Source of the DNA: Fibrobacter succinogenes
GTDB taxonomy: Bacteria > Fibrobacterota > Fibrobacteria > Fibrobacterales > Fibrobacteraceae
Direction of reading: 5' to 3'
Assembly (NCBI GenBank): GCA_902761355.1
Contig: CACWJY010000003.1
Coordinates: forward strand, 62,001-126,000
Length of the DNA: 64,000 nucleotides
In this document: piece by piece, positions 1 through 64,000 of the stretch
How the letters are laid out: every line of letters starts with the position of its first letter
Numbering within the stretch: position 1 is the first letter of the stretch
Notes under the pieces: model-generated
The model's database searches: none
The model's input: the letters and a program-made list of their open reading frames with translations, nothing else
Told to the model about the DNA's origin: nothing
Translations under genes and position numbers: made by a program

Positions 1-997
1 TCATGTCGCGAAGGTCCGCAAGAATCACGCCCGCCATCCAGAGCGCGATATTTTCGTCGCCACTCTTGTGGAGCGGTCCCGTTTCGGATTGCCACACGCG
101 CTTGTTCTTGGCAAATGCAGCATTGAATAGCTTAGCGCGGTTATCGCCGCCGGAATAGCTGTGCGTATTCACCTGGAACATGTAAGAAAGAGCCTCGCTG
201 CTGTAACCGTTAAACTGGTTCAGCGCATCGCCGATGTTCGTTTCGTCAGCTGCACTCACCGAAGTTTCGGGGAACAACCCCTTCGCCTCGAGCGCCTTGC
301 CGAGTTCCACAATCATTTTAGATTGATTGTTCTTGAAGCCGCAACCTTCCTGATCACCGTTCGCCTTCCACCAGCCGGCACTCGGCTCGTTGAACGGTTC
401 CACCGTACGGAACGTGATTCCCCATTCCTTTTTAAAATGGAGCGCCACTTCGGAAAGGTAATCGGCGAAATCGTCAAAGTAATCTTCTTTCAGGTTGTCG
501 GCACCGTTATTGCCGCCCGAGACGCAGCCGCTCTTGGTCATCCACCACGGCGGCGAATTGCTGAACGCCTCGAAAATCGGGTCCTTTACGCGCTTTGCGA
601 GTTCAAAGGCAATGTTACGCTGGTACGGATCCGCCGTCCAGTCGAAATCGCCGCTTTCGGTAGGCTTATAGCCGGGCACAGCGCCACCGCCGTCCCCCTT
701 GGTCAGGTGATTATGCCCCGGCTGGTCTCCGCCGCCAATATTGTAACGGAAAATCGTGTAGCCAAGACCCGTATCAGGGTCCGCAATCGCACCAATCAGC
801 TTGCTGCGATTTGCTTCGCTCCAGGCGCCCGCCTTCACAGCCCACCAGCAAAGACTGGAACCCCAGCCCTCAAAAACCTGGTAGCGCTTGCCCGGGTCCA
901 CCACCACCCTTGTCTGCGCCTGTGACGGCGATAATACACCCATAAGGCACAAAGACATCACACATGCCGCACCCACAGGCAACCTGTAATTACTCAT
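1..997 (-). CDS. Glycoside hydrolase family 30, secreted (3' end outside window)
   Basis: The visible 332 codons encode an N-terminal signal peptide (hydrophobic stretch, cleavage near SQA-QT) followed by a GH30-type (beta/alpha)8 catalytic domain. Seen directly: the early FEGWGSSLCWW motif typical of GH30 glucanases/galactanases, the acid/base region VEPFNEPSAGWW and the nucleophile region QSETGP. GH30 enzymes retain configuration and act on beta-linked glucans, xylans or beta-1,6-galactans; the exact substrate cannot be told here. It is probably exported to attack plant polysaccharide. The ATG at 997 is preceded by AAGGA at good spacing. A consensus promoter lies at 1039-1067. The gene is transcribed off the left edge, so downstream modules are unseen. 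Confidence 0.9.
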   Translation of the reverse strand, partial: MSNYRLPVGAACVMSLCLMGVLSPSQAQTRVVVDPGKRYQVFEGWGSSLCWWAVKAGAWSEANRSKLIGAIADPDTGLGYTIFRYNIGGGDQPGHNHLTKGDGGGAVPGYKPTESGDFDWTADPYQRNIAFELAKRVKDPIFEAFSNSPPWWMTKSGCVSGGNNGADNLKEDYFDDFADYLSEVALHFKKEWGITFRTVEPFNEPSAGWWKANGDQEGCGFKNNQSKMIVELGKALEAKGLFPETSVSAADETNIGDALNQFNGYSSEALSYMFQVNTHSYSGGDNRAKLFNAAFAKNKRVWQSETGPLHKSGDENIALWMAGVILADLRDM

Positions 998-1314
998 AAT
1001 CCAATCCTTTCGCCGCGAAAGCAACGCGACCTCCTATAAATATACCCCATTAAGTGAACATTGTCAAATGTGGACTTTTGGGGGATTAATTTGTCTCTTC
1101 AGACCATTTGAAACAGAATCAGGGGCATCCGTCGCCTTGCAATTCTTAGCTCCGCAAAAGTAGAAAATGGCGAAAATCGGCCTTATTTCGCATAAACAGA
1201 AAGAAAAATCATATTTTTTTCTTTTTCCTATTGCTTTTTCGAAATAGATTTTATAAAATTAGATTGTACGCAATTAAATATCACGCCAACCTACAAAAAA
1301 AACGGAGGCTCATC
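998..1314. other. Divergent intergenic region between GH30 and glutathione peroxidase genes
   Basis: This 317-bp gap holds the minus-strand GH30 promoter and, next to the plus-strand gene, an AT-rich stretch (about 1203-1290) with several TATAAA/TAAATT-like boxes and the CGGAGG ribosome binding site at 1303-1308. No other gene, RNA or repeat was recognised in it. Confidence 0.5.
1039..1067 (-). promoter_or_regulatory. Consensus promoter of the GH30 gene
   Basis: On the minus strand, TTGACA (1067-1062) and TATATT (1044-1039) are separated by exactly 17 bp. Transcription would begin near 1032, giving a 5' leader of about 35 nt that contains the Shine-Dalgarno sequence of the GH30 gene. Confidence 0.7.
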
Positions 1315-1860
1315 ATGGCAACCATCTACGATTTCACCCTCACCGACGGCAAGGGCAACCAGGTCCCGCTCGCAAACTTTAAGGGCAAGGTGATGCTCAT
1401 CGTGAACACCGCGACCGGCTGCGGCTTCACCCCGCACTACAAGCCTATAGAACAGATGTATTCCGATTTCCACGACAAGGGTTTCGAAGTCATCGACATA
1501 CCCTGCAACCAGTTCAAGGGCCAGACTCCCGGCACCGACGATGAAATCCACGAATTCTGCACGCTCAACTACGGCACCGAATTCCCGCAAATGAAAAAGT
1601 CCGACGTGAACGGCCCCGACGAACTGCCGCTCTACACCTACCTGAAATCGCAGAAAGGTTTCGAAGGATTCGGCTTTGGCGTGAAGGCCGCCGCCATGGC
1701 GCTTTTGCTCAAGAGTATCGACAAGGACTACAAGAAAAATCCCGACATCAAGTGGAACTTCACCAAGTTCGTCGTGGACCGCGAAGGCAACGTGGTCGCG
1801 CGCTTCGAACCCACCGCCGACATGGACGCCGTGCGCGCCTGCGTAGAAAAGTTGCTCTAG
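1315..1860 (+). CDS. Glutathione peroxidase family protein
   Basis: A 181-residue thiol peroxidase of the glutathione peroxidase family (thioredoxin fold), which reduces hydrogen peroxide and organic hydroperoxides, in bacteria often with thioredoxin as donor. The catalytic site is NTATGCGFTPHY with Cys36 (no selenocysteine codon). The second signature CNQFKGQTPG (about residues 64-73) and the WNFTKF motif near the C-terminus carry the usual Gln and Trp of the catalytic tetrad. The ATG at 1315 is chosen because CGGAGG lies seven bases upstream; an in-frame extension to 1231 lacks a ribosome binding site. Eight bases downstream begins an OhrR-type repressor gene, so the pair looks like one peroxide-response operon. 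It is probably cytoplasmic because no signal peptide is seen. Confidence 0.93.
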   Translation: MATIYDFTLTDGKGNQVPLANFKGKVMLIVNTATGCGFTPHYKPIEQMYSDFHDKGFEVIDIPCNQFKGQTPGTDDEIHEFCTLNYGTEFPQMKKSDVNGPDELPLYTYLKSQKGFEGFGFGVKAAAMALLLKSIDKDYKKNPDIKWNFTKFVVDREGNVVARFEPTADMDAVRACVEKLL

Positions 1861-1868
1861 GAGCTGCC

Positions 1869-2303
1869 ATGAACTGTCCCCAGTTAAAACTCGAAAACCA
1901 GCTGTGCTTCCCGCTGTATGCCGCGTCCAAGGAGATCACGCGCCGTTACGCCCCGTACCTGGAGCCGCTCGACCTCACGTACACGCAGTACATAGTGATG
2001 CTCGTGCTGTGGGAAGAAAAAAAGTGCAACGTCTCGGAACTCGGAAAAAAGCTGTTTCTCGATTCCGGGACGCTCACCCCGCTTTTAAAAAAGCTCGAGG
2101 CCAAGGGCTACATCCAGCGCACCCGCGAACAGAGCGACGAGCGCTGCCTTTCCGTAAGCCTCACCGCCGAAGGCGAATCGCTCAAGCGCCAAGCCGCAAG
2201 CGTCCCCAAGTCCATGGCCAGCTGCGTCAACCTCACCGATGCCGAGGCCAAGACCCTGTACAAGTTACTGTATAAGGTTTTGGACGGGTTTGAGGTGGGG
2301 TAG
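1869..2303 (+). CDS. ohrR: MarR-family organic-hydroperoxide repressor (OhrR-like)
   Basis: A 144-residue winged-helix regulator. Its N-terminus LENQLCFPLYAASKEI contains the conserved reactive cysteine (Cys13) of OhrR, the sensor oxidised by organic hydroperoxides. The recognition helix region LFLDSGTLTPLLKKLE and the wing with DERCLSVSLT are also OhrR hallmarks. OhrR proteins repress thiol-peroxidase or ohr genes until Cys oxidation. Here the gene lies 8 bp after the glutathione peroxidase gene, with GGAG just before its ATG, so autoregulation of the pair is a reasonable inference. Other Cys residues are present, and whether it is a one-Cys or two-Cys type cannot be settled from sequence. 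Confidence 0.88.
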   Translation: MNCPQLKLENQLCFPLYAASKEITRRYAPYLEPLDLTYTQYIVMLVLWEEKKCNVSELGKKLFLDSGTLTPLLKKLEAKGYIQRTREQSDERCLSVSLTAEGESLKRQAASVPKSMASCVNLTDAEAKTLYKLLYKVLDGFEVG

Positions 2304-2328
2304 GTGGCTTTTCTTGGCTATACTAGCG

Positions 2329-3078
2329 CTACTTTAAACCACGCAGAATCTTTTTCTGCTCGTCAGTGATGCGGTAGCTTTCGCAGGCTTTCTGAATCGT
2401 CTTTGCATGGATCCACGGCGAAAGTTTGCGTTCCTTGATGTAGGGGAACGTTGCATCCCATTGCTTAGCAAGTGCCGTCGCCATGTACCAGGCGATGACC
2501 ATCTGCACGTAGTAGCGGTCGGTGGGGCGGGCAGCATTTACCGAAGCTTGCACAACGCCTGTCGAATCGTCGTCGAATTTATTCTCGTCGATAGCGGCAA
2601 TAAGTTTCAAATGTTCCTTGCTGAAGCGTTCATCTAGGAAAAAGTTCATCAGCATGTTCACGCCGAATCGCACCGTATAAGGTTTGATTGACTTCAGCCA
2701 TTCGCAAATCTTACTATAAAAGCGAGGCTCGTCCTTGAGCAATGCCTTCGGTGATTTGCCGTCACATACCGCCCAGTTGTCGATGTAAGGCAAGAACTGT
2801 TCAATGCGGCGCAGGCATTCGTCAAAATCCTTGATACGCTCCACCGCGAAAAGATGCACCTGGTTTTCTTCGAAATACTTGTGAGGCAACTTGTCCAAAA
2901 AATTTGCGACATCCTTCGCTGCCGAACCCACGAATTCCTTTGCAATCTTTCGCATCGTGGGTACGCGCACGCCAATGATCGATTTTTTGTCGATGTTCGG
3001 CAACAGCGACGCATGAAAGTCACGGTACTTTAGGTCCTGTTCGGCCAAAAGACGCTTAATAAGCTCAGCATGATTCAT
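2329..3078 (-). CDS. DNA alkylation repair protein, AlkD-like HEAT-repeat glycosylase
   Basis: A 249-residue protein matching the AlkC/AlkD family of HEAT-like-repeat DNA glycosylases, which remove N3- and N7-alkylpurines. Recognisable features are the N-terminal IGVRVPTMRKIAKEF segment, the DNWAVCDGKSPKAL region (the family's conserved N-W-D around the lesion-binding cleft) and helices spaced as in HEAT repeats. It starts at an ATG at 3078. It ends 25 bp from the stop of ohrR, with which it is convergent. It appears to be a single-gene unit; the downstream neighbour on the same strand (symporter) lies upstream by 53 bp and could be co-transcribed. Cytoplasmic. Confidence 0.88.
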   Translation of the reverse strand: MNHAELIKRLLAEQDLKYRDFHASLLPNIDKKSIIGVRVPTMRKIAKEFVGSAAKDVANFLDKLPHKYFEENQVHLFAVERIKDFDECLRRIEQFLPYIDNWAVCDGKSPKALLKDEPRFYSKICEWLKSIKPYTVRFGVNMLMNFFLDERFSKEHLKLIAAIDENKFDDDSTGVVQASVNAARPTDRYYVQMVIAWYMATALAKQWDATFPYIKERKLSPWIHAKTIQKACESYRITDEQKKILRGLK

Positions 3079-3131
3079 TACGCCCCCACTTTTTAGACTG
3101 TCACGATGCGCTTGCGCAACAACAATAATAA

Positions 3132-4034
3132 TTATTCTTTTTTCGGCTTAATCCTTGCACTCAAATAACTGAGCACCAGATTCTGCCATACCACATAGCA
3201 AGTCGGGGCAAGAGCCACGATAGGGCCCGCATACAAAGTAGAAATCCAAATTACAAGAGTGGTGTTCTTTTGACCCATGCTCTGCGCACTTTCAATCGGG
3301 CGGCGGTTCCTTTCTACATACCAACCGAGAGCGTATAGGAGAATGCAGAGAATCAGCGAGATACCCGCCATCATCGGGAGCTTACCGCTATTCCAAAGTT
3401 CCGTGAATCCCATCTCGCGAATGTCGTAGCTCGCCTTCGCCAAAATCACGAACACCGAGAACGTCCACACAAACATGGTGTACTTCTGGTATTTGGCGGC
3501 ACGATCAGCAAGTTCGGGGTAGAATGCACGCAGGCCCAAGGCAAATGCAAGCGGAATGCTGATGATAGGCTGAATCGTATTGAAAATCTTCATCGCAATT
3601 TCGCTCAACTCCGCATCGGTTCCGGTCAAGTAACCAAACACGATGGGAATCGAAAAACACGCAATCAGGTTTCCGCTCAAAAAAATCTTCAAGGCAAGCG
3701 AGGCCGAACCACCGAGCATTTTCGCCATGGCAGGCGCCGCGTTCGCAGGCGGGCAAAGCGCAATAATTGCACCGCCCAAAAGTACCTCGCGCGGAAGGTC
3801 GAAAAGTTTCACGATTCCCGCAATTACTGCCACCAAGAGCAAACTCACAATTAAGGCACGAATTTCAATTTTAAACGTGTAACCATGCGTCTGCGGCGGA
3901 ATTTTAGTCACAAACGTCAAAAACATCATGGTACCGATCAAAAACGGCATTAACGGCGAAAGCACGTGTGCCTGCGGGAGCAAAATCCCGAGTAAAATTG
4001 CAATCGGCATCAAAACGGCACGCAAATTCTTCAT
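3132..4034 (-). CDS. Bile acid:sodium symporter (BASS) family transporter
   Basis: A 300-residue integral membrane protein with about nine to ten hydrophobic helices. It resembles the BASS family (sodium-coupled uptake of organic anions) in the LLPQAHVLSPLMPFLIGTMMFLTF N-terminus and the ALCPPANAAPAMAKMLGG crossover segment. The substrate is not predictable. The ATG at 4034 is preferred: a TTG further out (4061) would add residues without membrane character. No Shine-Dalgarno is seen; instead TACATTTG (minus strand, 4049-4042) ends 7 nt before the ATG with TTGCCT 17 bp further up, so the mRNA may be leaderless. It is transcribed divergently from trkH. Confidence 0.8.
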   Translation of the reverse strand: MKNLRAVLMPIAILLGILLPQAHVLSPLMPFLIGTMMFLTFVTKIPPQTHGYTFKIEIRALIVSLLLVAVIAGIVKLFDLPREVLLGGAIIALCPPANAAPAMAKMLGGSASLALKIFLSGNLIACFSIPIVFGYLTGTDAELSEIAMKIFNTIQPIISIPLAFALGLRAFYPELADRAAKYQKYTMFVWTFSVFVILAKASYDIREMGFTELWNSGKLPMMAGISLILCILLYALGWYVERNRRPIESAQSMGQKNTTLVIWISTLYAGPIVALAPTCYVVWQNLVLSYLSARIKPKKE

Positions 4035-4095
4035 ACGCGCCCAAATGTAGAAAACCGCCAAAACCTAGGCAAGATAGGGATTAATTTCTATATTG

Positions 4096-4179
4096 GCACG
4101 CTTCGCGTGCATATAGATCGGTTCGGTCATGACAAGCATATTTTATGCTTGTCGCGACTCTCACCTTATTCTATATTTG
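4096..4179. promoter_or_regulatory. trkH promoter with two perfect hairpins upstream
   Basis: Plus-strand promoter for trkH: TTGTCG (4149-4154), 17-bp spacer, TATATTTG (4172-4179), with the ATG only 5 nt later. Immediately upstream lie two perfect inverted repeats: GCACGC-TTC-GCGTGC (4096-4110) and a 10-bp-arm repeat GACAAGCATA-TTT-TATGCTTGTC (4131-4153), whose right arm overlaps the -35 box. The latter could be an operator or a transcript-end hairpin from either side. Confidence 0.5.
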
Positions 4180-4184
4180 CACCT

Positions 4185-5576
4185 ATGTTACGTTCTAGGT
4201 ACGAAGCATTCGACTTCGTGGAAAAGAAGGCCGAAGTCAAAAAAAAGTCGGGCAACCCGATTTTGATGATCGTGTCCGGCTACCTCGCGCTGGTTTCTTT
4301 GGGAGCACTCCTCTTGTCGCTCCCGTTTGCGCAGCGTGAACCCGTCGGCGTTATCGACGCCTTCTTTACAGCCATGTCGGCCGTGTGCGTCACCGGACTT
4401 TCGACCATCGACATCAGCGCAAGCTTTACCACCTTCGGAAACTGGGTGCTCGTACTCCTGATGCAGGCAGGCGGTCTTGGAATCATGACGATTTCTACCG
4501 TGATTATTTTGCTTGCAGGCATGCACCCAGGATTCAACCACCAGTCGGCCCTCCTCGCCAACTACACGCAAGAAGGTAACGTCGACGCAGGCCGCATCCT
4601 AAAGGCCGTGCTCCCCTTTACCTTCGGTCTCGAAGCTATCGGCGCCGTCATCTACTTTACACAGTTCAGCGACATGGAACTCTACGACCGACTATTCTGC
4701 AGCCTGTTCCAGGCGGTCAGTTCCTTCTGTAACGTAGGTTTCACGCTGTTCCCCGACTCGCTCGTACAGTTCCAGCTGAACCCGCTCATGAACATTACCA
4801 CCTGCGTGCTCGCCCTCGCGGGCGGCTTCGGCTTCCTCGCGATTACCGAAATGCGCTACCTGTTCGACTTCAAGAAGCGCGCCATCCGCAAGGTGTCGTT
4901 GCATACGCACATCGCCACGGGCTTCACCCTGATCATCGTCCTCGTAAGTATCCTGTTCTTTATGTTCAGCGAATGGAGCAACACCTTCGAGGGCCTGAAC
5001 TTCGGGCAAAAGCTGGAATCAAGCGCGTTCATGGCGTTCACCAGCCGTACGGCAGGCCTCAACACGGTAAATGTCCCCGCCCTCAGCGTGGGTTCGCTGT
5101 TCTTCTTTGTCATTATCATGCTGATTGGAGCAAACCCCGGTAGCTGCGGCGGCGGTATCAAGACCACCACCACAGCCGTGATTTTCCTACTCGGCTTTAA
5201 CCGCCTACTGGGCCGCAACAAGACGCAGATTCTTGGCAGAACCATTCCCGAAACCACCGTCGATAAGGCCGTGCGAATTTTCGTGGTGGCCATCGTGGTT
5301 ATCGTCGTGGCGACACTCGTTTTGCTAGAAACCGAAGCCGCAGGGAATTCTATAGAACAGGTATCGTTCCTCAAGGTGTTCTTCGAAGTGGCCAGCGCCT
5401 ACAGCACCTGCGGTCTTTCCATGGGGCTCACCCCGGATCTTTCGATCCCAGGCCGTATCGTGATTTGCCTTGTCATGTTTATCGGCCGTATGGGCCCATT
5501 GTTCCTGATTTCTGCAGTGGCTAAAAAGCAAGAACAGGGCATGTGGTACGCCGAAGAAGACATCATGGTGGGCTAA
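4185..5576 (+). CDS. trkH: Trk/Ktr potassium uptake channel subunit (TrkH/KtrB)
   Basis: A 463-residue membrane protein of the TrkH/TrkG/KtrB superfamily, the K+-translocating subunit that works with a cytoplasmic nucleotide-binding TrkA/KtrA ring. It has about ten transmembrane or pore segments in the four-fold M1-P-M2 pattern, with selectivity-filter-like glycines in FFTAMSAVCVTGLS, AVSSFCNVGFTL, AFTSRTAGLNT and VASAYSTCGLSMGLT. The ATG at 4185 is chosen because the upstream in-frame extension is hydrophilic, hairpin-rich non-coding DNA; there is no Shine-Dalgarno and the promoter box ends 5 nt before the start. The trkA gene follows after 36 bp, separated by a small G+C hairpin with a T run and its own TAAATTAG box. 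Confidence 0.92.
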   Translation: MLRSRYEAFDFVEKKAEVKKKSGNPILMIVSGYLALVSLGALLLSLPFAQREPVGVIDAFFTAMSAVCVTGLSTIDISASFTTFGNWVLVLLMQAGGLGIMTISTVIILLAGMHPGFNHQSALLANYTQEGNVDAGRILKAVLPFTFGLEAIGAVIYFTQFSDMELYDRLFCSLFQAVSSFCNVGFTLFPDSLVQFQLNPLMNITTCVLALAGGFGFLAITEMRYLFDFKKRAIRKVSLHTHIATGFTLIIVLVSILFFMFSEWSNTFEGLNFGQKLESSAFMAFTSRTAGLNTVNVPALSVGSLFFFVIIMLIGANPGSCGGGIKTTTTAVIFLLGFNRLLGRNKTQILGRTIPETTVDKAVRIFVVAIVVIVVATLVLLETEAAGNSIEQVSFLKVFFEVASAYSTCGLSMGLTPDLSIPGRIVICLVMFIGRMGPLFLISAVAKKQEQGMWYAEEDIMVG

Positions 5577-5612
5577 CGGCTCCCCGCAGCGGGTTTTTAC
5601 TAAATTAGAGTC

Positions 5613-6344
5613 ATGGCTTCTAAACAATTCGTAGTAATCGGTCTCGGAAACACGGGCTATTTCTTGGCCCGCCACCTGACCGCACTCGGACACGACGTGA
5701 TGGTCGTAGACCCGAGCCCCGAAAAGATCCAGGATATTTCGAACCAGGTGGCGCAGGCGGTCGTTGCCGACGGCACCCGCAAAAAGCAGCTCCAGTCGCT
5801 CCCGCTTTCCAAGGTGGACAGCGTCATTTGCTGTATCGGCGAAGACCTGCAGGCATCGCTCCTGACGGTCCTCAACCTCAAGGAACTGGGCGTCAAGCAC
5901 ATCATTGCGAAGTCCAGTAGCCCGGCCCATACGATTATCCTCGAAAAGCTCGGTGTGGCAGACATCTTCCACCCAGAACGCGACATGGCCATTTCTCTTG
6001 CAGAAAGGCTCAACCGCCCGAACATGCTCGACTACCTGCCGTTCATGGAAGGCTTCTCCATTGTCGAAATCGCCTGCCCCGACGCCTTCCTCGGCAAGAC
6101 CCTCAAGGACCTCTCCCTGACGCACAAGTACGGCATCCAGGTGATCGCCATCCGCGACCCGCTGGAACCCACACCCAAAATCGGTAACATCGCCGACTAC
6201 GTGCTCAAAGAAAACGACGTGCTGTTGTCATCGGCCCGAACGAGGCCCTCGACAAGTTCAAGGCCTAAGCCTCTTAAAATTCAAAAAGCAAAAGCGCCCC
6301 GATTTTTTCGGAGCGTTTTTTTTTTCGTACTAACTCATACGTGA
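5613..6344 (+). CDS. trkA: Potassium uptake regulatory subunit TrkA/KtrA, frameshifted at the C-terminus
   Basis: Cytoplasmic RCK protein that gates the TrkH/KtrB channel. Residues 1-130 form the Rossmann NAD/nucleotide-binding domain (VVIGLGNTGYFLARHL; Asp at the end of strand 2 in VVDPS), and residues about 140-205 the TrkA-C domain. After ENDVL the frame as it stands reads through the terminator to 6344. In the other frame from about 6226 the sequence continues VIGPNEALDKFKA and stops at 6266-6268, just before the terminator, which is the usual TrkA ending. A missing T in a TTT codon at 6225-6227 would explain it: either a real one-base deletion or a sequencing error. ATG 5613 has no Shine-Dalgarno; TAAATTAG ends 4 nt upstream. 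Confidence 0.85.
   Translation: MASKQFVVIGLGNTGYFLARHLTALGHDVMVVDPSPEKIQDISNQVAQAVVADGTRKKQLQSLPLSKVDSVICCIGEDLQASLLTVLNLKELGVKHIIAKSSSPAHTIILEKLGVADIFHPERDMAISLAERLNRPNMLDYLPFMEGFSIVEIACPDAFLGKTLKDLSLTHKYGIQVIAIRDPLEPTPKIGNIADYVLKENDVLLSSARTRPSTSSRPKPLKIQKAKAPRFFRSVFFFVLTHT
6293..6327 (+). terminator. Intrinsic terminator of the trk operon
   Basis: The stem CGC-C-CCGA/TCGG-A-GCG (one mismatch) is followed by nine or more T residues. It lies 25 bp after the restored trkA stop codon and inside the frameshifted reading frame, which supports the earlier stop as the ancestral one. Confidence 0.8.
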
Positions 6345-6400
6345 GGGCGCGAGAACGCCGCATAGCGAGGCCATGAAAAAATAGTCACAGAAAGAAAAAC

Positions 6401-7741
6401 TTAAATAAGTTTTTCAACTTTTGTGCACAAGTTTTCGGCCTCTTCAGAAGTCGGAGCTTCTGCGATAACACGGATAACCGGTTCAGTGTTGCTAGCACGC
6501 ACATGCACCCAGGACTTTTCATGACCGAGCCAGAGGCCGTCGCGTTCGTCCATTTCCCAGCCGGCAAATTCAGCCTTGACTTTCGGGAGGATGTCCGCCA
6601 CCTTCTTGTCGCCGAGTTCGAACTTTTTCTTGGGCATGGCGTAAGACGGATTTTCGGCCACGAACTTTTCGGGGCCGCCGTCGTGATGAGCCATCCAGCT
6701 GAGCACGAGGGCCGCAGCCACGAGACTGTCACGACCATAGTGGAGCGCCGGCAGAATCACGCCGCCGTTGCCTTCGCCACCAATCACGCAGCCGTTCTCA
6801 ATCATCTGAAGGCTCACGTTGATTTCGCCGACTTTTGCACGGCTGAATTCACAGCCGTACTTTTCGGCGACATCCTGGTTCATGCGACTCGTAGACAAAT
6901 TAACACAGACGCTTCCCTTCTTCTGGCTGAGCACTTCTTCGGTCGCAATGGCGAGCGTATATTCTTCGCCGATACTCTGGCCAAGGCCATCGACCAGTGC
7001 GCAGCGGTCCGCGTCGGGGTCCACGGCGAAACCGACCGCACAGCCGTTGTCCTTGACGGCCTTGCGAAGGTCACCCAGGTTTTCGGGAATCGGTTCGGCA
7101 CCGCGCGGGAACGTGCCGTCGGGTTCGCAATGCACACGCACCACTTCGCAGCCGAGCTGCTCCAGAAGGCGCGGCACGATGTAGCTGCCCGCACCGTTCA
7201 CTGCATCAACGGCCACCTTGAACTTCTTTGCGCGAATGGCTTCGACATCCACGAACGGTATCTTGAGGGTGCCGTCCACGTGAACGCCGTCGGCATCCTT
7301 CATGAACTCGTACTTGCCCATGCCGCGGTAGTCAGGATACTTAAAGTTGTCGGCATCGGCAAGTTCAAAGAGCTGCTTCACGTCGGCGGGACCGAGGAAA
7401 AGCCCCTTGTTGTTCAGGAACTTGAGGGCGTTCCATTCAAGCGGGTTGTGGCTTGCAGTAATGATGATGCCCGCATCGGCCTTAAGTTCAGTCGTCAAAA
7501 TTTCCACCGAGGGAGTCGTCGAAAGGCCGACTTCGACCACATCGACACCCGACAGACGACAGATTCCCGCGACAAACTGGCTAATGGCATCGCCCGTCGG
7601 GCGGCTGTCGCGGCCGATGACCACGCGCTTCGCCTTGGTAATCTGCAAAAAGGCACTCACATGGCTCTTAAGGACTTGGGGGGTAAGGGTATCGCCCACG
7701 ATTCCGCGGATACCCGAAATAGAACGCATTAGTTTTGACAT
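6401..7741 (-). CDS. glmM: Phosphoglucosamine mutase / alpha-D-phosphohexomutase
   Basis: A 446-residue phosphohexomutase, most like GlmM (glucosamine-6-phosphate to glucosamine-1-phosphate, feeding UDP-GlcNAc for peptidoglycan and LPS). Four family signatures are visible: substrate-entry loop SGIRGIVG, the active-site phosphoserine loop TASHNPLEWN, the metal-binding loop DPDADRC and the sugar-binding loop GGEGNGGV, plus the phosphate-binding RASNTEP near the C-terminus. The ATG at 7741 has GGAG upstream. It is transcribed alone, divergent from the GGDEF gene at 7866. Assignment as GlmM rather than phosphomannomutase rests on the GEGNGG loop and overall length; a second, distinct phosphohexomutase lies at 16,768. 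Confidence 0.87.
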   Translation of the reverse strand: MSKLMRSISGIRGIVGDTLTPQVLKSHVSAFLQITKAKRVVIGRDSRPTGDAISQFVAGICRLSGVDVVEVGLSTTPSVEILTTELKADAGIIITASHNPLEWNALKFLNNKGLFLGPADVKQLFELADADNFKYPDYRGMGKYEFMKDADGVHVDGTLKIPFVDVEAIRAKKFKVAVDAVNGAGSYIVPRLLEQLGCEVVRVHCEPDGTFPRGAEPIPENLGDLRKAVKDNGCAVGFAVDPDADRCALVDGLGQSIGEEYTLAIATEEVLSQKKGSVCVNLSTSRMNQDVAEKYGCEFSRAKVGEINVSLQMIENGCVIGGEGNGGVILPALHYGRDSLVAAALVLSWMAHHDGGPEKFVAENPSYAMPKKKFELGDKKVADILPKVKAEFAGWEMDERDGLWLGHEKSWVHVRASNTEPVIRVIAEAPTSEEAENLCTKVEKLI

Positions 7742-7865
7742 TAAATACTCCGTTTTTTACAAAAAATACAAAATTATTATGTATTATTATCACGAGAAGA
7801 AAGGAGATACTCCGCCCGTTCCCCCGTTTTACCCCGATCGAATAAGGCCAGTACAGACCAAGGCA

Positions 7866-9023
7866 ATGAATCCCCTGTTTAACCTAGAAAGCATCTATGT
7901 TGCCAATATCATCGGCATCGTGCTGATAGTCGTCCTGATTATCTGTAATCTCTGGCGTCTGCAGAGCAGGACTCCCGCCAACAAGAACCTGGTCCTGATG
8001 ATGTTCTTCGCGCTCACCAGCTGCATTGCCGACCCCATCTCGTACACCATGAAGGGCATACCGGGCCTAATGCCCAAAATTGCGGTCTATGCGACTAGCA
8101 CCTGGCTCTTTGCAGCAAACATGCTCGCCGTCCTTTGCTGGGTCCGCTTTTTAGGCTACTACCTGAACGGCTCCATTACCAGAAGGCACAAGATTACCCT
8201 GAACGCCATCATCGTGGCGGGAGTTGCGGTTCTTATAGTCAACCTATTCCACCCCATAGTCTTCTCTATCGACGCAAACAACCTTTACAAGCGAAAGTCC
8301 TTCTACTTTTTCTTTACGGCCATAGACTACCTGCTTGTCATCAACAGCCTGTTCACCTATTACAGGAGCAAGCAAAGAGGCGGCGTACTCAAGTTTTTCC
8401 CGATATGGGTGTACATCGTCCCGATCATTATTGGCGGAATCATACAGTCGCTGTTTTACGGAATTTCCGTCATTCCCGCAAGCATCGCCATTTCGATTGC
8501 AGGCATCCTCGCGAGCCTCCAAAACGAGATGATTTACCGCGATGCGCTGACGGGCATCTTTAACCGGACCTACCTGGACTACCAGCTCAAAAAAATTGCC
8601 AAGCGCCCGAAACTGAAGATTACGGGAATCATGCTCGACCTGAACGATTTCAAGCGCATCAACGACGAACTGGGGCATTCCGTCGGTGACGAGGCCCTTA
8701 TCGCCACCACGCGTATCCTGCAAAGGTCCATCAACAGCATGGGCAACGTCATGCGCTATGCCGGCGACGAATTCATCATATTCATCAACACGCAGGACGA
8801 CGACACCATAGAATCCTGCATCAAGAGAATCCGCTACAATTTCGACAAGTTCAACGACGAAATGAACAAGCCGTACAAACTATCGGCATCAATGGGTTTC
8901 TGCAAGCTCGATTTCACCAAAATGCAAATCGACGACTTTATAAATACCATCGACAACCGCATGTACGAAGACAAAAAGGCTTTTTATACACATAATAAAT
9001 TTTACGACCGCCGAAAACGGTAA
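7866..9023 (+). CDS. Membrane GGDEF-domain protein (probable diguanylate cyclase)
   Basis: A 385-residue protein: about seven membrane helices in residues 10-215 form an N-terminal sensor of unassigned type, followed by a GGDEF domain. The signature is AGDEF at residues 299-303. The metal site in LDLNDFKRIND keeps the first Asp, so c-di-GMP synthesis from GTP is plausible. No RxxD inhibitory site is obvious at the usual place. The ATG at 7866 follows AAGG closely; an in-frame ATG at 7779 is possible but lacks a ribosome binding site. The next gene, 52 bp downstream, is a full-length paralogue whose catalytic site is degraded, which suggests an active/inactive pair. Confidence 0.82.
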   Translation: MNPLFNLESIYVANIIGIVLIVVLIICNLWRLQSRTPANKNLVLMMFFALTSCIADPISYTMKGIPGLMPKIAVYATSTWLFAANMLAVLCWVRFLGYYLNGSITRRHKITLNAIIVAGVAVLIVNLFHPIVFSIDANNLYKRKSFYFFFTAIDYLLVINSLFTYYRSKQRGGVLKFFPIWVYIVPIIIGGIIQSLFYGISVIPASIAISIAGILASLQNEMIYRDALTGIFNRTYLDYQLKKIAKRPKLKITGIMLDLNDFKRINDELGHSVGDEALIATTRILQRSINSMGNVMRYAGDEFIIFINTQDDDTIESCIKRIRYNFDKFNDEMNKPYKLSASMGFCKLDFTKMQIDDFINTIDNRMYEDKKAFYTHNKFYDRRKR

Positions 9024-9075
9024 AAAAATCGCCCTTTTTCTTATTTTTTTATTATATTAAGAACGGGGTAGAGTT

Positions 9076-10236
9076 ATGGAATCGGCCTTTGAACTAACAA
9101 CGGTCTATGTTACCAACATCTTCGGCATCGTCCTAATCGGTGTCCTACTCGTCGGTAACCTGTGGCGTCTCAGCGAAAGGAACGCTGAGAACACTTATTT
9201 GCTATTGATCCTATTCTTCTCCTTTTGCGGCTGCGTCCTAGACCCGATTGCCTATACGGCCGACGGAAAACCCGGAGTCTTGGCACGAATTGTCGTCTAT
9301 AGCAGCAACACCCTTCTCTACCTTTCCGACCTTTTCGGGACCTTTTTCTGGCTGCTGTTCCTGGCGGAGCACCTCAAGTGGCGATTTACTGCCCTACACC
9401 GCACCATCCTGGCTGCAGCCCTCATCATCGGGGTCGCCGTCGCCATACTCAACCACTTTGTACCGATGGCCTTTGACGTAAGCCCCAGCAATGTCTACGA
9501 ACGCAGAAATGGATTTTGGCTGTACATGATTATCGATTACAGTTTCTTGCTGAACAGCGTCATTATCTACCTTATCTGCAAGCACCGCGGCGGCGTGTTC
9601 AAATCGTTCCCGATCCTAGTCTACTTTGTGCCTCTCATTATCGGTACCGCCATCCAGTCGCTGTTTTACGGGATTTCCGCCATCTCGGCAAGTATCGCCG
9701 TTTCTATCGCAGGTATCTTTGCAACCCTGCAAAGCGAGCGCGTTTTCAAGGACCGACTGACCGGAGTATTCAACTACGCCTACCTCGACTACCTCAAACG
9801 TCTTTACACCCGCAAAAAAGTCTCTCACGTATCGGGTATACTAATAAACATCAACGGATTCAAACACATCAACCAGACCTACGGCCGTGCCGTCGGAAAC
9901 CAGCTCCTGGTCAAGCTCGCCAAGTTCATCACGCAATCCGTCGGAGAACTCGGCAACGTCATCCGCTACTCGGGAGACGAGTTCATCGCATTCATAAACA
10001 CGCAGAACGAAATCGCCATCAGTGTCTGTATCACGCGAATCAAGTCTAGGATTACCGAATTCAACAAATCCACGCAAAGGCCCTACAAGCTTTCCGTCTG
10101 TTTCAGCACCCTCAACTACGACAGCGAAAAGGGCATGGAAGACTTTATCAACGAAATCTACCATGGCATGCGCGAAGAAAAAATCGCATACTATTCCATG
10201 CCCGAGCACGACCGCCGCGAACGCCCTTCATTCTAG
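9076..10236 (+). CDS. Membrane protein with degenerate GGDEF domain (paralogue of upstream gene)
   Basis: A 386-residue paralogue of the preceding protein with the same layout: multi-helix membrane half, then GGDEF-like domain with SGDEF at residues 299-303, the same position as in its neighbour. The metal-binding segment reads ININGFKHINQ, so both acidic positions of the usual DxDxFK are Asn. Catalysis is therefore unlikely, and it may act as a receptor, a heterodimer partner or an allosteric subunit. This is inference from missing residues. The ATG at 9076 is preceded by GGGGTAGAG. A TATATT box lies about 15 bp before the start, so the gene may also have its own promoter. Confidence 0.78.
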   Translation: MESAFELTTVYVTNIFGIVLIGVLLVGNLWRLSERNAENTYLLLILFFSFCGCVLDPIAYTADGKPGVLARIVVYSSNTLLYLSDLFGTFFWLLFLAEHLKWRFTALHRTILAAALIIGVAVAILNHFVPMAFDVSPSNVYERRNGFWLYMIIDYSFLLNSVIIYLICKHRGGVFKSFPILVYFVPLIIGTAIQSLFYGISAISASIAVSIAGIFATLQSERVFKDRLTGVFNYAYLDYLKRLYTRKKVSHVSGILININGFKHINQTYGRAVGNQLLVKLAKFITQSVGELGNVIRYSGDEFIAFINTQNEIAISVCITRIKSRITEFNKSTQRPYKLSVCFSTLNYDSEKGMEDFINEIYHGMREEKIAYYSMPEHDRRERPSF

Positions 10237-10245
10237 CGGCGAATT

Positions 10246-11139
10246 CTAACGACGGCGCATCCTGAGCGCCCTCTTAAGCAACATCGTCAAAAACCGGTAA
10301 AACCTTTCGGAGCGGGAATTGTCCTGCTTGTTCTTGCGCAACGTTATCACGATATCGCGCTTGAATTCGGTATCAGTAATTTTGAGCAATCGGATTTTGC
10401 GGTTGTTGACTCTCCCCCATGAAAACTCAGGCCAGAAACCCACCCCGATACCGCTTGCAATGGCATCTTTTACGGCAAGGGCATTGTCACTTTCAAAAAT
10501 GATGTGCGTCTTAAAACCCACGCTTTCGCAATATCCGTTACAGATGCTACGCAGCTGTTTGCTTCCGTAAAGACCGATAAAGTTGGTATCGCGAAGTTCC
10601 ATGAGGCTGATGCTGTCACGCTTGCGGTACTGGGCGGTATTCGGGACGGCAAGGTAGATATTTTCGGTGCATACAAAATTTTCTTCTTCAGAATTTTCGC
10701 CATACTTTAAAGCAGGCGCCTTGGCATACGTACGCACGCAGATATCATAAAGTGTAGTCTCTTCGTTCTGCACCAAGTTAAAACGAAGATCGGGATCATT
10801 TCTCTTGTATAGAATAACCGCATTCGTCACAAATGACGAAGCCGCGAGCACGTTCAAGTTGACCGTCGCGGATTGTTCGTCGGCCATAGCGCGAAGCTGT
10901 GCCGGGAGCGCCTCGATATCCTCGTAAAGAGGTTTCACTTTCTTATAGAAATATTCGCCGACTTCGGTCAGCTTAATATTTCTCCCTTGCGTCTTAAACA
11001 GCTTTACGCCAAGCTCATCTTCTAGCTTATGGAGGGCGTGCGTGAGCGCTGGTTGCACGATACAAAGGGTCTTGGCGCTTTGTGTCACGTGCTCGGTACG
11101 GGCAACTTCCAAAAAATATTTTAAGTGGGTAAGTTCCAT
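10246..11139 (-). CDS. LysR-type transcriptional regulator
   Basis: A 297-residue LysR family regulator. The N-terminal winged helix-turn-helix (ELTHLKYFLEVARTEHVTQSAKTLCIVQPALTHALHKLEDELGV interrupted here only by description) shows the typical AL..LE.ELG pattern. The rest is a periplasmic-binding-protein-like effector domain. The effector and targets are unknown. It is convergent with the GGDEF pair (9 bp between stops) and divergent from the FISUMP lipoprotein gene at 11,255, which is the most likely neighbour to be regulated. The 115-bp divergent spacer is AT-rich and contains the repeated TAAATTATT-like boxes expected of promoters. Confidence 0.88.
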   Translation of the reverse strand: MELTHLKYFLEVARTEHVTQSAKTLCIVQPALTHALHKLEDELGVKLFKTQGRNIKLTEVGEYFYKKVKPLYEDIEALPAQLRAMADEQSATVNLNVLAASSFVTNAVILYKRNDPDLRFNLVQNEETTLYDICVRTYAKAPALKYGENSEEENFVCTENIYLAVPNTAQYRKRDSISLMELRDTNFIGLYGSKQLRSICNGYCESVGFKTHIIFESDNALAVKDAIASGIGVGFWPEFSWGRVNNRKIRLLKITDTEFKRDIVITLRKNKQDNSRSERFYRFLTMLLKRALRMRRR

Positions 11140-11254
11140 ACAATTTTCTTATTTAAAACAATTTATCAAAATAATTGATGAATTAAATATAAATAATCTA
11201 TTAGACAGCATGAATTGGCAGTTCTAAATTTGAGGGCGAATTAAGGAGTTTTAT

Positions 11255-11794
11255 ATGAAAAAGTTTTCTAAAGCAGTCCTCATGACTCTCACGACCATCG
11301 CCGCAACCGCAGCGCTCACGGCCTGCGAACAAGCCAACGCCTGCAACTACGACGAGGCCGCCCACAAGCTCGCCTGCGTCGAAAAGACCTACAAGACCGC
11401 AAACATCGGTGGCAAAATCTGGATGACCGAAAACCTGGTGCGCCACGACATTACCGGCAAAAGCTACTGCTACAGCGACATTCCTGCTAACTGCGAAAAC
11501 TATGGAAGCCTCTACCCCTTCGAAACCGCACTCAAAATTTGCCCTGACGGCTGGGAGCTCCCCACTCAGGCCGACTTCGAAAACGCGAACGTCGCAAGTG
11601 AAGAATTCAAAACGCTGAAGGTCGGCTTCCGCTATTACGACGGCAAGTACGCCGACGAAGACGTAAGCGCCAGTTTCTGGACCAAGGACGCCTTCGATGA
11701 CGCCCGCGCCGTCATGATTCGCCTCGACACGGCCGTTCACACAGAACACTTCAACAAAACCATCGCCGCCTCGGTTCGCTGCATCAAGAAATAG
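11255..11794 (+). CDS. FISUMP-domain lipoprotein
   Basis: A 179-residue exported protein. The N-terminus is a lipoprotein signal (MKKFSK, hydrophobic stretch, lipobox LTAC). The remainder matches the Fibrobacter succinogenes major paralogous domain, seen in GGKIWMTENLVRHD, a YPFETALKICPDGWELPTQADF segment and ASVRCIKK at the C-terminus, with paired Cys residues. The domain's function is not known; the fold resembles C-type-lectin-like or formylglycine-enzyme-like modules by motif (inference). The ATG at 11,255 has AAGGAG upstream. It is a lineage marker for Fibrobacter. The AspT-type transporter gene starts 48 bp downstream on the same strand. Confidence 0.85.
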   Translation: MKKFSKAVLMTLTTIAATAALTACEQANACNYDEAAHKLACVEKTYKTANIGGKIWMTENLVRHDITGKSYCYSDIPANCENYGSLYPFETALKICPDGWELPTQADFENANVASEEFKTLKVGFRYYDGKYADEDVSASFWTKDAFDDARAVMIRLDTAVHTEHFNKTIAASVRCIKK

Positions 11795-11842
11795 AACTAT
11801 CTTTAAAAAGATGTTCCACCCCCAACCACAGGTGATTAAACT

Positions 11843-13525
11843 ATGACTTGGCTAATCGACTTATTCACAAAGCCCTCGGTAGGGCAACAGGTGGTGGCGA
11901 TTGCGCTCACCGCAGCCATCGGCCTTATGGTAGGCAAAATCAAGGTCAAGGGAATCAGCCTTGGCGGGGCGGGAGCACTTTTCGTGGGCATTCTGCTCGG
12001 GCACCTCGGACTCCGCGTCGACCCCGATGTTCTTCATTTTATCCAGGAATTCGGCCTTATCCTGTTTGTCTACACGATCGGCATGCAGGTGGGCCCCGGC
12101 TTCATGGATTCCATACGCCGCCACGGCCTGGTGCTGAACGTCCTTTCGACAGGCATCGTCCTCCTCGGCGTCGTAGTGACCCTCTGCCTTTACTTTTTCA
12201 CTGATATGCATAACAACGTACCCGTACTCATTGGGATGCTCTGTGGCGCAGTCACAAACACACCTTCCCTTGGAGCCGCTAACTCAGCCTTTGCCGCGGC
12301 CGGGGTAGATACATCTCTTACGGGTATCGGGTACGCTGTTGCATATCCGTTCGGTGTCATCGGTATTATCCTGGTAATGATCCTGGTGCGTGTTATCTTT
12401 AGGCAGGACCCGGCCAAGGCCGCCGAAAGCTACGCGGCAGACATCGCCGCCAACAGCGAAGAAATCGAATCCTGCAGCCTCTCCGTCGAAAACCAGAACC
12501 TATTCGGGACAGCACTCAAGGATATTCCCAATCTAATTTCGAGCGGAGTTGTTGTCACCCGTCTTTTGCGCGGCGAAAGCATTTTCACTCCTAACGGAAA
12601 AACGGTGATTGAACAGGGCGACAAGTTGCATATCGTGGGCATGCCCGAAGCAGTTACCGCTATGGAAAAAATCATCGGCAAGCGCCTTGAAACGCCAATC
12701 ACCACGTTCGCCTCAGACACCGCAAAACCGATTCAGGTTAAAAGCATTCTGGTAACGAACAAGAAAATTCTCGGTCGCACGATTGGTTCCTTGGCTCTTG
12801 CGGAACGCTACGGCGTAAATATCAGCCGCGTCGTTCGCAGCGGATTCAAGTTTACAGGTCGCCTCGACTTGCGAATCAAATTCGCCGATAAATTGATGGT
12901 CGTTGGCCCTGCCGAAGGCATCGAAGCCGCGGCGAAGGAACTGGGCAACTCCCTTACCGCACTTGACCACCCCGAAATATTGCCCGCGTTCCTGGGCATC
13001 TTCCTGGGAGTCATCGTCGGAAGCATCCCTATCGCCCTCCCAGGGATGCCGACCCCGCTCAAGCTGGGTCTCGCCGGCGGCCCGCTGATTGTAGCCATCC
13101 TCTTAAGCCGCAAACGTAAGATCGGTCCGCTGAACTTCTTCATGGCCAACAGCGCAAACCTGATGCTCCGCGAATTCGGCCTCACACTTTTCCTTAGCTG
13201 CGTCGGTCTGAATGCCGGTATCAAGTTCTTCGATGTGCTCCTGAATGGCGACGGACTCTACTACATGGGACTCGCAGCACTCATCACCTTCCTCCCACTC
13301 GCCATCATGGCTACGATCGGTCACTTGGTCTTCAAGGTAAACTTCCTCTCGCTCTGCGGCGTGCTCGCAGGCGCCACCACCGACCCCCCGGCCCTCGCCT
13401 TCGCAAACGGACAGGCCAACAGCGAAGCAGTGAATATCGGTTACGCATCAGTCTACCCGCTCACCATGTTGCTTAGAATCTTGAGCGGACAGGTGCTCGC
13501 CATCATCCTGCTGCAGGCTCTGTAG
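11843..13525 (+). CDS. AspT/YidE-type transporter with two TrkA-C (RCK-C) domains
   Basis: A 560-residue membrane transporter of the aspartate:alanine exchanger (AAEx) family. The N-terminal half has about five helices, including the conserved GLRVDPDVLHFIQEFGLILFVY region; residues about 205-375 contain two cytoplasmic TrkA-C domains (VVTRLLRGESIF...GDKLHIVG; ILGRTIGSLAL...ADKLMVVG); the C-terminal half repeats the membrane unit with GATTDPPALAFAN. The first-half counterpart is GAVTNTPSLGAANSAF. The substrate is probably a small dicarboxylate or amino acid, but is not predictable. ATG 11,843 is preceded by CAGGTGATTAAACT. The unit is terminated by the strong hairpin at 13,773, after a 91-bp tandem repeat. 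Confidence 0.85.
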   Translation: MTWLIDLFTKPSVGQQVVAIALTAAIGLMVGKIKVKGISLGGAGALFVGILLGHLGLRVDPDVLHFIQEFGLILFVYTIGMQVGPGFMDSIRRHGLVLNVLSTGIVLLGVVVTLCLYFFTDMHNNVPVLIGMLCGAVTNTPSLGAANSAFAAAGVDTSLTGIGYAVAYPFGVIGIILVMILVRVIFRQDPAKAAESYAADIAANSEEIESCSLSVENQNLFGTALKDIPNLISSGVVVTRLLRGESIFTPNGKTVIEQGDKLHIVGMPEAVTAMEKIIGKRLETPITTFASDTAKPIQVKSILVTNKKILGRTIGSLALAERYGVNISRVVRSGFKFTGRLDLRIKFADKLMVVGPAEGIEAAAKELGNSLTALDHPEILPAFLGIFLGVIVGSIPIALPGMPTPLKLGLAGGPLIVAILLSRKRKIGPLNFFMANSANLMLREFGLTLFLSCVGLNAGIKFFDVLLNGDGLYYMGLAALITFLPLAIMATIGHLVFKVNFLSLCGVLAGATTDPPALAFANGQANSEAVNIGYASVYPLTMLLRILSGQVLAIILLQAL

Positions 13526-13545
13526 ACCCCATCAAAGCGAGCACC

Positions 13546-13748
13546 GATAGAGCCGAACGATCTTTGTGAGCGGCAAGCGACTTGTATTAACGAGTCGTGG
13601 ACGCGAGAGTGAGGCGATATCACATTGCCATAGTGCGATAGAGCCGAACGGTCTTTGTGAGCGGCAAGCGACTCGTATTAACGAGTCGTAGACGCGAGAG
13701 TGAGGCGATATCACATTGCCATGGTGCGATAGAGCCGAACGGTCTTTA
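13546..13748. repeat. 91-bp tandem repeat, two full copies plus a 21-bp partial third
   Basis: Copies begin at 13,546, 13,637 and 13,728 (exact 91-bp period). The two full copies differ at 4 positions. Each holds a perfect or near-perfect hairpin, CGACTCGT-ATTA-ACGAGTCG in copy 2. In copy 1 the C-to-T change keeps a G-U pair, hinting that RNA structure matters. 91 is not a multiple of 3, so a coding role is unlikely. It fills the gap between the transporter gene and its terminator. Confidence 0.9.
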
Positions 13749-13772
13749 AAGAGTACTCCCTCTAGAAACAGC

Positions 13773-13804
13773 AAGGCTCCCCCATTTTTGGGGGAGCCTT
13801 TTTA
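13773..13804. terminator. Bidirectional intrinsic terminator
   Basis: A perfect stem AAGGCTCCCCC/GGGGGAGCCTT with loop ATTTTT, followed by T residues on the plus strand, serves the transporter gene. On the minus strand it follows the lipoprotein gene ending at 13,827. Confidence 0.85.
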
Positions 13805-13826
13805 GATACAACTTCATGGAAAAGCG

Positions 13827-14591
13827 TTACTCGTACTTCATGAATGACTGAAGCATTTCGCAAGAGAGGATACTCTCCGGATAAACGTATAAGTCAACTC
13901 CCGGAATACCCAGGTCGCACTTTTCTCCGCCGGCAGGGCAGGCATCCACTAGCACGCCACCACTTTCTTCATCACATTCAGATGCATAAGCGGCATCGCC
14001 TTCTGCACAGAACATGGAATTCGAACAAGCAACCTTCTCGCCCGTAAGCTCGACATCAATCACATCTTCATAATCATCGAGATCACCAGCAATAAGGTTC
14101 TCGCAAGACATCGTTGCAAATACAGGATTGTAGTAATGGATGGTCGCCGATTCTCCGTCAGCGGAATCGACACAAGTCTTGGCAGCACCAGCATCACAAC
14201 CGTTCTCCTGATACACCGCAGAAAGAACGTATGCGCTACTGGGATCGCACATCATCTTTACGGAATCAGCAAACACGGCATCCGCCTCGATACAGGTGTG
14301 AACATCGCCAAGAGTGTTTACGTCACAAGACACCAGTTTTCCCGTAGCAGACGTTTTCGAAGAGTCGCCATCAACATCGCCCGGCCCCGGTAATACGGAA
14401 TTGGAATTCGGTTCTTCGACTTGATTCACAGTAGAATCCTTGGAATTTGCGGGAGGTGTCACCGTAGAATCCTGACCAGCCACATTGTTCTGGGAAACCA
14501 CGTTGGTCGCAGACGTCGTGCTGGATTCACAGCCAAAAAATACCGCCATGGCAAGGGCCACGATGGGCATTATCACTTTTTTTGAAATCAT
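13827..14591 (-). CDS. Cys-rich lipoprotein with two copies of a CPAGG-type domain
   Basis: A 254-residue lipoprotein: signal with lipobox FFGC (Cys about 21), a Ser/Thr/Asn/Pro-rich linker to residue about 85, then two related Cys-rich domains. Copy 1 (about 87-170) runs from LVSCDVN to ATMSCENL, and copy 2 (about 185-250) from VACSNSMFC through YASECDEESGG, DACPAGG and KCDL to LSCEML. The same C-terminal domain recurs in the next gene. No family name is recognised; the Cys spacing suggests disulfide-stabilised modules on the cell surface. ATG 14,591 has GGAG upstream. It is separated from the upstream paralogue by a terminator, so the two genes seem to be independent units. Confidence 0.72.
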   Translation of the reverse strand: MISKKVIMPIVALAMAVFFGCESSTTSATNVVSQNNVAGQDSTVTPPANSKDSTVNQVEEPNSNSVLPGPGDVDGDSSKTSATGKLVSCDVNTLGDVHTCIEADAVFADSVKMMCDPSSAYVLSAVYQENGCDAGAAKTCVDSADGESATIHYYNPVFATMSCENLIAGDLDDYEDVIDVELTGEKVACSNSMFCAEGDAAYASECDEESGGVLVDACPAGGEKCDLGIPGVDLYVYPESILSCEMLQSFMKYE

Positions 14592-14629
14592 AAGAACTCC
14601 TTCTTTTTAGCCTACTCCTAAATATAAAC

Positions 14630-14654
14630 AAAAGCTCCCCTGACAGAGGAGCCC
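14630..14654 (-). terminator. Intrinsic terminator after the 14,677 lipoprotein gene
   Basis: On the minus strand GCTCC/GGAGC arms (14,652-14,648 and 14,638-14,634) enclose a short loop and are followed by a TTTTGTTTAT tract, which overlaps the promoter region of the next lipoprotein gene. Confidence 0.65.
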
Positions 14655-14676
14655 TGTTCCATTTAGGTCGTCCGAA

Positions 14677-15279
14677 TTACATGGCACCGGCAGCAAACGC
14701 CTTCATGAGTTCGCAGTTATCTGCAGCGGATGCACCGTACATATACACTTTAATATCGCTCGGAGCACCAGGAATTTCGCAAAGCGTGCCACCGGCAGGG
14801 CAGGCATCCAGAAGGACTTCGCCATCAGAAGTATCACATTCACTTGCATAGGAGGCAGGGCCTTCCGAGCAACCCATGCCAGCTGCATCCTGACAAGCGA
14901 CCGTGCCAGAAACCGGTGTCGGGCCGACAACAGGATCAGTGGACGGGTCCGGGTCAGTAGACGGATCAGCCGGGTCAACAGGATCCGGCACGCTGGTGCA
15001 GCCAGCAACCGGCTTGCCCAACATGACCATACCCCAGGTGTTGTTTCCAGCACACTGAGCAGGTTCGGTCTGACCCTTGATCGCAACGGTCTTGCACTTA
15101 TTGACCGTTTCGGTACAAGTGTACTTTTCTACATCAAAAAATGTATCAACACTTGCAGGGAGCTGGTCAATGGTACCACCATTTGCAGGAGCGGAATTAG
15201 AGGAGCTGTCGCTACCGCAACCGACAAGGGCGGTCATAGCGAGGGCAGCGATAGGCAAAGCGATTTTCTTGATAAGCAT
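14677..15279 (-). CDS. Cys-rich lipoprotein with one CPAGG-type domain
   Basis: A 200-residue lipoprotein with lipobox LVGC (Cys about 21), followed by a Ser/Asn linker, a Cys-containing segment (YTCTETVNKCKTV), a Pro-Asp/Thr-Asp repeat linker at about residues 98-118, and a C-terminal Cys-rich domain. The latter has GCSEGPASYASECDTSDGEV, LLDACPAGG and NCELMKAF, and is clearly related to the C-terminal domain of the adjacent 13,827-14,591 product. No function is recognised. The start at 15,279 is supported by AAGGAATACAA upstream. The two genes probably arose by duplication and domain shuffling. Confidence 0.7.
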   Translation of the reverse strand: MLIKKIALPIAALAMTALVGCGSDSSSNSAPANGGTIDQLPASVDTFFDVEKYTCTETVNKCKTVAIKGQTEPAQCAGNNTWGMVMLGKPVAGCTSVPDPVDPADPSTDPDPSTDPVVGPTPVSGTVACQDAAGMGCSEGPASYASECDTSDGEVLLDACPAGGTLCEIPGAPSDIKVYMYGASAADNCELMKAFAAGAM

Positions 15280-15400
15280 TTGTATTCCTTTTGTTTTGTA
15301 TTAAGTTGTCACTAATATAACCTATAATTAACAAAAGCGCTCAAGAAATAACGCATTTTTTGTTGTTTTATTCAACAACGTATTCAATTTGTTCATACAA

Positions 15401-15429
15401 CAAGAAAAACACCCCGAAAAATCGAGGTG
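15401..15429 (-). terminator. Intrinsic terminator of prs
   Basis: On the minus strand the stem CACC-T-CGA/TCG-G-GGTG is followed by TTTTTCTTG. It sits 30 bp after the prs stop codon. Upstream of the lipoprotein gene the same gap also has a TTGTTG/CAACAA hairpin at 15,360-15,378. Confidence 0.65.
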
Positions 15430-15459
15430 CCTTAGTTTGATTAAATTTTTATTTACAAA

Positions 15460-16626
15460 TTAGAAGAACTGAGGGGGCCAACGCGGGTTCTTGGAGGACA
15501 TATCGATCTTGTAGAAGTCCTTTTCGAAGCGGCCGTCGTCCATGCCGTACATCTGCATCACGTGGCGAGCAATCCACTTACCAAGCTTGAGCACGGTGAG
15601 CTTCTTGCGCAGACGACCCTGGCAGTCACGGTTCATGATGTCCGGGAGCGTCGAGGTCGTGAGGATTTCGTCGATGGCCGGGCTGTTGAGCTTTTCGCGA
15701 GCTTCGGCACTGGTGTGGAAGTGCGTGACACCGAAGCAGACGCGGTTCGGGTTGCCCTTCTTGATGTGTTCGCAGCACTGCACGATCGTCGTACCGGTAC
15801 GCACCATGTCGTCGAATACGATCACGTCCTTGCCTTCGATTTCTTCGATGCTGATGTCGGAAAGTTCCGGGTTGAAGGTCATGCTGATTTCACGTTCGCC
15901 GGTACGGACCTTGTCCATCACCACGCGCTTGCATTCAGGGAGCTGCAGGGCATCGAACACGGCGTTCATGAACGGGCGTGCGCCCTTGTCCGGAGAGACG
16001 ATCACGAGGTTGTTGCCGTCCTTGCCGGTCTGCACGAAGTTGCTGCTCTTGATGTAGTGAGCGTAAACGTCGGTCGGAATCAGGTTGTGGAAGTTGCCTT
16101 CGAACACTTCGTTAAAGAGGTTCTGTACCTTGACACTGTGGTTGTGGCAAGTCACGACGGCATCCACGCCGGAAGTCTTCAAAAGTTCTGCATAGAGGTG
16201 ACTCGTGAAGGCCTGGCCGTCGAATTTTTTGAGGTCTGTGTCCGGGCGATCCTTTTCGAGCGGGCCAACACGGTGCGGACCGCGGTCCTGGGCGCTGTAG
16301 AACAAATCCGGTTCCACGAGCACCACCTGTTCGGCTCCGTTGTCCTTGGCGGCGCGGGCCAAAATGCAGTTACGCATGGCGTAGTCGTTACGGCTGCGTT
16401 CATGGTTCGAAACCGAGCAAATCAAAACAATCTTGCCTTCCAGACGACGGCCGATATGTTCCATATCGTCCACGTCGAGCATATAGCGGGGGCAGAATTC
16501 GGAGTTAGCGAAGGTCTTCAAGGAGACCACGTCGGAAATGTCTTCACGGAGTCCGATATACTGCGCCATGTCGATGGCGAACGGATCGTCGGTGAAGTTT
16601 CCGGTCACGATAAAACGATCTGACAT
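15460..16626 (-). CDS. prs: Ribose-phosphate pyrophosphokinase
   Basis: A 388-residue PRPP synthetase (ribose-5-phosphate + ATP to PRPP + AMP), supplying nucleotide, His and Trp synthesis. The PRPP-binding loop VIVFDDMVRTGTTIVQ and the phosphoribosyltransferase fold with SPDKGARPF are clear, and an N-terminal FANSEFCPRY corresponds to the ATP-site segment. It is longer than the usual class I enzyme of about 310-320 residues; extra residues lie in the first half and at the C-terminus. ATG 16,626 is used because AAGG precedes it; an extension to 16,668 would overlap the promoter. It is monocistronic, with promoter at 16,668-16,696 and terminator at 15,401-15,429. Confidence 0.88.
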   Translation of the reverse strand: MSDRFIVTGNFTDDPFAIDMAQYIGLREDISDVVSLKTFANSEFCPRYMLDVDDMEHIGRRLEGKIVLICSVSNHERSRNDYAMRNCILARAAKDNGAEQVVLVEPDLFYSAQDRGPHRVGPLEKDRPDTDLKKFDGQAFTSHLYAELLKTSGVDAVVTCHNHSVKVQNLFNEVFEGNFHNLIPTDVYAHYIKSSNFVQTGKDGNNLVIVSPDKGARPFMNAVFDALQLPECKRVVMDKVRTGEREISMTFNPELSDISIEEIEGKDVIVFDDMVRTGTTIVQCCEHIKKGNPNRVCFGVTHFHTSAEAREKLNSPAIDEILTTSTLPDIMNRDCQGRLRKKLTVLKLGKWIARHVMQMYGMDDGRFEKDFYKIDMSSKNPRWPPQFF

Positions 16627-16654
16627 ATTATTGCCTTGATTTGAGGGTTGAACC

Positions 16655-16696
16655 TTTGTGTGACACAAATATAGATACTTGCCTACTACAAGTCAA
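16655..16696 (-). promoter_or_regulatory. prs promoter overlapped by a 15-bp palindrome
   Basis: On the minus strand TTGACT (16,696-16,691), a 17-bp spacer and TATATT (16,673-16,668) form a good promoter. A perfect palindrome TTTGTGT-G-ACACAAA (16,655-16,669) overlaps the end of the -10 box and the expected start of transcription, a classic repressor position. Confidence 0.6.
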
Positions 16697-16767
16697 CCTC
16701 GACAGAGCTTTCTTATTGGATACTTTTAATTTTGTATTTTTACGGACGAAAAATACTAGAGGTTTTT

Positions 16768-18300
16768 ATGAGCGTTTCGATGCAAGATGTAATGAAACAG
16801 TCCGGCGTGGCATTCGGTACCAGCGGGGCCCGCGGCCTGGTAACGGCAATGACCGACCGCGTATGCTACGTGTACGCACGTTCCTTTATCAAGTACTGCG
16901 AACAGAACTACAAATGCGACCATACCATCGCAATAGCAGGCGACCTGCGCCCAAGTACCGAACGCATCCTCAAGTCACTGGTAAAGGCCGGCGAAGATTC
17001 CGCATGGAAGGTTATCTACTGCGGACGCATCCCGAGCCCCGCCATCGCACTCTACGGTATCGACAAGGCCCTCCCGACCATCATGGTCACGGGCAGCCAC
17101 ATTCCCGCCGACCGTAACGGCATCAAGTTCAACCACCCGATGGGCGAAATCACCAAGAAGGACGAACAGGGCATCGTCTCGCAGTCCGTCGATTTTGACG
17201 AGGCGATTTTTGACGCCAAGGGCATGCTAAAGAACGCCCCCGCGCTCCCGGCCATAGAAACCGAAGCCGAAGAAAACTACATCAAGCGCTACCCTGAATT
17301 TTTCGGGACCAAGGCGCTTTCGGGTCTCACCATCGGCGTGTACCAGCATTCGGCCGTAGGCCGCGACATCGTGGTGAAAGTTCTCGAAAGTCTTGGGGCC
17401 ACCGTAAAACCGTTTGCCCGCAGCGAAACGTTCATTCCGGTCGACACCGAGGCCATCCGCAAAGAAGACGAAGAACTGGCCCGCGAATTTTCGCATAAGG
17501 ATTTTGTCGATGCCATCTTTAGCACCGACGGCGATTCTGACAGACCGCTTTTGGCAGACGACACCGGCATGTGGCTCCGTGGCGACGTGCTGGGCATCCT
17601 CGCTGCCCAGGCGCTTGGCATCAAGCGCATTGCAACTCCGGTGAGTTGCAACACGTCGCTCGAAAAATCTGGCAGCTTTGACAAGATTTGCCGCACCCGC
17701 ATCGGTAGCCCCTACGTCATCGCCGGCATGGAAAGCCTGGTCGATGAAGACAAGGCAGCCGTGGCAGGCTACGAGGCCAACGGCGGTTTCCTGCTGCAAA
17801 CCGACCTTACGCGCACCTTCGAGGACGGTGCCACCCGTACGCTCAAGGCCCTCCCCACCCGCGACGCGCTCCTCCCGATGCTTGCCGTGATGGTGCGCGT
17901 GCGCGAAGAACGCATGTGCATCGTGGACCTCCTGAAGAAACTCCCGAAGCGCTTTACGCTATCCGACCGCCTCAAGGAATTCCCGACAGAAATCTCGAAG
18001 GCCAAGCTCGCCGAAATCCGCGAGCAGAAACTCGGCAAGAAACTCTTTGGTGCCCTTACCGCAAAGCCCAGTCGCTTTAAGCCCAAGGACGGTTCTACCC
18101 CGGCACCTTTCCACGGTGAAATCGTCTCTATCGACGAGACCGACGGCTACCGCATGGAATTCGACTCCGGCGACATCGTTCATCTGCGCCCGAGCGGTAA
18201 CGCCCCGGAATTCCGCTGCTACGTCGAAACCGAAGACAAGGTTCGTTCCGCGGAACTTTTGGCCGGCTGCATGAAGATCATGGAAGGGTGGCGAAAGTAA
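16768..18300 (+). CDS. Phosphomannomutase / phosphoglucomutase family protein
   Basis: A 510-residue alpha-D-phosphohexomutase that interconverts hexose 6- and 1-phosphates for sugar-nucleotide synthesis. Signatures: FGTSGARGLV at residues about 12-21, the active-site serine loop TGSHIPADRNGIKFN (the variant typical of one phosphomannomutase branch, in place of TASHNP), the metal loop STDGDSDRPLL, the sugar loop GYEANGGF, and the phosphate loop RPSGNAPEFR at the C-terminus. ATG 16,768 has AGAGG upstream, and the 12-codon in-frame extension is ignored. The PorV-like gene follows after 20 bp but has its own box near the start. The preferred sugar cannot be decided. Confidence 0.85.
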   Translation: MSVSMQDVMKQSGVAFGTSGARGLVTAMTDRVCYVYARSFIKYCEQNYKCDHTIAIAGDLRPSTERILKSLVKAGEDSAWKVIYCGRIPSPAIALYGIDKALPTIMVTGSHIPADRNGIKFNHPMGEITKKDEQGIVSQSVDFDEAIFDAKGMLKNAPALPAIETEAEENYIKRYPEFFGTKALSGLTIGVYQHSAVGRDIVVKVLESLGATVKPFARSETFIPVDTEAIRKEDEELAREFSHKDFVDAIFSTDGDSDRPLLADDTGMWLRGDVLGILAAQALGIKRIATPVSCNTSLEKSGSFDKICRTRIGSPYVIAGMESLVDEDKAAVAGYEANGGFLLQTDLTRTFEDGATRTLKALPTRDALLPMLAVMVRVREERMCIVDLLKKLPKRFTLSDRLKEFPTEISKAKLAEIREQKLGKKLFGALTAKPSRFKPKDGSTPAPFHGEIVSIDETDGYRMEFDSGDIVHLRPSGNAPEFRCYVETEDKVRSAELLAGCMKIMEGWRK

Positions 18301-18320
18301 TTTTTGTATCTTATACCTAT

Positions 18321-19265
18321 ATGTTGAAACGTTTCGCCGCTTTTGCTCTCGCTACCGCCTCCCTTGCACTCGCCGGGGAGCACTGGAACTTGGACGCCGG
18401 CGACGTTTCGATGAAGTTCCTTACGATGCACGTTTCGGCTCGCGGGGCCGCCCTTTCGGGCGCAGGAGTCGCAGACCCCACGCGCGCATCCGAAGTCGCG
18501 CGCAACCCCCTTGCCATGGGCATCGTCCAGGAATCCGAAGCCGGAATTAACCACGTTATATTCCCGGACTACACCGCCGACGACTATTCTACGGCCTATT
18601 TTACGCAGCCCTTCACCTTCTTCAGTTTCCCGCTCACGTTCTCGCTGGGCGCCGAATTCCTTGGCTACGACGGAATTGAAGGCCGCGACGAAGAAGGTTT
18701 CAAGACGTCGGAATACGGCGCCTACGCCTGGAGCGCAAATATGGGCCTCGGCAATCGCGGCAAGGTCTTTAACTGGGCCATGGCGGCCAGGTTTGCCACG
18801 CAAACCATCGACGACCAAACCGCCATCGCCATCCTAGGTGACATCGGCGGCGGCTACCGCGTCAACGAATACCTCGCTTTCGCCACGACCCTCACCAACT
18901 TCGGCTACATGGGCGATTACGACGGCGAAAAAGAACACGCCCCCATGGCGCTGCAGGCGGGCCTCACGGGGATTATCCCCCTCTCTAGACTTTTTGACCT
19001 GCAAAGCCAATGGAATCTGCACCTTTCGGCAGACGCTTACCGCCGCGCCGATATGCAGGACCCCGAATGGCGTTTTGGCAGCGAACTGAACTACATGCAG
19101 ACACTTTCGCTGCGTATAGGTTACGCCGCTCGCCCCGACACCGAAGACGGATTCAGCGCCGGTATCGGTTTCGTATTCGGCATGGTCGCCTTTGACTACG
19201 CCTACAGTCCAAGACCTGCCTTCGACGGCGGTTACCATTACCTGACTCTCGGACTCAAGTTCTAA
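18321..19265 (+). CDS. PorV/PorQ-like outer-membrane beta-barrel protein
   Basis: A 314-residue protein with a cleavable signal peptide (MLKRF, ALA-GEH) and alternating beta-strand sequence ending in an aromatic-terminated strand (LTLGLKF), as in outer-membrane barrels. The segment GDVSMKFLTMHVSARGAALSGAGVA and the ARNPLAMG motif match the PorV/PorQ (FadL-like) family linked to type IX secretion in Bacteroidota. A role in export of cargo with C-terminal sorting domains is inference. ATG 18,321 has no Shine-Dalgarno, and TTATACCTAT abuts it. Its last 4 bases overlap the stop of the convergent sigma-54 activator gene. Confidence 0.75.
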   Translation: MLKRFAAFALATASLALAGEHWNLDAGDVSMKFLTMHVSARGAALSGAGVADPTRASEVARNPLAMGIVQESEAGINHVIFPDYTADDYSTAYFTQPFTFFSFPLTFSLGAEFLGYDGIEGRDEEGFKTSEYGAYAWSANMGLGNRGKVFNWAMAARFATQTIDDQTAIAILGDIGGGYRVNEYLAFATTLTNFGYMGDYDGEKEHAPMALQAGLTGIIPLSRLFDLQSQWNLHLSADAYRRADMQDPEWRFGSELNYMQTLSLRIGYAARPDTEDGFSAGIGFVFGMVAFDYAYSPRPAFDGGYHYLTLGLKF

Positions 19266-20185
19266 CTTTCGTGCTTTTTTATTTGATAGTTGAGACAGCC
19301 TCGGCTGATTCCCAGCTTTTGTGCCGTGACACTCTTGTTGCCGTCATTCTTGGCCAGTTCAGAGCAAATCAAATTCCACTCAGGCGAAGTCGAATAGTAA
19401 CGAGGCCTTTCGCAGGCGGAGCTGAGTCGCCGACGCATATTTAACGCAGGATTTTCTGGAGATGCTGTTTGACGCGGAACAAATTCTTCTTCCAGAATTT
19501 TATACAACTTAATTCCATAGTTTTTTAGAAGGGCGTAACGCTGCAAGACATTTTTGAGTTGTCGCACGTTCCCCGGCCAGGGTTTTGTCTTGAGCAATGC
19601 AATTTCGCCGGCATTGAGTACCACAGAAGGATCTTCAAGGATTTCACTCCACAAGTCATTCGCTATTTCGGCAAAGTCCTCGCGTTCCCTGAGCGGCGGA
19701 ATCTTTACGGGGAAAACGTTCAGCCTAAAGAAAAGATCTTCGCGGAAGCGGCCCGACAGCACCTCGGCTCGCAAGTCGCGATTGGTCGCGCATACCAGCC
19801 TAAAATCAACAGGGAACGCCTCATAATAACCGAGCGGCATCACCTTGCGTTCCTGCAAAATGCGCAGCAGCTTGCACTGGATTTCAAGCGGCATTTCGCC
19901 GACCTCATCCAAAAAGAGTGTACCGTGTTCCGCCGCGCGCACCACGCCGAGCCGCTCCCCGACCGCTCCGGTAAACGCCCCCTTACGATGCCCCTCCAGA
20001 ATGCTTTCGACAAGCCCCTGCGCAATCGCGCCGCAATTGAGTGCAATAAAGGGGCCGCCCGCCCTTGAGCTGTGCGCATGAATATAGCGGGCCGCCACCT
20101 CCTTGCCAGAGCCGGATTCTCCGAGCAAAAGTACCGAAACATCGGAGCCCGCAACAATGTTCAGCATAGATTCGTGCCTATTCAT
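19262..20185 (-). CDS. Sigma-54-dependent activator lacking a sensor domain
   Basis: A 307-residue bacterial enhancer-binding protein. The AAA+ domain has Walker A GESGSGKE, the sigma-54 contact loop GAFTGA, Walker [11 protein letters not shown] and the sensor II region [12 protein letters not shown]-terminal Fis-type helix-turn-helix ([22 protein letters not shown]) binds enhancer DNA. No N-terminal regulatory domain is present, so activity may be set by its own expression or a partner. Two ATGs are possible: 20,212 without a ribosome binding site, and 20,185 with AGGAG at 8-nt spacing, preferred here. That AGGAG lies in a hairpin (20,191-20,217). Targets are unknown. Confidence 0.87.
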
Positions 20186-20190
20186 AAATT

Positions 20191-20217
20191 CTCCTATGCT
20201 ATAAACGTTCATAGGAG
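20191..20217 (-). promoter_or_regulatory. Inverted repeat that can sequester the ribosome binding site
   Basis: The minus-strand transcript reads CUCCUAUG (20,217-20,210), 11-nt loop, CAUAGGAG (20,198-20,191), then AAUUUAUG. The 8-bp stem buries the AGGAG of the sigma-54 activator gene. It could equally be a DNA operator. Translation control is an inference from position. Confidence 0.55.
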
Positions 20218-20278
20218 CACGAAAGTGCCAGATTATTTTGATTATTTACATTCAGGGGCGCTTTTTTACAAACGGCGC

Positions 20279-21382
20279 CTATTTCCAGCGGAACATTCCC
20301 GTAATCCCAGCGGGTACGGCAAACACGATCATCGGAATCTGGATCAGTTCGGTCGGCAAAAAAGCGAGCATCTTGCGCTTAGAATGAAGTTTCCACGACG
20401 CAATCATCAGGAACACGAAATCCACTACAATCTTGGGCAAAATACTAAACACGCACCACTGCCAAGGGCAATCCAAAAAGAGAACGCACCAGGGGCTCAC
20501 AAACATCCAGATGTAGTACGTATAAATTAACGTCAGCAGCAGGATGTACGCCTTACTTTCGTAGTTGGTACCGTTGCTACTCCAGCGGGCACGCTGGTTA
20601 AAAAGCTGTTTCCACGTATGCACCGGCGCGGTCTCGATAACGGCATCGCGGTCCAGGTTGTAGCAGACCTTGGTACCCGGGATTTTCATCATCTTGTGGA
20701 TAAGCATGTCATCGTCGCCGCTCGAAAGGTTCACCAAGTCGCCAAAGCCACCCACCGCAAAGAAAAGATCCTTCTTGTAGGCAAGGCAGGCAGCCGACGC
20801 CACAATCGGGTGTCCCCAACTAAAACCAGCAGCTTCCATGGCCGTGTAACCAAGCGTTTCGAGTTTCTGGTACAGGTGCGGGAGCGTGCGACTACCGTTA
20901 TTCTGCTTGGGGCCCTGCACAATGCAGATGCCGTCTATAAAGCGGCCGGCCATCGCGGTAATCCAGCTCTTGCGCGGAACGCAGTCGGCATCCATCGTCA
21001 GCAGCACCTCATATTTTGCAATCTTGAAGGCGCTTTCGAGGGCGCGTTTCTTGGGACTTGCAATCTGCGGCAGGTCGGGCGAGAGCGAGAGCACCCTAAA
21101 CCTGGGGTGCGTGGCAGCGAACTTTTCAAGGATTTCTTTGGTGGAGTCCGTCGAGCGGTCGTCCACGCATATCACTTCCCATTCACCAGCATAGTCCTGT
21201 TCGGCAAGGGCTTCGAGCGTACGCTGCGCAAATTCTTCTTCGTTGCGCATGGGCACCACCACCGAAACACTCGGGGTCGCCTTGGGGCCCCTATAACGGT
21301 GCGTGCGGACAACCCCTATTATAAAGAATAGGAACAGCAGCACGTAAAGCGCGGTAAGGCATGCTATAATAACGGCACCCAT
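20279..21382 (-). CDS. Membrane glycosyltransferase, family 2
   Basis: A 367-residue processive-type GT2 enzyme: one N-terminal membrane helix (residues about 3-27), a GT-A catalytic domain with SVVVPMRNEEEFAQRTLEAL, the nucleotide-sugar Asp (CVDDRS), the DxD-type TMDADCVP, a GDDDM motif and QRARW, then two to three C-terminal helices. The motif set resembles hyaluronan/cellulose synthase-like and poly-GlcNAc-type transferases, but the sugar is not predictable. The start at ATG 21,382 is chosen because TAAATTTG (minus strand, 21,395-21,388) ends 5 nt before it and no Shine-Dalgarno is present, consistent with a leaderless mRNA. It is divergent from the 21,415 gene. Confidence 0.85.
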   Translation of the reverse strand: MGAVIIACLTALYVLLFLFFIIGVVRTHRYRGPKATPSVSVVVPMRNEEEFAQRTLEALAEQDYAGEWEVICVDDRSTDSTKEILEKFAATHPRFRVLSLSPDLPQIASPKKRALESAFKIAKYEVLLTMDADCVPRKSWITAMAGRFIDGICIVQGPKQNNGSRTLPHLYQKLETLGYTAMEAAGFSWGHPIVASAACLAYKKDLFFAVGGFGDLVNLSSGDDDMLIHKMMKIPGTKVCYNLDRDAVIETAPVHTWKQLFNQRARWSSNGTNYESKAYILLLTLIYTYYIWMFVSPWCVLFLDCPWQWCVFSILPKIVVDFVFLMIASWKLHSKRKMLAFLPTELIQIPMIVFAVPAGITGMFRWK

Positions 21383-21387
21383 GTCGC

Positions 21388-21410
21388 CAAATTTAAAAAA
21401 TCTATAATTA
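21388..21410. promoter_or_regulatory. Back-to-back -10 boxes for two divergent genes
   Basis: TAAATTTG on the minus strand (21,395-21,388) lies 5 nt before the glycosyltransferase ATG, and TATAATTA on the plus strand (21,403-21,410) lies 4 nt before the ATG at 21,415. The whole intergenic region is only 32 bp, so both mRNAs are expected to begin at or next to their start codons. Recognisable -35 hexamers are weak. Confidence 0.5.
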
Positions 21411-21414
21411 AGGC

Positions 21415-21867
21415 ATGGCTCCAAACGATATCAACGCCCTTATCAAAAAACTTTCCCCCCTTATGGAGGAAGATTCCGAAATTTTCAAGGAACTTGCGAC
21501 ATTTTTCGGGCAAGGGGCCAAGATAGAAGTCCACCACGGCGACCTTTCTAAATTCCTCGGGAACAGAAGACTGTACCGAGTCATACGCCTAAAGGGCGAA
21601 AGCTACAAGGACTGCGTTTACCAGTTGGTCGACAACTATCCCGAATCCATGGATGCGCTCGGCATGCTGCGCTACTATAAGGCCCCTGCGGGGCCCGTAC
21701 GCTGGGAAGAAGTCGAGAACGCCGAAATTGCCATGGGCAAGGAACTCACCATGGCCGCCTACGGATGGATGCCCGACGCCTGGACGCTATTCGAAAAAGG
21801 CGAAGACCATACAGACGCCAGCCAGCACGAGCTAGTGGCGATACTTGCGTTTGATTTAGGGGAATAA
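21415..21867 (+). CDS. Conserved-looking hypothetical protein (150 aa)
   Basis: An acidic 150-residue protein with no signal peptide or membrane segment. Visible segments are an N-terminal helix (NALIKKLSPLMEEDSEIFKELATFF), a likely beta-strand pair (YRVIRLKGESYKDCVYQLV) and a Trp-rich end (YGWMPDAWTLFEKGEDH). No family is recognised. Coding is supported by normal codon use, a full-length frame with no competing frame, and an ATG at the expected distance from a TATAATTA box (probably leaderless). It shares a 32-bp divergent promoter region with a GT2 gene and converges with the PBP4 gene (21 bp between stops). Confidence 0.65.
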   Translation: MAPNDINALIKKLSPLMEEDSEIFKELATFFGQGAKIEVHHGDLSKFLGNRRLYRVIRLKGESYKDCVYQLVDNYPESMDALGMLRYYKAPAGPVRWEEVENAEIAMGKELTMAAYGWMPDAWTLFEKGEDHTDASQHELVAILAFDLGE

Positions 21868-21888
21868 CCCTTACCGTATCCGAGACGG

Positions 21889-24027
21889 CTACGGTTTCAA
21901 AAATTCAAATAAAGTAATTCCAGGGAGCTTAGCCTTGCTGCGGCCCTTTAGATAATCGACAAGCGGAAGTTCAAGCACCTGTTTCTTGAAAGCGGCGTGA
22001 CGAAGCACCGGGAGCTCTCCGTTACGGAACACGACAAAGCCCGTGTGCGTCGCATCCAGATTATCCATGTTCGCCACAAAGGCAACACCCGTCACCATGA
22101 GTGGCCCCTCATAAGGCTTAGACGCCATTTCGACGGCGCGGTCATAAGGCAGGTAACGCAACTCCATCGGAGCATCGGGAGTTTCATACTTAAGCTTTTT
22201 GGCCCTAAAGAATTCTTGCTTAGGCATCGTGCGCATCACGACGGTATCACCCGGGACCTTTAAGGGGCGCGCAAACTTGCCTTCGCCTACCCAATCGGCA
22301 AGCAGGTAATGCTTACGGTGCAAGAAATCAATGACACCGTCCTTGTAGCGGATTTTCTGGAGCAGAGCAAAAATCGCATTCTCGTTAGGAGCAAGCGCCA
22401 TCGCAAGAGCATGTTCCAGGTACGTAACGCAGTCCACCGAATCCATGTACACAAGCGGCTTGTTCTCGATAGAATCCAGATAGCTTTCGCCCATGGGTCC
22501 AAGACGGTAAGGGATTCCCTTCATCAGGCGCGAAAAATATTCAAGCCTTGCGGCAAGCCCCGCCACGTTCTGTGCTGAAAGCCACATCTGCTTCATCTTC
22601 ATGAGCGACGCATAATTATCGTTTGTCTGGAACACAAGCCGCGTCCACAAGGTATCCAGTACATCCTTGAGTTTTCCGTCAGGATTCTTTCCGGTCTCGT
22701 TCAGGTACATCGCAACCGCAAGCGTATCGCCATCAAGCGTGTAGATGTAGCCCACCAAACCGTGTACCTCGCCGATAAAGCCCGTCTTAAAGCGCGTAAG
22801 CCACGGGTACGGCAAATCGAGCATGCGCTTGCCGCCGGTACCAAGGCCAGGGCCCGCAAAACTGTTAATGTAATACTTGCCCTTGGAGTGGCGAGCCATC
22901 TTGGCAAGCAAGGCTGTCTCGGTCGAAGGTTTCACCTTGTTCTTGGGCGAAAGACCGCAACCGTCCCAAATTTCGAAATCGGCCGTATCCAGCCCCATTT
23001 CGACAAGGAACTTCATCTCCATCGAACGGCCGCCCTCCACGCTCCCCTCGCCCGCCCTTTGGGCGCCCAGGTTGCGGAACAGGGTCTCGGCATGCATGTT
23101 CTGACTACGCTGATTGATTTCATCCAGAATACTCAGCAAGGGGGCCGCCGAATAAGTGAAAGACCTAATCTGAATCCCTGCGGGTACGTTCTGCTTTTCG
23201 ACAAAGGCAACACCGCGTTCTTTGAGCGCATGGATAAAGGCAGCCTTAAAGTAGGCTATCGGATTGCGCACCGGGAGCACCAACTGGCTAGAATCCACGT
23301 TAATGCCAATCGCCCCACCAATCGTAATTTCCGGCTTTGCCGAATCAAGCGCCCAGGTCCACTTGCGCTTTTTACCCGGCACCGTAAGCATTTCGTTTTT
23401 AAGGACAACATAACCCACATCGGGGAGAATTTCAGCAATGGCAGTATCGCCCACCTTTAAGCCCGGCTTAAAGCGGATCATGGTGCAGTTGTCGTTAAAC
23501 CCGAGCGGAGCAATTTCGGCACCGTACCATGCATCATAAAAATTTTTGCGCCAATGTTCCGCGCGCCACGGGCCCTTATAATAGCTAGAGTCTAGACGAA
23601 TCATGCCCGAGACCGTATCGACACCTAGGGCATGGATAGAATCCGCCATGGCATTCAGCATGTAGAACGGGTCCGCATAATAGCGCCCCGAAAAATTCGG
23701 ATCACCTTCACCGCGAACATTCACCGTGCCCACAAAAGTTCTCTTGCGAACACTCCCGTTCAAAGAAACCTCGGTCTTGGGAGCATAATCCAGCGGCAAA
23801 TAATGGAGCGCAGTCGCAGTCGTCAATGTTTTCAGAGTACTTGCCGGAGTAAACTTTTCTACGCCACGGATATTGCCGAGTTCTGCACCCGTCTTTACCG
23901 AGCGAATCGAAAGTCCGTAACGTGAGCCCGGTACTACAGAATCTACATAAACCTGAAACGAATCCAGTTGAAAATGAGCAGAGGCAGCAACAGCAAGCCC
24001 AAAAAGTAATCCAAAAATTTTTCGCAT
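21889..24027 (-). CDS. D-Ala-D-Ala carboxypeptidase (PBP4, S13) fused to a DUF1460 amidase-like domain
   Basis: A 712-residue exported protein. Residues 1-18 are a signal peptide. Residues about 20-470 are a peptidase S13/PBP4 domain (DacB) that cleaves D-Ala-D-Ala or peptide cross-links, with SxxK at Ser63-Thr-Leu-Lys66, SxN in NQRSQNMHAE and KTG in RFKTGFIGE. Residues about 480-712 match DUF1460 (NlpC/P60-like, annotated in the family as N-acetylmuramoyl-L-alanine amidase-like): catalytic-Cys motif VDCVTYLEH, the IDFLHRKHYLLADWV segment and a His in THTGFVVF. One polypeptide would thus carry two peptidoglycan activities in the periplasm. It starts 3 bp after the solute-binding protein gene, in the same transcription unit. 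Confidence 0.85.
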   Translation of the reverse strand: MRKIFGLLFGLAVAASAHFQLDSFQVYVDSVVPGSRYGLSIRSVKTGAELGNIRGVEKFTPASTLKTLTTATALHYLPLDYAPKTEVSLNGSVRKRTFVGTVNVRGEGDPNFSGRYYADPFYMLNAMADSIHALGVDTVSGMIRLDSSYYKGPWRAEHWRKNFYDAWYGAEIAPLGFNDNCTMIRFKPGLKVGDTAIAEILPDVGYVVLKNEMLTVPGKKRKWTWALDSAKPEITIGGAIGINVDSSQLVLPVRNPIAYFKAAFIHALKERGVAFVEKQNVPAGIQIRSFTYSAAPLLSILDEINQRSQNMHAETLFRNLGAQRAGEGSVEGGRSMEMKFLVEMGLDTADFEIWDGCGLSPKNKVKPSTETALLAKMARHSKGKYYINSFAGPGLGTGGKRMLDLPYPWLTRFKTGFIGEVHGLVGYIYTLDGDTLAVAMYLNETGKNPDGKLKDVLDTLWTRLVFQTNDNYASLMKMKQMWLSAQNVAGLAARLEYFSRLMKGIPYRLGPMGESYLDSIENKPLVYMDSVDCVTYLEHALAMALAPNENAIFALLQKIRYKDGVIDFLHRKHYLLADWVGEGKFARPLKVPGDTVVMRTMPKQEFFRAKKLKYETPDAPMELRYLPYDRAVEMASKPYEGPLMVTGVAFVANMDNLDATHTGFVVFRNGELPVLRHAAFKKQVLELPLVDYLKGRSKAKLPGITLFEFLKP

Positions 24028-24030
24028 CGT

Positions 24031-25605
24031 CTAATGCTTACGGAAACGGATAATAAAGACCAACAGCAATATGATAGCAATCGCCCCAAGCGAAATCACC
24101 ACCACCAGACGCGGGCTCACCGAGTCCTTGACTTCGGCGCCCATGCCCTTTTCGTAACGGGTTTCTTCGACCGGCTGCGCCAAGGCGGCCTTGATTCGAC
24201 GCTTAAGTGCGACACGGTCATAATCGCCCTTATATCCTAAAATAGAATTTATCTTCTCGTGAGTATTAAAAACAGACTGAACCATCTTTTCAGAAACATC
24301 GGCTTCATTTTTCAGCAAGCTCGCCGCAATGGATGTCACCATGGCATTCACCGCCATTTCGATTTCACTCCATTCAGGAATGTTCTGACAACTACGTCCA
24401 CGATTTTCGAGCCCGTCAATCAACTGCCTGTAACGGGAATCCTGCATCCAGATGCGAATAAGGCCCCTGTCCGGCGGAATAAAGCCGCTGTGCCTAGAAT
24501 AGTAATCCATGTTATCGGCACGCAGCATGAACAGGAACAAATCGTATGCACGCTGACGCTTGGCAGGGTTTCCGTTTTTGGGAAGAGTCAAGTGGCTGCC
24601 ACCTACAAAAGTGTAGTTGCCCACCGGGCCCTTGGGCGGGACGACCGTAATCAGGCCGTCCTTTGCTATCGGGCTATCGATCAAACCACCCAAGTCATTT
24701 TCGAATTCAATCTTGCGTATGAGTTCTGAAGTACCAAAAATCATCAGCTGTTCGGCACGCACAAAGCGGTCTGCCGCAGCACTGGAATTTTCCTTGAGGT
24801 TATTGGGAGATATTTCCTTATCGCCAAGCAACTTTAAGTAGTGACGCAGGCCTTCTAACGTCAACGAATCTCCTAAGGCGCTGCGGTAACCGTCATCCGC
24901 TTCTACGACAAAGTCACCACCAAAATTCCACAAGAACGGAGACATCTGCTGGTAACCGGTCCAGTCTTCCTTGACGCCATACTCAAAGGGAGCCACCAAA
25001 CTACCCGCCGCATTCTGCACCTTGGCTTCGGCAATGGCACGCAATACTCCAAAGAATTTTGGATACGTATCTATTTCGGTATCATGCAGACCCAGTTCAA
25101 GCCAAAGGCGCTCGTTCGCAAAAAAGCCACGGATATCCAAGAACCACGGCACCGAATAAGCCACAGAATCGCGACCAATATGGGCAGACTTCATGGCCTC
25201 CGGATAAAAGCGACTCGTATCGACCGCATCCAGCAATTCCGTCACCGGCGAAATCAAGCCAGCCTTGGCAAAATAGGGAACCCAGCTCGAACCCAGCTGC
25301 AGCACGTCAGGATAATCCGTACCCGTCGAGGGAGCCTCAGTCGCAAGCGTCTTGTTGAGTTCTACAAAGGCGGCGCCCCAGTCCAAAAAACGAATCTTGA
25401 CAGGAATACCGCTCTGCTGCGAATACTTACGCATCTGCTTCTGCAGGGCAGACCCCGTATTGATATCCTGGTCCATCACCCATAAAACCAGCGTATCCGG
25501 CACCGAAGGAGCGGCGCGTAATTCAGGGACCGCATACGCGGACACGCCCCCTCCAAGAGCAAGAGCCATCACAAAAGACGCTATGCCGTACAGCCGTTTA
25601 ATCAT
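24031..25605 (-). CDS. Extracellular solute-binding protein with C-terminal membrane anchor
   Basis: A 524-residue family 1-type ABC solute-binding protein: signal peptide (ending near SAYA-VP), two-lobe binding region with WVMDQDINTGSALQKQM, PDVLQLGSSWVPYFAKAG and SVPWFLDIRGFFANERLW, as in sugar/oligosaccharide binders, and an unusual C-terminal transmembrane helix (about residues 497-520) with basic tail RFRKH that would keep it on the outer face of the inner membrane. No permease or ATPase gene is nearby, so it may be an orphan receptor or work with a remote transporter. AAGG precedes ATG 25,605. It lies between aroA (44 bp upstream) and the PBP4 fusion (3 bp downstream). Confidence 0.8.
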   Translation of the reverse strand: MIKRLYGIASFVMALALGGGVSAYAVPELRAAPSVPDTLVLWVMDQDINTGSALQKQMRKYSQQSGIPVKIRFLDWGAAFVELNKTLATEAPSTGTDYPDVLQLGSSWVPYFAKAGLISPVTELLDAVDTSRFYPEAMKSAHIGRDSVAYSVPWFLDIRGFFANERLWLELGLHDTEIDTYPKFFGVLRAIAEAKVQNAAGSLVAPFEYGVKEDWTGYQQMSPFLWNFGGDFVVEADDGYRSALGDSLTLEGLRHYLKLLGDKEISPNNLKENSSAAADRFVRAEQLMIFGTSELIRKIEFENDLGGLIDSPIAKDGLITVVPPKGPVGNYTFVGGSHLTLPKNGNPAKRQRAYDLFLFMLRADNMDYYSRHSGFIPPDRGLIRIWMQDSRYRQLIDGLENRGRSCQNIPEWSEIEMAVNAMVTSIAASLLKNEADVSEKMVQSVFNTHEKINSILGYKGDYDRVALKRRIKAALAQPVEETRYEKGMGAEVKDSVSPRLVVVISLGAIAIILLLVFIIRFRKH

Positions 25606-25649
25606 GGGTTACCTTCTTAATACCACATTTCTCAATATATATAAAGAAT

Positions 25650-26981
25650 CTACTTTGCGATTCTCAAAAAATCATCAAAATACTTGGGATAAGTCTTATT
25701 GATGCAGGCCGGATCCATAATCTTTACCGACACTCCCCCCAGAGCTACCAGACTAAAGCACATGGCCATGCGGTGATCATTATATGTTTCGATAGTCGCT
25801 GGCTGCAACTGTTGCGGCGGCGTAATCGTAATGGAATCGGTCGTTTCGCGGACTTCGGCCCCCACCTTGCGAAGTTCCGCCGACATCGCTGCAATACGGT
25901 CGGTCTCCTTGACACGCCAGCTTGCAATCCCCGAAATAGTCATCGGGGCATCGGCAAAGAGCGCAAGCACCGCTACCGTCATCGCCGCATCAGGGATTTC
26001 GACCGCGTTGAATTCGCCCAGGCTCTTGAGTTTACCCTGCGGGCCTACACATTCAACCCAGTCGGGACCCATCGTAATCGTGGCACCCATTTTCTTGAGG
26101 ACATCGACAAAGGCGATATCGCCCTGGCGGCATTCCGTGCCAATGCCAAGGACGCGGACCTTTCCACCCGCAATGGCCGCAGCGGCAAGCGGATAGCTCG
26201 CAGAGCTCGCATCACCCTCGACCATGTAGTCGCCAGGAGACTTGTAGACGCCCTTGGGCACATAGAAATTCGTCAGGTCACTATGCTTTACTTCTATGCC
26301 AAAGTGTTTCATCACGTCGAGCGTGAGTAGGATATACGGGGCAGAAATCAGCTCGCCTTCAACGTGGATATGAAGCGGAGATTCTGCATAAGGGGCGCAA
26401 ATCAAAAGCGCCGTCAGGTACTGGCTCGAAATATTGCCACGCACCGTCACCGAACCGCCCTTAAGGCCATGCGCGTTGATGCACACCGGCGGAAAACCTT
26501 CCGTTTCCATATAGTCGATATCGGCACCGAGCATGCGGAGCGCATCTACCAAGTCGCGGATGGGGCGTTCTTTCATGCGTTCTTCGCCACTCAGCTGGAA
26601 TACACCACGGCCAAGAGCGAGAGCCGCACACAAAGAGCGCATCGCCGTACCGGCATTGCCCAGATAAAGGCCCGCGACATACTGGCCATCTTCTATCAGC
26701 ATCGAGGGAGCGTCAATCGGACCTCCGCAACCTTCGATAACGGCCTCCGTAAAGTCCTCGGACATTTCCACATGCACGCCAAGAGACTTGAGAGCCTCGC
26801 CCATGTAACGGGTGTCATCACTCTTGAGCAGGTTATGCAGGCGAGTAGTCCCTTCGGCAAGGGCCGACACCAATAAGACACGGTTCGTTATACTTTTAGA
26901 ACCGGGAACGCGAAGTTCACCGTCATAAGACTTTAAAGCAGGAATCTGTATGTTGCTGGGGCGAAAAAAAGGTTCTTCCAT
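25650..26981 (-). CDS. aroA: 3-phosphoshikimate 1-carboxyvinyltransferase (EPSP synthase)
   Basis: A 443-residue EPSP synthase of the shikimate pathway (shikimate-3-phosphate + PEP to EPSP). Visible signatures: the N-terminal PGSKSITNRVLLVSAL substrate loop, LYLGNAGTAMRSL (the glycine-rich glyphosate/PEP-binding loop), EERMKERPI, SSQYLTALL, EGDASSASYPLAAAA and, near the end, RVKETDRI and YNDHRMAMCFSL. The start at ATG 26,981 is selected by alignment to the family; a longer frame to 27,140 overlaps the divergent promoter. TAAATTTA (minus strand, 26,994-26,987) ends 5 nt before the ATG and no ribosome binding site is seen, so translation may be leaderless. It is the first gene of an aroA/solute-binding/PBP4 unit. 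Confidence 0.93.
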   Translation of the reverse strand: MEEPFFRPSNIQIPALKSYDGELRVPGSKSITNRVLLVSALAEGTTRLHNLLKSDDTRYMGEALKSLGVHVEMSEDFTEAVIEGCGGPIDAPSMLIEDGQYVAGLYLGNAGTAMRSLCAALALGRGVFQLSGEERMKERPIRDLVDALRMLGADIDYMETEGFPPVCINAHGLKGGSVTVRGNISSQYLTALLICAPYAESPLHIHVEGELISAPYILLTLDVMKHFGIEVKHSDLTNFYVPKGVYKSPGDYMVEGDASSASYPLAAAAIAGGKVRVLGIGTECRQGDIAFVDVLKKMGATITMGPDWVECVGPQGKLKSLGEFNAVEIPDAAMTVAVLALFADAPMTISGIASWRVKETDRIAAMSAELRKVGAEVRETTDSITITPPQQLQPATIETYNDHRMAMCFSLVALGGVSVKIMDPACINKTYPKYFDDFLRIAK

Positions 26982-27030
26982 AAGTATAAATTTATAAATT
27001 AAATATAAAGATAGACATGCGGAGCCTAAA

Positions 27031-27792
27031 ATGATGAGCGAAATCACAGACCTTAAATTTACCGTGCGTTTTTCGGATTGCGACGAATACGGCAGACTCA
27101 AACTATCGAGCCTGTTCCAGTTCATGGAAGAGGCCGCCATTTCCGACGCCGAACGAGGCGGTTTTGGACTCTGGCGAATGATGAAAGCGGGCTACACTTC
27201 TGCCATCACGCGCATGAAAGTCCGCATCAACCATACTCCGCTCATGGGCGAAGAACTCAGCGTTTCTACCTGGATCAAAGAAATCTACAAGGACAAGGTC
27301 GTACTCAAGGACTACAGCGTACTCGACAGTCAAGGGAATATCCTTGCCGAAGGGACTTCGTCGTGGATTCTGGTAAACCTCAAAACAGGTTATGCCGAAA
27401 ATCCCTCGCATAGCCCCTACCCCTTCCCCGTGCAACTCGAAAAGAGCGCGCTGCCCGAAATGCTCCAGGTGCTGCCCATTGGCGAAGATCCGCAGTTAGT
27501 TTATACAGAACACGCCCGCAACAGCGACCTTGACATCAACCACCACGTGAACCACTGCCGCTACGTGGACTGGATTATAGACTGCCTTTCGAAGCAGGAA
27601 CTCAAGGAACGCGGGATTCGTTCCATCCAGCTGAATTTTGTACAGCAGGTGCCGCTCGGCGCCAACATCAACATTATTCGATTTAAGGATACGAACCACC
27701 ACGCCGTATTCTTCGGAATGAACGCCGACATGGAAAAGAGCCCCACCACCAACCGCTGCCACTTTCAGGCGCGCGTCGGCTTTAAGGCGTAA
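27031..27792 (+). CDS. Acyl-ACP thioesterase (FatA/FatB-like)
   Basis: A 253-residue double hot-dog-fold thioesterase that releases fatty acids from acyl-ACP in the cytoplasm. The first hot-dog half contains FTVRFSDCDEYGRLKLSSLFQFMEEAA and a second half has the catalytic-site pattern NSDLDINHHVNHCRYVDWI (Asp/Asn/His). Length and both halves agree with bacterial acyl-ACP thioesterases. ATG 27,031 follows CGGAG. It overlaps by 11 bp the stop of the convergent ComEC-type gene. No pathway partner is adjacent; the divergent neighbour is aroA. Confidence 0.85.
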   Translation: MMSEITDLKFTVRFSDCDEYGRLKLSSLFQFMEEAAISDAERGGFGLWRMMKAGYTSAITRMKVRINHTPLMGEELSVSTWIKEIYKDKVVLKDYSVLDSQGNILAEGTSSWILVNLKTGYAENPSHSPYPFPVQLEKSALPEMLQVLPIGEDPQLVYTEHARNSDLDINHHVNHCRYVDWIIDCLSKQELKERGIRSIQLNFVQQVPLGANINIIRFKDTNHHAVFFGMNADMEKSPTTNRCHFQARVGFKA

Positions 27793-28687
27793 CTACACCG
27801 ACACCGGGCCACATTTCAAAAGAAAAGCTCCCCTGAAGGTCCGTGCGGAATACCGCCGCCGAATCCCCCGTCACGTAACGGAGTTTTTGAAGCACCTCTA
27901 AAGTCGGGTGACCGTAGCGGTTATCCTTGCCGACGCCGATAGCCGCATATCTCGGGGTGACCTGCGAAAGAAACTTGAGAGAACTGCTTCCCGACGAACC
28001 ATGATGACCGACCTGCAGCAAATCCGCCGAAAGCCCCGGCGAGAGTTCTAACAGCTGCCGCTCCCCCGCCGAATCCAAGTCTCCCGTCAGCAAAAGCGAA
28101 GCGCGCGATTCATCTTCTGTCATCGAGACCTTCATCACCACGCTCGCCTGATTTTCACCAAAACGCCCGTAATCCGGCGGCCAAAGGACCTCCATCCGCA
28201 CGCCTTCCGTAAAAAAGACTGTATCGCCGCGCCCCAAGGTATCGACCGGAATCCTGAGCTGCCGCGCCAGGGCAATGATGCTGTCGTTCACAAGTCCCGC
28301 CGCTGTATCGGGCCCTACCAGCAAGCGCCCCACATGAAGGCGACCCGCCACCGACCCCGCGCCCATTTCCATAAACCCGCCGCCGTGGTCGCGGTGCCCG
28401 TGGCTCACCAGCACCCATTCCAGCGTTCCGATTCCCCGCACCAACAGCGAATCCACGAGTCCCGCCGAATCTGGCCCGGTGTCGTACAGGGCGTAGCGAC
28501 CCTCGCGCTCCAAAAGTACCGCGAGCCCCTGCCCCACATCCAAGAACGTCACCCGCAGCGGCACCGGTTCGCGCTCGCCCTCGGAACTGTACGTACACCC
28601 GACCAGCAGCAACGCCCCCGCCCAACCCGCGGCACACAGCAGCACCCAGACAAAAATCCACACGTTCGTTTTGCGAAATGATTCCAT
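27782..28687 (-). CDS. ComEC/Rec2-type metallo-beta-lactamase-fold protein, probable lipoprotein
   Basis: A 301-residue protein corresponding to only the C-terminal hydrolase domain of ComEC: LRVTFLDVGQGLAVLLE, the metal motif VSHGHRDHGGGF (HxHxDH variant), LLLTGDLDSAGE and LLQVGHHGSSGSSS. It lacks the ComEC membrane channel. Instead it has an N-terminal hydrophobic segment ending in a lipobox-like LLVGC (Cys about 31), so the domain is probably exported and lipid-anchored rather than part of a DNA channel. The role is unknown: possibly an extracytoplasmic nuclease or phosphodiesterase (inference). It is convergent with the thioesterase gene. Confidence 0.78.
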   Translation of the reverse strand: MESFRKTNVWIFVWVLLCAAGWAGALLLVGCTYSSEGEREPVPLRVTFLDVGQGLAVLLEREGRYALYDTGPDSAGLVDSLLVRGIGTLEWVLVSHGHRDHGGGFMEMGAGSVAGRLHVGRLLVGPDTAAGLVNDSIIALARQLRIPVDTLGRGDTVFFTEGVRMEVLWPPDYGRFGENQASVVMKVSMTEDESRASLLLTGDLDSAGERQLLELSPGLSADLLQVGHHGSSGSSSLKFLSQVTPRYAAIGVGKDNRYGHPTLEVLQKLRYVTGDSAAVFRTDLQGSFSFEMWPGVGVVTP

Positions 28688-28818
28688 AAGGTAAAGATTC
28701 CCCTAAAAAGGCAGTCTTTACCTATACACGTACAAGCCCCTCCAAAAGTTCCATTCTCGCCCCTCAAAATGGCATTATTTTGAATTTTTACTATATTTAC
28801 ACCTAACCCGAGGTTTTT

Positions 28819-29184
28819 ATGCAATTACCCAAGTACAAAAAGAAAAAGCGCATCAAGCTGAAAATCTGCCAGGAACCCGGCTGCGGCCGCGAATTCTGGG
28901 GCCACCCGATCGCCAAGTACTGCGAATTGCACCGCGACATCAAGCAGCGTCAAAAGCAGAAAAAGGATGTCGTCAACATCGAGTCCAAGAACATCATCAT
29001 CCGTCACAACTACACGGAATCGATGGACCTCACCTTTAAGTGCTGCCTCGAAGGCTGCAACGAGATGTTCACCATCCGCCTGTTCCCCAAGCAGTACATC
29101 TACCCCCGTTTTTGCGACGAACACCGCAACGACTTCAAGCGCGCGAACTTCCTGCGCATCATCTCGAAGCTCAAAAACGACTAA
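28819..29184 (+). CDS. Small basic protein with two zinc-finger-like Cys/His clusters
   Basis: A 121-residue, strongly basic protein. Two similar clusters are seen: CQEPGCGREF...YCELH at residues about 17-38 and CCLEGCNEMF...FCDEH at about 76-102, each CxxxxC followed by CxxH, as expected for a zinc-binding fold. Lys/Arg-rich stretches lie at the N-terminus, in the middle and at the C-terminus. A nucleic-acid-binding role is plausible but unproven; no family name is recognised. A TATATTTAC box lies about 20 bp before ATG 28,819, GAGG precedes the start, and a strong terminator follows at 29,214. Confidence 0.68.
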   Translation: MQLPKYKKKKRIKLKICQEPGCGREFWGHPIAKYCELHRDIKQRQKQKKDVVNIESKNIIIRHNYTESMDLTFKCCLEGCNEMFTIRLFPKQYIYPRFCDEHRNDFKRANFLRIISKLKND

Positions 29185-29213
29185 AAATCGGCTTTTTACA
29201 TAAAAATTTTAAC

Positions 29214-29244
29214 GCCACCCTTGAAATTTGGGGTGGCTTTTTTA
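29214..29244 (+). terminator. Intrinsic terminator of the zinc-finger-like gene
   Basis: GCCACCC, loop TTGAAATTTG, GGGTGGC, then TTTTTTTAT. It separates the 28,819 gene from the tRNA that follows. Confidence 0.85.
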
Positions 29245-29263
29245 TATTTGGGCTCACACTCAT

Positions 29264-29339
29264 GGTGGGTGTAGCTCAATTGGTTAGAGTCCCAGATTGT
29301 GATTCTGGATGTTGTCGGTTCGAGTCCGGGACATTCTTG
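29264..29339 (+). tRNA. tRNA-His (anticodon GTG), with weak acceptor and T arms
   Basis: The anticodon stem-loop CCAGA-TTGTGAT-TCTGG is perfect and reads His (GTG). The D arm GCTC...GAGT, the leading GGTGGGTGTAGCTC (including an encoded extra 5' G, as in tRNA-His) and the T loop TTCGAGT are typical. The 3' side is unusual: the acceptor strand CATTCTT pairs with GTGGGTG only through G-U pairs and a mismatch, the T stem has a mismatch and an extra base, and no CCA is encoded. It may be a diverged but working tRNA, a decaying copy, or contain a sequence error. Ends are approximate. Confidence 0.6.
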
Positions 29340-29398
29340 CAGATAGAAAAATCCCGCCAGTCGCCTAGCGGAATCCTTTCAAGTCTTCATTGTTTAAT

Positions 29399-30559
29399 TT
29401 ATAGGGCCAAAGCCAAGATTTCCTTGATCGCTGCGGCATCCAGCGGAACATAGTGCCCCACCTTGCCGTTACGCGTTGCACGCGCAGCCATTGCATCAAA
29501 GTCCTTGTCGCCAATCTTCAAGTCGGCAAGCTTTGTCGCAAGACCGAGTTTCTTGAAAAATTCCGTGAGTTTTTCGGACAAGATAACTGCGCGTTCGGTT
29601 TCGCTATAGTTGAACGAATCCACGCCGAAAACCCTGCTCGCGAGGAGCGCAAGTCTCCAAGGCTTCTGAACCGCCATGTACTTTGTCCACGCCACCGTCA
29701 CTACGGCCATGCCTTCGCCATGCGTAATGTTGTACTGTGCCGAAAGTTCGTGTTCAATTCGGTGAGAGCCCCAGTCCGCGCGACGTCCTGCATCCAGGAA
29801 TCCGCCATGGGCAACACTGGCAAGCCACTGGATTTCGCCACGGGCGTTCACATCCTTTTGGTCTTTCAAGAGCTTATCCGCGTTCACGAACAGAGCCCTG
29901 ATCGCTCCCTCAATCAGGTAATCTGTCGTGTCGGAATATTTTTCATCTGAGAAATAGCGTTCCAGCAAGTGCGAAAGCACATCTGCAACCCCCACGAAAG
30001 TTTGGTACGCCGACAGGCCCACCGTATATTTCGGGTTCATAATGGCAAACTTCGGAATGATCCGGTCATCTTCAAAACCGAGCTTCCATTCACCGCTAGA
30101 AAGAATTGCCGCATTGGATGTTTCGGAACCGCTCGATGCTGTGGTTGCGATCACGCCAATGGGTAAAACTTGCTTGGGCGAAACGCCTTTTTCGAAGAAG
30201 TCCCACACGTCTCCGTCGTACGGAATGCCAAGCGCCACCGCCTTCGCTGTATCAATGGAGCTTCCGCCACCGACCGCGAGCACAAAGTCCACCTGGTTTT
30301 CCTTGCCCTGTTTCACGAGTTCGCGCACCAGGTCAATAGAGGGGTTCGGCACCACGTTCCCGTTTTCCGAAAAACGAATCCCGAGTTCCGCAACAGCATC
30401 CTTGATGACGTCGTAAATGCCGAGCGTCTTGATAAAGTCACCGCTGTATACAAGCTGAAGCGATTTCACGCTGTATGCGGCCAAAAGCGATTTCAGTTTC
30501 TGTTCACTGTGTTCGCCAAAAACAATCTTTGCTGGATTATAATATTCGAAGTCAATCAT
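29399..30559 (-). CDS. Iron-containing alcohol dehydrogenase
   Basis: A 386-residue member of the iron-dependent group III alcohol dehydrogenases, closest by motif to NADH-dependent butanol dehydrogenase/YqhD-like enzymes. Nucleotide binding: DFVLAVGGGSSIDTAKAVA. Metal ligands sit in VGVADVLSHLLE (Asp/His), RIEHELSAQYNITHGEGMAVV (two His). It would reduce aldehydes to alcohols in the cytoplasm or help redox balance; the natural substrate is unknown. ATG 30,559. The gene is followed at 29,339 by the tRNA on the other strand, with a small CCGC/GCGG hairpin in between; no clear intrinsic terminator for it was seen. Confidence 0.88.
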   Translation of the reverse strand: MIDFEYYNPAKIVFGEHSEQKLKSLLAAYSVKSLQLVYSGDFIKTLGIYDVIKDAVAELGIRFSENGNVVPNPSIDLVRELVKQGKENQVDFVLAVGGGSSIDTAKAVALGIPYDGDVWDFFEKGVSPKQVLPIGVIATTASSGSETSNAAILSSGEWKLGFEDDRIIPKFAIMNPKYTVGLSAYQTFVGVADVLSHLLERYFSDEKYSDTTDYLIEGAIRALFVNADKLLKDQKDVNARGEIQWLASVAHGGFLDAGRRADWGSHRIEHELSAQYNITHGEGMAVVTVAWTKYMAVQKPWRLALLASRVFGVDSFNYSETERAVILSEKLTEFFKKLGLATKLADLKIGDKDFDAMAARATRNGKVGHYVPLDAAAIKEILALAL

Positions 30560-30592
30560 GTAATACTCTCCGTTACCGCCTTGGCGGCGGCC

Positions 30593-30654
30593 TTAAAAAA
30601 AAGAATCCAGTCCGACGAACGTTTCCTAATGGTGAAAACGCGCTCGGAACTGGA
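30593..30654 (-). terminator. Intrinsic terminator of metY
   Basis: On the minus strand a long stem (TCCAG/CTGGA outer arms at 30,654-30,650 and 30,610-30,606 with CCGA/TCGG and further inner pairs) is followed by TTCTTTTTTTT. It is 16 bp after the metY stop codon. Confidence 0.7.
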
Positions 30655-30670
30655 AACTCAATGCAAACAA

Positions 30671-31954
30671 TTAGATTGCTGCGAAACCGTTTTCGAGGTC
30701 AGCGATAATGTCTTCGTAGTGTTCCGTACCGATAGACACGCGGATCGTTGCCGGGGTAATTTCGGCTGCAGCCAATTCTTCCGGAGAAAGTTCGGCGTGC
30801 GTGGTGGTGTACGGATGAATCACGAGGCTCTTCACGTCGGCAACGTTTGCAAGCAGGCTGAAGATCTTCAGGCTATCGATGAACTTGAAGGCTTCTTCCT
30901 GACCGCCCTTGATGTCGAAGGTGAAAATAGAACCGCCGCCATTCGGGAAGTACTTCTTGTAAAGTTCGTGGTCAGGATGGTTCGGGAGGCTCGGGTGGCT
31001 CACGCGGGTAACCTTCGGATGCTTGGTGAGGAATTCGATAACCTTCTTGGTATTTTCCACATGGCGATCCAAGCGGAGAGAAAGCGTTTCGACACCCTGC
31101 AACAGGAGGAATGCGTTGAACGGAGAAATTGCAGCGCCTTCGTCGCGGAGGAGAATCGTGCGAACGTAGATCACGTAAGCAGCGGCACCCGTCGCGGTGA
31201 AAGGAATTCCGTAGCTCGGGTTCACTTCGGTGAACTGCGGGAACTTGCCGGATGCAGCCCAGTCGAACTTGCCGCCGTCCACGATGATACCGCCGAGAGT
31301 CGTGCCGTGGCCACCGATGAACTTGGTAGCGGAATGCACCACAATGTCGGCACCATGTTCAAGCGGACGAATCAGGTACGGAGTACCGAAGGTGTTGTCG
31401 ATGACCAGAGGAATCTTGTTCTTGTGGGCGATTTCGGAAATGGCTTCGATATCCGGGATGTCGGAATGCGGGTTGCCGAGAGTTTCGATGAAGATGAGCT
31501 TCGTGTTGCTCTTGACAGCGGCTTCGACGCTCTTGAGGTCGTGAGTGTCAACGAAAGTAGATTCGATACCGAAGTCGCGGAGCGTATGCTGCACCAGGTT
31601 GAAAGTACCGCCGTAAACCGTGCGCTGGATAACCACGTGGTCTCCGCTGCGGGCAAGAGCCGTGATGGCGTAAGTGATGGCAGCGGCACCAGAAGCAACC
31701 GCGAGAGCGGCAACGCCGCCTTCGAGGGCAGCGATACGTTCTTCGAGAACGCCCTGAGTCGTATTGGTGATGCGGCCATAGACGTTACCGGCGTCCTTCA
31801 GGGCGAAACGGTCAGCGGCATGCTGTGCGTTATGGAACACGTAAGAGGAGGTCTGGTAAATAGGAACTGCGCGAGAGTCGGTTGCGGGGTCTGCTTGTTC
31901 CTGGCCAACGTGAATCTGAAGAGTTTCAAAATGGAGTTTGTTCTGAGTCGTCAT
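30671..31954 (-). CDS. metY: O-acetylhomoserine sulfhydrylase
   Basis: A 427-residue PLP enzyme of the Cys/Met metabolism family, of the length and sequence of O-acetyl-L-homoserine sulfhydrylase (O-acetylhomoserine + sulfide to homocysteine). Seen: [24 protein letters not shown] near the cofactor, [14 protein letters not shown], the PLP-lysine segment [14 protein letters not shown] and the long insertion region typical of MetY versus MetB. It provides direct sulfhydrylation for methionine. AAAAGG precedes ATG 31,954. It is preceded by an almost 200-nt leader with a short ORF and three hairpins (31,976-32,134), so it is likely regulated at the RNA level. Confidence 0.9.
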
Positions 31955-31975
31955 GGTTAAAATTCCTTTTAGGTT

Positions 31976-32118
31976 GCAGCAAGCAACGGGGTTTTTCGTC
32001 GACCCTTGCTCGCTAAAATTTTTTCTGGGGTGTCCTTTTGGCTTGTTTTTCTAACCCGCAAAGCCTTAAGGACGTAAGACTTTCGGCTAGTTCGTTTTCA
32101 GAATGCCTCTCGGCATTC
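31976..32118 (-). promoter_or_regulatory. Structured leader upstream of metY (three hairpins)
   Basis: In the minus-strand transcript, in order: GAATGCC-GAGA-GGCATTC (32,118-32,101); GTCCTT-AA-GGCTT, 16-nt loop, AAGCC-AA-AAGGAC (32,073-32,032), an 11-bp stem with a symmetric internal loop; and a GC-rich hairpin between GCGAGCAAGGG and CCCCGTTGCTTGC (32,013-31,976). No U tract follows the last hairpin, so translational control of metY is more likely than termination. It does not match the SAM-I consensus as I know it. Confidence 0.5.
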
Positions 32119-32134
32119 GACAGTCACTTATCAT
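32087..32134 (-). CDS. Possible 15-residue leader peptide upstream of metY
   Basis: ATG at 32,134 follows GAAGGAG at good spacing and opens a 15-codon frame, MISDCRMPRGILKTN, ending with TAG at 32,089-32,087. The first leader hairpin lies wholly inside it. It has Met and Cys codons but no run, so a sensing role is weaker than for the cysteine leader at 35,458. It could be a chance ORF. Confidence 0.4.
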   Translation of the reverse strand: MISDCRMPRGILKTN

Positions 32135-32152
32135 AGGCGCTCCTTCGAATGC

Positions 32153-33166
32153 TTAGGAATCGCAAAACATTTTGTTATTCCTACCAATCTTGTGTGAAAT
32201 AAAATAGAATTTGAAATCAAATTCATCAAGTCCCACCGCATTCACGATAGTTCCCCTGATGGCAAGCGTGTCCTGGGAGTTCCTTTGGGCATCGTAGTTC
32301 TGCAGGCCTTCCGTAGTCTGGTCCTTGCAGTTTTCCTTCGTCACGTTAACCTGACGTTCCTCGTATGAACATTCCTTGTCGCCCGCTTTTACGCTAATGG
32401 CGACCTTGTAGTCCAGGGAATCGCGTTCAATATCCGTTATCTTGACGTCGTAAGTCTTTCCATCCAACTTGAACTTCTTCGATGTTTTAGTTTGTTCTAA
32501 AACTTCAATATCAGTTTCTTTTTCAATGGTCTTTATGTAGGCTTCCGGTTCGGGAGAGAACAGGGTGCTGGATAAGCCTACAGTGAGTCCCGTGAATTCA
32601 TTTTCAAGCACAGCATAAAGATTGAGCAAGTATACCGAATTCATGTAGTCGTCGTACTTGAAATAGGCGGATTTATACACCTGTTCTTCCTGAAATTTAT
32701 TTTCGGAAATGGTCAATATCAATTCTTTGTATTGTTCCTCAAAGCCGCGTTCCTCTTTGGACGGACAAATTACGTTGTCTTGATATTTGAAACAACCGGT
32801 ATTTTTCCACTCGCCGTAGATTTTTTCGGTAGAACCGCCAAGGTAGTAATGCGGGTCATCCGTATTGCCGTTAAAGAAAACGACAAGCGTGTCTCCGTGA
32901 ATCTCGTAGGTCGATACATCGGAACCCTGATCCTCTTCGTAAGAAATCTCACCCCAACTAAAGGCATTTTGATGTAGAGTACAGAATTCTACGGTGTGGG
33001 CGTCCTGGCTTACAACAATGCGGCGATTTTCCTTGTCGATAGACACATGCCGGGATTCTTGCTGGGGTTCTGTCGTTTCGGCATTTTCCGGCGAACTGGA
33101 GCTGCTGTCGTCGGAGCAGGCAAAAAAGAACAAGACCGAAGCCAACAGACAAAAATAACGATTCAT
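32153..33166 (-). CDS. Lipoprotein of unknown function (337 aa)
   Basis: An exported protein with lipobox FFAC (Cys17) followed by the Asp-Asp-Ser-Ser-Ser-Ser-Ser linker frequent in Fibrobacter lipoproteins. The body is beta-rich with segments such as NRRIVVSQDAHTVEFCTLHQNAF, YEIHGDTLVVFFNG, GEWKNTGCFKYQDNVICPS and KKFKLDGKTYDVKITDIERD. Several Cys residues may form disulfides. No family is recognised. ATG 33,166 has AAAGGAGG upstream. It lies between the cysK terminator and the metY leader, all on the minus strand; no clear own terminator was found, so it might be partly co-transcribed into the metY leader. Confidence 0.75.
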   Translation of the reverse strand: MNRYFCLLASVLFFFACSDDSSSSSPENAETTEPQQESRHVSIDKENRRIVVSQDAHTVEFCTLHQNAFSWGEISYEEDQGSDVSTYEIHGDTLVVFFNGNTDDPHYYLGGSTEKIYGEWKNTGCFKYQDNVICPSKEERGFEEQYKELILTISENKFQEEQVYKSAYFKYDDYMNSVYLLNLYAVLENEFTGLTVGLSSTLFSPEPEAYIKTIEKETDIEVLEQTKTSKKFKLDGKTYDVKITDIERDSLDYKVAISVKAGDKECSYEERQVNVTKENCKDQTTEGLQNYDAQRNSQDTLAIRGTIVNAVGLDEFDFKFYFISHKIGRNNKMFCDS

Positions 33167-33210
33167 AGAAATCCTCCTTTTTTTCTAGAAATATAAACAA
33201 ATTATGCAAA

Positions 33211-33240
33211 AAAAAGACTCCACCCATTTGGTGGAGCCTT
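33211..33240 (-). terminator. Intrinsic terminator of the metB/mccB-cysK operon
   Basis: On the minus strand GGCTCCACC, loop AAATG, GGTGGAGTC, then TTTTTTTT. It lies 33 bp after the cysK-like stop codon. Confidence 0.85.
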
Positions 33241-33273
33241 GAATAGAGATGGCAAAAAGTCAATTTGAGAAGT

Positions 33274-34185
33274 TTATTCGTACAATCCCTTGCTAAAATA
33301 GCGATCGCCGCGGTCGGGAGCCACGAACACGATGTTTCCGCGGGCACCCGAGGCGATGAGTTTCTTGGCTGCGGTGAATGCTGCGCCCGAAGAGGAGCCT
33401 GCGAAGATTCCTTCTTTCTTAGCGAGTTCGCGAGCGCCGCCAAAAGCGTCGTCATCGTTAATCTTGATGACCTGATCCACAAGCGACATATCCATGGTGT
33501 CGGCGATAAAGTCATTGCCGATTCCTTCGATGTTGTAGTCGCCATGTTCGCCGCCGCCCATGGTAGAGCCTACGGGGTCTGCGAGTACGCCCTTGATGTT
33601 CGGGTTCTTTTCCTTGAGTGCCTTAAGAATTCCGCTGAAGGTGCCGCCACTGCCTGCGCCTGCGACCACGTAGTCGATTTGTCCGTCCAAATCTTCGTAG
33701 ATTTCGGGGCCAGTGGTTTCGTAATGGGCAAGCGGGTTGGCCATGTTGCGGAACTGCCTGAGCGATACGGAGCCAGGAATCTGCGTCAAAAGTTCTTCGG
33801 CCTTCTTTTCAGCACCGAGCATGCCTTCTTCACGCGGGGTGTTGATGAGTTCTGCGCCGAGGGCACGCATGAGCGTCTGCTTTTCTTGCGAGAACTTGGT
33901 GGGCACCACGAATATCACGCGGATGCCGCGGTTGAGTGCTGCGAAAGCGATGCCGAGGCCGGTGTTACCTGCGGTCGCTTCGACAATGGTTCCACCCGGT
34001 TTCAGGAGACCCTTTTCAATCGCGTCGTTCACCATGTAAAGGCCGGTGCGGTCCTTCACGCTACCCGAGGGATTCCAAAGCTCGAGTTTGGCAAACAGGT
34101 TTACACCTTCGGGGAGTCCCACGTGCGTAAGCTTTACAAGCGGAGTCTTCCCGATTAAAGATTGCATCGATTCATAGTAATGCAT
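33274..34185 (-). CDS. cysK: Cysteine synthase / cystathionine beta-synthase family (CysK/MccA-like)
   Basis: A 303-residue fold-type II PLP enzyme. The PLP lysine is in NPSGSVKDRTG, the phosphate-binding and substrate loop is EATAGNTGLGIA (EPTSGNTG in classical CysK), and GAGSGGTFSGI binds PLP phosphate. It would make cysteine from O-acetylserine and sulfide, or cystathionine from serine and homocysteine as MccA does in Bacillus. The second reading is encouraged by its operon partner, a cystathionine lyase/synthase gene ending 1 bp before its ATG, and by the Cys-rich attenuator-like leader of the operon. It is the last gene before a strong terminator. Which substrate it uses needs biochemistry. 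Confidence 0.87.
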   Translation of the reverse strand: MHYYESMQSLIGKTPLVKLTHVGLPEGVNLFAKLELWNPSGSVKDRTGLYMVNDAIEKGLLKPGGTIVEATAGNTGLGIAFAALNRGIRVIFVVPTKFSQEKQTLMRALGAELINTPREEGMLGAEKKAEELLTQIPGSVSLRQFRNMANPLAHYETTGPEIYEDLDGQIDYVVAGAGSGGTFSGILKALKEKNPNIKGVLADPVGSTMGGGEHGDYNIEGIGNDFIADTMDMSLVDQVIKINDDDAFGGARELAKKEGIFAGSSSGAAFTAAKKLIASGARGNIVFVAPDRGDRYFSKGLYE

Positions 34186-34186
34186 A

Positions 34187-35347
34187 TTATGCTTCCTTCG
34201 CGGCGTTGATGCCGGCGTTCAAATCCAAGATAATGTCATCGACTTTTTCGATACCTACAGACAAACGAATGAGTCCGTCGGTAATGCCCACCTTCTCGCG
34301 AATTTCCTTCGGAATAGAGGCATGGGTCATGGTGGCCGGATGGCATACGAGGCTTTCAACACCGCCCAAACTTTCGGCCAGCGAAATCAGCTGCAAAGCC
34401 TTGAAGAATTTCTTGATGTCATAATTCTCGTAAAGTTCAAACGAAATCATGGCGCCACCGTTCTTGGCCTGCTTCTTGTTGATTTCATAACCCTGAGCAG
34501 TCGGGAGTCCCGGATAGTAAACATGCTTCACGGCTTCGTGCTGTTCCAGGTAGCGGGCAATGCGTTCCGCATTTTCGGTATGGCGATCAAGGCGCACGCC
34601 AAGCGTCTTGATACCGCGAATCAGGAGGAAGGAATCGAAGGGGCCGAGCACCGCACCCACGGCATTCTGATTGAATGCGAGCTTTTCTGCAATTTCCTTA
34701 TTGTTAGTCACTGCAAGGCCTGCCACCACATCGCTATGGCCGCCCAAGTACTTGGTCGCAGAATGCACCACGATGTCAGCGCCAAGTTCCAGCGGACGCT
34801 GCAAATAAGGCGTCATGAAGGTGTTATCGACAATTGTCAGAATTCCATGCTTCTTGGCGATGGCTGCGACGCCAGCCAAATCCGTCACGGTCAGGAGCGG
34901 GTTTGCCGGGCTTTCAATGAAGAAAGCCTTTACATCGGGCGTCACCTTGGTATCGAGCGTCGCCAAGTCGGTGGTATCTTCGATAGAATAGGTAATGCCG
35001 AGGTTCTTGAATACCTTGTCCAAAACGCGGAAGGTTCCGCCATAAACATTGCTCGAGATAATAATGCGATCGCCCTGCTTAAACAGCGAAAGCACCGTAG
35101 AGGTTGCAGCCATGCCGCTACCAAAAGCAAAGCCCGCCACACCGCCTTCGAGGTCTGCAATCAATGCTTCGAGCGCTGCGCGCGTGGGGTTACCCGTGCG
35201 GGAATATTCCCAGCCGGTATTTTCGCCAAGGCCCGCCTGCTTATAGGTAGAAGTCTGATAGATGGGGACGTTGACAGCTCCCGTGACCTTGTCGCCATCG
35301 ATGCCGCCGTGGATGAGTTTCGTTTCGATATATTTTGAAATTGACAT
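34187..35347 (-). CDS. Cystathionine gamma-lyase / gamma-synthase (MccB/MetB-like)
   Basis: A 386-residue fold-type I PLP enzyme of the Cys/Met family. Signatures: [19 protein letters not shown] (PLP phosphate contact), [14 protein letters not shown] and the PLP-lysine segment [15 protein letters not shown]. It is shorter than MetY and matches MetB/MetC/MccB. With the following cysK-like gene it could perform reverse transsulfuration (homocysteine to cysteine) or the forward route to homocysteine. AAGGA precedes ATG 35,347. It is the first structural gene after a leader with a five-Cys ORF and terminator, which argues that the operon product is cysteine (inference). Confidence 0.88.
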
Positions 35348-35394
35348 TTTTGAAGTCCTTTGGCGCCATGCGCCTTTTATTGTTTAAATTCGAA

Positions 35395-35430
35395 TAAAAA
35401 ATTCCCGCTCCGGAGACACAGCCGAGCGGG
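35395..35430 (-). terminator. Attenuator: leader terminator with alternative antiterminator pairing
   Basis: On the minus strand CCCGCTC (35,430-35,424), a loop, GAGCGGG (35,410-35,404), then AATTTTTTATT form an intrinsic terminator 48 bp before the first structural gene. The 5' arm CCCGCTCG can instead pair with CGAACGGG (35,472-35,465) inside the leader ORF (7 of 8 pairs), giving a mutually exclusive antiterminator. Confidence 0.75.
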
Positions 35431-35457
35431 ATTCTGTTTTAGATAAAAGCCTAAAAA

Positions 35458-35520
35458 CTAGTCGCCCGTTCGACATCGACCCCAACAGCAACAACACATG
35501 TTCATCGGTTTTTGAGTCAT
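35458..35520 (-). CDS. Cysteine-rich leader peptide of the metB/mccB-cysK operon
   Basis: A 20-residue ORF, MTQKPMNMCCCCWGRCRTGD, from ATG 35,520 to TAG 35,460-35,458. AGGA lies 9 nt before the ATG; in-frame ATGs at 35,505 and 35,499 are weaker alternatives. Residues 9-12 are four successive Cys codons (TGT TGT TGC TGT), then Trp, and another Cys four codons later. The segment just after them (codons CGA ACG GGC) is the antiterminator strand. Expected logic: with charged tRNA-Cys scarce the ribosome stalls on the Cys run, the antiterminator forms and the operon is read; with Cys plentiful the ribosome covers that strand and the terminator forms. This is inferred from sequence; analogous Cys attenuation is known in actinobacteria. 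Confidence 0.75.
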   Translation of the reverse strand: MTQKPMNMCCCCWGRCRTGD

Positions 35521-35550
35521 CTCTTAATTTCCTACTTTTTTCATAGGGAT

Positions 35551-35579
35551 AATATAGGCAAAAACAATAACGCTGTCAA
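35551..35579 (-). promoter_or_regulatory. Consensus promoter of the cysteine leader
   Basis: On the minus strand TTGACA (35,579-35,574), a 17-bp spacer and TATATT (35,556-35,551). Predicted start near 35,544, which is also the ATG of a 6-codon frame (MKKVGN) ending 4 nt before the Cys-rich leader start. Confidence 0.75.
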
Positions 35580-35660
35580 CTGAAAACGGGCTATTCAGTT
35601 ATACTATTTTTCTTTGGCTTGCAATAAATAAATCCTATAACCAAACAAAAAGGGGTTATC

Positions 35661-35702
35661 TCCATAAAAAAGGAACCCCCGGCATTTGCCGAGGGTTTCC
35701 CT
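35661..35702 (-). terminator. Intrinsic terminator of the decarboxylase operon
   Basis: On the minus strand GGAAACCC, CGGCAAATGCCG-containing inner stem, GGGTTCC, then TTTTTTATGG. It is 22 bp after the oadB stop codon. The remaining gap 35,580-35,660 is AT-rich with no gene seen. Confidence 0.8.
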
Positions 35703-35723
35703 TGATTTGCTTTTGTCGATTTC

Positions 35724-36884
35724 TTACGAGAGTCGAGAAATCATGTAACCGGCGCAAACTGCAGTACCGATCACGCCAGCCACGTTCGGGCCCATAGCGT
35801 GCATCAGCAAGAAGTTCTGCGGGTCATACTTGGCACCTTCCACCTGAGACACGCGAGCGGCCATCGGCACGGCGGACACGCCAGCAGAACCAATGAGCGG
35901 GTTCACAGGGTTGTTGGGAGTGCACTTGTTCATGATCTTAGCAAGGAAGAGGCCTGCAGCGGTCGAGAAACCGAAGGCAACCACACCCATAGCGATAATC
36001 ATGAGGGTCTGCGGACGGAGGAAGATGTCAGCAGACATCGTGAGGCCCACGGAAGTACCGAGGAAGATCGTCACGATGTTCATGAGTTCGTTGGAGGAGG
36101 TCTTCACCAAGCGTTCGACAACGCCGGCTTCCTTGAAGATGTTACCAAGCATGAGCATGATGATAAGAGCAGAAGCATCGGGCACCACGAGGATGCACAC
36201 GATCATCACCATCACGGCAAACACAATGCGTTCGGCCTTAGACACCTTGCGCAGAGCCTTCATACGGATCTTGCGTTCCTTGTCGTTGGTCATGAGGCGC
36301 ATGATAGGCGGCTGAATCAGCGGAACGAGGGCCATGTAAGTGTAAGCTGCCACGGCGATAGGTCCGATGAGGTGCTTTGCTAATTTGTTTGCAGTAAAGA
36401 TGGAGGTCGGACCGTCGGCACCGCCGATGATACCGATAGAGGCTGCTTCACCGAGAGTAAAGCCACCGAAAGCCACGGCGCAGAACATGGTCGCAAACAC
36501 GCCGAACTGGGCGCCACCGCCGAGGAGCAGTGTACGCGGGTTAGCGATAAGCGGTCCGAAGTCCGTCATGGCACCCACGCCCAAGAAGATGATGGGCGGG
36601 AAGAGTTCCAGGTGGATACCCTGGCTGATGTAGTAATAGAGGCCAGCCGTCGGGGTAAACATACCTTCGATGCTCCAGCCACCATCGTAGAATCCCGCAC
36701 TCGGGATGTTCACCGCCAGTGCGCCGAGCGAAATCGGCAAGAGCAGCAGCGGCTCATACTTTTTGACAATCGCCAAGTACATCAGGACGAAACTCACGAT
36801 CCACATCACGATCATCGAAGGGGTGACGTATGCGAATCCGGTGTCGCCTGCGAACTCAACGACCGAATTTAAAAGTGAACTCAT
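35724..36884 (-). CDS. oadB: Sodium-pumping decarboxylase beta subunit (OadB/GcdB/MmdB)
   Basis: A 386-residue polytopic membrane protein, the beta subunit of the Na+-translocating oxaloacetate, glutaconyl-CoA or methylmalonyl-CoA decarboxylases. It couples decarboxylation of carboxybiotin to Na+ export. Family segments seen: [53 protein letters not shown] and [20 protein letters not shown] near the end. It is the third gene of an operon gamma-like (38,159), biotin carrier (37,257), beta. The carboxyltransferase alpha subunit is not in the window, so the substrate remains open; oxaloacetate or methylmalonyl-CoA both fit succinate-type metabolism. Confidence 0.92.
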
Positions 36885-36897
36885 TTATCTGTACCTC

Positions 36898-37257
36898 TTA
36901 GGCGATGGTCATGAGAGTCTGGCCGTCGACGACAGTGTCGGTTTCCTTGACGGCAATGGAGTTCACGGTGCCGGCGCACGGAGCGACGACCGGGTTTTCC
37001 ATCTTGAGAGCTTCGATGATAGCCACTTCCTGGTTGGCGGTAACGGTGTCGCCGACCTTGACCTTCAGTTTGAACACGGAGCCAGCGAGCGGGCTCTTGA
37101 CTTCGGTACCACCGGCAACAGCAGGAGCGGCGGCAGGAGCCGGAGCGGCAGCGGGAGCTGCAGCAGGAGCGGCGGCAACGGCGGCATTGGAATCAAGAAC
37201 TTCTACTTCGACATCGTAGGTCTTGCCTTCGAAACTGATACGGACGGTTTTCTTCAT
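36898..37257 (-). CDS. Biotin carrier protein of the sodium-pumping decarboxylase
   Basis: A 119-residue protein: an N-terminal strand region (TVRISFEGKTYDVEVEVL), a long Ala/Pro linker (about residues 30-50, as in biotinyl carrier subunits), then the biotinyl/lipoyl domain with SPLAGSVFKLKVKVGDTV and the biotin site EALKMEN (Lys about 86; Ala-Leu-Lys-Met variant of AMKM). It shuttles the carboxyl group from the cytoplasmic carboxyltransferase to the membrane beta subunit, whose gene begins 13 bp downstream. ATG 37,257. Confidence 0.9.
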   Translation of the reverse strand: MKKTVRISFEGKTYDVEVEVLDSNAAVAAAPAAAPAAAPAPAAAPAVAGGTEVKSPLAGSVFKLKVKVGDTVTANQEVAIIEALKMENPVVAPCAGTVNSIAVKETDTVVDGQTLMTIA

Positions 37258-37304
37258 TTTGATTTTTCCTGGCTTATAAGCCTGTTGAGTTTTAAAAGTT
37301 TACC

Positions 37305-38159
37305 TTACTTGACGATCGTCCAAGCAGGAGAGTTGATGTTTCTGTAAGCAGTCACGCGGCAGGGCTGACCGATAGCCTGGGTCGCCGCTGCGGTCACGAG
37401 GGCGAGGAACTGGTCGTTGCTCATGCCCGGGTGTTCTTCGAGGGCTGCCACGGCGGCAATGCCGAGGAAAGCCTGGAGCTGCTTGTTGGTGAAGCCCGGA
37501 TGCACGCTCTTGGCGTTCGGATCCCAGTCGCAATGGGCGGGGCCGATAGTCACCGGAGCAGCGGCAGCAGGAGCGGCGGCGGGGGCAGCCTTAACTGCAG
37601 GTGCCGGAGCCTTGTCCTTGTTGAGGCCGAGCTTGGCCATGATGAAGTTCATGAGGTAGCAGAGCACCGTGAGGCCCACGATGACGCACATCACCACGAT
37701 AAGACCGGTTGCCTGGAATTCGATCAGGGAGCCGATACCGAAGGTGTCGGAATCGCCCTTACAGCCCTGTTCGGTCGAAAATTCGCCCTTGCAGTAGGTC
37801 GAGCCCAGCTTGGCCTTGGCGATGGGCAACACCTTGTGGCCGCCGGCGTTTTCGATAGAATCGCGAACGTCGCGTGCAAGAACTGCCTGATCGTAGGTCT
37901 TATAGAGAACCGAATGGTTACCAGAGTGGGTTTCCACGATCTTGTAAACCATGTCGTCATTCATACCCGGCATAGAAAGCTGCGCCTGAACCTGGGCGGC
38001 ATCGGAGGGGAGCATGAGTCCGAGTTGTTCGTCGAACTTGCCCTTCACCTTTGCTTCAGGCTTCGATGCAACGAGAGCCGGCTGCTGCACTTCCTGGGCC
38101 GGAGCTGCGGCGGGAGCCACTTCCTGAGCTTCGGGTGCATTGGTCTGTGTTTCGTTCAT
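37305..38159 (-). CDS. OadG-like gamma subunit with extra N- and C-terminal regions
   Basis: A 284-residue protein placed first in the decarboxylase operon. Its centre has one transmembrane helix (about residues 149-175: QATGLIVVMCVIVGLTVLCYLMNF), then an Ala/Pro-rich linker as in OadG, the small subunit that stabilises the complex. Unlike ordinary OadG (under about 100 residues), it has an N-terminal Ala/Pro/Glu segment plus a folded region of about 100 residues (with two Cys in STYCKGEFSTEQGCKG) and a C-terminal domain (TNKQLQAFLGIAAVAALEEHPGM, AYRNINSPAWTIVK). The C-terminal part is similar to OadG-associated extensions; the N-terminal part is unrecognised. ATG 38,159. Confidence 0.78.
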   Translation of the reverse strand: MNETQTNAPEAQEVAPAAAPAQEVQQPALVASKPEAKVKGKFDEQLGLMLPSDAAQVQAQLSMPGMNDDMVYKIVETHSGNHSVLYKTYDQAVLARDVRDSIENAGGHKVLPIAKAKLGSTYCKGEFSTEQGCKGDSDTFGIGSLIEFQATGLIVVMCVIVGLTVLCYLMNFIMAKLGLNKDKAPAPAVKAAPAAAPAAAAPVTIGPAHCDWDPNAKSVHPGFTNKQLQAFLGIAAVAALEEHPGMSNDQFLALVTAAATQAIGQPCRVTAYRNINSPAWTIVK

Positions 38160-38251
38160 ATTGGATTCAATCCATTCTTTTGGGTTTCTGTTTTGTAAAA
38201 ATCAGCGGTGTAAATTTAGAAAAAGCGGCGTTGGGTTAACGCCGCCGAAAG

Positions 38252-39856
38252 CTACATGGTCCCCGTTTCGAGCCCTTTTACAGGGATATAGCGCACCGAG
38301 CCATCGGGAGAGATAATCATGGCCACCCCGGCCATATAATTCACCCATTTCCATTTTTCGTAATACCGTACGTTCGCATGGCCGTCCGTCACGTACACCA
38401 GCAGCGGGACCACCAAGTAATCGTGAGTTACTAAAATGTTCACCCGTTCCATTTTGCCTAAATTCGCCAAGATTTCACCATTCAGCAATTCTTCGCTACG
38501 GTATTCCAAATCATAGAAGGCATCCGAATATTCACCCAAGAATGCATACCTAGAATAGACTATCCAGCCACCATCGCTATTGATGTACGATTCAGCCCTA
38601 GGAATATTCATCATGTACCAGTCCCCATTCAGCCCATCCAGAATTTCTAGGCTGTAATTGATGAGTCCGTAACCTTCGGCAATGCCTTCGCAAGTTTCCT
38701 GGGTGCGGGTATAGCCCGAATATCCGAAATAGATTTTTTCCCGATTCACATTTGCCATGCGGGCTCCAAGATCCCGCGCATACTTTTTACCGTTTTCAGT
38801 CAGGTGCCCCTTCGACCCAGTTTCATCGGTGCGCTCACTATGACGGATAATGAACACTACCTTTTCATCGGCAGCCAAATTCGCATAAACTTCTACTAAA
38901 TCGGTAAACCCGTCGGCTTCTTGCGGGGTTGCCACGCGCCATGCACCATTATCGTAAATGTAATAGTTGTCATGAATCACGCGACCTTCACGAACTTCTT
39001 TATCGTACTCGCCAGAGCCAAACCCCACCGTATCTTTTTCCATGGGTTGCGCAATGCGCCATTCTCTGTTATTCACGTCGCAAATAAAACGAACGGCCGA
39101 ATGGTCCGATGTTTCATAGTCGTTCGCAAACAGCGCACTCTGACCTTGATTTACATAGGTCACCGTACCCGCATTCGCATCAGAGCAGGATTCAAAGGCG
39201 TAAGCGAGCGGAATAAAGCTACGCATGTACCTTTCAAAGTTCGGCACATTCCCGCCATAAGCAGCCGTTACGTTGTTACGAATATCATTGTAACGCCAAG
39301 CAGAATCGACACCGACTTCCCAGTCCGCGATTTGGATTTTCACATTAGGGTCGTTCCATACGCCATCACCCTTCAGGTCTTCACCCAAGAAACTGATAAA
39401 ATTCCACGTTTCCTCTTTAGTAAAACGATTCTGCACCAACGCCGAGATAGCAAGCAACACCGCATCAGAATCCATCATAAACTGCAACGAATCTACACCG
39501 AAGGCAGCGAGGGTTTCGTACTTCGCTTGCTCCGCAGCAGAATCCAAAGGCACATGGTTCATCAACAGCTGTTCTACACGCGGGCGAGACAATAAATCCA
39601 ATATGTTGCCCACCTTGATAGAATCAGTCGAATCCGCAGCAACGGACTCTTCTAAAATTTCAAAGACATAAAGCGGCGCATCAATCTGTTCAACAACCTG
39701 AGCTTCAGGAATATAGGGATTATTTTCCACATCCCCAGAAACCCCGTTCACGGAGACTGCGCTTCCGCTCTTATTTTCGGCACTGCAGCCTGCCAAAAGC
39801 AAGGCCGCCAAAACAACACCCACCAAACATTCCACACACCACTTTTGCCTAAACAT
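38252..39856 (-). CDS. Histidine-phosphatase-superfamily lipoprotein (paralogue 1)
   Basis: A 534-residue lipoprotein with lipobox LLAGC. Residues about 25-270 form an N-terminal region with NRFTKEETWNFISFLGEDLKGDG. Next come two related WR motifs (NREWRIAQPMEKDTVGF; NGAWRVATPQEAD), and residues about 330-534 are a histidine phosphatase domain: FIIRHSERTDETG (RHG-type nucleophile His), TRTQETCEG, and the distal catalytic His in VTHDYLVVPL. All three tandem paralogues end in a GL-[DE]-[ST]-GTM tail. The substrate is unknown. ATG 39,856 is preferred over the TTG one codon earlier. It lies 11 bp after the second paralogue. Confidence 0.78.
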   Translation of the reverse strand: MFRQKWCVECLVGVVLAALLLAGCSAENKSGSAVSVNGVSGDVENNPYIPEAQVVEQIDAPLYVFEILEESVAADSTDSIKVGNILDLLSRPRVEQLLMNHVPLDSAAEQAKYETLAAFGVDSLQFMMDSDAVLLAISALVQNRFTKEETWNFISFLGEDLKGDGVWNDPNVKIQIADWEVGVDSAWRYNDIRNNVTAAYGGNVPNFERYMRSFIPLAYAFESCSDANAGTVTYVNQGQSALFANDYETSDHSAVRFICDVNNREWRIAQPMEKDTVGFGSGEYDKEVREGRVIHDNYYIYDNGAWRVATPQEADGFTDLVEVYANLAADEKVVFIIRHSERTDETGSKGHLTENGKKYARDLGARMANVNREKIYFGYSGYTRTQETCEGIAEGYGLINYSLEILDGLNGDWYMMNIPRAESYINSDGGWIVYSRYAFLGEYSDAFYDLEYRSEELLNGEILANLGKMERVNILVTHDYLVVPLLVYVTDGHANVRYYEKWKWVNYMAGVAMIISPDGSVRYIPVKGLETGTM

Positions 39857-39867
39857 CAACCTACCAT

Positions 39868-41103
39868 TTACATTGTTCCCGAATCGAGGCCCTTCACCAC
39901 GTAAAACACCCTCGTTCCGTCCGGTTTAAATACAATCGCGATTCCTCCGAGGTAATTCAGCCAACGATTGTTGGTATCCTCATAATACTTCAGGTTGATT
40001 TTCTTACCCGAGGCATATACCACCAACGGCACCATCACCACGTCATGCGATACAAACAAGCCGACCTGCTTACCCGAATTTTCAAACGCCGGAATCAGAT
40101 AATCGTCAATCAATTCTGTACTGCGGGCATTCAAATCGTAAAACGCATCGGAATACGATCCTTGATAGGCCCACTTAGAAGTCACCTTCCAGCCGCCGCC
40201 ATGGTTTTTCTTGGCATCATTATAAGCCGCCGTATCCTTTACAAACCAATCGTCATTCAGCACCGCAATAGTATCGGCAAGGGTATCGGCTTCGGCTCGG
40301 CCCTTGGCAATGTTGTTGCAGGTCTGATGTGCACGTATAAACTGCGAGGCCCCGTAGTAAAATTCAAGGCTGCCCGCAATCGTCTTGCCCAAATTTTCGG
40401 CCTGTTTTTTACCGTTGTCATTCAACGGCCCCGTAATCGAATAGTCGCTGCCGCGTTCCGCGTGGCGAAGCACAATAATCATCTTTTCGCTTTCGGCCAA
40501 GTTCTGCACCACTTCTCGAACCGGCGTAAAATCAGTGACCGCCGACTGGTAAATGTACAGGTCGTTCCAATCCACCTTATTGGCTACACGCCAAAAGAGA
40601 GTATTCTCATCACAAATGTAATCACGGTTTTCGCCATTGATTGTCGCAGACTTGATTACGCCGGAATTCAGCGCATTGCACTCGCCAAAATAATGTTCCG
40701 GTCCGTAGGTCACGACGGAATCTCTCACGTTCACACTATCAGTAACATGCAAGCTATCTATTACGCGAATACTGTCTATCACATGGATACTGTCAGTAAT
40801 ATTCAGGCTATCGATAATCCGCAAGCTGTCCCTGATTACAACACTGTCAATCACATGGAGCGCACTATCAACAATATTCAGGCTGTCAACAACATGAACA
40901 CTGTCCCTGACATTCAAACTATCAATCACATTTACACTATCAACGACACGGACACTGTCACGAATGACAACGCTATCGCGAATCACCACGGAATCGCGCA
41001 CTACGGTTTCTGCCTGCGGCGACGTACTCGAAGTTTCGTCGTTACATGCGCAAAACAGCAGCAACATAGCCGCCAAAATACCCATCCACTTTTTTTGATC
41101 CAT
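39868..41103 (-). CDS. Histidine-phosphatase lipoprotein with 16 hexapeptide repeats (paralogue 2)
   Basis: A 411-residue lipoprotein: lipobox with Cys20, then residues about 34-131 made of 16 tandem hexapeptides of pattern [VLI]-x-[VI]-x-D-S (one with an inserted residue), likely an extended beta or stalk structure. Residues about 190-411 are the histidine phosphatase domain: IIVLRHAERGSDY, RAHQTCNNI, and VSHDVVMVPL. It ends in VKGLDSGTM. The two conserved His and the Arg are present, so activity is likely; the substrate is unknown. It lies between paralogues 1 and 3 with short gaps (11 and 25 bp), pointing to one operon. Confidence 0.78.
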   Translation of the reverse strand: MDQKKWMGILAAMLLLFCACNDETSSTSPQAETVVRDSVVIRDSVVIRDSVRVVDSVNVIDSLNVRDSVHVVDSLNIVDSALHVIDSVVIRDSLRIIDSLNITDSIHVIDSIRVIDSLHVTDSVNVRDSVVTYGPEHYFGECNALNSGVIKSATINGENRDYICDENTLFWRVANKVDWNDLYIYQSAVTDFTPVREVVQNLAESEKMIIVLRHAERGSDYSITGPLNDNGKKQAENLGKTIAGSLEFYYGASQFIRAHQTCNNIAKGRAEADTLADTIAVLNDDWFVKDTAAYNDAKKNHGGGWKVTSKWAYQGSYSDAFYDLNARSTELIDDYLIPAFENSGKQVGLFVSHDVVMVPLVVYASGKKINLKYYEDTNNRWLNYLGGIAIVFKPDGTRVFYVVKGLDSGTM

Positions 41104-41128
41104 CTTTCTCTCTTCTTGAATTACAGGG

Positions 41129-43492
41129 CTACATCGTCATGGTGCCGGAATCTAGTCCCCTTACCGGCACGTAACGAATGGTTCCATCTTGTCCCATAAT
41201 GATTGCAAGTCCCGCCAGATAATTGATCCACTGCTTGGTATCAAAGTAGCGCAGATTCACCTTCTTGTCGGTAAAGTACGCCGTCAGGGGGACAACAAAC
41301 ATGTCATGCGAAATGAACACACCTATCTTTTTCACGTTCGAAAATTCAGGCTTGATTACTTCCGTAATATACTTTTCGCTGTATTCTTCAAGATCATAAT
41401 ACGCATCGGCATAGGCACCCTTGTACGTATAGGCCGAAGTCACATTCCAACCGCCACCATTGCTGCTCTTGTAGCTTTCAAGCTTAGAATTATCCTTTAC
41501 AAACCATTCGCCGTCAAGGTTTTCGTTGACGTTCTTCTCGGCACCCGACATGCCGGCACCAATCGCAATATTGTCGCAGGTTTCATAGCTACGCGTATAG
41601 GTCGAATTCATAAAGTAGATGTCTTCGCCCTTAAACTTTTCGCCCACTTGCTGCGACTGCTTTTTACCATCATCAGTCAAGTGACCGTTCTTGCCGGTAT
41701 CATCGCTACGCTTGGCATGGCGCAAGAAAAAGATGACCTTCTCGCCAGACTTCAGGCTATTGTACACATCGCCAATATCCTCAAATTCCCGGATATCGTC
41801 CGAAGTCGCCGCACGCCATTTCTTGTTGGTTTCGTCATACACATAATAGCGGTCTTTATTGATAACGCCGTTCTTGAGCTGTCCCGGATATTCGCCCTTG
41901 CCGTAACCGTAGGTATCCTTTTCTACATCGGTCGCCGCACGCCATTCGTGCGTATTGGCGTCGCAAATAAAGCGCACCGTCGGACCCGGCTGATCGTAGC
42001 CCGAAACAAAGAACTTGCTCAAGCTGTTGTTCACGAACTTGACCGAATCGGCATTACTTGAATTACATTCGCCAAAGTTGTAGACCTTGGTCCAGAAATG
42101 CCTCAGGTGCTTTTCGAATTCAGGAACCTCGCCCATTTTCCAGCTGGCAATATTGTTGCGAATCGTCGTATAAGAACCACTCGTATCAAGCACCATGAGC
42201 CAGTCCGCAAGATCCGCCTTCGCGTTGTTGTCGTCCCAGTTGCCATTACCCTTGATACGGTCGGCAATGCCCGCAGTATACTGGAGCATTTCGCTCCCCG
42301 AGCCCTTGCGCTGCATCATAATCGAAATCGCCAAAAGCGCACCACTATATTCGTCACCGTCAAACAGCCCAATATCTTCGGCCGCGCGACCGTCAGTCGT
42401 CAAGGTCTGTTGCTGTTGGCCAAAGCCCCAGCCACCCATGCCTCCGTTTCCGCCTCCCGAAGTAGAAGACTTGTCCCACTGGATTTCGAACGAAGCCAGA
42501 ATGTCACGCAGAGCCTGCGCCTTGACCGCACGAATCGGCTGATTACCGCCGCTATTCTCCACAAGCTTGAGTACGCGCGGCGCTTCCATGTGAGTCAGCA
42601 TGTTCACGTTCACCGAATCCTTTTCGGTGACATCCACCACGGCTTCGAGCGTCACCAGCGAAGAAGAAAGGCCGCCCGTCAATTCGTTACGGAAATAGCC
42701 GCTTGCCTTAACACGCAAGTAGGGCGACACAAAATCCACACTGTCAAAACTAAAATTGCCGTCGGCATTCAAAATACAGGTCTTATGCGTACGCTTAGAA
42801 TCGGCCAGATGCTGACTGCTATCAAGTTCAATCAGCTTTACCGAGGTTCCGTAACGGAAAGGTCCCTTTTCGGCAATGCCTACAATATGCGCGCCCAGCA
42901 TGCGCGGTTCTGCAGTATCGACCGCGGCCGTGTTTACGGAATTGCCGCCGCCATAGTTACCCCACGGGAACGTGTTCCCGCCAGAACTGCCCGAATCATC
43001 GTCGTCATCATCAGAATCTACTCCGGTCACGAGGATTCCATCACGGCAAGTGATTCCCGAAGTTTCTGCCACCGAATCAGATGTCACCCACTGGCCGGCC
43101 AAGCAAAAATACAACGTATTCTCGCTCTGAACCATAAAGGTTTCACCTTCGCTTGCCGCCGTACATTCCGGAAGGGCGTCCACATCGATCACCGTCGTCG
43201 TATCCGTCACCACCGAATCTTCGATGCCGACAACCGGCCCCGTCGAAGAGCTTGAATTATCAAAAGAGCCCTGGCCGCTAGAACCACCCGCACTCGAAAT
43301 CGGGCGACCCAACGAATCCTTTTGCACCTCACCGCTAGAACCTTTGTCCGAAAGCGGATCGGAATACGAATCCGAAGAGAATTCCTCGACATAACCAGGC
43401 GACGAAGAATCATCCGAACACGCCACCAGGCCAAGGCCGGCGACCGCAAAGACAATAGTCCAAAATAGGCGATTTATTCGTCGTTCAAACAT
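41129..43492 (-). CDS. Histidine-phosphatase lipoprotein with large N-terminal region (paralogue 3)
   Basis: A 787-residue lipoprotein: lipobox LVAC (Cys about 25), a Ser/Asp-rich linker, a Cys-containing segment (ECTAASEGETFMVQSENTLYFC), an Asp7 run with Gly-rich linkers, a beta-sandwich-like region (EPRMLGAHIVGIAEKGPFRYGTSVKLIELD), the N-terminal region shared with paralogue 1 and the two WR motifs (HEWRAATDVEKDTYGYGKG; KKWRAATSDD). Residues about 595-787 form a histidine phosphatase domain (IFFLRHAKRSDDTG, TRSYETCDN, ISHDMFVVPL). It ends GLDSGTMTM. ATG 43,492 is chosen because the outer start lacks signal-peptide context. It is the first gene of the phosphatase cluster. Confidence 0.78.
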   Translation of the reverse strand: MFERRINRLFWTIVFAVAGLGLVACSDDSSSPGYVEEFSSDSYSDPLSDKGSSGEVQKDSLGRPISSAGGSSGQGSFDNSSSSTGPVVGIEDSVVTDTTTVIDVDALPECTAASEGETFMVQSENTLYFCLAGQWVTSDSVAETSGITCRDGILVTGVDSDDDDDDSGSSGGNTFPWGNYGGGNSVNTAAVDTAEPRMLGAHIVGIAEKGPFRYGTSVKLIELDSSQHLADSKRTHKTCILNADGNFSFDSVDFVSPYLRVKASGYFRNELTGGLSSSLVTLEAVVDVTEKDSVNVNMLTHMEAPRVLKLVENSGGNQPIRAVKAQALRDILASFEIQWDKSSTSGGGNGGMGGWGFGQQQQTLTTDGRAAEDIGLFDGDEYSGALLAISIMMQRKGSGSEMLQYTAGIADRIKGNGNWDDNNAKADLADWLMVLDTSGSYTTIRNNIASWKMGEVPEFEKHLRHFWTKVYNFGECNSSNADSVKFVNNSLSKFFVSGYDQPGPTVRFICDANTHEWRAATDVEKDTYGYGKGEYPGQLKNGVINKDRYYVYDETNKKWRAATSDDIREFEDIGDVYNSLKSGEKVIFFLRHAKRSDDTGKNGHLTDDGKKQSQQVGEKFKGEDIYFMNSTYTRSYETCDNIAIGAGMSGAEKNVNENLDGEWFVKDNSKLESYKSSNGGGWNVTSAYTYKGAYADAYYDLEEYSEKYITEVIKPEFSNVKKIGVFISHDMFVVPLTAYFTDKKVNLRYFDTKQWINYLAGLAIIMGQDGTIRYVPVRGLDSGTMTM

Positions 43493-43578
43493 CTTATACG
43501 CAATATAATAAAGGTCATCCTCGTCAAGCAAGGACAGAGGCCAAGAATGACATCCAAAAGGAGCTATTTCGCACCTAA

Positions 43579-45066
43579 TTAGAGCATTTTTCCGGTATCC
43601 AAGAAACGGCGGTGCATCTCGAACGCCCTTTCCAAGGCGATCGGCATGTGAATCCCCTTGGCGTGCTTCAGGCTGTATTCCAAAAAGTCCGTCAACGGTT
43701 CACGGAAATCCGGATGGGCGCAGTTCTTGATAATCAACCGGGCGCGATCTTCGGCGGCAAGGCCGCGCAAGTCCGCAAGTCCCTGCTCCGTCACAAAAAT
43801 CATCGTATCATGGTCCGTCTGGTCCACATGGCTCACATAGGGCACAATAGAACTGATGGCACCATTCTTCGCAACCGAAGGCGTCAAGAAAAAGCCGAGA
43901 GCACAGTTACGCGCAAAATCAGCTGCACCGCCAATTCCGTTCATCATCGACGAACCTGAAACCAGGCTGCTGTTCACGTTGCCAAAGATGTCCGCCTCAA
44001 GAGCCGTATTCATCGAAATCACGCCCACGCGACGAATCACGTCGGGGCTGTTGCTCACTTCTTGCTGGCGCAGAATCAAGTGCTTTTTCCACTCGGCGCT
44101 ATTTTCGACAAATTCTTTCTGCGCATTTTCAGACAAAGTAAGAGCAGTTCCCGAAGCAACCCCGAGTTTTCCCTTCTTCAAAAGCGGGAACACAGCCTCT
44201 TGAATCACTTCAGTATAAAGGTCAATAGTACCAAGGCGACTATCATCAGACATGGCGCTCAAGACCGCATTAGCCACTTTACCCACGCCACTCTGGAAAG
44301 CGAGCCCCTTGGGGAGCCTACCCTTGCTTTCTTCAAAGCAGATAAAATCTAAAATGCGTTCGCCAATGTTCCTAGAAACATCGTCAGGTTCTACAAACGG
44401 GTTCACCTCATCGAGCCTCGAAGTCTCGACAACGGCAATGACTTTATTCGTATCAATCTTTACAAATTCACCACCGACACGGTCCCCGGCACTATAGATG
44501 GGGAGCGGCTTAGCATGCGGCGGGAGTTCCGGGAGTGCCGTGTCGTGGATTCCCATAAAAGAATCGCCCAGACGCGTATTCAGTTCCAGGATAATCTTCG
44601 GAGCCATCTCCAGGTAGGTCACCGAATTTCCGCCCGAAGTCGAAAGGCACACGCGACCGTCGCCCAGTATCGCAGAAACCTCGATGATGGCGACCGTCGG
44701 CGCAGGCACCGCACCGGTACGCACCAGATAACCCATCTTGCCAAGGTGCGCGTCGATGTACTTGATTTCGCCTGCGTTAATCGCCTTGCGAAGACTCGGA
44801 TTGCTTTGGTAAGGCATCCTGAGGCTCACCGCACCCGCACGCGCCAGGGCACCGTCGCAGCTATCGCCTGTAGAAGCTCCCGAAAAAAGCGTAATCTTGA
44901 AGGGCTTTCCTTCGGCGTGCAATTTTTCAGCTCGCGCGGCCAAAGCCGTGGGTACTTCCTTAGGGTAACCCGCCAAGGTAAAACCAGAAACTCCCAGCAC
45001 ATCTCCGTCGTTAATCATCGCCGCGGCATCGACCGCGCTACACTTCTTCGCATCAAACCAATTCAT
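43579..45066 (-). CDS. Acetyl-CoA hydrolase/transferase family (succinate CoA transferase-like)
   Basis: A 495-residue class I CoA transferase of the acetyl-CoA hydrolase/transferase family, the size of succinyl-CoA:acetate or propionyl-CoA:succinate CoA-transferases. Seen: SGFTLAGYPKEVP near the N-terminus, FSGASTGDSCDGALARAG, the glycine-rich SSMMNGIGGAADFARN and the C-terminal FVTEQGLADLRGLAAEDRA containing conserved acidic residues. It would exchange CoA between succinate, acetate or propionate in the cytoplasm, which fits the acetate/succinate fermentation of Fibrobacter and the nearby decarboxylase operon (inference). ATG 45,066 follows TAGATAT with no ribosome binding site. It is divergent from the GtrA gene. 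Confidence 0.85.
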   Translation of the reverse strand: MNWFDAKKCSAVDAAAMINDGDVLGVSGFTLAGYPKEVPTALAARAEKLHAEGKPFKITLFSGASTGDSCDGALARAGAVSLRMPYQSNPSLRKAINAGEIKYIDAHLGKMGYLVRTGAVPAPTVAIIEVSAILGDGRVCLSTSGGNSVTYLEMAPKIILELNTRLGDSFMGIHDTALPELPPHAKPLPIYSAGDRVGGEFVKIDTNKVIAVVETSRLDEVNPFVEPDDVSRNIGERILDFICFEESKGRLPKGLAFQSGVGKVANAVLSAMSDDSRLGTIDLYTEVIQEAVFPLLKKGKLGVASGTALTLSENAQKEFVENSAEWKKHLILRQQEVSNSPDVIRRVGVISMNTALEADIFGNVNSSLVSGSSMMNGIGGAADFARNCALGFFLTPSVAKNGAISSIVPYVSHVDQTDHDTMIFVTEQGLADLRGLAAEDRARLIIKNCAHPDFREPLTDFLEYSLKHAKGIHMPIALERAFEMHRRFLDTGKML

Positions 45067-45110
45067 ATATCTAAAAAATAAATAATTCCCATTTTTCTAT
45101 CTTCCCCCAT

Positions 45111-45521
45111 GTGAAGCATTTCATCAAGTACAATATCATTGGCGTCATGAACACGCTCATCACCCTGGCGTCGGTCTGGGTGATGCACCAGTTGCTTGAC
45201 TGGAACCTGGAACTTTCCAATTTTCTCGGTTTCATCTTTGGTGCCATCAACAGCTACCTGATGAACCGCATCTGGAATTTCAAGAGCAAAAACCGCAAGC
45301 GCAGCGAAGTCATCCGATTTATCATCGTATTCGTCGCCGCTTACGCCTTAAACCTCATCACCCTCGAAGCAACAGTCTACTTGCTCAACACCACCTGGTG
45401 CAAGCCGTTCACCGATGTCATCTCACAGTACATGAAACCCGGCTTCTTCGCAAACATCGTCGCGAATGCCGTCTACGTAGTCGCAAGCTTTACCCTCTAC
45501 AAAAAGTGGGTGTTTAAATAA
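45111..45521 (+). CDS. GtrA-family membrane protein
   Basis: A 136-residue protein with four predicted transmembrane helices, matching the GtrA/DPMS family thought to assist transfer of polyprenyl-linked sugars across the membrane in O-antigen, arabinogalactan or teichoic-acid glycosylation. Seen: FIKYNIIGVMNTLITLASVWV, LSNFLGFIFGAINSYLMNRIWNFKS and the C-terminal NAVYVVASFTLYKKWVF. The start is GTG 45,111; the only nearby ATG (45,109) is in a frame closed at once by TGA. A TATCTT box lies about 8 bp before it, so it may be leaderless. There is no glycosyltransferase next to it. Confidence 0.82.
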   Translation: MKHFIKYNIIGVMNTLITLASVWVMHQLLDWNLELSNFLGFIFGAINSYLMNRIWNFKSKNRKRSEVIRFIIVFVAAYALNLITLEATVYLLNTTWCKPFTDVISQYMKPGFFANIVANAVYVVASFTLYKKWVFK

Positions 45522-45643
45522 TTCGATAATTTTTTGACAAAACGAAATGTATCATTCAGAGTTATACAACTCTTGGGACTTTAATCCCTTAGTCACGTTA
45601 GGTTCTAAGAAACAGAATCTATTATTACGAGTTTTCATAGTTT

Positions 45644-45687
45644 AGATCCTTCGACTTCGGGCTTCGCCCTTCGCTCAGGATGACACC
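45644..45687. repeat. Imperfect inverted repeat GATCCTTCGACTTCGGG...CTTCGCTCAGGATGAC
   Basis: The arms ATCCT/AGGAT and an inner GGGC-TTC-GCCC hairpin flank CTTCG motifs. Similar AGATCCTTCG...TCAGGATGAC sequences occur as dispersed intergenic repeats in several bacterial genomes (recollection, not checked here). It sits at the start of the 420-bp gap after the GtrA gene. Confidence 0.5.
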
Positions 45688-45702
45688 TCTTTACATGGCG
45701 TA

Positions 45703-45822
45703 AAAGATGTGTTCGCTAAGCGAACAATCCGCAGCCGAAGGCGACCTTTGGTCACTTGGCCTTTAGGCCTTAGTGAATATGGCCACCTTTAGGTGGTGAC
45801 GTGAGCGTGCAAACACATCTTT
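45703..45822. ncRNA. Candidate multibranched structured RNA or hairpin-rich repeat
   Basis: A perfect 11-bp closing stem AAAGATGTGTT (45,703-45,713)/AACACATCTTT (45,812-45,822) encloses several hairpins: GTTCGC-TAA-GCGAAC (45,711-45,725, competing with the end of the closing stem), GACC-TTTG-GTC, GGCC-TTTA-GGCC and CCACC-TTTA-GGTGG. No coding frame explains it. Strand is unknown. It may be a transcribed RNA, the end of a transcript, or a mobile palindromic repeat. The rest of the gap 45,522-45,941 holds a terminator and nothing else recognised. Confidence 0.5.
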
Positions 45823-45875
45823 GAAGCCAACAGTAGCTTATTTAAAAAATCACGCAATCCGTTATTCGCATATAC

Positions 45876-45918
45876 AAAAAGGACTCGCAAAGCGAGTCCT
45901 TTTTTGCAGCAAAGCTGC
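45876..45918. terminator. Bidirectional intrinsic terminator plus mini-hairpin
   Basis: AAAAAGGACTCGC-AAA-GCGAGTCCTTTTTT (45,876-45,905) is a perfect stem with A and T runs on both sides. It ends the OmpA gene (minus strand) and anything transcribed rightwards. A second small hairpin GCAGC-AAA-GCTGC follows at 45,906-45,918. Confidence 0.85.
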
Positions 45919-45941
45919 ATACTCTTTTTCAAGAATTCCGA

Positions 45942-48389
45942 TTAGAACGGTACGAGTTCTACGCGGCGGTTCTTGGAGCGGCCCTTCTTCGTCTTGTTAT
46001 CGGCGATAGGCTTGTCAGAGCCAAAGCCCACAGCGCGAACACGGTCAGAAGAAATGCCGTTCTGAATGAAGTAATCCACCACTGCCTGGGCACGATCATG
46101 AGAGATCTGCTTGTTGGTTTCTTCGGAGCCCGTATTGTCGGTATGACCCTGGACTTCGATATTGGCGGTACTGAACTTCTTCATGAGTTTCACGATGTTG
46201 TTCAAGGTCTTGTAACTTGCCTTGGTGAGCTTCTTGGAGCCACTCTGGAAGTTAATACCCTTCTTCAACTGTTCGAGGTCTTCAGCCTTGTTGAGCGGGC
46301 AACCCTTCTTGTCGATACGCACGCCTTCGAGGGTGTTCGGGCACTTATCGAGGAAGTCTGCCACGCCGTCCTTATCGCTATCGACCGGGCAGCCAACGGT
46401 GTCAACGGCAGCACCCTTCGGAGTATCCGGGCACTTGTCGAGACCATCGTACACGCCATCCTTGTCTGCGTCAGCAGCGCAACCCACAGAGTCAACAGGA
46501 ACACCCTGCAGAGTATTCGGGCACTGGTCAATACCATCAGGTACGCCGTCCTTGTCGAAGTCGAGCGGGCAACCCGTATTGTCAACATTCAAACCGGCCT
46601 TAGTATCCGGGCACTTGTCGAGAGCATCAGGTACGCCATCCTTATCGGCATCAGCCGGGCAACCCGTAGAGTCAACAGGAATTCCCTGCTTGGTATTCGG
46701 GCACTGGTCAACAGCATCCGGAATTCCGTCACCGTCAAAGTCACCTTCACAACCTTCGGCATTCACCTGAGCACCTTCGCGGGTATTCGGGCACTTATCC
46801 ATTGCATCGGGCACACCGTCCTTGTCAGCATCAGCCGGGCAACCGAGGGAATCAACCGGGAGACCTGCCGGAGTGTTCGGGCACTTATCAAGATAGTCGG
46901 GCACGCTGTCCTTGTCGGCATCAGCCGGGCAACCCGTAGTATCAACCTGAAGGCCAGCAGGCGTATTTTCGCACTTGTCGAGACCATCATAGACACCATC
47001 CTTGTCCGTATCCATCGGGCAGCCGAGAGAATCAACCTTCACGCCAGCAACAGTGTTCGGGCACTTGTCGAGCACATCAGGTACACCATCCTTGTCAAAG
47101 TCAGGTTCGCAACCGAGAGAGTCAACCGGAGCACCTTCGCGAGAAGTCGGGCACTTGTCGAGACCATCAAGAATGCCATCCTTATCCGTATCCATCGGGC
47201 AGCCAACGGTATCAATCGTTGCGCCTTCCGGAGTATCGGCACACTGGTCAAGGCCATCAATCATGCCATCCTTGTCGGAGTCGATCGGGCAACCCACGGA
47301 GTCAACCGTAGCAACATCCGGAGTATGCAAGCACTGGTCTTCGCTATCCGGTACGCCGTCGCCATCTTCGTCACTCTTGGCATTGCCACCAAAGCGCCAG
47401 TTAAGGGCAGCTGTCACAGCAACAGTCGGGGTCGGAGCATAGCCGTAGCTAACCGGACCTGTCGAATTGTCATGATGAATCATATGGGTTTCAACGCTCT
47501 TCATTTCGTCCTTAGCGTCGTAACCGAGGTTAGCAAGGGTACGCATTGCAATGTCTGCACCCAAGGCGAAGTCGATATTCCACGGCAGGTGGAAACGAAC
47601 ACCCGGAGTCAGGAGCATCGGGTCGTCCATCGGGTCACGACGGTAGACACCGTCTTCGACACGCATTTCGCCGGTGAATTCCACAAAGACATCCATCCAG
47701 CTGGTCGGCATCACGTTCACGCCGGTACCGTAAACAAGGGTATTGGTTCCAGCGCCAGCATAAACAAAGCCAGCGTAGGTGTTCCACAGGACTGGCACAC
47801 CAAGTGCACCGAAGTTCAAGGAGAATACCATGGTTCCAGCAAAGTTAAACTCATTAGAGGTATAGGGATTAGTTCTACCAGCCTTGTCGCTCAAGTACCA
47901 GGCATGACGGGGACGAACGCCCACGGCTTCGTCGCCAGTCGGGAAGTAGATATCACCCTGGATAGCGAGGCCAAAGAAGCTCTTGGCATCACCAACGACG
48001 CCAAACTTCAACCACACATCGAGGTCGCCACGGCTAGCGGTCCAGAGGTCACCCTCGCCCTTGCCCTTCAAGTTGGCATGGTCATAGTACAGCGGGAGAG
48101 CCATACCGAGGTCCAAGAAATTCAACAGACCAATCGCAGCATGCACATTACCCGAAAGGGTTCCTGCATTGCTATGGAAAGAGCGTGCTTGGTTGCCCTG
48201 ATAAATCATGCCACCACGGGACTGAGACCAGGAGTCTGTCGACACATCGCCGCCAGTTCCAACTTCAATACCCCATTGTCCTAGCGTGTAAGCATTATGT
48301 TGATGTATACCGGAAGTTCCGCCCTGAAGCCCGGACTGGGCAAAGGCAAGGCCTCCAGCGACCAGTGATAACGCAATGATTTTTTTCAT
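45942..48389 (-). CDS. OmpA-family outer-membrane protein with 12 thrombospondin type 3 repeats
   Basis: An 815-residue protein: signal peptide (ending FAQ-SG), an N-terminal beta-barrel-like region (residues about 20-335; GQWGIEVGTGGDVSTDSWS, alternating strands), 12 tandem 30-residue repeats (about 340-699) of the form D-x-D-x-DGVPD-x-x-D-x-CPNT...GCP, each with calcium-type Asp ladders and one disulfide pair, and a C-terminal OmpA peptidoglycan-binding domain (INFQSGSKKLT, VQGHTDNTGSEETN, LSxxRA-like ISHDRAQAVVDYF, NRRVEL). It probably links outer membrane and peptidoglycan through a Ca2+-stiffened rod. ATG 48,389 is preceded by GAGGG. Frames on the opposite strand within the repeats are shadows. 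Confidence 0.9.
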   Translation of the reverse strand: MKKIIALSLVAGGLAFAQSGLQGGTSGIHQHNAYTLGQWGIEVGTGGDVSTDSWSQSRGGMIYQGNQARSFHSNAGTLSGNVHAAIGLLNFLDLGMALPLYYDHANLKGKGEGDLWTASRGDLDVWLKFGVVGDAKSFFGLAIQGDIYFPTGDEAVGVRPRHAWYLSDKAGRTNPYTSNEFNFAGTMVFSLNFGALGVPVLWNTYAGFVYAGAGTNTLVYGTGVNVMPTSWMDVFVEFTGEMRVEDGVYRRDPMDDPMLLTPGVRFHLPWNIDFALGADIAMRTLANLGYDAKDEMKSVETHMIHHDNSTGPVSYGYAPTPTVAVTAALNWRFGGNAKSDEDGDGVPDSEDQCLHTPDVATVDSVGCPIDSDKDGMIDGLDQCADTPEGATIDTVGCPMDTDKDGILDGLDKCPTSREGAPVDSLGCEPDFDKDGVPDVLDKCPNTVAGVKVDSLGCPMDTDKDGVYDGLDKCENTPAGLQVDTTGCPADADKDSVPDYLDKCPNTPAGLPVDSLGCPADADKDGVPDAMDKCPNTREGAQVNAEGCEGDFDGDGIPDAVDQCPNTKQGIPVDSTGCPADADKDGVPDALDKCPDTKAGLNVDNTGCPLDFDKDGVPDGIDQCPNTLQGVPVDSVGCAADADKDGVYDGLDKCPDTPKGAAVDTVGCPVDSDKDGVADFLDKCPNTLEGVRIDKKGCPLNKAEDLEQLKKGINFQSGSKKLTKASYKTLNNIVKLMKKFSTANIEVQGHTDNTGSEETNKQISHDRAQAVVDYFIQNGISSDRVRAVGFGSDKPIADNKTKKGRSKNRRVELVPF
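46293..47372 (-). repeat. Twelve tandem 90-bp repeats (thrombospondin type 3, 30 aa each)
   Basis: The period is 90 bp throughout, so the frame is preserved and the repeats span exactly 1,080 bp. Each unit has six conserved Asp at calcium-ligand spacing and two Cys (in DxCPxT and GCP). Units differ moderately, so the array is not recent. Unit 7 is the most divergent (NAEGCEG). Confidence 0.9.
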
Positions 48390-48400
48390 TGTATCCCTCG

Positions 48401-48445
48401 TAGAAAAAAAACACTTCCATAACAAAAGCATCCAGATTATGGAAG
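48401..48445 (-). promoter_or_regulatory. Terminator-like hairpin in the 5' leader of the OmpA gene
   Basis: In the minus-strand leader CTTCCATAA (48,445-48,437), 14-nt loop, TTATGGAAG (48,422-48,414), then TGTTTTTTTT. A 9-bp stem followed by eight T residues only about 20 nt before the start codon's ribosome binding site resembles an attenuator, although the stem is AT-rich. Confidence 0.45.
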
Positions 48446-48497
48446 ACCTTTTGTTACATTTATCTTCCAATATAATATTTTTGACAGCTTGTAAACC

Positions 48498-48517
48498 AGT
48501 GTGAGCCCGCTCACACT
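48498..48517. promoter_or_regulatory. Perfect palindrome between OmpA and ABC transporter genes
   Basis: AGTGTGAG-CCCG-CTCACACT, 8-bp arms, located in the 200-bp divergent spacer about 80 bp before the ABC ATPase start. Possible regulator-binding site; half-site TGTGAG..CTCACA is reminiscent of CRP-like sites but the spacing is shorter. Confidence 0.45.
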
Positions 48518-48594
48518 CAAAATCACCCCTAAAAACGCACCAAAAATTGTAAAAAAGCAACCAAAAGTCCTTGTCAGACATCAAATTAATGATT

Positions 48595-49347
48595 ATGAAC
48601 CCGATTTTATCTATCCAAAACATCCGCCGAGACTTTAAGATGGGCGACGAAACGGTCCACGCCCTGCGTGGAGTGTCCTTCGACATTTACCCCGGCGAAT
48701 TCGTCACCATCATGGGTACAAGCGGATCTGGCAAGTCGACCATGCTGAACATTTTGGGTTGCATGGACAAGCCGACATCCGGCGAATATATTTTAGATGG
48801 GCAACATACCGAAAAACTGAAAAGAGATGCCCTCGCCAAAATCCGCAGCAAAAAACTCGGGTTCGTTTTTCAGAGCTATAACTTGCTCAGCCGCACCACC
48901 GCAATCGAAAACGTGGAACTTCCCCTATTATATAATTCAAGTGTGTCTGCCGCAGAACGCCACCGTCGCGCCATCGAAGCACTGAAAATGGTCGGACTCG
49001 AAAGCCGCATGAACCATTTGCCGAACCAGCTTTCGGGCGGCCAGCAGCAACGCGTGGCCATTGCCCGCGCCCTGGTGAACGATCCCGTCATTATCCTTGC
49101 CGACGAAGCGACCGGTAACCTTGACACGCGCACCAGCTACGAAATCATGATGATTTTCCAGGAACTGAACCGCCAAGGAAAAACCATCGCCTTCGTGACA
49201 CACGAACCCGATATCGCCACCTTTAGCGGGCGCACCATTACGCTGCGCGACGGGCTTTTGAAAAAAGACGTGAAGAACGAAAACGTACAAGACGCCAAGG
49301 CCGCCTTCGAAGCGTTACCACCCCCGGAAACGTTTGAGGAGGAATAA
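48595..49347 (+). CDS. ABC transporter ATP-binding protein (MacB/LolD type)
   Basis: A 250-residue ATPase of the MacB/LolD/FtsE class. Walker [11 protein letters not shown]-loop [11 protein letters not shown], signature [15 protein letters not shown], Walker [15 protein letters not shown]-loop FVTHEPD. It energises an FtsX-type permease encoded by the next gene, whose ATG shares one base with its stop codon, so the products are translationally coupled. An extra acidic C-terminal tail follows the ATPase fold. The start is uncertain: ATG 48,589 and 48,595 are equally near and neither has a clear ribosome binding site. Confidence 0.9.
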
Positions 49348-50555
49348 TGAATCCGCTGACTTTAATCAAAATCGCACTCAAGGCACTGCTGCGTAACCGC
49401 ATGCGCACTTTCCTTTCGGTACTCGGCATCGTGATTGGTGTCGCGGCAGTGATTGCCATGGTCGCCATGGGCGAAGGCTCCCGCATCTCCATCAAGGAAC
49501 AGATGACCGCGATGGGTTCTAACGCCATCATCATCATGCCCAACCGCGACCGACGCGGCGGCGTGCAAATGGAATCCAACAGCGAACTCCTCGAAGAAGC
49601 CGACATCATCGCTATCCGCGAAAACGCCACCTACATTGACGGCGTTTCGCCGATGATGACCGTTGGCGGGCAGGCGATTGTAGGCAACAACAACTCCCCC
49701 ACGACACTGAGTGGAATTTCTGCCGACTACCTCAAAATCCGCAACTACGAAATCGAGGATGGCGTGATGTTCGACGACGTCACGGACCGAATGTCAAAAG
49801 TCTGCGTCATCGGACAAACCGTCGTCAAAAACCTGTTCCCCGAAGGCGACCCCATCGGTAAAACCATCCGCTACAAGAACATTCCCTTAAAAGTTATCGG
49901 CACCCTAAAAGCAAAAGGCTCCGGTGACTTCGGGCAAGACAACGACGACGTCATCTTTACGCCGTACCAGACGGTAATGCGGCGTTTTTCTGCCACCACG
50001 AACATCCGCCAGATTTTTGCGAACTCCATCGGCGAAGGCTACGCCGAAAAGGCAACCGAAGAAATCATGAATATCCTCAAGGAACGCCGCGGCTGGACCA
50101 AGCCCGTCGACCCCTTCCGCATATTCACCCAAGAAGAAATGATTCAGACCATTACGAGTACCTCCGACATGATTTCTCTGGTGCTCACGATCATCGCTGG
50201 AATTAGTTTGTTTGTAGGCGGCATCGGAATCATGAACATCATGTACGTATCTGTCACCGAGCGCACCAAAGAAATTGGCCTCCGCATGGCAATTGGCGCC
50301 CGCGGCAAAGACATCATGTTTCAATTCTTGTTCGAATCGGTGATTATCAGCCTGCTCGGCGGCATTATAGGGATTGCGCTTGGCATTGCCGCCTCCGAAA
50401 TCGTGAAAATCGCCTTTAACATGCCCATGAGCGTCTCGGTGACCAGCGTAATCGTGAGCTTTGCCGTATGCTTTGCGACTGGCGTATTCTTTGGCTGGTA
50501 CCCCGCACGCAAGGCAAGCCGACTCGACCCGATTGAAGCATTAAGGTTCGAATAA
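49347..50555 (+). CDS. MacB-like ABC transporter permease (FtsX domain)
   Basis: A 402-residue permease: N-terminal helix (residues about 18-45, RTFLSVLGIVIGVAAVIAMVAMGEG), a large periplasmic MacB-core domain (about 50-275) and three C-terminal helices in an FtsX domain (SLVLTIIAGISLFVGGIGIMNIMYVSVTERTKEIGLR). It exports or extracts peptides, lipoproteins or toxins across the envelope with an adaptor; no MacA-like adaptor or TolC homologue is in the window. Its stop precedes the GH9 promoter by about 65 bp, and no strong terminator separates them. Confidence 0.9.
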   Translation: MNPLTLIKIALKALLRNRMRTFLSVLGIVIGVAAVIAMVAMGEGSRISIKEQMTAMGSNAIIIMPNRDRRGGVQMESNSELLEEADIIAIRENATYIDGVSPMMTVGGQAIVGNNNSPTTLSGISADYLKIRNYEIEDGVMFDDVTDRMSKVCVIGQTVVKNLFPEGDPIGKTIRYKNIPLKVIGTLKAKGSGDFGQDNDDVIFTPYQTVMRRFSATTNIRQIFANSIGEGYAEKATEEIMNILKERRGWTKPVDPFRIFTQEEMIQTITSTSDMISLVLTIIAGISLFVGGIGIMNIMYVSVTERTKEIGLRMAIGARGKDIMFQFLFESVIISLLGGIIGIALGIAASEIVKIAFNMPMSVSVTSVIVSFAVCFATGVFFGWYPARKASRLDPIEALRFE

Positions 50556-50621
50556 TTTCGACATATTATGCGAACCCTGTCACAAAAAAATGTAACATAA
50601 AGCATTCGTTTACAAACCTGC

Positions 50622-50650
50622 TTGAAAGTTTGCCCAACATTACTTATAAT
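50622..50650 (+). promoter_or_regulatory. Consensus promoter of the tandem GH9 genes
   Basis: TTGAAA (50,622-50,627), 17-bp spacer, TATAAT (50,645-50,650). Transcription would start near 50,657, giving a leader of about 20 nt with GGAGG before the ATG at 50,678. Confidence 0.7.
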
Positions 50651-50677
50651 TACCTTACGCCCGTCTCGGAGGTAATT

Positions 50678-53600
50678 ATGAAGAAGAACAAGAAAGTTCA
50701 ATCCATTATGGCCGCGTCCGCATTCGCGGCCTTTTCGGCAACGGTGGCTTTGGGGGCCACCACGCCTTACGACCTAATTCGCCCGACATGGCCACTGAGC
50801 TGGGATGCAAAGGTGTTCGAGAAGTTCGACACGACTGTCACCAAGAAAACAGGTATGCTTCCGAAAGAAGCAACACCTGAAAGTTTCAAGGCGGGAGAAC
50901 TGATGCCTGACACCTTGGACCAGGCCTATCTTGACGCCATCAACACCAAGATTTCGCCAATTCGCGTAAACCAGGCGGGCTACCTTAAAAAAGATCCGGA
51001 ACGCCAGTTCTATTACGTAGGCGACGCAACCGAATTCGAAGTCGTGGATGCCAACGGAAAGTCACTCAGCACTAAAGTAACCGGAACCCTTACCCCGAGC
51101 GGCATCACAACCTCAAGTGACTGGACCATTATTGCGGGCACCGATGCATCAACAAACGACCAAAAACGTTATCAGGTCGATATTGCCGGACCTTCCGGCA
51201 AAATTCTTATCGGTAGAATTCCACAAAGCGTACCTACCGACAAACACCTGCGCATCAAGGTGGGTAACGATGTTTCGAGTACCTTTATTATCAGCGACGA
51301 CGTTTACACCATGGCGAAGGATGCAACCCTTAAATTCCTTGGCGTTCAACGCAGTGGCAACTCCGATTCATGGTTTCATGGACCAAGCCACGTAAAAGAT
51401 GGTGGCGGTCCGATTGTTACAGGTAGCGAAGATGCTCGCGGCCCCTTTGAAGCATCACGTGCAGGAACCCTTGCAGGCGGCTGGTACGACTGCGGTGACC
51501 ACCTGAAGGAATCGCAGACACAAGCTTTCACCTTTATGGCACTTGCCGTGATGTCGGCCACCAACCCGGCCAAGGATGTGGACCATTACGCCTATAACCA
51601 CGGCGAATTTGTTGAAACCGATGGCATTCCCGATGTTTTGCGCGAAGCCAAGCATGGTGCAGACTTTTTCTTGAGAGCATTCAACTTTGCCAAGGGCGTT
51701 GTCGACGACATGCCGGTTTCTGTTGGAAACTTCGGTAGTGATCATGGTTCATGGACTCGTCCAGAATTTTCGGATTATCTTCCGACCGACGGTTCTGCCA
51801 CAGCCCAAGACCGCGGCGGCCCCGAATCTAGAACCGCTCGCCTCGGCGAACTCGGTTCTAACATCGCAGGCGAAATCGTTGCTGGTCTCGCCATCTTGAG
51901 CAAGGACTATGCCAAGTACGACAAGGACTTTGCGGACAGCTGCTTGATGGTCGCCGAAAAGATGTATGATTTTGCCAAGGCTCTCGCCCAAGGCAAGTCT
52001 TTCAAGAACAATACGCATGCTGCAGGCTGGAGCTCTCCCGCCTATAATGGCAACAACGAATTCTACGATGACATGGCTTTGGCCTCGGTAGCTCTTCTGT
52101 ATGCCACCGGCAAAAAAGACTATGCCGATGACATGATTCGCACCAAGAACCTGGTGACCGGGCAGAGTTACGCGAACGGTGCGGGCGCTTTTGAAGGAGG
52201 CTGGTTCGTTACGCCAGACAAGGGTTTCTTCAAGAACGCAAAGAACACTAGCTGGGCAAACTCCTATTCCTACGCCCTATACGCATTATACAAGCTGATT
52301 CTTGCCGACAAGACAAAGGCTATTACTGAATACGGCCTTACCGAAGAAGAACGCTTGGCCGCCATTGAAGACTGCCTCGCCAACATGATTTACAATTTAG
52401 GCAATATAAGCAACAACGGCACAGTTTCCATCACCCTCCCCAAGGGTGACATAGGCTGGAAGGAAAACACTGTTTCTTTTGACCCCACCTGGTACGCCAT
52501 GATGACAGACCAGACCTGGATTTTTAACCGCTATCAAGCGGGCAACATCTTTGAAGTTCTTGCATACACCGATGTAGCAAGGGATATCGAAAAGCAGGAA
52601 TTAAATCTCCCGATTATGGGCTTCCCAAACTGGAGAGCCGATGAAATGCAGCAACTCGGCATAAACCAGCTGAACTACATGTTCGGCGTAAACCCATGGG
52701 ACATTTCGTTTGTGTATGGCGTGGGCGATAAAAATGACGCTCACCCGCACCACCGCGCCGCAAACCCAGAAGGCAGAAATACGCCCGCTCTTAGCTACAA
52801 GTATGTTTGCCCTACCGGAGGGCTTTTCGGAGGAGTAACTCCAAGTACAACAAATTCCATAAGTCCCTCTACGATGAGTTGGGAGAACTATCATTTATCT
52901 GAAACCTGTCTTGACGCATCAACCATACTTCTGTCGTCACTTACCATCGTGAGCAACGGCGGCGATGACTACTACGAAAAGAAGTGCGACAAGTGCAAAA
53001 CCGGCGACGCCACGCCTTTAGCAGAAGACACAGCTTACGCAGCGGCATTCCATTACGCCTCTAGCGAATCGGACACGATTAACATCCGCGTTTCTAACGA
53101 ATCTTTAGGCAAGTTAGACAGCGTTGTCGCCTATATCTATTTTGACGCACCCGAAGATTACATGTCAGCTTATGAGCTCTTGTATAAGATAGACTCTTGC
53201 CAAACATTCGATTTAGCTGGTTTTAATAGACTCTGCGCAGAAAGCATCGCTAGTCAAAAACTCGGCGAGCCGCAAAAAGTCGAAGATTCGTTCAATAAAG
53301 ACAAGAATACCTATTCTTGGTCTCAGCCTATTTTCTTGGGCGACCTTGATATCGGCAATCAAATCATGATTGAACTTGTAGCCAGTACAACTTCCAAGTT
53401 CAAGGCTACCGATAGCTGGAGCTTTACCGCCCACACCGCCACCAAGGACGCTCCCGCATACGCAGGAATTCCTGAATGGACAGCAGGACAAGGCGAAATT
53501 CAAAAAGGCCCCAAGGATCCCTACATTGTCCTCCGCAGCAAGGGCAAGCTCCTGTGGGGTTACGGTCCGGGCAAAACCACCAGCGACCGCGTAGGTTTCG

Positions 53601-53848
53601 CAAAAGCAGTCGACATCGCTAAGGCACACATGCAGGTAAGCAACAACAAGCTCTACGTGCTTGCCACCGCACAGGGAACCAAGACCGTGAAAATTTTCGA
53701 CATGCTCGGAAACCAGCTCTCGGTCAAGACCTTCGACGGAACCCGCACCGAAGTGAACCTCGCCAAGCTTCCGCACCATGGTGTCCTAATTGCACGAGTC
53801 ATGCAAAACGACAAACTCCTTGCCACCAAGGCCATTAAAATAAAGTAA
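50678..53848 (+). CDS. Secreted GH9 cellulase (first of a tandem pair)
   Basis: A 1,056-residue exported endoglucanase-type enzyme that cleaves beta-1,4-glucan. Order: signal peptide (ending ALG-AT), a short TPYDLIRPTWPLSWD segment, an N-terminal immunoglobulin-like domain (ISPIRVNQAGYLKKDPERQFYYVG, residues about 90-190), a GH9 (alpha/alpha)6 catalytic domain (about 210-760) with WYDCGDHLKES (catalytic Asp), HPHHRAANPEGRN and WENYHLSETCLDAS (general acid Glu), an unassigned beta domain (about 790-940) and a C-terminal sorting-like domain (VKIFDMLGNQL ... TKAIKIK) resembling type IX secretion tails. GGAGG precedes ATG 50,678. It is followed after 23 bp by a close paralogue. Confidence 0.92.
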   Translation: MKKNKKVQSIMAASAFAAFSATVALGATTPYDLIRPTWPLSWDAKVFEKFDTTVTKKTGMLPKEATPESFKAGELMPDTLDQAYLDAINTKISPIRVNQAGYLKKDPERQFYYVGDATEFEVVDANGKSLSTKVTGTLTPSGITTSSDWTIIAGTDASTNDQKRYQVDIAGPSGKILIGRIPQSVPTDKHLRIKVGNDVSSTFIISDDVYTMAKDATLKFLGVQRSGNSDSWFHGPSHVKDGGGPIVTGSEDARGPFEASRAGTLAGGWYDCGDHLKESQTQAFTFMALAVMSATNPAKDVDHYAYNHGEFVETDGIPDVLREAKHGADFFLRAFNFAKGVVDDMPVSVGNFGSDHGSWTRPEFSDYLPTDGSATAQDRGGPESRTARLGELGSNIAGEIVAGLAILSKDYAKYDKDFADSCLMVAEKMYDFAKALAQGKSFKNNTHAAGWSSPAYNGNNEFYDDMALASVALLYATGKKDYADDMIRTKNLVTGQSYANGAGAFEGGWFVTPDKGFFKNAKNTSWANSYSYALYALYKLILADKTKAITEYGLTEEERLAAIEDCLANMIYNLGNISNNGTVSITLPKGDIGWKENTVSFDPTWYAMMTDQTWIFNRYQAGNIFEVLAYTDVARDIEKQELNLPIMGFPNWRADEMQQLGINQLNYMFGVNPWDISFVYGVGDKNDAHPHHRAANPEGRNTPALSYKYVCPTGGLFGGVTPSTTNSISPSTMSWENYHLSETCLDASTILLSSLTIVSNGGDDYYEKKCDKCKTGDATPLAEDTAYAAAFHYASSESDTINIRVSNESLGKLDSVVAYIYFDAPEDYMSAYELLYKIDSCQTFDLAGFNRLCAESIASQKLGEPQKVEDSFNKDKNTYSWSQPIFLGDLDIGNQIMIELVASTTSKFKATDSWSFTAHTATKDAPAYAGIPEWTAGQGEIQKGPKDPYIVLRSKGKLLWGYGPGKTTSDRVGFAKAVDIAKAHMQVSNNKLYVLATAQGTKTVKIFDMLGNQLSVKTFDGTRTEVNLAKLPHHGVLIARVMQNDKLLATKAIKIK

Positions 53849-53871
53849 GCACATTACTTTCGGAGATAATT

Positions 53872-56800
53872 ATGAAGAAGAACAAAAAAGTTCAATCCAT
53901 TATGGCTGCGTCCGCATTCGCGGCCTTTTCGGCAACGGCGGCTTTGGGGGCCACCACGCCTTATGACCTGATTCGCCCGACATGGCCCTTAAGCTGGGAT
54001 GCGAAGGTGTTCGACAAGTTCGACACCACGGGGGCCCACAAAGTCGGCATGCTGCCCAAAGAAGCGACACCCGCAAGTTTCAAGGCGGGTGAACTGATGC
54101 CCGACACCCTAGACCAGGCCTACCTTGACGCTATCAACACCAAGATTTCGCCGATCCGCGTAAACCAAGCCGGTTACCTTAAGAGCGATACGGAACGTCA
54201 GTTCTATTACGTGGGCACCGCCACCGAATTTGAAGTGGTCGATGCTTACGGTAAGTCGCTCAGCACCAAGGTCACGGGGACCTTCAAGACCTCCGGAGTC
54301 AAGACGACCAGCGATTGGACAATTGCGGCAGGCGCAGGCGTCATCTCGAATAACGAAAAGCGCTACACCGTCAATTTCACGGGCCCTTCCGGCATTATCC
54401 AGGTCGGCAACATTCCTCAGTCCGTACCGACCGACAAACGCCTTCGCATTAAAGTCGGCGACAACATTTCGAGCACCTTTATTATCAGCGATGATGTTTA
54501 CACCATGGCAAAGGATGCCTCGCTCAAGTTTTTCGGAATCCAGCGCAGCGGTAATTCCGAATCCTGGTTCCACGGCCCAAGCCACGTAAAGGACGGTGCA
54601 GGAAAAGTCGTTCTCGGCACAGGAACGGACGCCGTCACATCTAACAGTATTTCGCCCAAGGCCGGTGACCTACAGGGTGGCTGGTATGACTGCGGCGACC
54701 ACCTCAAGGAATCTCAGACCCAGGCCTTCGCCTTTATGGCACTCGCCGTGATATCGGCCACGAACCCGGCCAAGGACGTGGACCATTACGCCTACAACCA
54801 GGGCGAATTTGTAAAGACCGATAACATACCCGATGTTTTACGCGAAGCCAAGCATGGCGCCGACTTTTTCTTGAGAGCCTACAATGTTGCTAAAGGCGTA
54901 ATTGATGACATGCCTGTTTCTATAGGCAATTTTGGAAGCGACCACAGTTTTTGGAGCCGCCCCGAAACCCAAGACAACGTAACTCTATCTGGCCGTGGGG
55001 GGCCCGCCGATCGCGATATACGCCTCGGCGAACTCGGTTCCAACGTCTCGGGCGAAATCGCCGCAGGTCTTGCCATTTTAAGCAAGGACTACGCCAAGTA
55101 CGACAAGGACTTTGCAGACAGCTGCTTGACAGTCGCCGAAAAGATGTACGATTTCGCCAAGAGTCTCGCCCAAGGCAAGTCCAGCTACGACGACGGCAAG
55201 CCATTTGTCAATAACAAAAAAGCCGCAGGTTGGGGTTCCTCCGCCTATGTAGGTAACAGCGACTTCGAAGACGAACTGGCAATCGCCTCGGTTGCACTCC
55301 TGTACGCCACAGGCGAAAAGCAGTACGCCGATGACGCCCTACGCAATACGGAACTGTACAGTGAACAATCACACGAAGACTGCGCAGGTTGTTTTGATGG
55401 TGGCTGGTTCATGACAAAAAACAGAGGCATGTTGAAAAACGGTTTAAGTACCAGTTGGTCCCAATCACACTCTTATGCCTTATACGCCCTGTATAAATTA
55501 ATTTTGGCCGACAGCAAAAAGGCCGAGGCATACGGGCTTACCGAAACGGAACGATTGGCCGCCATTGAAGATTGTCTTGCAGATATGATTATAAACCTTT
55601 CCCGCACAAGTAAAGGCACCGTCGCCGTTACGTTACCAGGAACCGACTATTCTAATAAGAACTCCGTAATAGAATACGACCCCACCTGGTATTTAATGCG
55701 AATCGATTTCGATTGGGTCTTCAACCGCTATCACATGGGAAACATCTTTGACGTCCTGGCATACGCCGAAGTCGCAGCCGATATCGAAAAGCAGGGATTC
55801 AAACTCCCCACCATGGCATCGACCAACCTCAAGGCAAGCGAACTAAAGCAGCTCGGCATCAACCAGCTCAACTACATATTCGGCGTAAACCCGTGGGACG
55901 TTTCGTTCGTTTACGGCGTAGGCGACAAGAACGACGCCCACCCACACCATAGAGCCTCTAACCCCGAAGGCAGAAACACCCCCGGCCTTAACTATAAGTA
56001 CACATGCCCTGTCGGCGCCCTGTTTGGAGGTGTAAGGCCGGATTCCGCAAATTCCTGGACTCCTGGTGATGCCAAATATAGCTGGGAAAACTACATACTC
56101 TCCGAAACATGCCTTGACGCCTCTACGGTTCTTTTGTCAGCCCTCACCCTCGTGAGCAACGGCGGAAGCGACTACTACAAAAAGGAGTGCGAAAGCTGCA
56201 AGCAAAAAGAAGCCACTCCCTTTGAGCCGGTATATGCAACAGCCTACCGTTATGAATTTTATAAGGACAGAGAAAGTTTCAGCATCAACATTCCCATTAC
56301 CAACATGAACAATTTGGATAGCGTCGTAGTCTACGTTTACTATGACGCCACCGAAGAAGACGTCAATTCATGCGGCGTATTATTTAATGAAAATCTTTGT
56401 CAGGCATACGACATCGTCGGATTCAATCACCCCTGCGAAAACGATGAACAAATACGGAACAGCCTTAGAAAAAGCAAGCCCCAAAAAGTCGAGGATACCT
56501 ACAACAAGGACAAGGGCACTTACACCTGGGTTACCCCGATCTTCATCGGAGACTTAGCCTTTGGTACACGCCTCCGATTGGACTTTGATGTCTCTTCAGG
56601 AATCCCTAGCGACGAGGGAAATACATGCGAACTACTTTCGGAACCTTCAAAAGTCAAGATTGCTGACGGCTGGAGCTTTGCCGCCCACAAAGCAAGCAAC
56701 AACACCCCCGCCTACGAAGGCGCTCCATTCTGGGAGAAGGACCAGGGCGATATACAAGAAGCACCCAAGGCTCCCTACATCGTTATCCGCAGCAAGGGTA

Positions 56801-57099
56801 AGTGGGTGTGGGGCTACGGACCGGGCAGTACCACTAGCGACGGATTCGTAAAGATTGCCAAGGCGACACCGAGCGCCCATATGCAGGTGAGCGGAAGAAA
56901 CCTCTTTGTACAGGCCACTGCACAAGGCACCAAGACCGTAAAGATCTTTGATGTTCTCGGCAACCAGCTCTTGACCCAGACCTTCAACGGAACATCCGCC
57001 CAGGTAGACCTCGCAAATCTCCCGCACCGAGGCGCCATGATTGCAAGACTTGTGTCGGGAAACAAGCTCCTTGCCATCAAATCCATTAGAATCAAATAA
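53872..57099 (+). CDS. Secreted GH9 cellulase (second of a tandem pair)
   Basis: A 1,075-residue paralogue of the upstream GH9 enzyme with the same domain order: signal peptide, Ig-like domain (ISPIRVNQAGYLKSDTERQFYYVG), catalytic domain with WYDCGDHLKES, HPHHRASNPEGRN and WENYILSETCLDAS, an unassigned beta domain (more diverged, with four extra Cys) and the C-terminal sorting-like domain (TKTVKIFDVLGNQL ... IKSIRIK). The first 40 codons are almost identical to the neighbour even at DNA level, whereas the middle differs, so duplication followed by local gene conversion is likely. GGAGATAATT precedes ATG 53,872. The pair shares the promoter at 50,622 and ends at the terminator at 57,122. Confidence 0.92.
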   Translation: MKKNKKVQSIMAASAFAAFSATAALGATTPYDLIRPTWPLSWDAKVFDKFDTTGAHKVGMLPKEATPASFKAGELMPDTLDQAYLDAINTKISPIRVNQAGYLKSDTERQFYYVGTATEFEVVDAYGKSLSTKVTGTFKTSGVKTTSDWTIAAGAGVISNNEKRYTVNFTGPSGIIQVGNIPQSVPTDKRLRIKVGDNISSTFIISDDVYTMAKDASLKFFGIQRSGNSESWFHGPSHVKDGAGKVVLGTGTDAVTSNSISPKAGDLQGGWYDCGDHLKESQTQAFAFMALAVISATNPAKDVDHYAYNQGEFVKTDNIPDVLREAKHGADFFLRAYNVAKGVIDDMPVSIGNFGSDHSFWSRPETQDNVTLSGRGGPADRDIRLGELGSNVSGEIAAGLAILSKDYAKYDKDFADSCLTVAEKMYDFAKSLAQGKSSYDDGKPFVNNKKAAGWGSSAYVGNSDFEDELAIASVALLYATGEKQYADDALRNTELYSEQSHEDCAGCFDGGWFMTKNRGMLKNGLSTSWSQSHSYALYALYKLILADSKKAEAYGLTETERLAAIEDCLADMIINLSRTSKGTVAVTLPGTDYSNKNSVIEYDPTWYLMRIDFDWVFNRYHMGNIFDVLAYAEVAADIEKQGFKLPTMASTNLKASELKQLGINQLNYIFGVNPWDVSFVYGVGDKNDAHPHHRASNPEGRNTPGLNYKYTCPVGALFGGVRPDSANSWTPGDAKYSWENYILSETCLDASTVLLSALTLVSNGGSDYYKKECESCKQKEATPFEPVYATAYRYEFYKDRESFSINIPITNMNNLDSVVVYVYYDATEEDVNSCGVLFNENLCQAYDIVGFNHPCENDEQIRNSLRKSKPQKVEDTYNKDKGTYTWVTPIFIGDLAFGTRLRLDFDVSSGIPSDEGNTCELLSEPSKVKIADGWSFAAHKASNNTPAYEGAPFWEKDQGDIQEAPKAPYIVIRSKGKWVWGYGPGSTTSDGFVKIAKATPSAHMQVSGRNLFVQATAQGTKTVKIFDVLGNQLLTQTFNGTSAQVDLANLPHRGAMIARLVSGNKLLAIKSIRIK

Positions 57100-57121
57100 G
57101 CGCATTACATATCATGAAAAG

Positions 57122-57146
57122 GTCGGCCCGCAAAGCCGACTTTTTT
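57122..57146 (+). terminator. Intrinsic terminator of the GH9 pair
   Basis: GTCGGC-CCGCAAA-GCCGAC followed by TTTTTT, 23 bp after the second GH9 stop. Confidence 0.85.
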
Positions 57147-57192
57147 GTTTTTATTAGCTGCACATTCAAACTTTTTCATATATATTTAGGGC

Positions 57193-57828
57193 ATGAATCT
57201 GCTTGAATTTTTACAACCGATGCCAGTCGTGGGCATTCTCCGCGACATTCCCCAGGGCGCAGAAGAGGCATGCGTCAAGACCGCTGTTGAATGCGGTCTC
57301 AAGGCGATCGAAGTCACCATGAACACTGCTAACGCCGAAGCAATCATCGCCGACCTTAAGGCTGCGGCAAAGCCACACGGCATAGCCGTAGGCGCAGGCA
57401 CGGTCCGCCACGGGAGCGATCTCGACAAGGCCATTGCCGCAGGTGCCGAATTTATCGTGACGCCAAATACGCGCAACGAAATTATCCGACTCTCGGCCAC
57501 GGCACGCATCCCAATTATCCCGGGTGCACTCACACCGACCGAAGTGCAAAAGGCCTACGACCTGGGCGCTACCGCCGTAAAGATTTTCCCAGTCAACTGT
57601 GTCGGCGGCCCCGAATACATCAAAGCTCTGCGTGGACCATTCCGCGACATTCCGCTGATGGCATGCGGCGGCGTCAACCCGGAAAATGTCCAGTCCTACC
57701 TTAAAGCCGGAGCAAATCTGGTCTCGTTCGGTGCAAGCATCTACGACCCGAAACTCATGGCCGCAGGCGACTGGAAAACGATTGCAGACAAATTAAAAAC
57801 GTTACTCCATGCGGTAGCGACCCGCTAA
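57193..57828 (+). CDS. eda: KDPG/KHG aldolase family (Eda-like)
   Basis: A 211-residue class I aldolase of the 2-keto-3-deoxy-6-phosphogluconate / 4-hydroxy-2-oxoglutarate family. Seen: PVVGILRDIP near the N-terminus, the Glu in IEVTMNT, AGTVRHGSDLDKAIAAGAEFIVTPN, and the Schiff-base Lys in ATAVKIFPVN with CGGVNPENVQSYLKAGA. It would split KDPG or a related sugar-acid phosphate to pyruvate and an aldehyde; no Edd partner is nearby, so a role in uronate degradation is equally possible. ATG 57,193 has no Shine-Dalgarno; TATATTTA ends 4 nt upstream (leaderless candidate). Confidence 0.9.
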   Translation: MNLLEFLQPMPVVGILRDIPQGAEEACVKTAVECGLKAIEVTMNTANAEAIIADLKAAAKPHGIAVGAGTVRHGSDLDKAIAAGAEFIVTPNTRNEIIRLSATARIPIIPGALTPTEVQKAYDLGATAVKIFPVNCVGGPEYIKALRGPFRDIPLMACGGVNPENVQSYLKAGANLVSFGASIYDPKLMAAGDWKTIADKLKTLLHAVATR

Positions 57829-57853
57829 AATCCAAAAAAGCTGTTTATCAATA

Positions 57854-57887
57854 AAGCCCATCTTTAAAAAGACGGGCTTTTTTTATT
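57854..57887. terminator. Bidirectional terminator between the aldolase and response-regulator genes
   Basis: AAGCCC-A-TCTTT/AAAGA-C-GGGCTT stem with one mismatch and T runs on the plus strand (TTTTTTT); A residues on the other side make it usable on the minus strand. Confidence 0.8.
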
Positions 57888-57913
57888 GGATAAAGGCCTT
57901 TCACAGGCAAGTT

Positions 57914-58813
57914 TTACGTCTCGTCTGCTTTTTCGCTCTGTTCTTTTTTGGACTTTTCGCGCATTTCGTCTTTCATCTTGTACATCGAGATGTCGGCGCT
58001 ATGCAGCATGTCGTCCATTTCTTTATAGTCTTCGCTAGAATGAGCAATACCAAACGCAAAGGAGGCACGCTTGTCTACAATCGTGATTTCGGAAGCGGCC
58101 TTCTGCATACGCTCGGCGCAAATAAAGGCACCCCTCTTGTCCGTTTCAGGGCAAATCACCATGAACTCGTCGCCGCCCATACGGAACAGTTGGTCGGTTT
58201 CGCGCAAGATTTCTTTGATGGCACCCGATACCGAGCGCAACAGCAAGTCGCCCGCCTGGTGACCGTAATCGTCATTGATAGACTTGAGGCCATTAAGGTC
58301 GAAGTAGATAATGGCAAACTGCGTACCGTAACGCTTGCTTCTCGAGAACCACTCACGCAGCGAGTACACGCCATGGCGGCGGTTAAAGCAGCCCGTCATG
58401 TCGTCGGTGAGCGAAATGTCGCGCAGATTACGCAACGAGCGGGCCAGGCGAATATGCACATTCACGCGGGCAAGCAAAATCTCGGGAACAGCGCTCTTGA
58501 TGACAAAGTCAGACGCACCGGCCTGAAAGCCCTTGGTCACGCTGTCGCTGTCTTCGCGACTGGTAAGGAAAATAATCGGGAGGTCATCCAGCGGATGGCG
58601 CTGCCTAATGCGCAGGCACACATCAAAGCCGTTCATTTTCGGCATGTTGATGTCAAGCAGCACCAGGTCAACAACGTTGTCGCTCAAAAAGGTCAGAGCT
58701 TCTTCGCCAGAAGAACAGCAGGTCACATCGTACCCGACTTCTGCCAAAAGGTGGCGGGTCTTCTCGAGGACATCTTTATTATCATCTACGACAAGAATTT
58801 TTTCTTCTACCAT
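57914..58813 (-). CDS. Response regulator with GGDEF domain (PleD/WspR-like diguanylate cyclase)
   Basis: A 299-residue two-domain protein. Residues 1-120: receiver domain with acidic pair VVDDN, phospho-acceptor Asp in LVLLDINMPK, Thr in FLTSRED and Lys in VIKSA. Residues about 135-285: GGDEF domain with intact metal site (IIYFDLNGLKSIND) and RMGGDEFMV. Phosphorylation by an unseen histidine kinase should activate c-di-GMP synthesis. The C-terminus is a Lys/Glu-rich helix. GAGG precedes ATG 58,813. It is the third GGDEF protein in the window and the only one with a fully canonical signature. Confidence 0.9.
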   Translation of the reverse strand: MVEEKILVVDDNKDVLEKTRHLLAEVGYDVTCCSSGEEALTFLSDNVVDLVLLDINMPKMNGFDVCLRIRQRHPLDDLPIIFLTSREDSDSVTKGFQAGASDFVIKSAVPEILLARVNVHIRLARSLRNLRDISLTDDMTGCFNRRHGVYSLREWFSRSKRYGTQFAIIYFDLNGLKSINDDYGHQAGDLLLRSVSGAIKEILRETDQLFRMGGDEFMVICPETDKRGAFICAERMQKAASEITIVDKRASFAFGIAHSSEDYKEMDDMLHSADISMYKMKDEMREKSKKEQSEKADET

Positions 58814-58906
58814 TCGAAACCTCCCTGTTTAAACAAGGGCTCTCTTAAAATAATATTGTTTATCCGGAATAGTTACACTAACCCCGAATTTTTACAACAT
58901 CAACCG

Positions 58907-59728
58907 CTAAAAAGATAGAAATTCTAATGCCGGAACCCTTTCTATCAGTCCAAGGGCGGCCGCATGTTCAAAAAATAGCGAAAGGGAACGCTTGCGGTCA
59001 TCGGTAAACCGGTAGTCCAGCGACGAGTAATAGTTTTCGATGATCGACCGGGGGAGCGCCACCGGATAACGATCCAGCCACCTAGAAAGGCATGTTGACG
59101 GGTCGCGCCTAAAACGCTCGACACTTTCGCGGGTCGCCTGCAAGTAGTCCTTAAGAGTTTGTTCTAAATCCGGTTTAAGAGTCTCTTTCGATACAATCCA
59201 GGCGCCAAAGACAAACGGCACATGCTGCCAATCCTGCCAAAGGGTGCCAAGGTCATAACTGTAGGCAAAACGATGTCGCTCGTTTTCTTCGAGGGCCTGG
59301 TCGCCAATCAAAAGGCACGCATCGTCCGTCGGCTCATACGCCCCCACCCTGTATTGGGGCTCAAGACAAAAGCGCTCCTGCAGTAGTATTTTGAGCAAAT
59401 TAACCGACGTCATGCTCTGGGCCGTCAGCCTTACCAACTTACCATTCAGTTCCTCGATAGGGTATTTTGCAAACAACTTAACGGAGCGAACTTCAAAGGA
59501 GCACGAGGTGCAAATATCCGGGGCAAGCACAAAGGCACCCGGCTTTTGCGCAAAGGTGATAGACGACGCCGGCGACAGATGAATCGAACCATCCTTAAGG
59601 CCCGCACAATGTGCACTCGGAGCTCCGTCCACGAACTCTACATCGGCAAATTCGGACTCTCGTCCAAGGAAGTCGTGAAAAAACGGCGCACAGACCAAAA
59701 AAGGGATTCGTCCAACTCGTAAAGCCAT
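58907..59728 (-). CDS. mqnA: Chorismate dehydratase of the futalosine menaquinone pathway
   Basis: A 273-residue periplasmic-binding-protein-fold enzyme without signal peptide, matching MqnA (chorismate to 3-enolpyruvyl-benzoate, first step of the futalosine route). Seen: N-terminal RVGRIPFLVCAPFFHDF, the family segment SPASSITFA, CTSCSFEVRSVKLFAKYPIEEL, RLTAQSMTSVNLLKILL and ACLLIGDQAL, followed by YDLGTLWQDWQHVPFVFGAWIV. Menaquinone is used for fumarate respiration in succinate formers. ATG 59,728 has no ribosome binding site; an AT-rich TAACTTTT box ends 4 nt before it. It is a single gene, divergent from the 96-residue ORF at 59,813. Confidence 0.87.
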   Translation of the reverse strand: MALRVGRIPFLVCAPFFHDFLGRESEFADVEFVDGAPSAHCAGLKDGSIHLSPASSITFAQKPGAFVLAPDICTSCSFEVRSVKLFAKYPIEELNGKLVRLTAQSMTSVNLLKILLQERFCLEPQYRVGAYEPTDDACLLIGDQALEENERHRFAYSYDLGTLWQDWQHVPFVFGAWIVSKETLKPDLEQTLKDYLQATRESVERFRRDPSTCLSRWLDRYPVALPRSIIENYYSSLDYRFTDDRKRSLSLFFEHAAALGLIERVPALEFLSF

Positions 59729-59812
59729 GTAAAAAAGTTAATTTTTCGCCACGACCTGCAACAGGGTCCAAAATCAAATAACAGAAGAATAACCGAAAAT
59801 GGCTAAGGTATA

Positions 59813-60103
59813 ATGGCTGTATTTCACGTGAAGAAGACATCGCTCGGCGACGACCAGACTTCGCTGGTGTTCAAGGGCAAAATTGTAGAAGGGCCCATCA
59901 GCAAGGGCATGACCGTAGAGATCCCCGTCACTCAAGAGGCGGTGGTCAAGATGAAGATTTTTGATGTCGTCCTGTTTGAAAAGCAGAAGGACGAATCCAA
60001 GAAAGTAGGCCTGGTAGTGGATTTCAGAGACTTGCCCGATGACATGGAAGTCATCATGAGCCTGAACATTGCCGAAGAAGACCTCACGATTGTAAACGAG
60101 TAG
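59813..60103 (+). CDS. Small hypothetical protein, possibly a beta-barrel domain (96 aa)
   Basis: A 96-residue protein without signal peptide or membrane segment. The sequence alternates like a small beta barrel (TSLVFKGKIVEGPISKGMTVEIPV, KMKIFDVVLFEKQKDESKKVGLVVDF) and recalls domain 2 of translation GTPases such as EF-Tu, but it is too short and lacks signature residues to assign. AAGG lies 5 nt before ATG 59,813. It precedes the GH5 gene by 35 bp on the same strand and may be co-transcribed with it. No function is recognised. Confidence 0.65.
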   Translation: MAVFHVKKTSLGDDQTSLVFKGKIVEGPISKGMTVEIPVTQEAVVKMKIFDVVLFEKQKDESKKVGLVVDFRDLPDDMEVIMSLNIAEEDLTIVNE

Positions 60104-60138
60104 GGCAATAAAGCCTTTTCGCACACACGGATGATACA

Positions 60139-61212
60139 ATGATTAAAGAAAGACTGCGGGGAGTGAATTTGGGCGGATGGTTCAGTCAAGTGGACTGCAT
60201 CCAGGAAAAGGATCCCGTAGGTTTTCCGGGGATCATCCAACACATCAAGACGTTTATCGGCGAAAGCGACTTCAAGCGCATCCGCAGTGCGGGGTTCAAC
60301 CACGTACGCCTGCCGGTAGACTACTTCAATTTGTTCGAAGAAGGCTCACTCAAGCCCAAGGACGAAGTGTTCGCGCTCCTGGATAAGGCCATCAAGGAAA
60401 TCCAGGCAAACGATCTCGACGTGATTCTTGATCTGCACAAGTGCCCGGGACACGACTTTCACCTGGGTTCGTACCAGGAGCAGCCATTTTTCGTAAGCGC
60501 CGACGCCCGCAAGGATACCGCCAAGGTATGGTCCTTTATGGCCGAACGCTACAGCAACGAACCGCGCGTGATGATGGAGCTCCTGAACGAGCCCGCCGCC
60601 GCCGATTCCCTGGTTTGGGACAAAGTAAAGGACGAAATCTTCTGGGCAATCCGTAAGCATGCCCCGAAGAACACCATCGTGGTAGGCGCCAACAAGTGGA
60701 ACAGCGCACGCGAATTCAAGTACCTGACTCCGATAGACGACGACAACGCCATCTACAGTTTCCACACCTACACCCCGGTCACGTTTACGCACCAGGGTGC
60801 CGAATGGATCCGCGACCCGTTCTTTAAGATTGAACGCCCCTGGCCGGGCGACTACGCCACACCCGAACAGGGCGGCACCACGCGCCTCGACGTGGAATAC
60901 GGCAAGTGGGACAAGGCCCGCCTGCAAGAAAGCATCCAGAATGCTCTTGACTTCCGCGCGAAGTACGACCTGCCCGTCGCCTGCAACGAATTCGGCGTGT
61001 ACGTACAGGTTGCCCGCAAGTACCAGCTCGCATGGATGCGCGACTTCCTCGAAATCCTGCGCGACGCAGACGTGGGCTACAGCTACTGGAACTACAAGAA
61101 CCTGGACTTCGGTCTTGTATCCAAGGGCGAATCGCTGCACCAGAGCCTCAAGCAGTACGACAATCCGGAAAGACTCGACACCGAGCTGATGGAACTCTTG
61201 GCAAAAGGCTAG
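60139..61212 (+). CDS. GH5 cellulase/cellodextrinase without signal peptide
   Basis: A 357-residue glycoside hydrolase family 5 enzyme that cleaves beta-1,4-glucans or cello-oligosaccharides. Seen: RGVNLGGWFSQ, NHVRLPVDYFNLF, VILDLHKCPGHDF, the acid/base Glu in MMELLNEPAAADS, YSFHTYTPVTFTHQGAEW, and the nucleophile Glu in PVACNEFGVYV followed by SYWNYKNLDFGL. There is no signal peptide, so it probably acts on imported cellodextrins. Size and lack of signal fit the F. succinogenes cellodextrinase CedA as I remember it, but identity was not checked. ATG 60,139 has no clear ribosome binding site. Its stop lies in a perfect hairpin (61,209-61,227). Confidence 0.9.
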   Translation: MIKERLRGVNLGGWFSQVDCIQEKDPVGFPGIIQHIKTFIGESDFKRIRSAGFNHVRLPVDYFNLFEEGSLKPKDEVFALLDKAIKEIQANDLDVILDLHKCPGHDFHLGSYQEQPFFVSADARKDTAKVWSFMAERYSNEPRVMMELLNEPAAADSLVWDKVKDEIFWAIRKHAPKNTIVVGANKWNSAREFKYLTPIDDDNAIYSFHTYTPVTFTHQGAEWIRDPFFKIERPWPGDYATPEQGGTTRLDVEYGKWDKARLQESIQNALDFRAKYDLPVACNEFGVYVQVARKYQLAWMRDFLEILRDADVGYSYWNYKNLDFGLVSKGESLHQSLKQYDNPERLDTELMELLAKG

Positions 61213-61328
61213 CGCCGGAGGCGCTAGTAAGTTACTAGTTACTAGATACTAGTTACTAGAGAACACAGATACTAGAAATAACAAAATATGCCCGGCATAG
61301 ACCGGGCACTTCTAGTAACTAGTAACTT
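61209..61328. repeat. Cluster of short direct and inverted TACTAGTTACTAG repeats
   Basis: CTAGCGCC-GGA-GGCGCTAG hairpin (61,209-61,227); two adjacent exact copies of TACTAGTTACTAGA (61,233-61,246 and 61,247-61,260); and an 18-bp perfect inverted repeat AAGTTACTAGTTACTAGA (61,229-61,246)/TCTAGTAACTAGTAACTT (61,311-61,328) that encloses the dksA-like gene's terminator hairpin. Confidence 0.8.
61281..61308 (-). terminator. Intrinsic terminator of the DksA-like gene
   Basis: On the minus strand TGCCCGG, loop TCTATG, CCGGGCA, then TATTTTGTTATTT. A further small hairpin TACGGC-GAA-GCCGTA lies directly at the gene end (61,341-61,355). Confidence 0.7.
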
Positions 61329-61356
61329 TGAATTTGGAACTACGGCGAAGCCGTAA

Positions 61357-61827
61357 CTACTTTCCGGCGGCTTTCTTCTGCATTTCGCGGCGCTGGGCTT
61401 CGGCGAGCATGCGGGCCATTTCGAGGCGGCTGTCTTCCTTTTCCTTGCGCTTGGTTTCTTCTTTGCAGTTCACGCACTTGGTAGCAGTCGGTACCGCGAT
61501 CAAGCGAGCCTTGGGAATCAGTTCGCCGCACACCTTACAGATACCAAAGGTCCCCTTCTTGATGCGCTTGAGGGCTTCTTCCAGATACACCAGGTACTTA
61601 CCTTCGCGGGCGGCCAAAGAGAAATTGGTTTCGAGGGCATTGTAGTCGGTCGCAAGGTCTGCACTGTTGGATTCACCACCTTCGCCCGCCTGAGCCTGGT
61701 TCTTGAACGATTCCGTCTTATCAAAATCAGTCTGGGCCGTAACAATCTGCCTACGCTTTTCAATCAACATGTCCTCAAAGAACTTGAGATCTTCGTCGCT
61801 CATTTTTACAGGTTTCTTTTCAGCCAT
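61357..61827 (-). CDS. DksA/TraR-family C4 zinc-finger protein
   Basis: A 156-residue DksA/TraR-type regulator that would bind in the RNA polymerase secondary channel and modulate transcription, often with ppGpp. An N-terminal coiled coil (residues about 10-90, including ADLATDYNALETNFSLAAREGKYLVYLEEALKRI) precedes the zinc finger CKVCGELIPKARLIAVPTATKCVNCK, and a charged C-terminal helix rich in Lys/Glu/Arg follows that is longer than in E. coli DksA. The coiled-coil tip acidic residues typical of DksA (DxxDxA) are only partly matched (SADLATD). AAGGAG precedes ATG 61,827. Confidence 0.87.
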   Translation of the reverse strand: MAEKKPVKMSDEDLKFFEDMLIEKRRQIVTAQTDFDKTESFKNQAQAGEGGESNSADLATDYNALETNFSLAAREGKYLVYLEEALKRIKKGTFGICKVCGELIPKARLIAVPTATKCVNCKEETKRKEKEDSRLEMARMLAEAQRREMQKKAAGK

Positions 61828-61911
61828 GGTTTTCTCCTTGGTTGCGATTAAATTCGTTTGTACCGATAAACTGATAAATAACTTTTTTTTAGGGAAAGAG
61901 GTAAACTTTTT

Positions 61912-62829
61912 TTAAAAAATATCGATATTAATGTTCAAACCGCTCTTTTTGATATCTTCAAGCAGCCTGTCGACATCCTTCAGCAACTTGTTGAGCTCCT
62001 CGTTGAACTGGCTCCGGGAATCCATAAGAAGTCCCGCCGAGTTATCCTCCTTCAAAAGCTTGCCTAGAATTTCCTCGCTCTGCCCCTTCATCTTCTGGAC
62101 ATTCGCCAGCAGGTCGTTGATACGGTCCAAAAAACCGTCCACCTGATTCAGGGTAGCCCCGCCCTTGGCAGAAACCGCATTCAAGGTCGCCTTGGCATCT
62201 TCGAGCGAATGGTCCATGCCATTCAGGACGCCCATGGCGCCTTCTTTCCAAGAAATAAAGTTGCCCTTGACCGACTGGGTCACCACACGCCCCTTTCGAA
62301 ACACACGGTCCACACTCTTGCCTGTAGCCCCCACCGAAAGGGAGTCCACAACAGCCTTCAGGGTGTCCTTAATTTCGGAGACATCCGATATGATCGTCGA
62401 AATCTTCTTGCCGATACCGGACGTGCCGGCATCGTAGAACCCCACGAGGGTGTCACCATCGGCAACGAGCCTAGAAGAATCCCCCGACAGGATGCACATT
62501 TCGCGTTCCCCCATAAGACCCGAGTTAATGAGTCTGAAATCCGAATTCACGGGAATCACGGTAGTCGCAAGGACGCGCGCCGTCACATACACGGCATCGT
62601 CGGTGAGTTCGACCTTGGTAATCTCTCCGCAGGGAATCCCCTGGATGGCGACCAGGTTGCCCGGCGAAAGTGTTCCCACCGCCTGAAACGAAACCACAAA
62701 CGAGTACCGGTCATGATACGGGCTCGAAGGGTGAAAGAAAAACCAGGCTCCGCAACAAGAGACCGCTATCACCATAAAGACAATAAAGGGGACAACGTTC
62801 TCTTTGATAAGCCGGACAAATCTATTCAT
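61912..62829 (-). CDS. MCE/MlaD-domain membrane-anchored lipid transport protein
   Basis: A 305-residue protein with one N-terminal transmembrane helix (residues about 11-32), a single MCE domain (about 42-125; SFVVSFQAVGTLSPGNLVAIQGIPCGEI), and a long helical C-terminal region (about 140-300) expected to form a coiled coil or tunnel as in MlaD/PqiB/YebT proteins. These proteins move phospholipids between inner and outer membranes. The usual MlaE permease and MlaF ATPase are not in the window. Its ATG 62,829 overlaps the end of hprK by 8 bp, indicating translational coupling. Confidence 0.85.
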   Translation of the reverse strand: MNRFVRLIKENVVPFIVFMVIAVSCCGAWFFFHPSSPYHDRYSFVVSFQAVGTLSPGNLVAIQGIPCGEITKVELTDDAVYVTARVLATTVIPVNSDFRLINSGLMGEREMCILSGDSSRLVADGDTLVGFYDAGTSGIGKKISTIISDVSEIKDTLKAVVDSLSVGATGKSVDRVFRKGRVVTQSVKGNFISWKEGAMGVLNGMDHSLEDAKATLNAVSAKGGATLNQVDGFLDRINDLLANVQKMKGQSEEILGKLLKEDNSAGLLMDSRSQFNEELNKLLKDVDRLLEDIKKSGLNINIDIF

Positions 62830-63850
62830 AGTAAGACCAATTTTGATAGTCGAAATCTAATAAATCATCGACGAACTCGCCCTTGGCCTTGGCCTTTATC
62901 TTTTGCATTAAGGCTTCGTTAAATTCTTCTGCCACATTTTGGCCGTTATATTTCATCAAGGTGTTCATCGCGATCACCTCCGAAATCACGGTCAGGTTCT
63001 TGCCGGGCGCCACAGGAATCACGATTTTGGGGATACGGACCCCCATAATGACTTCTTCTTGCTCGTTAAGGCCCGTGCGGTCATAGGATGTATCACGCTG
63101 CCATTGCTGAAGCTCCACGATGGTCTCTATCTTCTTGACCTTGCGTATGGCATGGATACCGAACATAGAACGGATGTCCAAAATGCCCACCCCACGGATT
63201 TCCATGTGGTGCTTGATCAAGGGATCCGGACGGCCAATAATGGAACGGCCCACGTTACTGATATGAACCACGTCATCGGCCACCATGCGGTGTCCGCTTT
63301 CGACAAGGTCCAGCACACATTCAGACTTGCCTACGTTGCTGTCGCCCACGTAAAGCATGCCCACACCGTAGACGTCCACGAGGCTCCCGTGAATAATGGC
63401 ATGGGGCGCAAAGAATTCTTCGAGGATTCGCTGGGCGGCCTTGTTGAACTCATAAGTATGCAGCGTCGTCGAGAACAGCGGTATACCCAGCTTCGCGCAC
63501 ATTTCCCGGAGTTCCGGATGCGGCATCTGCGAATGCGTCACCACCCACATGGGAGCCTTGAATACAGACAAATTCTCAAAAACCCTGGCGCGGCCCTCAG
63601 GGCCGATAGATTCCAGGTAGTTCCATTCCGTATGGCCTACCACCTGTATCTGCTGCGAGCTATAAACCTTAGTATAGCCGGCCATGGCAAGGCCCGGCCG
63701 GTGAATTCCGCTTTCGGCAATCGGGGCATCCAGACAGGGTTCCTGCGAATGACAGGCCATCTGGAGATCCTTGCCGTAACGAGAAAAAAAGTCCCGCACC
63801 AGGAGACGTTCCCGGTGCAGGATCTTGATATCTTTCAATCTGTCAGCCAC
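62822..63850 (-). CDS. hprK: HPr kinase/phosphorylase
   Basis: A 342-residue bifunctional kinase/phosphorylase that phosphorylates HPr on serine in response to carbon status. It has an N-terminal HprK domain (residues about 1-140) and a C-terminal catalytic domain with P-loop GDSNVGKSE, the ADDVVHI segment and the HPrK signature MEIRGVGILDIRSMFG. The P-loop has Asn where nearly all family members have Gly (GxSGVGKSE), which may alter catalysis. The start appears to be GTG 63,850. Upstream by 11 bp is the hibernation factor gene, and downstream it overlaps the MlaD-like gene, so all three are probably one operon. Confidence 0.88.
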   Translation of the reverse strand: MADRLKDIKILHRERLLVRDFFSRYGKDLQMACHSQEPCLDAPIAESGIHRPGLAMAGYTKVYSSQQIQVVGHTEWNYLESIGPEGRARVFENLSVFKAPMWVVTHSQMPHPELREMCAKLGIPLFSTTLHTYEFNKAAQRILEEFFAPHAIIHGSLVDVYGVGMLYVGDSNVGKSECVLDLVESGHRMVADDVVHISNVGRSIIGRPDPLIKHHMEIRGVGILDIRSMFGIHAIRKVKKIETIVELQQWQRDTSYDRTGLNEQEEVIMGVRIPKIVIPVAPGKNLTVISEVIAMNTLMKYNGQNVAEEFNEALMQKIKAKAKGEFVDDLLDFDYQNWSYYE

Positions 63851-63861
63851 GATGTTACCGA

Positions 63862-64000
63862 CTATACAACTTCGGAAACCGGCTGTGCACGATGATCATT
63901 CTGCTTGTCGTTGGCCTTCTTGAGCTGTACCTTGATACGTTCAAGAGTCACGTCCACGGCCTTGCCCATGTTTTCTTCATCGGCAGAAGCGACCACCTGC
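63862..64000 (-). CDS. hpf: Ribosome hibernation-promoting factor (5' end outside window)
   Basis: The visible 46 codons at the C-terminal side read VVASADEENMGKAVDVTLERIKVQLKK and end in a hydrophilic tail with stop TAG at 63,864-63,862. The pattern (A-S-A-D-x-x-D/N-M-x-x-A-V-D-x-x-x-x-R-L/I-x-x-Q-L-x-K) is the end of the HPF/RaiA/YfiA domain that binds the 30S decoding region and stalls ribosomes in stationary phase. The next gene is hprK, an order also known from rpoN-hpf-hprK clusters. It ends right after the domain, which suggests a short-type HPF. Confidence 0.82.
   Translation of the reverse strand, partial: QVVASADEENMGKAVDVTLERIKVQLKKANDKQNDHRAQPVSEVV

Follow-up and report, generated by a model that had tools for sequence, protein, structure and literature searches.

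The hairpin-rich segment at positions 45644-45829 of the window (the whole 64,000-nucleotide stretch of Fibrobacter succinogenes DNA analysed here) is a REP-like palindrome lying beside a nest, in which a core is located inside an older palindromic repeat, which in turn is located inside a variable outer stem. The core, a central module of 52 nt, is a double-hairpin element of non-coding DNA that belongs to the Fibrobacter lineage. The segment as a whole is probably a nest of mobile palindromic repeats, in which the core nests in others, the composites spread, and cores move or are homogenised between hosts, all at the DNA level. The first-pass annotation described one multibranched element, which we replace with several modules nested in each other; one of its three suggestions, a REP-like mobile repeat, is supported, since the segment, far from being unique and unconserved, is multi-copy, dispersed, present or absent at orthologous sites, and formed by stems that covary. 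Bacteria commonly carry short palindromic repeats, but the mechanism of their spread has been established only for few of them. In this case the clean empty and filled sites, the three levels of nesting and the identical cores in unrelated hosts, in a set of 80 genomes, make the mechanism of spread (transposition, template switching or conversion) directly testable. Among the titles of the literature on Fibrobacter palindromic or intergenic repeats no description of the element was found, and in two REP surveys whose text was searched Fibrobacter is not mentioned.

Architecture of the locus

The flanking ORFs are separated by a gene-free gap of 420 bp (45522-45941), as originally annotated. 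On the left it is bordered by a gtrA-like gene (45111-45521, PF04138) and on the right by a convergent OmpA-family gene that ends at 45942. Within the gene of the OmpA-family protein, 90-bp tandem repeats (46362-47326) encode ordinary thrombospondin type 3 repeats. Between the convergent genes, outside the repeat, there is also a terminator-like hairpin AAAAAGGACTCGC-AAA-GCGAGTCCTTTTT (45876-45904), a perfect 13-bp inverted repeat, and a comparable hairpin is present in orthologous gaps that lack the repeat.

The perfect 11-bp closing stem of the earlier description could be confirmed: AAAGATGTGTT (45703-45713) is the exact reverse complement of AACACATCTTT (45812-45822), from which it is separated by 98 nt. 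According to the inverted-repeat analysis, they constitute the middle of a longer pair of 21-nt arms (inverted repeat I1, 45696-45716 and 45809-45829) with 86% complementarity, which forms the outer stem. The inverted repeat ATCCTTCG..AGGATGAC noticed directly upstream was located at 45644-45686, and this REP-like palindrome (AGATCCTTCGAC..CTCAGGATGACAC) is a separate dispersed repeat that adjoins the nest; at E < 1e-3 the own genome contains six more copies of it. Inside the outer stem we find the two halves of host repeat type 1 on the plus strand, the left one at 45713-45744 (TCGCTAAGCGAACAATCCGCAGCCGAAGGCGA) and the right one at 45797-45811 (TGACGTGAGCGTGCA), both of which are found in several genomes, and within several outer stems, in the presence as well as in the absence of the core. 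Between them lies the core (45745-45796, plus strand, where the strand denotes the orientation of the covariance model and not of a transcript), matched by the model in the window with 61.3 bits and an E-value of 2.2e-13. It comprises hairpin 1 (45745-45782, CCTTTGGTCACTT-GGCC-TTTA-GGCC-TTAGTGAATATGG) and hairpin 2 (45783-45796, CCACC-TTTA-GGTGG).

The architecture had been judged unlikely to arise by chance, and indeed the segment folds better than its dinucleotide shuffles on both strands (z of -3.0 and -4.8). The core taken as DNA also folds better than shuffles on either strand, and because both strands do so, folding does not indicate which of them acts. An Rfam scan of the window returned no match for the hairpin cluster, its sole match being a tRNA located elsewhere.

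The core module and covariation of its stems

Alignment of copies defines the core as a unit of 50-55 nt with two adjacent hairpins, CCTTTGRNCACTTRG[stem]TTAnGTGN'R'CATGG followed by CCACCTTTAGGTGG, and with the ends CCTTTG..GGTGG. The variable pair N/N' of hairpin 1 is of the Watson-Crick type in all 54 parsable distinct cores, compared with a mean of 17.6 and a maximum of 29 in permutations, and all four pair orientations are seen. The apical stem appears in different versions (GGCC, AGCGC, AGCAC, AGTGC, GGCAAC, GGAAC and others), nearly all of which are self-complementary. In an alignment of 23 sequences 98.4% of cells are paired, vs 20-47% when the structure is slid along it, and 22 cells are double-changed, vs 6.1 in shuffles, albeit these counts come from related rows and do not represent independent events. 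Of the hairpins named in the first-pass annotation, both with a TTTA loop (GGCC-TTTA-GGCC and CCACC-TTTA-GGTGG) are supported by covariation, while GACC-TTT-GGTC is not: most copies break it (GACCTTTGGAC, GACCTTTGACC), and its bases are part of a larger structure, the 5' arm of hairpin 1. The invariance of hairpin 2 among the loci collected with an exact 19-mer (see below) has to be discounted, because they were fetched by the exact hairpin-2 pattern; the copies found by the covariance model vary, and variants from relatives keep the pairing (CCCC-TTTT-GGGG, CCCCC..GGGGG).

In a palindrome with many copies, even strong covariation does not by itself prove a functional RNA. Template switching is a documented source of compensatory changes in RNA genes, and it can create or repair perfect stems and yield multi-base compensatory changes (PMC8794818). 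It is therefore possible, though we regard it as distinctly less likely than mobility, that no transposition is involved at all, and that template switching at hairpins during replication, together with gene conversion between the repeats, makes the nests and keeps them palindromic, in which case the covariation would reflect the mechanism of mutation instead of selection or mobility. Mildly against correction of the arms alone stands a purine-purine mismatch R/R' in hairpin 1, which has been kept and not corrected in 37 of the 41 distinct cores in which both bases are available. This mismatch, adjacent to the variable pair, is G.A in 27 distinct cores and A.G in 10, and the switch from one to the other is a case of non-Watson-Crick covariation.

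Copy number and taxonomic range

The copy-number check by BLAST that had been proposed earlier yielded 25 pieces in the own genome, which fall into separate modules, as the regions of about 45644-45689, 45714-45744 and 45741-45796 recur independently. The pattern CCACCTNAAGGTGG of hairpin 2 occurs there 14 times exactly, with no occurrences of the reversed control, and the covariance model, likewise suggested at the outset and now built, finds 15 core copies. In the genus it detects about 725 copies (725 in all) in 79 of the 80 genomes, mostly metagenome assemblies, with 1-35 copies per genome. An exact 19-mer of the core was found in at least 117 stretches from named genomes, and all the matches listed are Fibrobacter. 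Outside the genus, one to five copies are present in five genomes of two sister genera from the same family, and the model found none in other families of a 121-genome sample of the phylum.

The core is palindromic and intergenic, which would also suit an attachment site of a phage or an integrative element, another of the initial suggestions. However, a single genome can have as many as 35 copies, they are nested in other repeats and carry no cargo, and in the viral scan only two contigs contained the exact 19-mer, both without the rest of the core, hence we find this explanation unsupported and extremely improbable.

Nesting in host repeats and insertion sites

Among 168 distinct core copies with flanks, nearly all fall in about seven other types of dispersed repeats (the hosts were sorted according to simple patterns in the flanks, which left 10 of the 168 cores unassigned or doubtful), and in each host family the core occupies one or few positions. 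Host A is a 91-bp tandem repeat, host C is GTCATTCCCGG..CCGGGAATC, and host 1, present in the window, is CGCTAAGCGAAC..GAGCGTGCG. The window also contains, at 13545-13747, 2.2 copies of host A without the core, ending with GAGCCGAACGGTCTTT; elsewhere in the genus this host often holds the core after GCGA. Host A with the core forms tandem arrays in two cases (L275 of genome G070 and L276 of genome G038), each with three identical cores, spaced by about 150 nt in G070 and by 123 and 219 nt in G038.

Empty and filled versions of the host repeats can be directly compared at the level of single bases. The filled site GGTTGCGA[CCTTTGG..AGGTGG]GAGTGAGG at L181 corresponds to the empty GGTTGCGAGAGTGAGG, the filled GGTGGCGA[GCTTTGG..AGGTGG]GAGCGAGG at L067 to the empty GGTGGCGAGAGCGAGG, and for host C the comparison is that of L165 against L156. 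Apart from a single ambiguous base, these pairs contain no target-site duplication. Hosts 1, B, D and E show a different base right of the junction, frequently T in place of G, thus insertion, a movement that we infer from sequence comparison, may not be uniformly exact across hosts, or the sites may have changed since. The tetranucleotides at the left junction also vary (GCGA 82, GGGC 20, GCGG 14, AATA 9, and others).

A third level of nesting is formed by a module of about 50 nt, TATACGACTCTTAGTGCTTTAGCACTTAGTGGAGTTAT..CCCTTTGGG, located in the apical loop of hairpin 1 in some cores. Its carriers are L004, L011, L014, L022, L081, L106, L107, L114 and L148, and outside any core it was seen once, in L067.

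The orthologous gap and probable passage of cores between hosts

The gtrA region was located in 39 of 41 genomes. Most species with a displayed gtrA/ompA gap lack the repeat and keep the terminator-like hairpin (e.g. G005 and G010). In G032 the gap contains host 1 without the core, enclosed by the outer stem AAAGATTGGTTTGC..GCAAACCAATCTTT, and in the window it contains host 1 with the core, enclosed by an outer stem that differs from that of G032, yet is still paired. These three states of the gap (empty, host only, host with core) fit a stepwise build-up. As the repeat is missing from most of the displayed orthologous gaps, the element is dispensable at this locus. Some gtrA/ompA gaps carry other repeats, e.g. 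a REP-like palindrome in L206.

Identical cores are found in two to four different, unrelated host families. The cores sampled from genomes G045, G058, G062 and G078 are 100% identical within each genome, whereas their 40-nt flanks exhibit only 64-71% identity on the left and 70-92% on the right. Complete identity of cores within a genome and few founder positions per host family are what conversion would produce, in line with the scenario without transposition introduced above. Conversion, however, requires homology, and identical cores reside in unrelated host families, which implies that a first insertion per host family would be still required. Whether cores insert afresh or are copied from host to host by conversion, an initial jump into each host family would be needed. 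On the other hand, the small number of positions per host speaks against the mobile nest that we prefer, as it also fits founder insertions followed by conversion and spread of the composites. The probabilities that we assign to the competing explanations overlap, because spread by conversion and rare insertion can act together.

Gene context

With a simple ORF picker, 91 of 117 copies were assigned to a gap between two ORFs: 25 in convergent, 49 in tandem and 17 in divergent gaps, the background gaps being 47 convergent, 148 tandem and 79 divergent. The excess of convergent gaps is mild (25/91 vs 47/274, p = 0.05), and together with the strong covariation it could be taken as a sign of a structured RNA, as had been proposed for the segment, in the form of a 3' UTR stabilizer, an attenuator or a small RNA with its fold under selection. 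Yet in tandem gaps the orientation is random (26 same, 23 opposite), which does not favour a strand-specific RNA role, most of the orthologous gaps shown lack the element and retain the terminator-like hairpin, the core is nested in many unrelated hosts, and it has no match in Rfam. The proposal of a gene-linked RNA regulator is accordingly dropped, and a selected RNA structure of any of these kinds seems quite unlikely.

The ORFs that overlap the core are mostly spurious-looking frames or gene ends. The sole real-looking in-frame insertion is that in L139, where an 860-aa ORF resembling TonB-dependent receptors contains the core near residue 161.

Search for a mobilizer and the proposed mechanism

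In the 80 genomes of the genus, Y1 transposases are present in 27, reverse transcriptases (RVT_1) in 18 and IS110 in 6, and no transposase linked to the core was found among these three families. The own genome, which is about 90% complete, yielded no member of any of the three. The core copy number does not differ between genomes with and without Y1 or reverse transcriptase genes (p 0.23-0.92), and near-complete genomes with 10-22 core copies contain neither. This negative result counts against our preferred explanation and for spread without transposition.

It bears also on the possibility of a REP/RAYT-type repeat mobilized by a Y1 (HUH) transposase that acts in trans. IS200/IS605 elements use a single-stranded Y1 mechanism that acts on hairpin DNA and generates no duplication, and the hairpins and the missing duplication of the core would agree with it, as would the Y1 genes in a third or so of the genus genomes listed above. 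Y1 was, however, not found in 25 of the 40 near-complete genus genomes, including ones with 10-22 core copies, nor in the own genome; the copy number shows no difference in relation to it (p 0.62 for all genomes, 0.92 for near-complete ones), and the junction is not preceded by any single tetranucleotide or marked by a GTAG tag. Mobilization by Y1 is therefore improbable in our view.

The mobile nest that we favour would operate as follows. The core would enter other dispersed palindromic repeats, almost always inside them and without clear target-site duplication, and could accept another hairpin module in its own loop; the nested composites would then spread as new repeat families, and cores would pass between host families, or be homogenized by recombination, independently of the host. 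Single-stranded DNA hairpins may be the substrate, and the spread would proceed at the DNA level, either by a putative trans-acting enzyme or by template switching and gene conversion, probably without serving any function for the genes nearby. More speculatively, the cores might represent ultra-short (50-55 nt) bacterial double-hairpin parasites that recognize hairpin repeats, insert without duplication, stack three deep and are moved by a putative hairpin-reading enzyme, a chromosomal parallel to the mitochondrial double-hairpin elements; we consider this possible, but less likely than not.

Comparison with known palindromic elements

Mitochondrial GC clusters, or double-hairpin elements (such as GC42 of yeast), merge and shuffle, and their mobilizer is not established; AG or ACT repeats lie on either side of them (PMC4478555). 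The core is similar to them in being non-coding, tens of nucleotides long, hairpin-forming, multi-copy, present or absent at orthologous sites and capable of merging: it has two adjacent hairpins in 50-55 nt, shows presence and absence, and merges with palindromes. It differs by its bacterial chromosomal setting, the lack of a clear target-site duplication and its palindromic-repeat hosts, and the likeness drawn here is one of behaviour. Among the systems compared, the GC clusters are the closest in this respect, and we suggest that the core works like them without filing it as a member, on account of the bacterial setting, the lack of a clear duplication and the preference for palindromic targets.

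Some insertion sequences target REPs (PMC1525189), and they share with the core the use of palindromic repeats as targets, but what is inserted in Fibrobacter is a non-coding pair of hairpins, 50-55 nt long and with no transposase. A classical MITE, which would have terminal inverted repeats, a target-site duplication and a related transposase, was considered and rejected, as there is no clear duplication and the search of three families gave no transposase linked to the core.

GTAG and CGTC REPs (PMC3733652) are, like the core, short dispersed intergenic palindromes; the core, however, has no GTAG or CGTC tag, contains two hairpins and resides inside other repeats. A RAYT-linked GTAG REP was rejected, as the core does not end in GTAG and the own genome yielded no Y1 gene of the RAYT kind. 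A CGTC REP has a CGTC tag, a stem starting with AT, a loop of 4-5 nt and a CCA tail. The repeat at 45644-45686 and host C, which is GTCATTCC..GGAATC, may bear some likeness to this type: by eye, they start with GTCAT and AT is present, while 45644-45686 has TGTC rather than CGTC, and the loop and tail differ.

Finally, the in-frame core in the TonB-receptor-like ORF of L139 is reminiscent of Rickettsia palindromic elements, which are small palindromic inserts; unlike them, nearly all cores are intergenic, within other repeats.
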